A DNA stretch of 21,324 nt from an uncultured Verrucomicrobia subdivision 3 bacterium (GTDB lineage: Bacteria; Verrucomicrobiota; Verrucomicrobiae; Limisphaerales; UBA11358). The stretch spans positions 1-21,324 of the forward strand of contig CAINDH010000254.1 of NCBI GenBank assembly GCA_903847285.1, in the 5' to 3' direction. Shown piece by piece: positions 1-21,324 of the stretch (its first letter is position 1; the number at the start of each line of letters is the position of its first letter). Below the pieces are notes generated by a model. That model saw nothing but the letters and a program-made list of their open reading frames with translations, did no database searches and was not told where the DNA came from. The translations under genes were made by a program, and so were the position numbers.

Positions 1-924
<924 letters not shown>

Positions 925-939
925 GGAATTGTTCGCGTG

Positions 940-984
940 TCACGCCTCACATTTCTGTGAAGCGTGAAGCGTGAAACGTGAAAA
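940..984 (+). repeat. Tandem heptamers and imperfect hairpin in the atpD-atpC spacer
   Basis: Four head-to-tail heptamers, GTGAAGC, GTGAAGC, GTGAAAC and GTGAAAA, fill 957-984. The first one and a half units also pair with TCACGCCTCAC at 940-950 (11-bp stem with one C/A mismatch, 6-nt loop ATTTCT). The array ends 6 bases before the atpC ATG and occupies the place where a Shine-Dalgarno would be expected; none is seen. It could be a mobile intergenic repeat or an mRNA structure setting epsilon expression relative to beta. Function is not shown by the sequence. Confidence 0.6.
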
Positions 985-990
985 AACGAA

Positions 991-1401
991 ATGGCTGCAA
1001 CCTTAAAACTCGAAATCGTCACTCCCTCGGCGACCATTTTCTCTGGCGACGTGGAGATGGTCACGCTCACTGGTATTGATGGTGAGATGGGGATTTTTCC
1101 CCAACATATGCCGATCATGACCCAGCTTGCGGCTGGCGAAATCATCGCCAAAAAGGGTTCGGAAAATATTTTTCTCGCCGTCGGCGACGGTTTTGTGCAG
1201 GTCACCGGCCAGACGGTTTCCGTTTTGACGGATATGGCGATCAAGGCGGATGACATTGACGAAGTTAAAGCCGAAGAGGCGCGTCAAAAAGCCGAAGCCC
1301 GGCTCGCGCAAAAATTAGGCGATGAGGAAACGGCTACCGTTCAGGCAACCTTGATGCACGCACTGACGCAGTTGCACGTGAAACGTCGCCGCAGAAACTG
1401 A
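991..1401 (+). CDS. atpC: F1F0 ATP synthase subunit epsilon
   Basis: The epsilon subunit is part of the central stalk, couples F1 to the c-ring and inhibits ATP hydrolysis. The 136 residues match the family length. The N-terminal beta-sandwich is seen in LKLEIVTPSATIFSGDVEMV, the GIDGEMGIFPQHMP motif and a later VGDGFVQVTGQTVSVLTD strand pair. The C-terminal third (about 90-136) is Ala/Glu/Arg-rich, as expected for the two-helix regulatory domain, and ends in a very basic KRRRRN tail. It is the last gene of the ATP synthase operon here and is followed by a weak terminator. The ATG start is fixed by the conserved N-terminus. Confidence 0.96.
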   Translation: MAATLKLEIVTPSATIFSGDVEMVTLTGIDGEMGIFPQHMPIMTQLAAGEIIAKKGSENIFLAVGDGFVQVTGQTVSVLTDMAIKADDIDEVKAEEARQKAEARLAQKLGDEETATVQATLMHALTQLHVKRRRRN

Positions 1402-1421
1402 TGGCTTTTCCTGTCAAATCG

Positions 1422-1443
1422 GTGCATTTCAAATGCGCTTTTT
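1422..1443 (+). terminator. Weak intrinsic terminator after atpC
   Basis: GTGCATT and AATGCGC form a 7-bp stem (one G-T wobble) around the loop TCA, directly followed by five T. The position, 21 bases after the atpC stop, suits the end of the ATP synthase operon. The stem is short and AT-rich, so termination may be partial. Confidence 0.45.
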
Positions 1444-1519
1444 ATGGGGAATCCAGCTCGGTCGAGAAATTTTGATTGGCTTGTCCACCGCAATTTGTTA
1501 ACCAGTTACACATCAATTT

Positions 1520-1621
1520 ATGGGATCACTCAAAAAACGCCGTAAGGCAAAAATCAATAAACACAAACGGCGCAAGAAGCTGCGCTTGAATCGTCACAAG
1601 AAGCGCACCTGGCAGAAGTAA
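1520..1621 (+). CDS. bS22-like / AURKAIP1-COX24 domain mini-protein (putative ribosomal protein)
   Basis: A 33-residue ORF starts [20 protein letters not shown] and ends [12 protein letters not shown], with more than half Lys/Arg. This is the pattern of the AURKAIP1/COX24 family, which includes mitochondrial small-subunit protein mS38 and the mycobacterial 30S protein bS22 (also about 33 residues, starting MGS). The inferred role is binding rRNA in the small ribosomal subunit. Standard gene callers often miss it because of its size. It lies between the atpC terminator and its own strong terminator, so it is probably a monocistronic transcript. No convincing Shine-Dalgarno is seen. The family call is by recognition of composition and pattern; ribosome binding is inferred. 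Confidence 0.82.
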
Positions 1622-1646
1622 ACTGCTGGACTCTGTTTTTCTTTCA

Positions 1647-1694
1647 ACCGTTCGCGGTCGTTGTCTTGTGCAGCTACCGCGAACGGTCTTTTTT
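1647..1694 (+). terminator. Strong intrinsic terminator after the bS22-like gene, abutting the DUF2203 start
   Basis: ACCGTTCGCGGT (1647-1658) and ACCGCGAACGGT (1676-1687) form a perfect 12-bp stem with a 17-nt loop, followed by C and six T. The T-run ends on the base before the ATG of the next gene at 1695. Confidence 0.85.
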
Positions 1695-2081
1695 ATGCCC
1701 TATCGTTTCGACAAGCATTACACCCGCGAAGAAGCGCGACAATTGTTACCGCAAGTCCGCCAGTGGCTCGTGGACCTCAACTATCAGCGCGAGGAAATGC
1801 AGCGTTATGAAAAACGGTTGACCGGTCTGGCGGAGCAGGGCAACGACATCGGGGGCGAGACGGTCAATAGTTGGATTCGCGCGTTGGCGGGGATGCAGGC
1901 ATTGCTTGCTGAATTCCAACGCCGTCAAATTTTTATCAAGGACGTGTCACGCGGGCTGGTTGATTTTCCAGCCATTATCGGTGGGCGTGAGGTTTTTCTC
2001 TGCTGGGAAAAAGACGAGGATGACATAGAATTCTGGCATGACTTGGAAACCGGCTTTACCGGGCGCGAAAAGCTTCTGTGA
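1695..2081 (+). CDS. DUF2203 family protein
   Basis: A 128-residue cytoplasmic protein of unknown function. The family signature is clear: N-terminal FDKHYTREEARQLLPQVRQW followed by a helical, coiled-coil-prone middle (about 20-80), then the C-terminal block GLVDFPAIIGGREVFLCW, EFWHDLETGFTGRE. No catalytic role is established for the family. The ATG at 1695 is preferred because the protein then begins just before the conserved FDKHYT; a GTG at 1668 would lie in the loop of the upstream terminator. The gene has no room for a normal leader, so it may be leaderless or expressed by read-through. It converges on the beta-propeller gene with only 3 bases between stops. Confidence 0.88.
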   Translation: MPYRFDKHYTREEARQLLPQVRQWLVDLNYQREEMQRYEKRLTGLAEQGNDIGGETVNSWIRALAGMQALLAEFQRRQIFIKDVSRGLVDFPAIIGGREVFLCWEKDEDDIEFWHDLETGFTGREKLL

Positions 2082-2084
2082 GGT

Positions 2085-3221
2085 TCAATTTCCTTTCTGC
2101 ACTCGGCCGGTATGTTGCGCGTTGGCTCGCCACAAAGGCCACGCACTTTTCGCCGGTGGAGAGGCATCAGCAGGTTTGAGAGCATAAAGGCGAGCCTGAT
2201 CATTCGCGTAGATGATGCCCTGCGGGCTGACATTCGGCGATGAGTTCAGGTTGAAATACATCTGGTAATTCCACACCGGCGGCCAGCAGTTTGTGGCGTT
2301 TAGACTGCTGATATTGAGCCAAGGAACCGAAAAATAAACCTGTCCATTCGCCGCGACCGCAGGCGACATATCCATGGGCACTTCGCACGGATGCCACCAT
2401 CGCATTTTACCATCAGCCCCAAGGCAGAAATCTTTTTTCCCGGACGACAGATAAAGATTCCCGTCTGCATCCAGAACGGGGGACGATTCGGTGTAGCCGC
2501 CCGTGCGAAAACGCCAACGTTCCGAGCCATCAGGTCGCAACGCGTAGAGGTTCCCATCCGTGGAACTGAAATAAACAGTTCCATCTGCGCCGATGGCGGG
2601 CGAGCCGTCCACCTCTGCACCGGTCAAAAATTTCCACTTCAGTTTCCCCGCCAAAGTGAGCGCGTAAAAAATCTTATCGTGCGAGCCGAAATAAATCGTT
2701 CCGTCGCGAGCGATGGCGGGTGATGATGTCACCAAATTACTGGTGGCAAATTTCCATTTCAATTTCCCGTCTGCATCCAGCGCGTAAAAACTCCCGTCCC
2801 ACGAACCAAAATATACCGAACCATCCCCCGCGATGGCGGGCGAAGAATCCACCCAAGCCCCAGTGGCAAAGGTCCACTTTAGTTTTCCCTTGGGCGTGAG
2901 CGCATAAAGTTTACGGTCGCGTGAACCGAAATAGATTGTGCCGTCGTCCGCCACGGCCGGTGAGGATTTGATCTCAAGTCCGGCCTTAAATTTCCAATTA
3001 AGCCGACCTTCCGGCGCGATGGCCAGCAGCCAGCCATGAAACGTGCCTTGGTAAATTGTCCCATCCAGCGCGATGGCCGCCGACGATTCACTGCCCTGAT
3101 CCGGCAGTGTCGCCCGCCAGAGCAGCGTGACCAAATTGGTGTCCGCTGCTTTGGTGGAAGTATGGGCAGCCGACAGTATTGTGGCGGCGAGCAGGAAAAC
3201 TTTTGAAGGATGCCGGAACAT
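2085..3221 (-). CDS. Secreted PQQ-type beta-propeller protein
   Basis: A 378-residue exported protein made of about eight repeats of roughly 40 residues. Repeats follow the pattern SPAVADDGTIYFGS, then LYALTPKGKLKWTFATG, typical of PQQ/PQQ_2 propeller blades, and the C-terminus closes with WPLWRANAQHTG. The start at 3221 gives a signal peptide (MFRHPSKVFLLAATILSAAH...); an upstream in-frame extension to 3272 lacks signal features. No catalytic residues of PQQ dehydrogenases are visible, so it is more likely a structural or binding propeller than an enzyme. It lies 73 bases downstream of the MbnP-peroxidase gene on the same strand and may be co-transcribed. A 6-bp inverted repeat (GGATTT/AAATCC, 3252-3270) lies in that gap. 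Confidence 0.85.
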   Translation of the reverse strand: MFRHPSKVFLLAATILSAAHTSTKAADTNLVTLLWRATLPDQGSESSAAIALDGTIYQGTFHGWLLAIAPEGRLNWKFKAGLEIKSSPAVADDGTIYFGSRDRKLYALTPKGKLKWTFATGAWVDSSPAIAGDGSVYFGSWDGSFYALDADGKLKWKFATSNLVTSSPAIARDGTIYFGSHDKIFYALTLAGKLKWKFLTGAEVDGSPAIGADGTVYFSSTDGNLYALRPDGSERWRFRTGGYTESSPVLDADGNLYLSSGKKDFCLGADGKMRWWHPCEVPMDMSPAVAANGQVYFSVPWLNISSLNATNCWPPVWNYQMYFNLNSSPNVSPQGIIYANDQARLYALKPADASPPAKSAWPLWRANAQHTGRVQKGN

Positions 3222-3294
3222 TGTGAATGGAAGTAAAGCGGCAATCGACTCGGATTTCAAACGCAAATCCAAAACGTCGTTGTCCCCCCCTTGT

Positions 3295-5115
3295 TTATTT
3301 ATTTGCAGCGCTATTGAATTGCCCGTCCGTGAGTGTGTTCAGAAACGCCACTAGCGCGCGTGTGTCCTCGTCGTTTAATGGCACGCCGCCATCGGGATGC
3401 TTTGCGAGATTGGGGTCGAGCGTTGGGCTGCGCCGGATGCCTGTGGAATAGTGCTGGAGGACATCTTCCAGCGTCTGGAAACGGCCATCGTGCATATACG
3501 GCGCGGTAAGCGCGACGTTGCGCAGGCTCGGGGTGGCAAATTTCCCACGATCGCTAGCCTTGCCTGTAACTTTCTCGCGGCCGAGGTCTGCCAACGAGGT
3601 GTCGGAACCATTGTTTGCAAAAGCCTGGCTCTGAAAGAGCGGCCCGCCGTGGCAATGAAAACAATCGGCGCCAAACTGTCCGCGACGTGGATCGTATTCT
3701 GTGGAAAACAATTCAAAGCCGCGCTGTTCTTGGGCAGTGAAGGATTCATCGCCGCGCAGCATCCGGTCAAATTTGGCGTTGAACGAGGTGAGCGTGAGTA
3801 AATAATTTTCCAACGCCAGCGAAACTTTTTCCGCAGTGATTTCCGGTGAACCATAGGCAGCGGTGAATAGTGACGCATAATCTTCTTTGATGGCGGCCGG
3901 CGCAGTAAAGCTTGGTTCGTTTTCTGGTTTTTTAGTTGCCGACTCTTCCCGTCGGTGACCGCCAAGTTTTACAACCAGATTTGTCAGCGACTGGTGCATC
4001 TCGACCGGATTTTGAATCGGCTGCAACACTTGTTCCCGTAAACTTTTTGCGCGGCCATCCCAGAAGAATTCTTTTTTCCAAGCCAGGTTGAAGAGCGGCA
4101 TCGAATTGCGTTCGCCGAACGCGCCTTCCGCGCCGCGCGCTGTGCGGCGGCCATCGCTGAAGGCTTTTTCCGGCGCGTGACAATCGGCGCAAGACTGCTG
4201 GTCGTTGATAGAAATGCGCTTGTCGAAAAATAATTTCTTGCCGAGTTCGACGCGTTCAACAATTAGGGGGTTGTCACGCGGCAAATCAGGAATGGGGAAC
4301 GTCGCGCTCATCTGGAATTCATACGGCGTGAATTTCGCCGGCAGATATAGCGGCTTGGGATGAGCGATGGCGATTTCCGTCGCGCTTAACTGCGTGATGC
4401 GATGCACGCGGAATGCCCCTGGAAGGTTCGCCGCGAGCGCAGCGGAGATTGGGTCGCCATCACGCGAGTGCGTGGAGGAGCCGTCCTTCGCAAGAGACAA
4501 CGGACGAGGCGCGTGCAGCAGCGTAGCCAGATCAAAATCCAGTTCTATCTTCGTCTCGTTGGTGATTTCGAGCGGCGTGGCGAGTGTGATGCGCATGGCG
4601 TTAGTGTCGCGCGCCAAGTGATACGACCAGCCGTCCAGTTCGCCATTCGCGTTGCGCCATAAACCTTCGAGCGCGAGAAAAATATAGCCGCCCTGCCAAC
4701 TCCAGTGCAGACCGTTCAAGTTGGGATTCAGTGGATGATTTGCTGGAAATTGAGCGATGTCCGCATGATTCAATTTTGTGTTCAACCCGACCAGAAAGCG
4801 CACCGCGCGGAATTCACCCGCCGGAATACTTTCCAAGAAAACTGAGTTGTGTTTCGCCTCAAAGTCTAGCCACGCGACAGAATTAGAGAGCTCTAGCCAT
4901 GAACCATCGTTTTTTTGCAGGGCGAACTCGCTGGCGAGGTAGCTGACGCGGGTGATGGAAAATGTTTCGTCCGTCGAAGTCTGGTAGCGAAGTGACGCCG
5001 GTTGCAACGCTTCGCCGGAAACTTTTGGCGTGATTTCAAGTTGCAGCGTGGCGGCGGCTAGTGTTACGCCGCTGAAAATGGCGAGGCCAAATGCGATTGT
5101 TCGCGTCTGGGTCAT
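3295..5115 (-). CDS. Secreted MbnP-like copper-binding domain fused to a di-haem cytochrome c peroxidase (MauG/CcpA type)
   Basis: A 606-residue exported protein. Residues 1-21 are a signal peptide. Residues about 23-245 match the MbnP copper-protein family, with the hallmark LNGLHWSWQGGYIFLALEG (W138, W140). Residues about 275-600 are a bacterial di-haem peroxidase: haem 1 motif CADCH (C309, C312, H313), haem 2 motif CFHCH (C485, C488, H489), and APYMHDGRFQTLEDVLQHY near the C-terminus, which holds possible sixth-ligand residues. In methanotrophs MbnH, a MauG homologue, oxidises an MbnP tryptophan to kynurenine to build a copper site; a cis version of that chemistry is an inference. The start at 5115 overlaps the YHYH stop as ATGA, indicating translational coupling. 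A 9-residue in-frame extension to 5142 is less likely because it precedes the signal peptide. Confidence 0.9.
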   Translation of the reverse strand: MTQTRTIAFGLAIFSGVTLAAATLQLEITPKVSGEALQPASLRYQTSTDETFSITRVSYLASEFALQKNDGSWLELSNSVAWLDFEAKHNSVFLESIPAGEFRAVRFLVGLNTKLNHADIAQFPANHPLNPNLNGLHWSWQGGYIFLALEGLWRNANGELDGWSYHLARDTNAMRITLATPLEITNETKIELDFDLATLLHAPRPLSLAKDGSSTHSRDGDPISAALAANLPGAFRVHRITQLSATEIAIAHPKPLYLPAKFTPYEFQMSATFPIPDLPRDNPLIVERVELGKKLFFDKRISINDQQSCADCHAPEKAFSDGRRTARGAEGAFGERNSMPLFNLAWKKEFFWDGRAKSLREQVLQPIQNPVEMHQSLTNLVVKLGGHRREESATKKPENEPSFTAPAAIKEDYASLFTAAYGSPEITAEKVSLALENYLLTLTSFNAKFDRMLRGDESFTAQEQRGFELFSTEYDPRRGQFGADCFHCHGGPLFQSQAFANNGSDTSLADLGREKVTGKASDRGKFATPSLRNVALTAPYMHDGRFQTLEDVLQHYSTGIRRSPTLDPNLAKHPDGGVPLNDEDTRALVAFLNTLTDGQFNSAANK

Positions 5116-6383
5116 TTTGATTCGTAGCCGTTGATGCTCCACGTCAAGGCTGTGGTTTTTGCGTTCAGCGTGCTCGCCGTTTTTACTACCGCCGCCGGAT
5201 GCGCTACGAAGTTCTTCGTCACCGCTTCGTGAATCGCAGAGACGAGTCGTCCATTCGGATACCCATGATAGCGCCGGCCCATGTTGTAAGGATAAACGGG
5301 CGTGCCGCTTGCATCAATCGTCGTGAAGTAGGCGAATGTGCCCTTGGGAAATTCCGGCGTCACGCACCAGCGGCCGTTCAGTTCGTCGAGATCAAAATCT
5401 TTGCCCAATATTTTTCCGCAGTCGCCGAGATAGGCGAAGTCCTCGATGTAATATCCCAACGGACGGTTTTGATTCACCGCTGGGCCGGTTTGTTTCGCAT
5501 TCATAGATTGTTCGCGCACCGCCCAGGCGGGCAGGGCGGTGCGGCCGTTTTGAGCGAGATTGTCCGTGCCATTCCCGCCGTTGCGCGCTGCGAAGCCCGA
5601 CACCATCCGGCGCAGGCCGCTTGCGGGATTCGTCGGGTTGGAATAACCGTAAGGCCCGTAGAGCGGATAACCATCCTGCATCCAGCCAATGATGGGTGAA
5701 TGTTTTACCGGTGCGCTGCTGCTCTCGCGGTAAGTTTTTGTCGCGGAATCAAAATCCACGTAGTCGCCAAGCAGGTAACGCAGCGCGATGGGTTCCGCGT
5801 GGTAATGATAAGTTCCGCGATTCTGCTGATGCGCGTAGGCGGCATCGAATGTCCGGCTCTCGTTCAGAAACGCGTCGCGGTTCCAGATGCGGTCACCGTT
5901 GCCGCCACCGCCGCCGGGGCCGAAATCGCGGCTCGCCGCACTGGAGTAAGACCACGCATCTCCCGAATCAAACATCCGCACGCCGTCCACGAACATCCCG
6001 ATCTCGCCGAGGTGGTTGAAATTATTTCCCTTCTGTTCGACCGGATGGCGGCACATCGCAAAAATGAAATGCTGGTCCACCGGAAGGTTTGGAAAACGTC
6101 CGTTCTGCCACGGCCCCATGATCTGGCTGCCGAGACCGGTGCTGCGGATGTAAATCCAGTTGGACGACGATAAGATTTCTTGCACGCCGCAGAAGGCTGG
6201 TTGCGATTGTGCGTTGCGTCCGTTGCTCCAGGTTGTCACCGACTGGCTGGAATTTTTTTCCGCAGCGGTGCGGTAGATTTGCGCCACCTTGCCGGAGTTG
6301 GCCGTGAACCACGACGTGAGTTGTGGTTCAGCCTGTAAGTTTGAGGCCAGTGCCAAAAAGATGGCCGAGTAGATAGTTTTCAT
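5112..6383 (-). CDS. Secreted YHYH-domain protein
   Basis: A 423-residue exported protein with a signal peptide (MKTIYSAIFLALASNLQA, cleavage near 18-19). It carries the family-defining YHYH at 192-195 in GTYHYHAEPIALRYLLGD, followed by HSPIIGWMQDGYPLYGPYGY and the later CVTPEFPKGTFAYF block, all typical of the YHYH family (PF14240). The clustered His and Tyr suggest metal binding, but the biochemical function is not established. A glycine-rich GPGGGGGNGD loop lies near 157. It is the first gene of the YHYH / MbnP-peroxidase unit. A sigma70-like pair (TTGAAA, 17 nt, TTAATG) lies upstream at 6434-6406; no Shine-Dalgarno is seen. Confidence 0.88.
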   Translation of the reverse strand: MKTIYSAIFLALASNLQAEPQLTSWFTANSGKVAQIYRTAAEKNSSQSVTTWSNGRNAQSQPAFCGVQEILSSSNWIYIRSTGLGSQIMGPWQNGRFPNLPVDQHFIFAMCRHPVEQKGNNFNHLGEIGMFVDGVRMFDSGDAWSYSSAASRDFGPGGGGGNGDRIWNRDAFLNESRTFDAAYAHQQNRGTYHYHAEPIALRYLLGDYVDFDSATKTYRESSSAPVKHSPIIGWMQDGYPLYGPYGYSNPTNPASGLRRMVSGFAARNGGNGTDNLAQNGRTALPAWAVREQSMNAKQTGPAVNQNRPLGYYIEDFAYLGDCGKILGKDFDLDELNGRWCVTPEFPKGTFAYFTTIDASGTPVYPYNMGRRYHGYPNGRLVSAIHEAVTKNFVAHPAAVVKTASTLNAKTTALTWSINGYESK

Positions 6384-6405
6384 GCGGCGACTTTAAGCGA
6401 AGGCA

Positions 6406-6434
6406 CATTAAGGAGAAGTGAAGAAGTTTTTCAA
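6406..6434 (-). promoter_or_regulatory. Possible sigma70-type promoter of the YHYH / MbnP-peroxidase operon
   Basis: On the minus strand TTGAAA (6434-6429) is followed after 17 bases by TTAATG (6411-6406), in the 91-base gap before the YHYH start. The -35 is good and the -10 poor, so this is only a candidate. Confidence 0.25.
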
Positions 6435-6474
6435 GCGCGCTGTGGGATTGGTAACGCGGTCGTTATGCTCGATA

Positions 6475-7680
6475 TTATATCGGTGGTCGCCACGCAAGAG
6501 CACTGCGTGCGGCGCGTGTGCCCGTCGCGAAACAGCCCTGCATCAAGTAGCCGCCTGTCGGCGCGTCCCAGTCAATCATTTCACCGGCTACGAACACGCC
6601 TGGCAGTCGCCGCACCATGAGCGCGGAATCTAGATCACGCCAGCGCACGCCGCCGGCGGAGGAGATCGCCTCGGCCAGTGGACGCGGACGAGTGAGTTTC
6701 AACGTGCAACTTTTTACTGTGGCGGCAAGTGACTTGGCGGAGGCGAACGGGATTTGTCCCGAAAGATTTTCTAAAATGGCAAACGCCGCATCGCTCAACT
6801 TCCACCGAGAACGCGCTTCGCCAAGAAAGTTACGTGGGCAGTTGCCCAGTTTTTTGACGAGTTGCTCGGCGGTATGGGCGGGTTTGAAATCAATGACAAT
6901 TTCAGGCTCCGGCTGTGCGCGCAACGCCGGGCCAAGCTGGTAAATCACGCCGCCCTCCAATCCGTATTTCGTCACCAACAGTTCACCGGACGCCGTTGTT
7001 GAACCAGCGCGAGCACTAATGTTTTTCAACGGTTTGCCTTCCGCCTGTGCTAGCAATGCGGTTGGCCAAGAAATTTCCCAGCCGCAATTGGCGGCCATCA
7101 GTGGAGCGACGGACATGCCCAGTTTTTCCAGCACCGAAGTCCACACACCATTGGAACCGGTCTCCGGCCACGAACCACCGCCAAGCGCGAGAATCACGGT
7201 GTCGGCTTCGATAGTGTGAACTTCACCTTCGACTTGAAAATCGATTTGCAATGGCGCACCCGGGCGCAGCCCTGTCCAGCGATGACGCAATGCAAACGTT
7301 ACACCAGCAGCGCGCAACTGGTGCACCCAGCGTCGCAACAATGGCGCGGCCTTGAGTTCGAGCGGATAAATGCGGCCGCTTGTCGCGGCAAATGTTTCCA
7401 CGCCGAGGTCAGCCGCCCATTGCCGCAACGCCGCTGCATCGAATTCCATAAGGAGTGACGCCCATGCTTCAGATGGCTGTTCAGGGCCGGTGTAGCGGGT
7501 GACAAAACGTTCACGCGGTTCGGCGTGGGTGAGATTGAGTCCGCCGCGACCAGCTACGAGAAATTTCCGGCCTACTGATGGCTTGGAATCGAAGAGGGTC
7601 ACGGATGCGCCGCCCGCCGCCGCCACTTCCGCCGCGCGCAAGCCCGCCGGGCCACCGCCGATGATCGCAACTTTTTTGAT
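6475..7680 (-). CDS. HI0933/BaiN-like NAD(P)/FAD-dependent flavoprotein (TIGR03862 type), start uncertain
   Basis: A FAD-dependent oxidoreductase of the HI0933-like group; the substrate is unknown. The Rossmann motif IKKVAIIGGGPAGLRAAEVAA is at the N-terminus, then GRKFLVAGRGGLNLTH, VILALGGGSWPETGS, GGVIYQLGPALR, and the C-terminal FAD block GVFVAGEMIDWDAPTGGYLM. The GGGPAG loop lies upstream of the first ATG/GTG/TTG of the frame (TTG at 7641), which would remove it. The annotated start is an ATC codon aligning with the usual Met of MKKVAIIGGG; CTG at 7695 and ATA at 7698 are alternatives, or a slip on the A6 run at 7677-7672. The frame is continuous with arsC, separated only by its TAG at 7743-7741. 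It is probably the last gene of the ars operon; a role in arsenic metabolism is not shown. Confidence 0.85.
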   Translation of the reverse strand: MKKVAIIGGGPAGLRAAEVAAAGGASVTLFDSKPSVGRKFLVAGRGGLNLTHAEPRERFVTRYTGPEQPSEAWASLLMEFDAAALRQWAADLGVETFAATSGRIYPLELKAAPLLRRWVHQLRAAGVTFALRHRWTGLRPGAPLQIDFQVEGEVHTIEADTVILALGGGSWPETGSNGVWTSVLEKLGMSVAPLMAANCGWEISWPTALLAQAEGKPLKNISARAGSTTASGELLVTKYGLEGGVIYQLGPALRAQPEPEIVIDFKPAHTAEQLVKKLGNCPRNFLGEARSRWKLSDAAFAILENLSGQIPFASAKSLAATVKSCTLKLTRPRPLAEAISSAGGVRWRDLDSALMVRRLPGVFVAGEMIDWDAPTGGYLMQGCFATGTRAARSALAWRPPI

Positions 7681-7740
7681 GCGGAATTGAAACAGTATCC
7701 GCTGCGCCGTGCAATGGCGTTTAGTTTGTCGTTTTTGATC

Positions 7741-8190
7741 CTATCGGGGGATCTCCGCATCGCGTAGTCCGGCGGCGTAGGCTTCGAACACGCGGCGCAT
7801 CTCGTCGCGCACAGTGCGAAAACAATTCAAGATTTCGTCATCGCTGCCGGTGGCGTGCGCGGGGTCGAGGAACGGCCAGTGATGGCGGTTTAACTGGCCA
7901 GGAAAAATTGGGCACGCTTGATCCGCGTTGCCGCAGACGGTGATCACGGTGGCGATGGGTTGCTGCAAAAATTCTGTGAGCGGCTTTGAGCGGTGGTTGG
8001 AAATATCTATACCGACTTCTGCCATGACTTTGATGGCGAGCGGATGCACGTAGCCCGCTGGTTTGGAACCGGCGCTCTGGACATTCGCGCGGTCGCCAAG
8101 TGTAGTTCGCAAAAAGCCTTCGCCAATATGGCTGCGGCAGGAATTGCCGGTGCAGAGAATGAGGATGGTTGGTTTGGAATTCGTGGGCAT
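7741..8190 (-). CDS. arsC: Arsenate reductase, thioredoxin-coupled low-molecular-weight phosphatase type
   Basis: It reduces arsenate to arsenite in the cytoplasm, giving the substrate of the Acr3 pump. The 149-residue protein has the phosphatase-like P-loop CTGNSCRS (nucleophile C13, R19) and the resolving cysteine pair C86 and C93 in ITVCGNADQACP. The C86-C93 spacing of seven equals that of the S. aureus enzyme (C82/C89), indicating thioredoxin rather than glutaredoxin recycling. HPLAIKVMAEVGIDISNHRSK and the WPFLDPAHATG block are also family features. The start is 4 bases after the acr3 stop, so it is in the same transcript. Confidence 0.95.
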   Translation of the reverse strand: MPTNSKPTILILCTGNSCRSHIGEGFLRTTLGDRANVQSAGSKPAGYVHPLAIKVMAEVGIDISNHRSKPLTEFLQQPIATVITVCGNADQACPIFPGQLNRHHWPFLDPAHATGSDDEILNCFRTVRDEMRRVFEAYAAGLRDAEIPR

Positions 8191-8194
8191 AAAT

Positions 8195-9262
8195 TCAATT
8201 TAGTTTTTCCTGATACCAGCCGCGCGACTGGTTGCAGAGGTTGCAGACGGACAACATCACCGGCACTTCAACGAGCACTCCGACGACGGTCGCCAGCGCC
8301 GCGCCTGAACTCGCGCCGAATAGCGTGATGGCCACGGCCACGGCTAGCTCAAAGAAGTTGCTCGCGCCAATCAGGGTGCCGGGCGAAGCCACGTTGTGAG
8401 GCACGCGCAGCTTGCGCATCAGCAAATAGGCCAGGGTGGAATTAAAATAGACTTGAATCACTATCGGCACGGCCAGCAGAAGCACGGCCAGCCACCGCGT
8501 GGTTAAATTTTCCGCCTGAAATGCGAAGATCAAGACGAGCGTCATCAATAGCGCAAAGACGGTCACGGGTTGAAACTTCGGTAGAAATTGTTGGTCAAAC
8601 CAGTCCTGGCCGCGCAGTTTTAGAAACGCTGTTCGCGTTAGCCATCCAGCTGTGAGTGGAATGACGATAAAAATGACAACACTGGTCACAAGCACTTTTG
8701 ACGGCACGACCACATTCGCCACCCCACAAAGGAACATCACAATAGGTGCGAACGCTACCAGCATGATGAGATCGTTCACGGCCACTTGCACGAGCGTATA
8801 GACCGGGTCACCGTCGGTGAGATAACTCCACACAAATACCATCGCCGTGCACGGCGCGGCGGCGAGGATGATAAGGCCGGCTGTATACTCTTTTGCTAGT
8901 TCCGGTGATATCCACGCGCTAAAAATGTGTGACATGAACAGCCAGCCAAGGAACGCCATGCTGAACGGTTTCACCAGCCAGTTGATGAAGAGGGTGACAG
9001 CAAGACCTTTGGGCCGTTTGGCCACACCGCCGACAGCGCGGAAATCTACTTTTAACATCATCGGATAAATCATTAGCCAGATAAGCACGGCAATGGGTGC
9101 GTTGACATGCGAGCCGCTGACAAACTCGATTTTGCTCAAGTCTGCCGTGAAGCCCGGCGCAAATTTACCGAACAGCACGCCGACCACCATGCAGAGAAAA
9201 ACCCAGAGCGTCAGGTAGCGTTCAAAGAACGCGAGGCGTTTGGGTGCGGTTGGATGATTCAT
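8195..9262 (-). CDS. acr3: Arsenite efflux permease, ACR3 family
   Basis: An inner-membrane arsenite exporter of 355 residues with about ten hydrophobic segments. The family signature ILAAAPCTAMVFVWSYLTDG contains C138, corresponding to the essential transmembrane-4 cysteine of characterised Acr3 proteins. Other conserved parts are WLMIYPMMLKVDF, KPFSMAFLGWLF, VAVNDLIMLVAFAPI and the GASNFFELAVAVAITLFG helix. The short C-terminus has CNLCNQS, which could bind arsenite but may be incidental. It lies between the DUF6428 gene (12-base gap) and arsC (4-base gap). Confidence 0.96.
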   Translation of the reverse strand: MNHPTAPKRLAFFERYLTLWVFLCMVVGVLFGKFAPGFTADLSKIEFVSGSHVNAPIAVLIWLMIYPMMLKVDFRAVGGVAKRPKGLAVTLFINWLVKPFSMAFLGWLFMSHIFSAWISPELAKEYTAGLIILAAAPCTAMVFVWSYLTDGDPVYTLVQVAVNDLIMLVAFAPIVMFLCGVANVVVPSKVLVTSVVIFIVIPLTAGWLTRTAFLKLRGQDWFDQQFLPKFQPVTVFALLMTLVLIFAFQAENLTTRWLAVLLLAVPIVIQVYFNSTLAYLLMRKLRVPHNVASPGTLIGASNFFELAVAVAITLFGASSGAALATVVGVLVEVPVMLSVCNLCNQSRGWYQEKLN

Positions 9263-9274
9263 CGTTTCGGATGT

Positions 9275-9766
9275 TTAAGAGCAGCACCTGGTTTCGGGCG
9301 GCGTATCTGTAAAAACAAATTTCATCGGGCTGAACTCTGAAGGGGCGGGGGTGGGAGGCAGGCATTTGTCCATCGCGAGACAGGCTGTGTGACGTTCCGT
9401 TAGCTGAAAAATAAGTTCGCCGTTGACGACATCAATCGAGCCAAGTGGGAATTGGGTGATGTGACTCAGTTCGTGTTCCACATCCACGTCCAGATCGTCC
9501 GTCAGTAGCACGCTTTCCGCCTTTCCAAAAATTTTCAACAGCTTGCCGGACGTCAGCCGGTGCTCCACATCGTTGGCGGACCAGGTTTGCAGTCGGCAGT
9601 GCGAATCTGTCCGCAGCGAGCCGCCGCAGTCAATGAACCGTTTGTCAATCCGCGCCACCTCGGTGACATGACTATGGGCGGGCGCAAACTCACCGTTAGG
9701 AAGTTGGAAACGCACCAATGCCCACGGGTGTTGAGCGAGAATGGTCTTAAGTTCGTGCAGTTTCAT
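9275..9766 (-). CDS. DUF6428 family protein of the ars operon
   Basis: A 163-residue soluble protein with no signal or membrane segment. It matches the pattern of the DUF6428 family: LPNGEFAPAHSHVTEVARID, then KRFIDCGGSLRTD, LQTWSANDVEHRL near 60, and a late TACLAMDKCLPP. The family is often beside arsenic genes but has no established activity. His31/His33, Cys47, Cys57, Cys129/Cys135 and the C-terminal Cys161-Cys162 pair could bind arsenite or a metal. It starts 3 bases after the arsR stop and is followed by acr3, so it is under ArsR control here. A role as arsenite carrier or accessory is conjecture. Confidence 0.85.
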   Translation of the reverse strand: MKLHELKTILAQHPWALVRFQLPNGEFAPAHSHVTEVARIDKRFIDCGGSLRTDSHCRLQTWSANDVEHRLTSGKLLKIFGKAESVLLTDDLDVDVEHELSHITQFPLGSIDVVNGELIFQLTERHTACLAMDKCLPPTPAPSEFSPMKFVFTDTPPETRCCS

Positions 9767-9769
9767 AGC

Positions 9770-10135
9770 TCAGCAACATTTCTGTCGGCGACAAATCACC
9801 GCTAGGTCGGTTTTTAAAATCTGTTTCAATTTTTTGGCGTCCAACTTGGTTTCAGTTGAGCGGGCGAGCGATTTGTGAACCCAGTCGAGCGCCTCGCGCA
9901 CGGCGACGGGCGCGGTCTTATCCGTCAGGCGGTAATACACCCATCGCTCCGACTTGCGCGATAGGATGAGGTGTGCGTGATGCAAAATGGAAAGATGCTT
10001 GGAAACCGTGGACGGTGCGAAGCCGAACAGTTCGGTTATTTGGCAGACGCATAACTCACCGCCGCGCAACGCGAGAAGGATCCGCACCCGGTTCGGGTCC
10101 GACAACGCTTTGGTGATGGCCATGAATTCTCGCAT
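9770..10135 (-). CDS. arsR: ArsR-family winged-helix arsenite-responsive repressor
   Basis: A 121-residue repressor that releases DNA when arsenite binds. The winged-helix core is clear: AITKALSDPNRVRILLALRG, GELCVCQITELFGFAPSTVS, KHLSILHHAHLILSRKSERW, VYYRL. The ELCVC motif supplies C29 and C31. The C-terminus adds C115, C120 and C121 (CRRQKCC), so the exact metalloid site could be the helix pair, the tail, or both. The start at 10135 is preferred over the ATG at 10123 because MREFMAITKAL resembles other family N-termini. It is the first gene of the operon and probably autoregulated through the inverted repeat just upstream. Confidence 0.94.
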   Translation of the reverse strand: MREFMAITKALSDPNRVRILLALRGGELCVCQITELFGFAPSTVSKHLSILHHAHLILSRKSERWVYYRLTDKTAPVAVREALDWVHKSLARSTETKLDAKKLKQILKTDLAVICRRQKCC

Positions 10136-10141
10136 ATATAC

Positions 10142-10161
10142 ATTTCGCCAAACAACGAAAT
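10142..10161 (-). promoter_or_regulatory. Candidate ArsR operator upstream of arsR
   Basis: Perfect 6-bp inverted arms ATTTCG and CGAAAT separated by 8 bases lie 6 bases upstream of the arsR start codon. Dyads of this size next to arsR are typical autoregulatory operators. Binding is inferred from position and symmetry only. Confidence 0.45.
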
Positions 10162-10230
10162 AGATTCGCAGGCAGATGATCTCACTGCAAGAGTTATCTG
10201 TGGCGTGTCGGCTAATGAAGTTTTAAACGG

Positions 10231-10596
10231 TTACGCGGCCGGGTTTTTCCGCGCAATCCTACCATACCAGATGCCCGAAGCGATGAAGACGAAGCTGCAA
10301 CCGGCGCAGAACCAGATCAGAAACGGAGAGGGGAGATAAAACTTTGCGCCGACGGCGCCGACGGCAGAAAGTCCGCCGCAGCAGAGGTAGGAATAGAACG
10401 CGCTGGCGCGGGCACTTTGCAGACTCTTCTCCAAGACTAGTTCCAGTGCACGATCAGTGCGCGTTAACGCGGCGGCGCAATTTTCCGAACATACCATGCG
10501 AGGAGTGCTATTCGGCTTGGTGCAGTTTTCGCAGAGTGCGCGGCCACAGTAGGCGCAGATGGCGATGGCCTCTACTTGGTGGGTAATACATTTCAT
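10231..10596 (-). CDS. Small zinc-finger membrane protein, B-box-like N-terminus
   Basis: A 121-residue protein I cannot assign to a named family. The first 40 residues carry C3, H6, C14, C17, C22, C25, C36 and C40 (MKCITHQ, CAYCGRALCENC, VCSENC), a pattern like a B-box or related double zinc site. A charged helix (about 43-62) follows, then two hydrophobic segments (about 66-88 and 92-113) and a basic tail RIARKNPAA. The ATG at 10596 is chosen since it starts exactly at the cysteine motif; the frame extends to 10671 but that part looks unrelated. It lies 95 bases upstream of the arsR start on the same strand and diverges from the sugar-nucleotide dehydrogenase gene. Confidence 0.75.
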   Translation of the reverse strand: MKCITHQVEAIAICAYCGRALCENCTKPNSTPRMVCSENCAAALTRTDRALELVLEKSLQSARASAFYSYLCCGGLSAVGAVGAKFYLPSPFLIWFCAGCSFVFIASGIWYGRIARKNPAA

Positions 10597-10686
10597 AGTT
10601 GTTGAAGCTGCGGCACGGCTCGCAGAAACGCAAACCAGAAACTTCTTTTGCAGTCCGAGTAACTGCGGCAAGCTGGCGTGAACGGA

Positions 10687-11973
10687 ATGAACATTGCCAT
10701 CATTGGACTCGGTTATGTGGGACTGCCGCTATGCTTGCAATTCGCGCGCAGCGGCGTATGCGTGCTGGGACTGGATATTGACGCCAAGAAAGTTTCCGCG
10801 CTCAGTGCCGGTCGTAGCTACATCAAACACATTCCCGCCGGTGAAATCCAAAAGCTCGTTCGCGCCAAAAAACTTTCCGCTTCCAGCGATTTTTCAAAAA
10901 TCAAAAATGTCAGAGCGGTTTTAATCTGCGTTCCAACGCCGCTTAAAAAAAATCGCTCGCCGGATTTGTCGTTTGTCATAAAAACTGGCAAATGCATAGC
11001 GGCGCATTTGCAGCGCGGGCAGTTGGTTGTTCTTGAATCCACCACATATCCGGGCACGACCGAAAACGAATTGCGCGCCGTGCTGGAACTCGGCTCCGGG
11101 CTGAAGGCAGGTAAAGATTTTCACCTCGCATTTTCACCGGAGCGCGAAGATCCAGGTAATCCCAAAAGCAAAGTCGCCGCGATTCCAAAAGTCATCGGCG
11201 GCTATACGCCAGAATGTCTCGCGGCTGCGGAGAAAGTTTACGCCCGCGCCATCCGCACCTTAGTTCCCGTGGCGAACTGCCGCACGGCTGAGGCGACGAA
11301 GCTGCTGGAAAATGTTTTTCGTGGTGTGAACATTGCGCTCGTCAACGAACTTAAGGGCGTTTATGCCGCGATGGATATTGATATCTGGGATGTCATTGCC
11401 GCCGCGCGGACGAAGCCTTTCGGGTTCATGCCATTTTATCCGGGACCCGGACTCGGCGGACATTGCATCCCGATTGATCCATTTTATCTGGCGTGGAAGG
11501 CGCGGCAGGTAGGGCAGGAGACACGTTTTGTGGAATTGGCCGGAGAAATCAACCGAGCCATGCCGCAGAAAGTTGTCGCGCACGTAGAGAAAGCACTTTC
11601 GTCGCAGAAAAAGTCGTTGCGTGGTGCAACAGTTTTAGTGTTGGGTTTAGCTTACAAGGCGAACGTGGAGGACGACCGCGAATCGCCGAGTTATGTGTTG
11701 CTGGATTTGCTGAAGGTGCGCGGCGCGAAGGTGGCTTACTACGACCCGCACGTTCCTGTCATCAAGCCCACTCGCGAACATCCGCATTGGGCGGGGATGA
11801 AATCCGTGAAGTGGAACCGAAAAATTATTGGATGCTACGATGTGATTTTGATTTCCACCGCGCACGCGGCGGTAAATTATCAGCAACTCGCCGACTGGTC
11901 GCCGCTCATCGTGGACACGCGCAATGCGCTGGCGAAAATTAAAACTGCGCCGGGAAAAGTTTGGCTGGCGTAA
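10687..11973 (+). CDS. Nucleotide-sugar dehydrogenase, probably UDP-N-acetylglucosamine 6-dehydrogenase (WbpA-like)
   Basis: A cytoplasmic NAD-dependent enzyme that oxidises a UDP-hexose at C6 to the uronic acid for surface polysaccharide synthesis. The 428 residues have the NAD Rossmann loop IAIIGLGYVGLPLCLQ, ICVPTPL, ESTTYPGTTE, FSPEREDPGN, the central helix EATKLLENVFRGVNIALVNE, the active-site PGPGLGGHCIPIDPF (nucleophile C260), and the C-terminal domain VLGLAYKANVEDDRESPS and YYDPHVP. FSPEREDPGN and STTYPGTTE are typical of the WbpA/VipA/WecC-side enzymes rather than UDP-glucose dehydrogenases; substrate is not certain. ATG 10687 is preferred to GTG 10678 because family members begin at MNIAIIG. 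No polysaccharide genes flank it. Its stop is 12 bases from the convergent glycosidase stop. Confidence 0.9.
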   Translation: MNIAIIGLGYVGLPLCLQFARSGVCVLGLDIDAKKVSALSAGRSYIKHIPAGEIQKLVRAKKLSASSDFSKIKNVRAVLICVPTPLKKNRSPDLSFVIKTGKCIAAHLQRGQLVVLESTTYPGTTENELRAVLELGSGLKAGKDFHLAFSPEREDPGNPKSKVAAIPKVIGGYTPECLAAAEKVYARAIRTLVPVANCRTAEATKLLENVFRGVNIALVNELKGVYAAMDIDIWDVIAAARTKPFGFMPFYPGPGLGGHCIPIDPFYLAWKARQVGQETRFVELAGEINRAMPQKVVAHVEKALSSQKKSLRGATVLVLGLAYKANVEDDRESPSYVLLDLLKVRGAKVAYYDPHVPVIKPTREHPHWAGMKSVKWNRKIIGCYDVILISTAHAAVNYQQLADWSPLIVDTRNALAKIKTAPGKVWLA

Positions 11974-11985
11974 CAGGAATTCACT

Positions 11986-14900
11986 TCACGGAAAAATCAT
12001 CCGGTAGAAAACATTTCCAGCGGCGGTATCCATCTGGAAATCCATCTGGTTTGTCAACGTGGAGCCGGCCACATCCAGCCAGTTCGTGCCAATGCCGGTG
12101 AGTAAATCATTTGTCTGTGTCTGCAATCGCCATCCGATGTGGTCTGCTGGCCAGGCGAGTGTGAGCGTATTGCCGCTGACACTGGGCGCAACCTCCGTGG
12201 GATTCAGCGCGACAGTGGAGGTGATGCTCAACGTGCCGAGGGCGGGCGACCACTGCCATTTGAACCCGTTGGGCAGCGCGGGGAAATTCGTGGCGGCAAA
12301 TACGCCCGTCGGGGCGACGCTGTTGCTGAAAATCTGGAAGGTATCGCCCGCCCACAACGTGCCAGCGAGATTCGTCACGACCAAAGTTCCACCGAGTGCA
12401 AACGAGCCGGTGACGCGCAACAGGTCATTCGAGCCGGAATTTTTATCGATTTCAATGCGCGTGGTGCTGCCGGCAGACAGGGTGAGGTTGTTGCTTATGG
12501 TGAGCGTTCCAAAATTGTCGCCGGGCGCGAGCGTGGCACCGGAGGGCACGGTGACGGCCGGGCGGATGACGCCATTGCCCCCGAGCGTAGTTCCGCTGGC
12601 AATGCCCAGCGGCGCGGGCGGCAGGATGCCATCCACAAATAACGAGCCGGCGTTGAGGAGGGTGCCACTGGCGTTGACGGTTCCGTAGGTGTTTGGCCCG
12701 GCAAGTGTCAATTTTCCAGTTCCATTTTTCGTCAGGAAAATCGTGGAGCCATTGGTTGACTCGAGCATTGGGCCGATGACGAGGTGATTTCCCGCGCCGG
12801 TGAAATAATTCGTGCGTCCGCCCACCAGGCCGCCGACGTATTGGTTGGTTCCGGTGAAAACAATCAGGCCAGAATCACATTGGATGCTGTGGGAGTTGCC
12901 GCCCTGAAACATGGCAAAGTTGCCGTTGAAAATATTCGTGCCGGCGAGGTTTTGAATCGTGACGGCGGTGGCGAGGCGGTAGGTCACGGTGAAATTTGCG
13001 TCAATGGTGACGTTGCCGGTGGAGCCATCAATTTGCAGGGTGGAGGTGCCGCTGTTGTTTTTGTTGATGGTGATGAGTGAGGCGTTCGCCAGCGCGTTCG
13101 GGCCAACGACGCGGACGATGCCATCGCTGCCAGAACTGCCGCCGGTGTCTAGATTGACAGTGCCAGAGAGCGAGTTGTTGCCGCTGACTATGAGCGTGCC
13201 CGTGCCGTTTTTGGTGAAGCCGTTCGTGCCAGCGAGCGGCGCGGAAATCGTGGCTGTGTTGGTGACGGAAAGCAGCGGCGACGTGGCAGAACCGGAACTT
13301 AAAGTGAGGGAGTTAACGTCCGTGCCCGCGATGGTCCACGTCTGCGCGCCGGACGTGTCGCTGAACTTGAGGTTGCCGATGGTGCGCGGGCTGTTGAGCG
13401 TGACGGTGCGGTTGGCGGTTGGATTGATGGTGCTGAAGTCCGCCGTTTGTCCCGCGCCCGTGGCGACGATGCTGCCGCTCCAGCGAGCCGTCTCGCCCCA
13501 ATTCGCACTCGCATCCGCCGTCCAAGTTCCGGGAGCGGTAAGCACGGTCACGGCAATGGTGACGAGGGTGAAACCACTTTGCCCGGCGGCATCGGTCGCG
13601 CGCATGGTGAAATAATTTGTGCCGCCATCGCCGGATGTCGGTATGCCGGTCATGATGCCATTGGTGGAAATCGTGAGCCACGCGGGGCCAATTGCTTTGG
13701 TGTAAACAAACGTGTCGCCGGGATCGGCGTCGGTGGCCGAGCCGGCGAGCGTGTTGGAATAAAGAATTCCCTCGGTGGCCGAACCGCGCGCGATGATATT
13801 GTTTGTGAATTGCGGCGGTGTGTTGGTTTGCAGCGCGGCAATTTGTGCGGCAGAAAGCGCGTAGTCGGTGATGAGCACGTCGTCCATCAAGCCGTTGAAC
13901 AGCGGATCCGCGGGATACTGGCTTTTGCCGAGATAATTCAAGCGCGGCGAAAAGTTTGCGGGCGTGATGCTCATGCCGGTGTTTTGCGCAGCAAGCGCGC
14001 CGTTGACGTAGATTTTTGCAGTCGTGCCGCTCAAAGTGACGGCGACGTGCTGCCACGAACCGGTGGCGGGCGCGGTGGTTTGGACGGTCTGTTCGCTGCC
14101 GCCATTGCGAATCGCAAAACGCAGGAACCCGCCAGTGGCGCTCGGCGTGAGAAACATATAATGCGTGGAGCTGTTGCCGAAATCAAAGATGCGCTGCCAG
14201 TTCGCGCCGCCGTTCCAGTTGATCCAGCCGGCGAAAGTGAACGCGCTGCCCGTGGCGACATTTGACGGCAGCGTGACGCGTGTGTTCGCGCCGTCAAACA
14301 CCATCGCCTGGCCGCTGTGGCCATTCGTGTAGCCAGGGCTGCCGCTGGTAATGCCGTTGTTGCCATATCCGGAAGTGTCGAGTGTATTCGTGTCGAAACG
14401 AAGCTGCGCTAAGCTACGTGTGCCATTGTCCGCCAAGGCTTGCAAGTATCCAACCGGCGAATACTCGTCGCGGTAGGCGATGCCCGCGCCAGTGAGCACG
14501 TTGTTGGTCGTCACCTGCCGCACGGTCTCCACCCAATTATAAAGTGCGTAGCGCTCCACGAACGGCGTGCTGTCGAGCATCGCAGTCATGGCGGCGATGC
14601 ACGCCTGCTGTTGTGCGTAAGTAGGGTCGCCGCAGCCGGTCCAGTTGGCGCCGTTGTTCCATTCGGTGATCCAGAGAGGACGCTTCACTGTGTCGTAGGT
14701 TGCCTTGAGAAAATTATACATCTGGTTTGCCGCGCCGTTGGGATCGGCGGGATTGAAGCACCAGTAAAAATGCACCGGCACAAAATCCACGCGCAAACCC
14801 GCTGCGTCCGCCTGCGTCATGAACGGATACAGCCAACTGCTGCGCCCACCATCGGAAACCGCTGGCGCCCCGACCCGCAAGCCCGTCCCGAGCAGGTCCG

Positions 14901-15801
14901 GCCACGAGTAAATCGCGTCGCCCACGGCGATGTTTGCCTGGTCCGTGTGATCCGGCTCATTGTAGCCGAGCACCTGACACGCGCCGCGCGCTTTCCAGTC
15001 TTGGCCCAAGCCCGGCCACCAGCGCAACTGGCGGATAGGAACGTATTCAAAATCGCGGGAGGAGTTCTGGTCAATGTTCCAGTTATACCACCATTGGAGG
15101 TTCAAGAGGCTGTTGCCGGGATCCCCCGAGATACCTTTCTTACTCGTCCACCGCCATGGCGTGATATAGACGAAACGCACGTTGTCATCGAGCTCACTCG
15201 GCAGCAGGCTGATTTCCATGTCACCGTCCGCCGCGACGTAATTCCTGCTGAAGCCCGACCCACTGGCGTTCTGCGCGAGTGTGGCCGTGTAACCGCGTTT
15301 CAATTTGAACGAACTGGCCGTTGCGTTCAGCGCTCCGAGCCCTGTGCCCGTGTAATAAACATATTGGCTGAGGTTCAGCGCCACCCCGGTGAAATGCGGT
15401 CCGGTAAAAAGTTGTAGTGGCTGAAATGCTGGCGCGTGCGGAATGATGACCGCTCCCACCCCGTATTGAACCACGCGACAATTGCTATCCACCACCGCGA
15501 CTGAGCCGTTGACGCGCACCTGCGGTAGATAAGTCGAGACCGCCAAGGAAGGCTTGATGCCGGACAGAACGAAAAATGCGTCGGCAGAATTCAGGTTAAT
15601 GAGGCACCCAGGGATGGGATTTGCGGTCGCCGTCACGCGCAATTCGCATCGGTTGCTCATCGTCACAGTCGTGTTCGTGAGCGTGGCAAAAACTGTTGTG
15701 CCGTTGGTGAGCGTCAGTGTTTCCGCTGTGACCGCCAGCGGCAACATCAGTCCAATGGTCAACAGCGCGCAAAGAGATTGCTTTTTAAAAAAGGTGACCA
15801 T
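11986..15801 (-). CDS. Large secreted GH128-like glycosidase with LamG, Ig-like and autotransporter-type beta-strand repeats
   Basis: A 1271-residue exported protein. Signal peptide 1-26 (MVTFFKKQSLCALLTIGLML). Residues about 95-215 may be a beta/gamma-crystallin-like domain (FTGPHFTGVALNLS, SFKLKRGYTATL); this is tentative. Residues about 220-450 form a glycosyl hydrolase catalytic core of the Asl1/GH128 type, with acid/base E282 in LGYNEPDH and nucleophile E380 in PLWITEWNN, 98 residues apart. LamG-like jelly-roll at about 465-655 (VFDGANTRVTLPS, FTFAGWINW, WQHVAVTL). Ig-like He_PIG at 661-750. PATR beta-helix repeats follow (GFTKNGTGTLIVSGNNSLSG, LTKNGTGKLTLAGPNTYG). The C-terminus (NWLDVAGSTLTN, FYRMIFP) resembles the barrel-less ends of verrucomicrobial secreted proteins. 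Beta-1,3-glucan is the likely substrate class. Starts at 15810 (ATG) or 15825 (TTG) are possible; GATAAT at 15831-15826 could be a -10. Confidence 0.82.
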   Translation of the reverse strand: MVTFFKKQSLCALLTIGLMLPLAVTAETLTLTNGTTVFATLTNTTVTMSNRCELRVTATANPIPGCLINLNSADAFFVLSGIKPSLAVSTYLPQVRVNGSVAVVDSNCRVVQYGVGAVIIPHAPAFQPLQLFTGPHFTGVALNLSQYVYYTGTGLGALNATASSFKLKRGYTATLAQNASGSGFSRNYVAADGDMEISLLPSELDDNVRFVYITPWRWTSKKGISGDPGNSLLNLQWWYNWNIDQNSSRDFEYVPIRQLRWWPGLGQDWKARGACQVLGYNEPDHTDQANIAVGDAIYSWPDLLGTGLRVGAPAVSDGGRSSWLYPFMTQADAAGLRVDFVPVHFYWCFNPADPNGAANQMYNFLKATYDTVKRPLWITEWNNGANWTGCGDPTYAQQQACIAAMTAMLDSTPFVERYALYNWVETVRQVTTNNVLTGAGIAYRDEYSPVGYLQALADNGTRSLAQLRFDTNTLDTSGYGNNGITSGSPGYTNGHSGQAMVFDGANTRVTLPSNVATGSAFTFAGWINWNGGANWQRIFDFGNSSTHYMFLTPSATGGFLRFAIRNGGSEQTVQTTAPATGSWQHVAVTLSGTTAKIYVNGALAAQNTGMSITPANFSPRLNYLGKSQYPADPLFNGLMDDVLITDYALSAAQIAALQTNTPPQFTNNIIARGSATEGILYSNTLAGSATDADPGDTFVYTKAIGPAWLTISTNGIMTGIPTSGDGGTNYFTMRATDAAGQSGFTLVTIAVTVLTAPGTWTADASANWGETARWSGSIVATGAGQTADFSTINPTANRTVTLNSPRTIGNLKFSDTSGAQTWTIAGTDVNSLTLSSGSATSPLLSVTNTATISAPLAGTNGFTKNGTGTLIVSGNNSLSGTVNLDTGGSSGSDGIVRVVGPNALANASLITINKNNSGTSTLQIDGSTGNVTIDANFTVTYRLATAVTIQNLAGTNIFNGNFAMFQGGNSHSIQCDSGLIVFTGTNQYVGGLVGGRTNYFTGAGNHLVIGPMLESTNGSTIFLTKNGTGKLTLAGPNTYGTVNASGTLLNAGSLFVDGILPPAPLGIASGTTLGGNGVIRPAVTVPSGATLAPGDNFGTLTISNNLTLSAGSTTRIEIDKNSGSNDLLRVTGSFALGGTLVVTNLAGTLWAGDTFQIFSNSVAPTGVFAATNFPALPNGFKWQWSPALGTLSITSTVALNPTEVAPSVSGNTLTLAWPADHIGWRLQTQTNDLLTGIGTNWLDVAGSTLTNQMDFQMDTAAGNVFYRMIFP

Positions 15802-15925
15802 GTGGTGCATATCTGGAATGCCCAAATTATCGCATCAATCACCGAAAAATCATCTTCTAAAAACAAATCGTCACGGCGCGCGCAGGCAACCCGCTGGCTT
15901 GACCATGGTTGGATCGATAACCGCG

Positions 15926-16777
15926 TCAGCCCTGAATAATTTCGTCGAGCTTGAAGCCTTCGATGTCCGTCTTGATCTGCAACCATAAAGGCAGATGATC
16001 GGAAAGCTGGTAAGTGAACTTCTCTTTCGTCATCCCTGTCGGAAATAATTCCTTGATGTGCTGTTCATCAAGATAGAAATCCAGCACGCCATCCGCATTG
16101 GAAAAAATCTCCGGGTAGATGGGGTGATGCAAAATCTGGTCGTAGCGTTTATCTTTCTCCAAGTTGCTGCCGAATTTTTCGCCGACGAGCGCCTTCGGGA
16201 TTTGCAGTCCGTGTTTCGTGATGGCCTTAAACATCGCATCCGTGCGCGAGGGGATATTGAAATCACCCATCAAAATAAGGTCTTTATCCTCGGCAGATTT
16301 TTCCATCCTTTTTGCCTCAATCCAATCTGCGAGTCGGCCGATCTCTTCCGTGCGCGCCGCGTCGCTATCGCTCCAGCGAATGTGCGTGATCAGCACGACG
16401 AAATCAAAGCTGACGGACTTGAAGGACGCCATGTAAGGACTGCGCCAGAAAGAATTTTCAGTAAGATATTCCTGTCCCTTTTTTACGCGCGGCGGATTGG
16501 CTTCTGCTGCGAGACCGTTGAAAGTAACGGCGCGCTTGTCATAAATAAACCCAAGCCGTTCGCGGTTGCCACCCGCGTCGGGAATCATGTCGGAATAAAC
16601 CGCGCGCCACGTCGGGCCATGGATTTGCAGGACGCGTTGTAAATCAGTGAGATCATCTCGTAACTCTACCAAGCCTACCAAATCAAACTGGCCGATGATT
16701 TCCGAGAGGTAATGCACGGCGGCCTCACTGCGACGCGTTTTACCGAACTCGCGGATGTTCCAGCTTGCGATGTTCAA
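15926..16777 (-). CDS. Endonuclease/exonuclease/phosphatase (EEP) family protein, TTG start
   Basis: A 283-residue member of the DNase I/exonuclease III fold, a metal-dependent phosphodiesterase; substrate unknown. Visible motifs are ASWNIREFG (N7), LVGLVELRDD (E38), NRERLGFIYDKRAVTFNG, LITHIRWSD (H132), LILMGDFNIP (D172, N174) and YQLSDHLPLWLQI (D260, H261), the full catalytic set. No signal peptide is present, so it is probably cytoplasmic. Only a TTG can start the frame after the in-frame TAA two codons upstream, and no Shine-Dalgarno is visible. The 32 codons before that TAA look like the missing N-terminus of the same protein (see the next feature), so expression may depend on re-initiation or read-through. 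Confidence 0.88.
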   Translation of the reverse strand: MNIASWNIREFGKTRRSEAAVHYLSEIIGQFDLVGLVELRDDLTDLQRVLQIHGPTWRAVYSDMIPDAGGNRERLGFIYDKRAVTFNGLAAEANPPRVKKGQEYLTENSFWRSPYMASFKSVSFDFVVLITHIRWSDSDAARTEEIGRLADWIEAKRMEKSAEDKDLILMGDFNIPSRTDAMFKAITKHGLQIPKALVGEKFGSNLEKDKRYDQILHHPIYPEIFSNADGVLDFYLDEQHIKELFPTGMTKEKFTYQLSDHLPLWLQIKTDIEGFKLDEIIQG

Positions 16778-16780
16778 CGT

Positions 16781-16879
16781 TTAATCAATTTTCGATGGCG
16801 GAATTTTTGCGGCGGTGATGCGTTGTTTCAACGCCACCAGTCCGGCGGCGATTTCTTTAGAGACTTTTCCGTGGTTCAT
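16781..16879 (-). pseudogene. In-frame 32-codon ORF upstream of the EEP gene, probable severed N-terminus
   Basis: Reading from ATG at 16879 the frame encodes MNHGKVSKEIAAGLVALKQR, then ITAAKIPPSKID, then TAA (16783-16781), then ACG and the TTG start of the EEP gene, all in one frame. The peptide is an amphipathic helix plus IPPSKID linker. EEP proteins of this subgroup, as I recall them, carry a helical N-terminal extension ending IPPSxLDETLNIATWNIREF; here that junction reads PPSKID-stop-TLNIASWNIREF. A single GAA to TAA change would explain it. Alternatives are a genuine leader peptide coupling translation to the TTG start, or a sequencing error. Confidence 0.5.
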
Positions 16880-16915
16880 GATGTATTTGAATTTTGAACC
16901 AAGCTAGCAATCCGT

Positions 16916-16947
16916 GAAAATGTGGCAAGACTGACTTGCCAATTTTC
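16916..16947. promoter_or_regulatory. 32-nt hairpin in the divergent gap between the EEP and PGPGW genes
   Basis: GAAAAT (16916-16921), a one-base bulge, TGGCAAG (16923-16929), loop ACTGA, then CTTGCCA and ATTTTC (16935-16947) pair as a 13-bp stem. It sits 24 bases before the PGPGW start and 37 bases before the EEP leader ORF. It could act as a shared operator on DNA or as a structure in either 5' leader; its symmetry does not tell which. It is not flanked by converging genes, so a terminator role is less natural. Confidence 0.55.
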
Positions 16948-16970
16948 AATCCCGATGGACATTGGAGCGC

Positions 16971-17255
16971 GTGAATAAAAATCCACCCGGCAGCCTGCGC
17001 CTTCACCTGCGGAAAACGTTGCATCTTGATGGCGTTCCACCGCTCGTCCGGCGCGTGATCGTGGCGGTCATCGGCGGCACAATCCTGGTCATCGGCATCG
17101 CCATGATCGTGTTGCCCGGCCCGGCGGTGGTCGTGATTCCGCTGGGACTGGCGGTGCTGGCTACGGAATTTATCTGGGCCAGACTCTGGCTTCGCCGTGC
17201 CCGGAATATGTTTCACAAAGCCAAAGCCCAAGTGACCGGGCCGCCGAAAAAATAA
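16971..17255 (+). CDS. PGPGW-type small membrane protein
   Basis: A 94-residue protein with a basic N-terminal third, one long hydrophobic region (about 29-65) that can form two membrane segments around the kink IVLPGPAVVVIPLGLAVLA, and a basic C-terminus with WARLWLRRARNM. This matches the putative transmembrane PGPGW family (PF09656), of unknown function. The last motif residues GW are replaced here by AV. GTG at 16971 is preferred to TTG at 16962 because of a GGAG just upstream. It converges on pheT with 2 bases between the stops. Confidence 0.8.
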   Translation: MNKNPPGSLRLHLRKTLHLDGVPPLVRRVIVAVIGGTILVIGIAMIVLPGPAVVVIPLGLAVLATEFIWARLWLRRARNMFHKAKAQVTGPPKK

Positions 17256-17257
17256 TT

Positions 17258-19702
17258 TCAACGCATCACCGCTGCCAATTGTTGCTGCAAGTTCGCTACA
17301 ATTTTTTCGTGCGCCGCGTTCACGTCCACATCGGTCAATGTCTTATCGGCGGCCCGATAGGTGAAGGCATACGCCAAACTCTTCTGACCGTCCGGCACGC
17401 CTTGACCACGGAACACGTCGAAGAGTTCGACGCTTTCCAGATTTGCTGCCTTTGATTGCTTCACCGTTTGCAACACGGCGTCGTGCGTCGTCGCCTCGGG
17501 GACGAGCATGGCCACATCGCGGCGGCTGGAGGGGAATTGCGGCAATTGTCTAAACGACTTGCCCGCGCTGCGTTTCGAGAGCAGCAAATCTAAGTTGAAC
17601 TCCGCGAGAAAAACGCCGTCGCGCAAATCGTTTTTCTTGGCCAACGCGGGCAGCAATTGGCCGAGTTCGCCCAGTGGAAATTTTCCGCCCAGCGTCACCG
17701 CAGCCGATTCAAGAAACAGAGCCGTGCTTTCCACGCGCTTACCGAAGGCGATGCCGCGCAAACCGAATTGCTCCAGCAAATCTTCGACGAGTCCTTTCAA
17801 GTCAGACGCGTCAAACTTCGCGTCCCGTTCGCCGCCGCTCCAGAAGGGCAGGGCGCGCTGGCCGGTGATGGCGATGGCGACGCTGCGATTTTCCTTCGTC
17901 TGCCCGTTCACGTTTGTGAACACGCGGCCAATCTCGAACAGCGCGATGTCGGTATTTTTCCGGCTGACATTGTGGCGCAGAATGTTCAGTAAGCCCGGCA
18001 GCAAACTTGGGCGCAACACATCCATATCGCTGCTCAAAGGATTCGCCAGTGCCACGATACTTTCGGGGGAGACGCGGCAATCTTCCTTCGCTACGAGCGT
18101 CTGACCTTGCGATTCATTCAGGCTCAGACCGGTGAGGATTCGGCGCACGTCACCGATTTGGTCATAGACCGAATCAAACTCATTCGCGCCAAGCGCCCCG
18201 CGCGGCGGCGTGCTGGGAATCTTTTCGATGCCGTAAAGCCGGCCGACTTCCTCGATCAAATCCACTTCACGCTTCATGTCCACGCGCCACGACGGAATCG
18301 TGAACGTGCAAACGCCAGGCGACTGTTCGGCGGCCGCCATGCCCAATTTGACGAGCGAGGAAACCTGCTCTGAGTGGGAAATGCCGATGCCCAGCAAATC
18401 TTTCGACTTCGCGAAATGCAACGTGATCTGCTTGGGCGTGGGCGGGTTGGGAAAATGATCGATGGCGTGGCCGAGCACTTGTCCGCTCGCCAAATCGCAA
18501 ATCAATTGCGCTGTGCGACGGCTCGCCCAATCGCAGATGCCCACATCGCCGCCGCGCTCAAAGCGATACGAGGAATCCGTGCGCAATTCCAGTTTCTTTG
18601 AAGTCGCGCGGATATTTTGCGGTTTGAAATACGCGCTCTCGATGAGCACGTCCACCGTCTGGTCGTTGATCTCGGAATTTTTTCCGCCCATCACGCCCGC
18701 GAGCGCCACGGCCTGCGTCTCGTCGGCGATGAGCAGCATCTGGTTCGTCAACGTGCGCTCTTTGCCGTCAAGCGTCGTGAATTTTTCGCCCTCGTTCGCA
18801 CGGCGGACAACAATCTTCGGCGTATTTGTTCCACTGGCCTTGAGCAGATGATAATCAAACGCGTGCAGCGGTTGGCCGCTTTCGAGCATCACATAGTTCG
18901 TGACGTCCACGACGTTGTTGATGCTGCGAAGGCCGACTTTTTCCAGAATGCTCTTCAACCAATCCGGGCTGGGGCCGACTTTGACTTGGCGGACGATGCG
19001 CGCCGTGTAGCGCGGACACAATTCCGGTTCGTCATTCTGCACGCTGACCAATCCGTTGATCGGTTCGGATTCCGTGTTGAGAAATTGGATCGTGGGAATC
19101 TTGAGTTCGTTGCCCGTCGCCGCCGCGATTTCGCGGGCGATTCCGATGACGCTGTTGAGGTCCGGACGGTTCGGCGTCACTTCGAGATCATAGACCACGT
19201 CGCTGCCGCTGCGTCCGAGATATCCGCCGAACGGTTGGCCGACCTTCGCGTCTTCGCGCAGGAGGAGCAGACCGTTTTCCTTCTTGTGGCCGATGGATTC
19301 GGGGTCGAGACCGAGTTCCTCGTGCGAGCACATCATGCCGTGGGATTCCACACCGCGAATCTTACCGACCTTGATGGTGAACGGTTCCTTGTCGCCCGCC
19401 TTCATGGGCAACGACGCGCCGGGCAGGATGAGCGGCACTTTGTCGCCGGCCTTGAAATTCTGCGCGCCGCAGACGATCTGGCGTTCGCCGGTGCCATCCT
19501 TGACGCGGCAGACGGAGAGCTTGTCCGCGCCCGGATGTTTGTCGCGCGTGATGACCTGCGCCACGACGATGCCGTCGAACGCGCCGGAAATTTTTTGCAC
19601 GCCTTCGACTTCGAGGCCGAGCATGGTGAGCCGTTCGGTCAATTCCTCGGGCGACCAGTTGAAATCAACGTATTGTTTGAGCCAGTTAAGGGTGACTTTC
19701 AT
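17258..19702 (-). CDS. pheT: Phenylalanine--tRNA ligase beta subunit
   Basis: The beta chain of the (alpha-beta)2 PheRS, which with PheS charges tRNA-Phe. The 814 residues match the long bacterial form (E. coli 795). N-terminal MKVTLNWLKQYVDF is followed by the EMAP/OB tRNA-binding domain (about 40-150, FDGIVVAQVITRDKHPGADK, IVCGAQNFKAGDKVPLILPG), then the B3/B4 editing region (SINNVVDVTNYVMLESGQPL, HAFDYHLL), B5 domain (about 410-480, DLIEEVGRLYGIEKIP), the catalytic-core-like region (LANPLSSDMDVLRPSLLPGL) and the anticodon-binding FDX-ACB domain (about 722-814, FPSSRRDVAMLVPE). It starts 9 bases after the ilvA stop, so it is probably co-transcribed with pheS and ilvA. Confidence 0.97.
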   Translation of the reverse strand: MKVTLNWLKQYVDFNWSPEELTERLTMLGLEVEGVQKISGAFDGIVVAQVITRDKHPGADKLSVCRVKDGTGERQIVCGAQNFKAGDKVPLILPGASLPMKAGDKEPFTIKVGKIRGVESHGMMCSHEELGLDPESIGHKKENGLLLLREDAKVGQPFGGYLGRSGSDVVYDLEVTPNRPDLNSVIGIAREIAAATGNELKIPTIQFLNTESEPINGLVSVQNDEPELCPRYTARIVRQVKVGPSPDWLKSILEKVGLRSINNVVDVTNYVMLESGQPLHAFDYHLLKASGTNTPKIVVRRANEGEKFTTLDGKERTLTNQMLLIADETQAVALAGVMGGKNSEINDQTVDVLIESAYFKPQNIRATSKKLELRTDSSYRFERGGDVGICDWASRRTAQLICDLASGQVLGHAIDHFPNPPTPKQITLHFAKSKDLLGIGISHSEQVSSLVKLGMAAAEQSPGVCTFTIPSWRVDMKREVDLIEEVGRLYGIEKIPSTPPRGALGANEFDSVYDQIGDVRRILTGLSLNESQGQTLVAKEDCRVSPESIVALANPLSSDMDVLRPSLLPGLLNILRHNVSRKNTDIALFEIGRVFTNVNGQTKENRSVAIAITGQRALPFWSGGERDAKFDASDLKGLVEDLLEQFGLRGIAFGKRVESTALFLESAAVTLGGKFPLGELGQLLPALAKKNDLRDGVFLAEFNLDLLLSKRSAGKSFRQLPQFPSSRRDVAMLVPEATTHDAVLQTVKQSKAANLESVELFDVFRGQGVPDGQKSLAYAFTYRAADKTLTDVDVNAAHEKIVANLQQQLAAVMR

Positions 19703-19711
19703 TGTAGAAAA

Positions 19712-20929
19712 TTAGCGGGTTGAGTTGGAAAATTTGATGCCGTTTTTGCGTAGGCTTTGTAGCACTTCCCGGACATGGGCGCGATCCCGTGTCTCAATGG
19801 TGCAGGTCACATGAGTCACAGAAACGTCCGTGCCGGCAAACGCGCGTTCGTGGATGATTTCTTTGACGTTCGCGCCCGCCTCGGCCAGCACGTGCGACAA
19901 TCGGGCCAGCCCGCCGGGCCGGTCTCTGATACAAGCGGTGAAACGGGATAGACGCCCTTCCACGACCAGACCTTTTTCTATCACCACGCCGAGGATGTTG
20001 GGGTCAATGTTACCGCCACAAAACGCCAGCACAACGCGTTTGCCTTGGACGGATTTTAATTTCCCGGCCAGCCCGGCGGCCAGTGCCGTAGCCCCGGCAC
20101 CTTCCACAACGGTTTTTTCCGTCTCCAACGCTTTCATGATGGCGTAGGCGATTTGGTTTTCATTTACACTCACTACTTCATCAACGCGGGAACGGGATAA
20201 CGCAAAAGCATTCGCGCCAATCAAGGAAACCGCCAAACCGTCGGCCAAAGTGGGAGAACCAATCACGGCCACGGGATGTCCGGCGCGCAATGACTTGCTG
20301 AATCCCTGCCATTTGGCGGTCTCGACGCCGATGATTTGAACCTTGGGCCGTTTTGATTTTATTGCCAGCGCGACGCCTGCGATAAGCCCGCCGCCGCCGA
20401 TGGGCAGCACAACCGCATCGACATCTCGCACCTGATCTAGGATTTCCAAACCCATCGTGCCCTGACCAGCGATGATAGCAGGATCGTCAAAACCGTGGAT
20501 ATATGTCAGGTTCTGCTCGCTGCATAAGCGGCCGGCTTCCTCTTTGGCAGCACCAAAAGTATCGCCAAACAAAATCACGCGCGCGCCGAGCCGGGCGCAA
20601 GTGCTGCTCTTGATCAAGGGCGCAAACTTGGGCATGACCACCGTCACCGGAATTTTCAAGAGGCTGCCGTGATATGCCAGACCGAGCGCGTGGTTGCCCG
20701 CCGAAGCGGCGATGACACCGCGTCGGCGCTGTTCCGCCGAGAGTAGCAACACCGCATTGCGCGCACCGCGTTCCTTGAAACTGCCGGTATGCTGGAGATT
20801 GTCCAGTTTGCAAAATACCCTCGCGCCGATAAGCTTCGAGAGCTCGTGGGACTCCTGACAAGGCGAGAGCCAGACCCCGCCGGCAATACGCCGCCGCGCC
20901 TGTTCTACGTCTTTTAAAGTGACGGGCAT
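19712..20929 (-). CDS. ilvA: Threonine ammonia-lyase (dehydratase), single C-terminal ACT domain
   Basis: A PLP enzyme that deaminates threonine to 2-oxobutanoate, the first step to isoleucine. The 405 residues fit the medium-length class (TIGR01127 type), longer than catabolic TdcB (about 329) and shorter than E. coli IlvA (514). The Schiff-base lysine is K52 in HTGSFKERGARNA; ASAGNHALG binds the substrate carboxylate and PIGGGGLIAG the phosphate of PLP. Residues about 328-405 form one ACT domain (DRPGGLARLSHVLAEAGANV) that likely senses an amino acid. It lies 15 bases after pheS and 9 bases before pheT, so it splits the usual pheST pair. Serine dehydratase activity is also possible. Confidence 0.93.
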   Translation of the reverse strand: MPVTLKDVEQARRRIAGGVWLSPCQESHELSKLIGARVFCKLDNLQHTGSFKERGARNAVLLLSAEQRRRGVIAASAGNHALGLAYHGSLLKIPVTVVMPKFAPLIKSSTCARLGARVILFGDTFGAAKEEAGRLCSEQNLTYIHGFDDPAIIAGQGTMGLEILDQVRDVDAVVLPIGGGGLIAGVALAIKSKRPKVQIIGVETAKWQGFSKSLRAGHPVAVIGSPTLADGLAVSLIGANAFALSRSRVDEVVSVNENQIAYAIMKALETEKTVVEGAGATALAAGLAGKLKSVQGKRVVLAFCGGNIDPNILGVVIEKGLVVEGRLSRFTACIRDRPGGLARLSHVLAEAGANVKEIIHERAFAGTDVSVTHVTCTIETRDRAHVREVLQSLRKNGIKFSNSTR

Positions 20930-20944
20930 AAATTAAAGCCCTGA

Positions 20945-21324
20945 CTAAAACTGCTTCAAGAACCGCACGTCGTTTTCGTAGAAGAGGCGGATGTCGTTGA
21001 TGCCGTAACGGAGCATGGCGATGCGTTCGATGCCGAAGCCGAACGCCCAGCCGGTCCAGACTTCGGGGTCGTAGCCGACGGTCTCAAACACCTGTGGATG
21101 CACCATGCCGCAGCCGGCGATCTCCAGCCAGTCCTTGCCCATCTTCTTGACCATCGCATTGGTGAAATCAATCTCGTAGCTCGGCTCGGTGTAGCTGAAA
21201 TAATGCGGCCGGAAACGGATTTTCACGTCGCTGCCCATGAGTTCGCGGAAGACGAATTCCACCGTGCCCTTGAGGTCGCCGACGGTGACGTGCTTGTCCA
21301 CGTAAAGCCCCTCGATCTGGTGGA
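20945..21324 (-). CDS. pheS: Phenylalanine--tRNA ligase alpha subunit, C-terminal part (gene start outside window)
   Basis: The frame is open to the window edge and gives about 125 C-terminal residues. The sequence [20 protein letters not shown], then [37 protein letters not shown], and class II motif 3 [20 protein letters not shown] are characteristic of PheS. It ends in [14 protein letters not shown], the normal family terminus. It is the first visible gene of the pheS-ilvA-pheT run. The GTG at 21301 is an internal valine codon, not the start. Confidence 0.97.

Follow-up and report, generated by a model that had tools for sequence, protein, structure and literature searches.

MtMbnP, as Manesis reportedly described in 2021, binds Cu(I) through one histidine, one methionine, solvent and a kynurenine derived from the first tryptophan of its WxW motif. 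In all five classical loci that we fetched (Methylocystis parvus, M. iwaonis, Paracoccus, Ideonella and Trichormus), a di-haem gene comes after mbnP; the two overlap by 4 nt in M. parvus. This order is shared by Deinococcus radiodurans, where CopC and CopD lie downstream, and by D. grandis, where two genes lie between mbnP and the di-haem gene. The available portion of a 2013 paper describes the MbnP/MbnH pair as conserved far outside methanobactin producers (PMC3621798). Among methanotroph proteins, the copper sites comprise Kyn130, His132 and His203 in MopE and Kyn62, His64 and His114 in CorA (available portions of PMC3423442 and PMC3912023). The six-coordinate haem is Tyr-His-ligated in MauG and Met-His-ligated in bCcPs, according to the accessible text of the BthA paper (PMC6405878). 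Literature searches returned no laboratory study of an MbnP-MbnH/MauG fusion.

In public records of five classical loci, the di-haem gene that follows mbnP is called ‘methanobactin export MATE transporter MbnM’ (L098 4627-5787, L099 4528-5697, L100 4545-5816, L101 4610-5761, L103 4696-5880). This label looks wrong, since the L098 protein matches MbnH (6e1c) at 1.5e-201 and all five proteins contain both haem sites.

Here we describe a gene that joins the two modules, found in a 21,324-nt stretch of DNA (the window) from an uncultured Verrucomicrobia subdivision 3 bacterium (contig CAINDH010000254.1). The best reading of its product, to which we give moderate confidence, is an exported copper protein equipped with its own maturation enzyme.

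Architecture and distribution of the fusion

The fusion gene (3295..5115, minus strand) runs from an ATG at 5115-5113 to a stop codon at 3297-3295 and encodes 606 aa; the plus-strand frame from 3295 is not open and contains many stops. The original prediction, which gave no strand, had placed an MbnP and a MauG-type module in one exported polypeptide, and both Pfam domains indeed fall within this single ORF: MbnP (PF20243; E 6e-35, 121.3 bits against a cut-off of 27) on residues 23-211 and CCP_MauG (PF03150; E 2.2e-52) on residues 287-457, with Cytochrom_C (E 7.4e-6) on residues 481-595. The profile check proposed with it, under which a missing MbnP match would have counted against the idea, thus came out in its favour. 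Equally accurate were the placement of WSWQGGY in the MbnP region (residues 138-144) and the two CXXCH haem sites, CADCH 309-313 (4177..4191, minus strand) and CFHCH 485-489 (3649..3663, minus strand).

Judged by eye, residues 1-22 (MTQTRTIAFGLAIFSGVTLAAA; 5050..5115, minus strand) form a candidate Sec-like signal peptide. In the predicted structure, the MbnP domain (residues 20-249; 4369..5058) matches the fold of 7l6g and is separated by a linker, the gap between the fold-matched ranges (residues 250-263; 4327..4368), from an MbnH/MauG-like di-haem oxidase domain (residues 264-603; 3307..4326), all on the minus strand. Residues 385-412, between the haem sites, are highly variable in length among relatives; in P0025, P0043, P0093, P0099 and others, an in-frame insert between these sites resembles translated dispersed repeats (e.g. 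ALSPGEREKRS, LSPLPAGEGQGEGE).

The architecture as such is already visible in databases, as had been guessed, and is widespread. A protein search, which scored only the 7998 candidates with most shared words, returned 5005 proteins at E <= 1e-3; both Pfam domains occur in all 120 of those listed, the window's own among them. A one-genome-per-species scan with two patterns, one being WSWQGG[YF]I, gave at least 558 relatives, the best 80 of which were kept as loci. That pattern is absent from 46 of the 80, yet both tryptophans are present there, and one open frame of 496-724 aa (shortest in L053, 496 aa) spans W138 and Y556 in every kept locus. Given both domains in 120/120 listed proteins and a single open frame in 80/80 kept loci, the fusion is neither a chance event nor an assembly join. 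The titles of the best 80 loci name Verrucomicrobiota or groups within it, except for L021 (‘bacterium’ only).

Within the phylum, PF20243 was found in 10 of 194 genomes, a set including the centre genome G001 (holder of L015, Chthoniobacter flavus), which entered it because it has the fusion. By tblastn, these ten comprise eight full-length fusions, one frame-broken fusion (L091) and one case without a haem domain in the fetched stretch (L094). MbnP is therefore mostly fused in Verrucomicrobiota, and the fusion is no rarity. In L094 (genome G125), the frame holding the MbnP piece is 153 aa long, and YHYH closely precedes it in the genome. None of 271 matched plasmid records has a single region covering 80% of the fusion.

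The YHYH neighbour and other nearby genes

Immediately upstream, a 423-aa YHYH protein is encoded (5112..6383, minus strand; PF14240, E 1.9e-38, 132.8 bits against a cut-off of 25), its stop codon overlapping the fusion ATG as ATGA. The available portion of a jumbo-phage paper gives the YHYH domain a predicted Zn site of three His and one Asp, and a hydrolase role (PMC7824862). Aligning the window's protein with 39 adjacent YHYH proteins showed D180, H185, H193 and H195 each to be kept in 40/40, which makes H193-Y-H195 (5799..5807, minus strand), together with D180 and H185, a candidate metal site; also invariant (40/40) are W167, Y242 and His residues. The gene directly upstream of the fusion in L062 (985-4014) combines a YHYH domain with a sulfatase domain.

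In 37 of the best 80 loci, YHYH precedes the fusion on the same strand at a distance of no more than 400 nt; elsewhere it is adjacent downstream (2) or farther away (4), six loci have no room upstream, and it was not found in the fetched stretch of 31. Of the 30 genomes behind these 31 loci, 26 encode YHYH elsewhere and four yielded none. Across the 194 genomes of the phylum, YHYH occurs in 17 (in one, G126, below the Pfam cut-off), distributed as 10/10 MbnP genomes, G001 included, versus 7/184 others; leaving out G001, the ratio is 9/9 versus 7/184 (Fisher p ~1e-11, uncorrected for kinship). This link is new here, as is the His-for-Met ligand swap described below.

So close a linkage would also suit an oxidase acting mainly in trans, e.g. 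on YHYH, with the MbnP domain as a docking or electron-relay module. The invariant W167, Y242 and His residues of YHYH could then be the ones modified, and both the 37 upstream loci and the presence of YHYH in every MbnP genome fit. We nevertheless judge this unlikely: a mere docking domain would have no need of the nearly invariant WxW-His-His set, and YHYH is missing from the fetched stretch in 31 loci and from four of the genomes behind them.

Downstream, 22 nt after the fusion, begins a gene for a PQQ-type beta-propeller protein (2085..3272, minus strand; Pfam PQQ_2), possibly the third gene of an operon. Propeller proteins are found downstream in 11 of the best 80 loci (within 100 nt in 9), with close relatives of the window's propeller directly downstream in only two, L001 (58% identity, 13 nt) and L017 (61%, 49 nt); those in further loci are distant from it or not similar. 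A two-component regulator cluster is present in 17 of the 80, and for the one member tested a heavy-metal regulator model scored best, below its cut-off. A CusA/CzcA-family pump ends 34 nt upstream in L032, and a CusB-like adaptor lies 2.8 kb upstream in L018. No copper family appeared among six scanned representatives from the nine neighbour clusters found in at least 4 of the best 80 loci, and the window genes that were scanned included none recognisable as a methanobactin gene. With neighbours other than YHYH being weak evidence, the copper role rests mainly on the MbnP domain.

The window also contains an arsenic-type cluster at 7741-10135, its genes on the same strand (LMW-phosphatase-like, i.e. 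arsC-like; an SBF-family transporter that we take to be ACR3-like; DUF6428; an ArsR-type regulator), and, at 11986-15825, a 1279-aa protein with a glycosyl hydrolase core, LamG and Ig-like domains.

Enzyme type and predicted copper site

The oxidase domain is nearest to MbnH, both by sequence and by fold. W352 (4060..4062, minus strand), Trp in all best 80 loci and in 15/15 di-haem proteins compared, presumably corresponds to MauG W93, between the haems. The distal-pocket pair Q362 to E372 (4000..4032, minus strand) is likewise kept in 80/80 best loci, with Q362, P366 and E372 spaced like MauG Gln103, Pro107 and Glu113; these and MauG Tyr294 are named from PDB titles. Y556 (3448..3450, minus strand), the predicted Tyr axial ligand of the six-coordinate haem, is Tyr in 80/80 best loci. 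In its column of 15 aligned proteins, the Gloeocapsa and Paraburkholderia peroxidases have Met, whereas Tyr is found in one MauG, five MbnH and four fusions as well as in the Hymenobacter protein and two from Deinococcus; the three annotated cytochrome c peroxidases compared have Met twice and Tyr once.

Half of the original label ‘MauG/CcpA-type’ therefore holds: with Tyr in 80/80 best loci at the position where a bCcP (CcpA type) has Met, Y556 makes the enzyme MauG/MbnH-like rather than CcpA-like. On sequence and predicted fold, it is a member of the Tyr-type di-haem enzymes, aligning its Tyr with that of MbnH/MauG-like proteins, with ligation by Y556 predicted; its score against the TIGR04039 MbnH equivalog (220.8) is below the NCBI cut-off of 362.85.

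In a haem-domain tree of 26 rows, the 15 fusions group together (97/97), and a 100/100 branch sets them and the MbnH, Deinococcus, MauG and Hymenobacter rows apart from two Met-type peroxidases. As the non-fused Tyr-type rows (MbnH, Deinococcus, MauG, Hymenobacter) form a group that excludes the fusions (89/83, branch not starred, MauG row long), the tree gives no support for fusion descent from within classical MbnH. The order of domains in the fusion equals the gene order of classical mbnP-mbnH loci, and the probable origin of the fusion is the joining of an mbnP gene to an adjacent mbnH-type gene.

The same data bear on the idea of a hydrogen peroxide detoxifying peroxidase, in which the MbnP domain and its copper would serve as the electron entry site. 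Some sources do name relatives cytochrome c peroxidase, the fold is common to bCcPs, and BthA shows peroxide turnover to be possible for a di-haem enzyme of the bis-Fe(IV) kind (PMC6405878). Against these stand the occurrence of Tyr rather than Met in the column of the six-coordinate haem and the 100/100 branch parting the fusion haem domain from the two Met-type bCcPs, and we consider such a role doubtful, more so than action in trans.

Turning to the MbnP domain, a profile alignment of the fusion with classical MbnPs (probability 98.95, E 1e-17, 205 columns) puts H117, W138, W140 and H166 on their classical counterparts and H216 on the Met of the CM motif. The WxW motif W138-S-W140 (4696..4704, minus strand) has both tryptophans in 80/80 best loci, as in 125/125 classical MbnPs. 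Both had been proposed as oxidation candidates; in line with what Manesis reportedly described for MtMbnP in 2021, we take W138, the first Trp of WxW, to be the likely oxidised residue and the predicted kynurenine precursor. H166 (4618..4620, minus strand), predicted copper ligand 1, is His in 80/80 best loci and aligns with the HLG His present in 125/125 classical MbnPs. H216 (4468..4470, minus strand), predicted ligand 2, is His in 79/80 (Pro in L053) and aligns with the CM-motif Met, itself present in 125/125. These two His, unnamed in the original prediction, would be the expected copper ligands. D221 is unchanged in 80/80 best loci, and H117 is His in 39 and another residue in 41, whereas its NH-type counterpart is kept in 125/125 classical MbnPs. 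A second Met just before WxW, found in 104/125 classical MbnPs, is a candidate for the copper-ligand Met of MtMbnP.

Membership in the MbnP family is clear from sequence and predicted fold. The TIGR04052 MbnP_like_WxW equivalog score is 42.6, under the NCBI cut-off of 140, and the CM-motif Met of the 125/125 classical proteins compared is replaced by His216. In a second protein search (121 rows aligned, query included; 47 incomplete rows dropped), 66 of the 74 remaining rows read W-W-H-H; eight differ, six of them at H216 alone, and P0226 has lost all four residues. Some of the eight may be truncated or frame-broken. The swap is not restricted to the fusion, since His also stands at 216 in unfused P0231-P0234 (one of them named Bacteroidia) and P0225. 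That the MbnP domain has lost copper binding, and either takes up a different metal or just anchors the enzyme, is very unlikely in our view: H117 is not His in 41 of the best 80 loci and the classical invariant Met is replaced, but W138, W140, H166, H216 and D221 are nearly invariant down to ~46% identity across those loci.

Proposed self-maturation and comparison with known systems

The agreement of domain order with gene order in five classical mbnP-mbnH loci makes a self-modifying copper protein the natural reading, and this part of the original interpretation is kept, as are its two modules, the CcpA type being dropped. In the self-maturation that we favour, the C-terminal MbnH/MauG-like di-haem domain would be driven by peroxide into a bis-Fe(IV) state and, acting in cis, convert W138 in the N-terminal MbnP domain oxidatively into kynurenine, which would complete a copper site with H166 and H216; the fusion and the YHYH protein may together serve copper handling in the cell envelope. 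Counted against it are both sub-cut-off equivalog scores, a His at H117 in only 39 of the best 80 loci, the place of the fusions outside the non-fused Tyr-type group (89/83, branch not starred), the lack of a copper family among the six neighbour-cluster representatives, and the eight of 74 second-search rows that are not W-W-H-H.

If self-maturation is right, the covalent link between substrate and maturase would allow kynurenine formation to be traced in one purified protein without partner binding, and the MbnH-MbnP mechanism would become easier to test. Kynurenine copper sites would extend to a large, little-studied phylum, a natural His-for-Met swap would be available for comparison, and the enigmatic YHYH family would gain a functional lead. 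A bolder version, improbable as it appears to us, is a phylum-wide, self-maturing His/His/kynurenine family in which the oxidase stays attached and the copper-kynurenine site acts as a lasting relay within a copper-di-haem enzyme whose target, for modification or loading, is its conserved partner, the YHYH metalloprotein. If true, this kind of copper oxidation module would set the family apart from the one-shot MbnH-MbnP pair.

Among known systems, the MbnP-MbnH pair (7l6g, 6e1c) shares with the fusion both folds, WxW, the HLG-type His, a Tyr-type di-haem enzyme and the P-then-H order, whereas the fusion is a single polypeptide. Unlike classical MbnPs, it has H216 in place of the invariant Met, does not keep H117 across the family and has neither Cys of the GCM...C motif. 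The MbnP and cytochrome-c peroxidase genes of D. radiodurans, with CopC/CopD, are an unfused, two-gene form of the pair in a copper context. MauG, acting on pre-methylamine dehydrogenase, likewise has the Tyr-type di-haem fold and oxidises a Trp of a protein substrate, but substrate and product (TTQ) differ and the proteins are separate. The bCcPs, CcpA and MacA share the overall fold and two CXXCH sites; the two typical bCcPs compared have Met at the Y556 column, where the fusion has Tyr. MopE/SACCP and CorA/CorB of methanotrophs resemble the fusion in a His/His/kynurenine copper site (predicted in the fusion) and a di-haem peroxidase-type partner, although these are separate proteins; the proposed swap to His/His would, by analogy with the MopE and CorA sites as given in the available sources, bring the fusion closer to them. 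In both, as far as those sources go, a ligand His follows two residues after the Trp (Kyn130/His132, Kyn62/His64), whereas the corresponding position in the fusion, W138+2, is W140.
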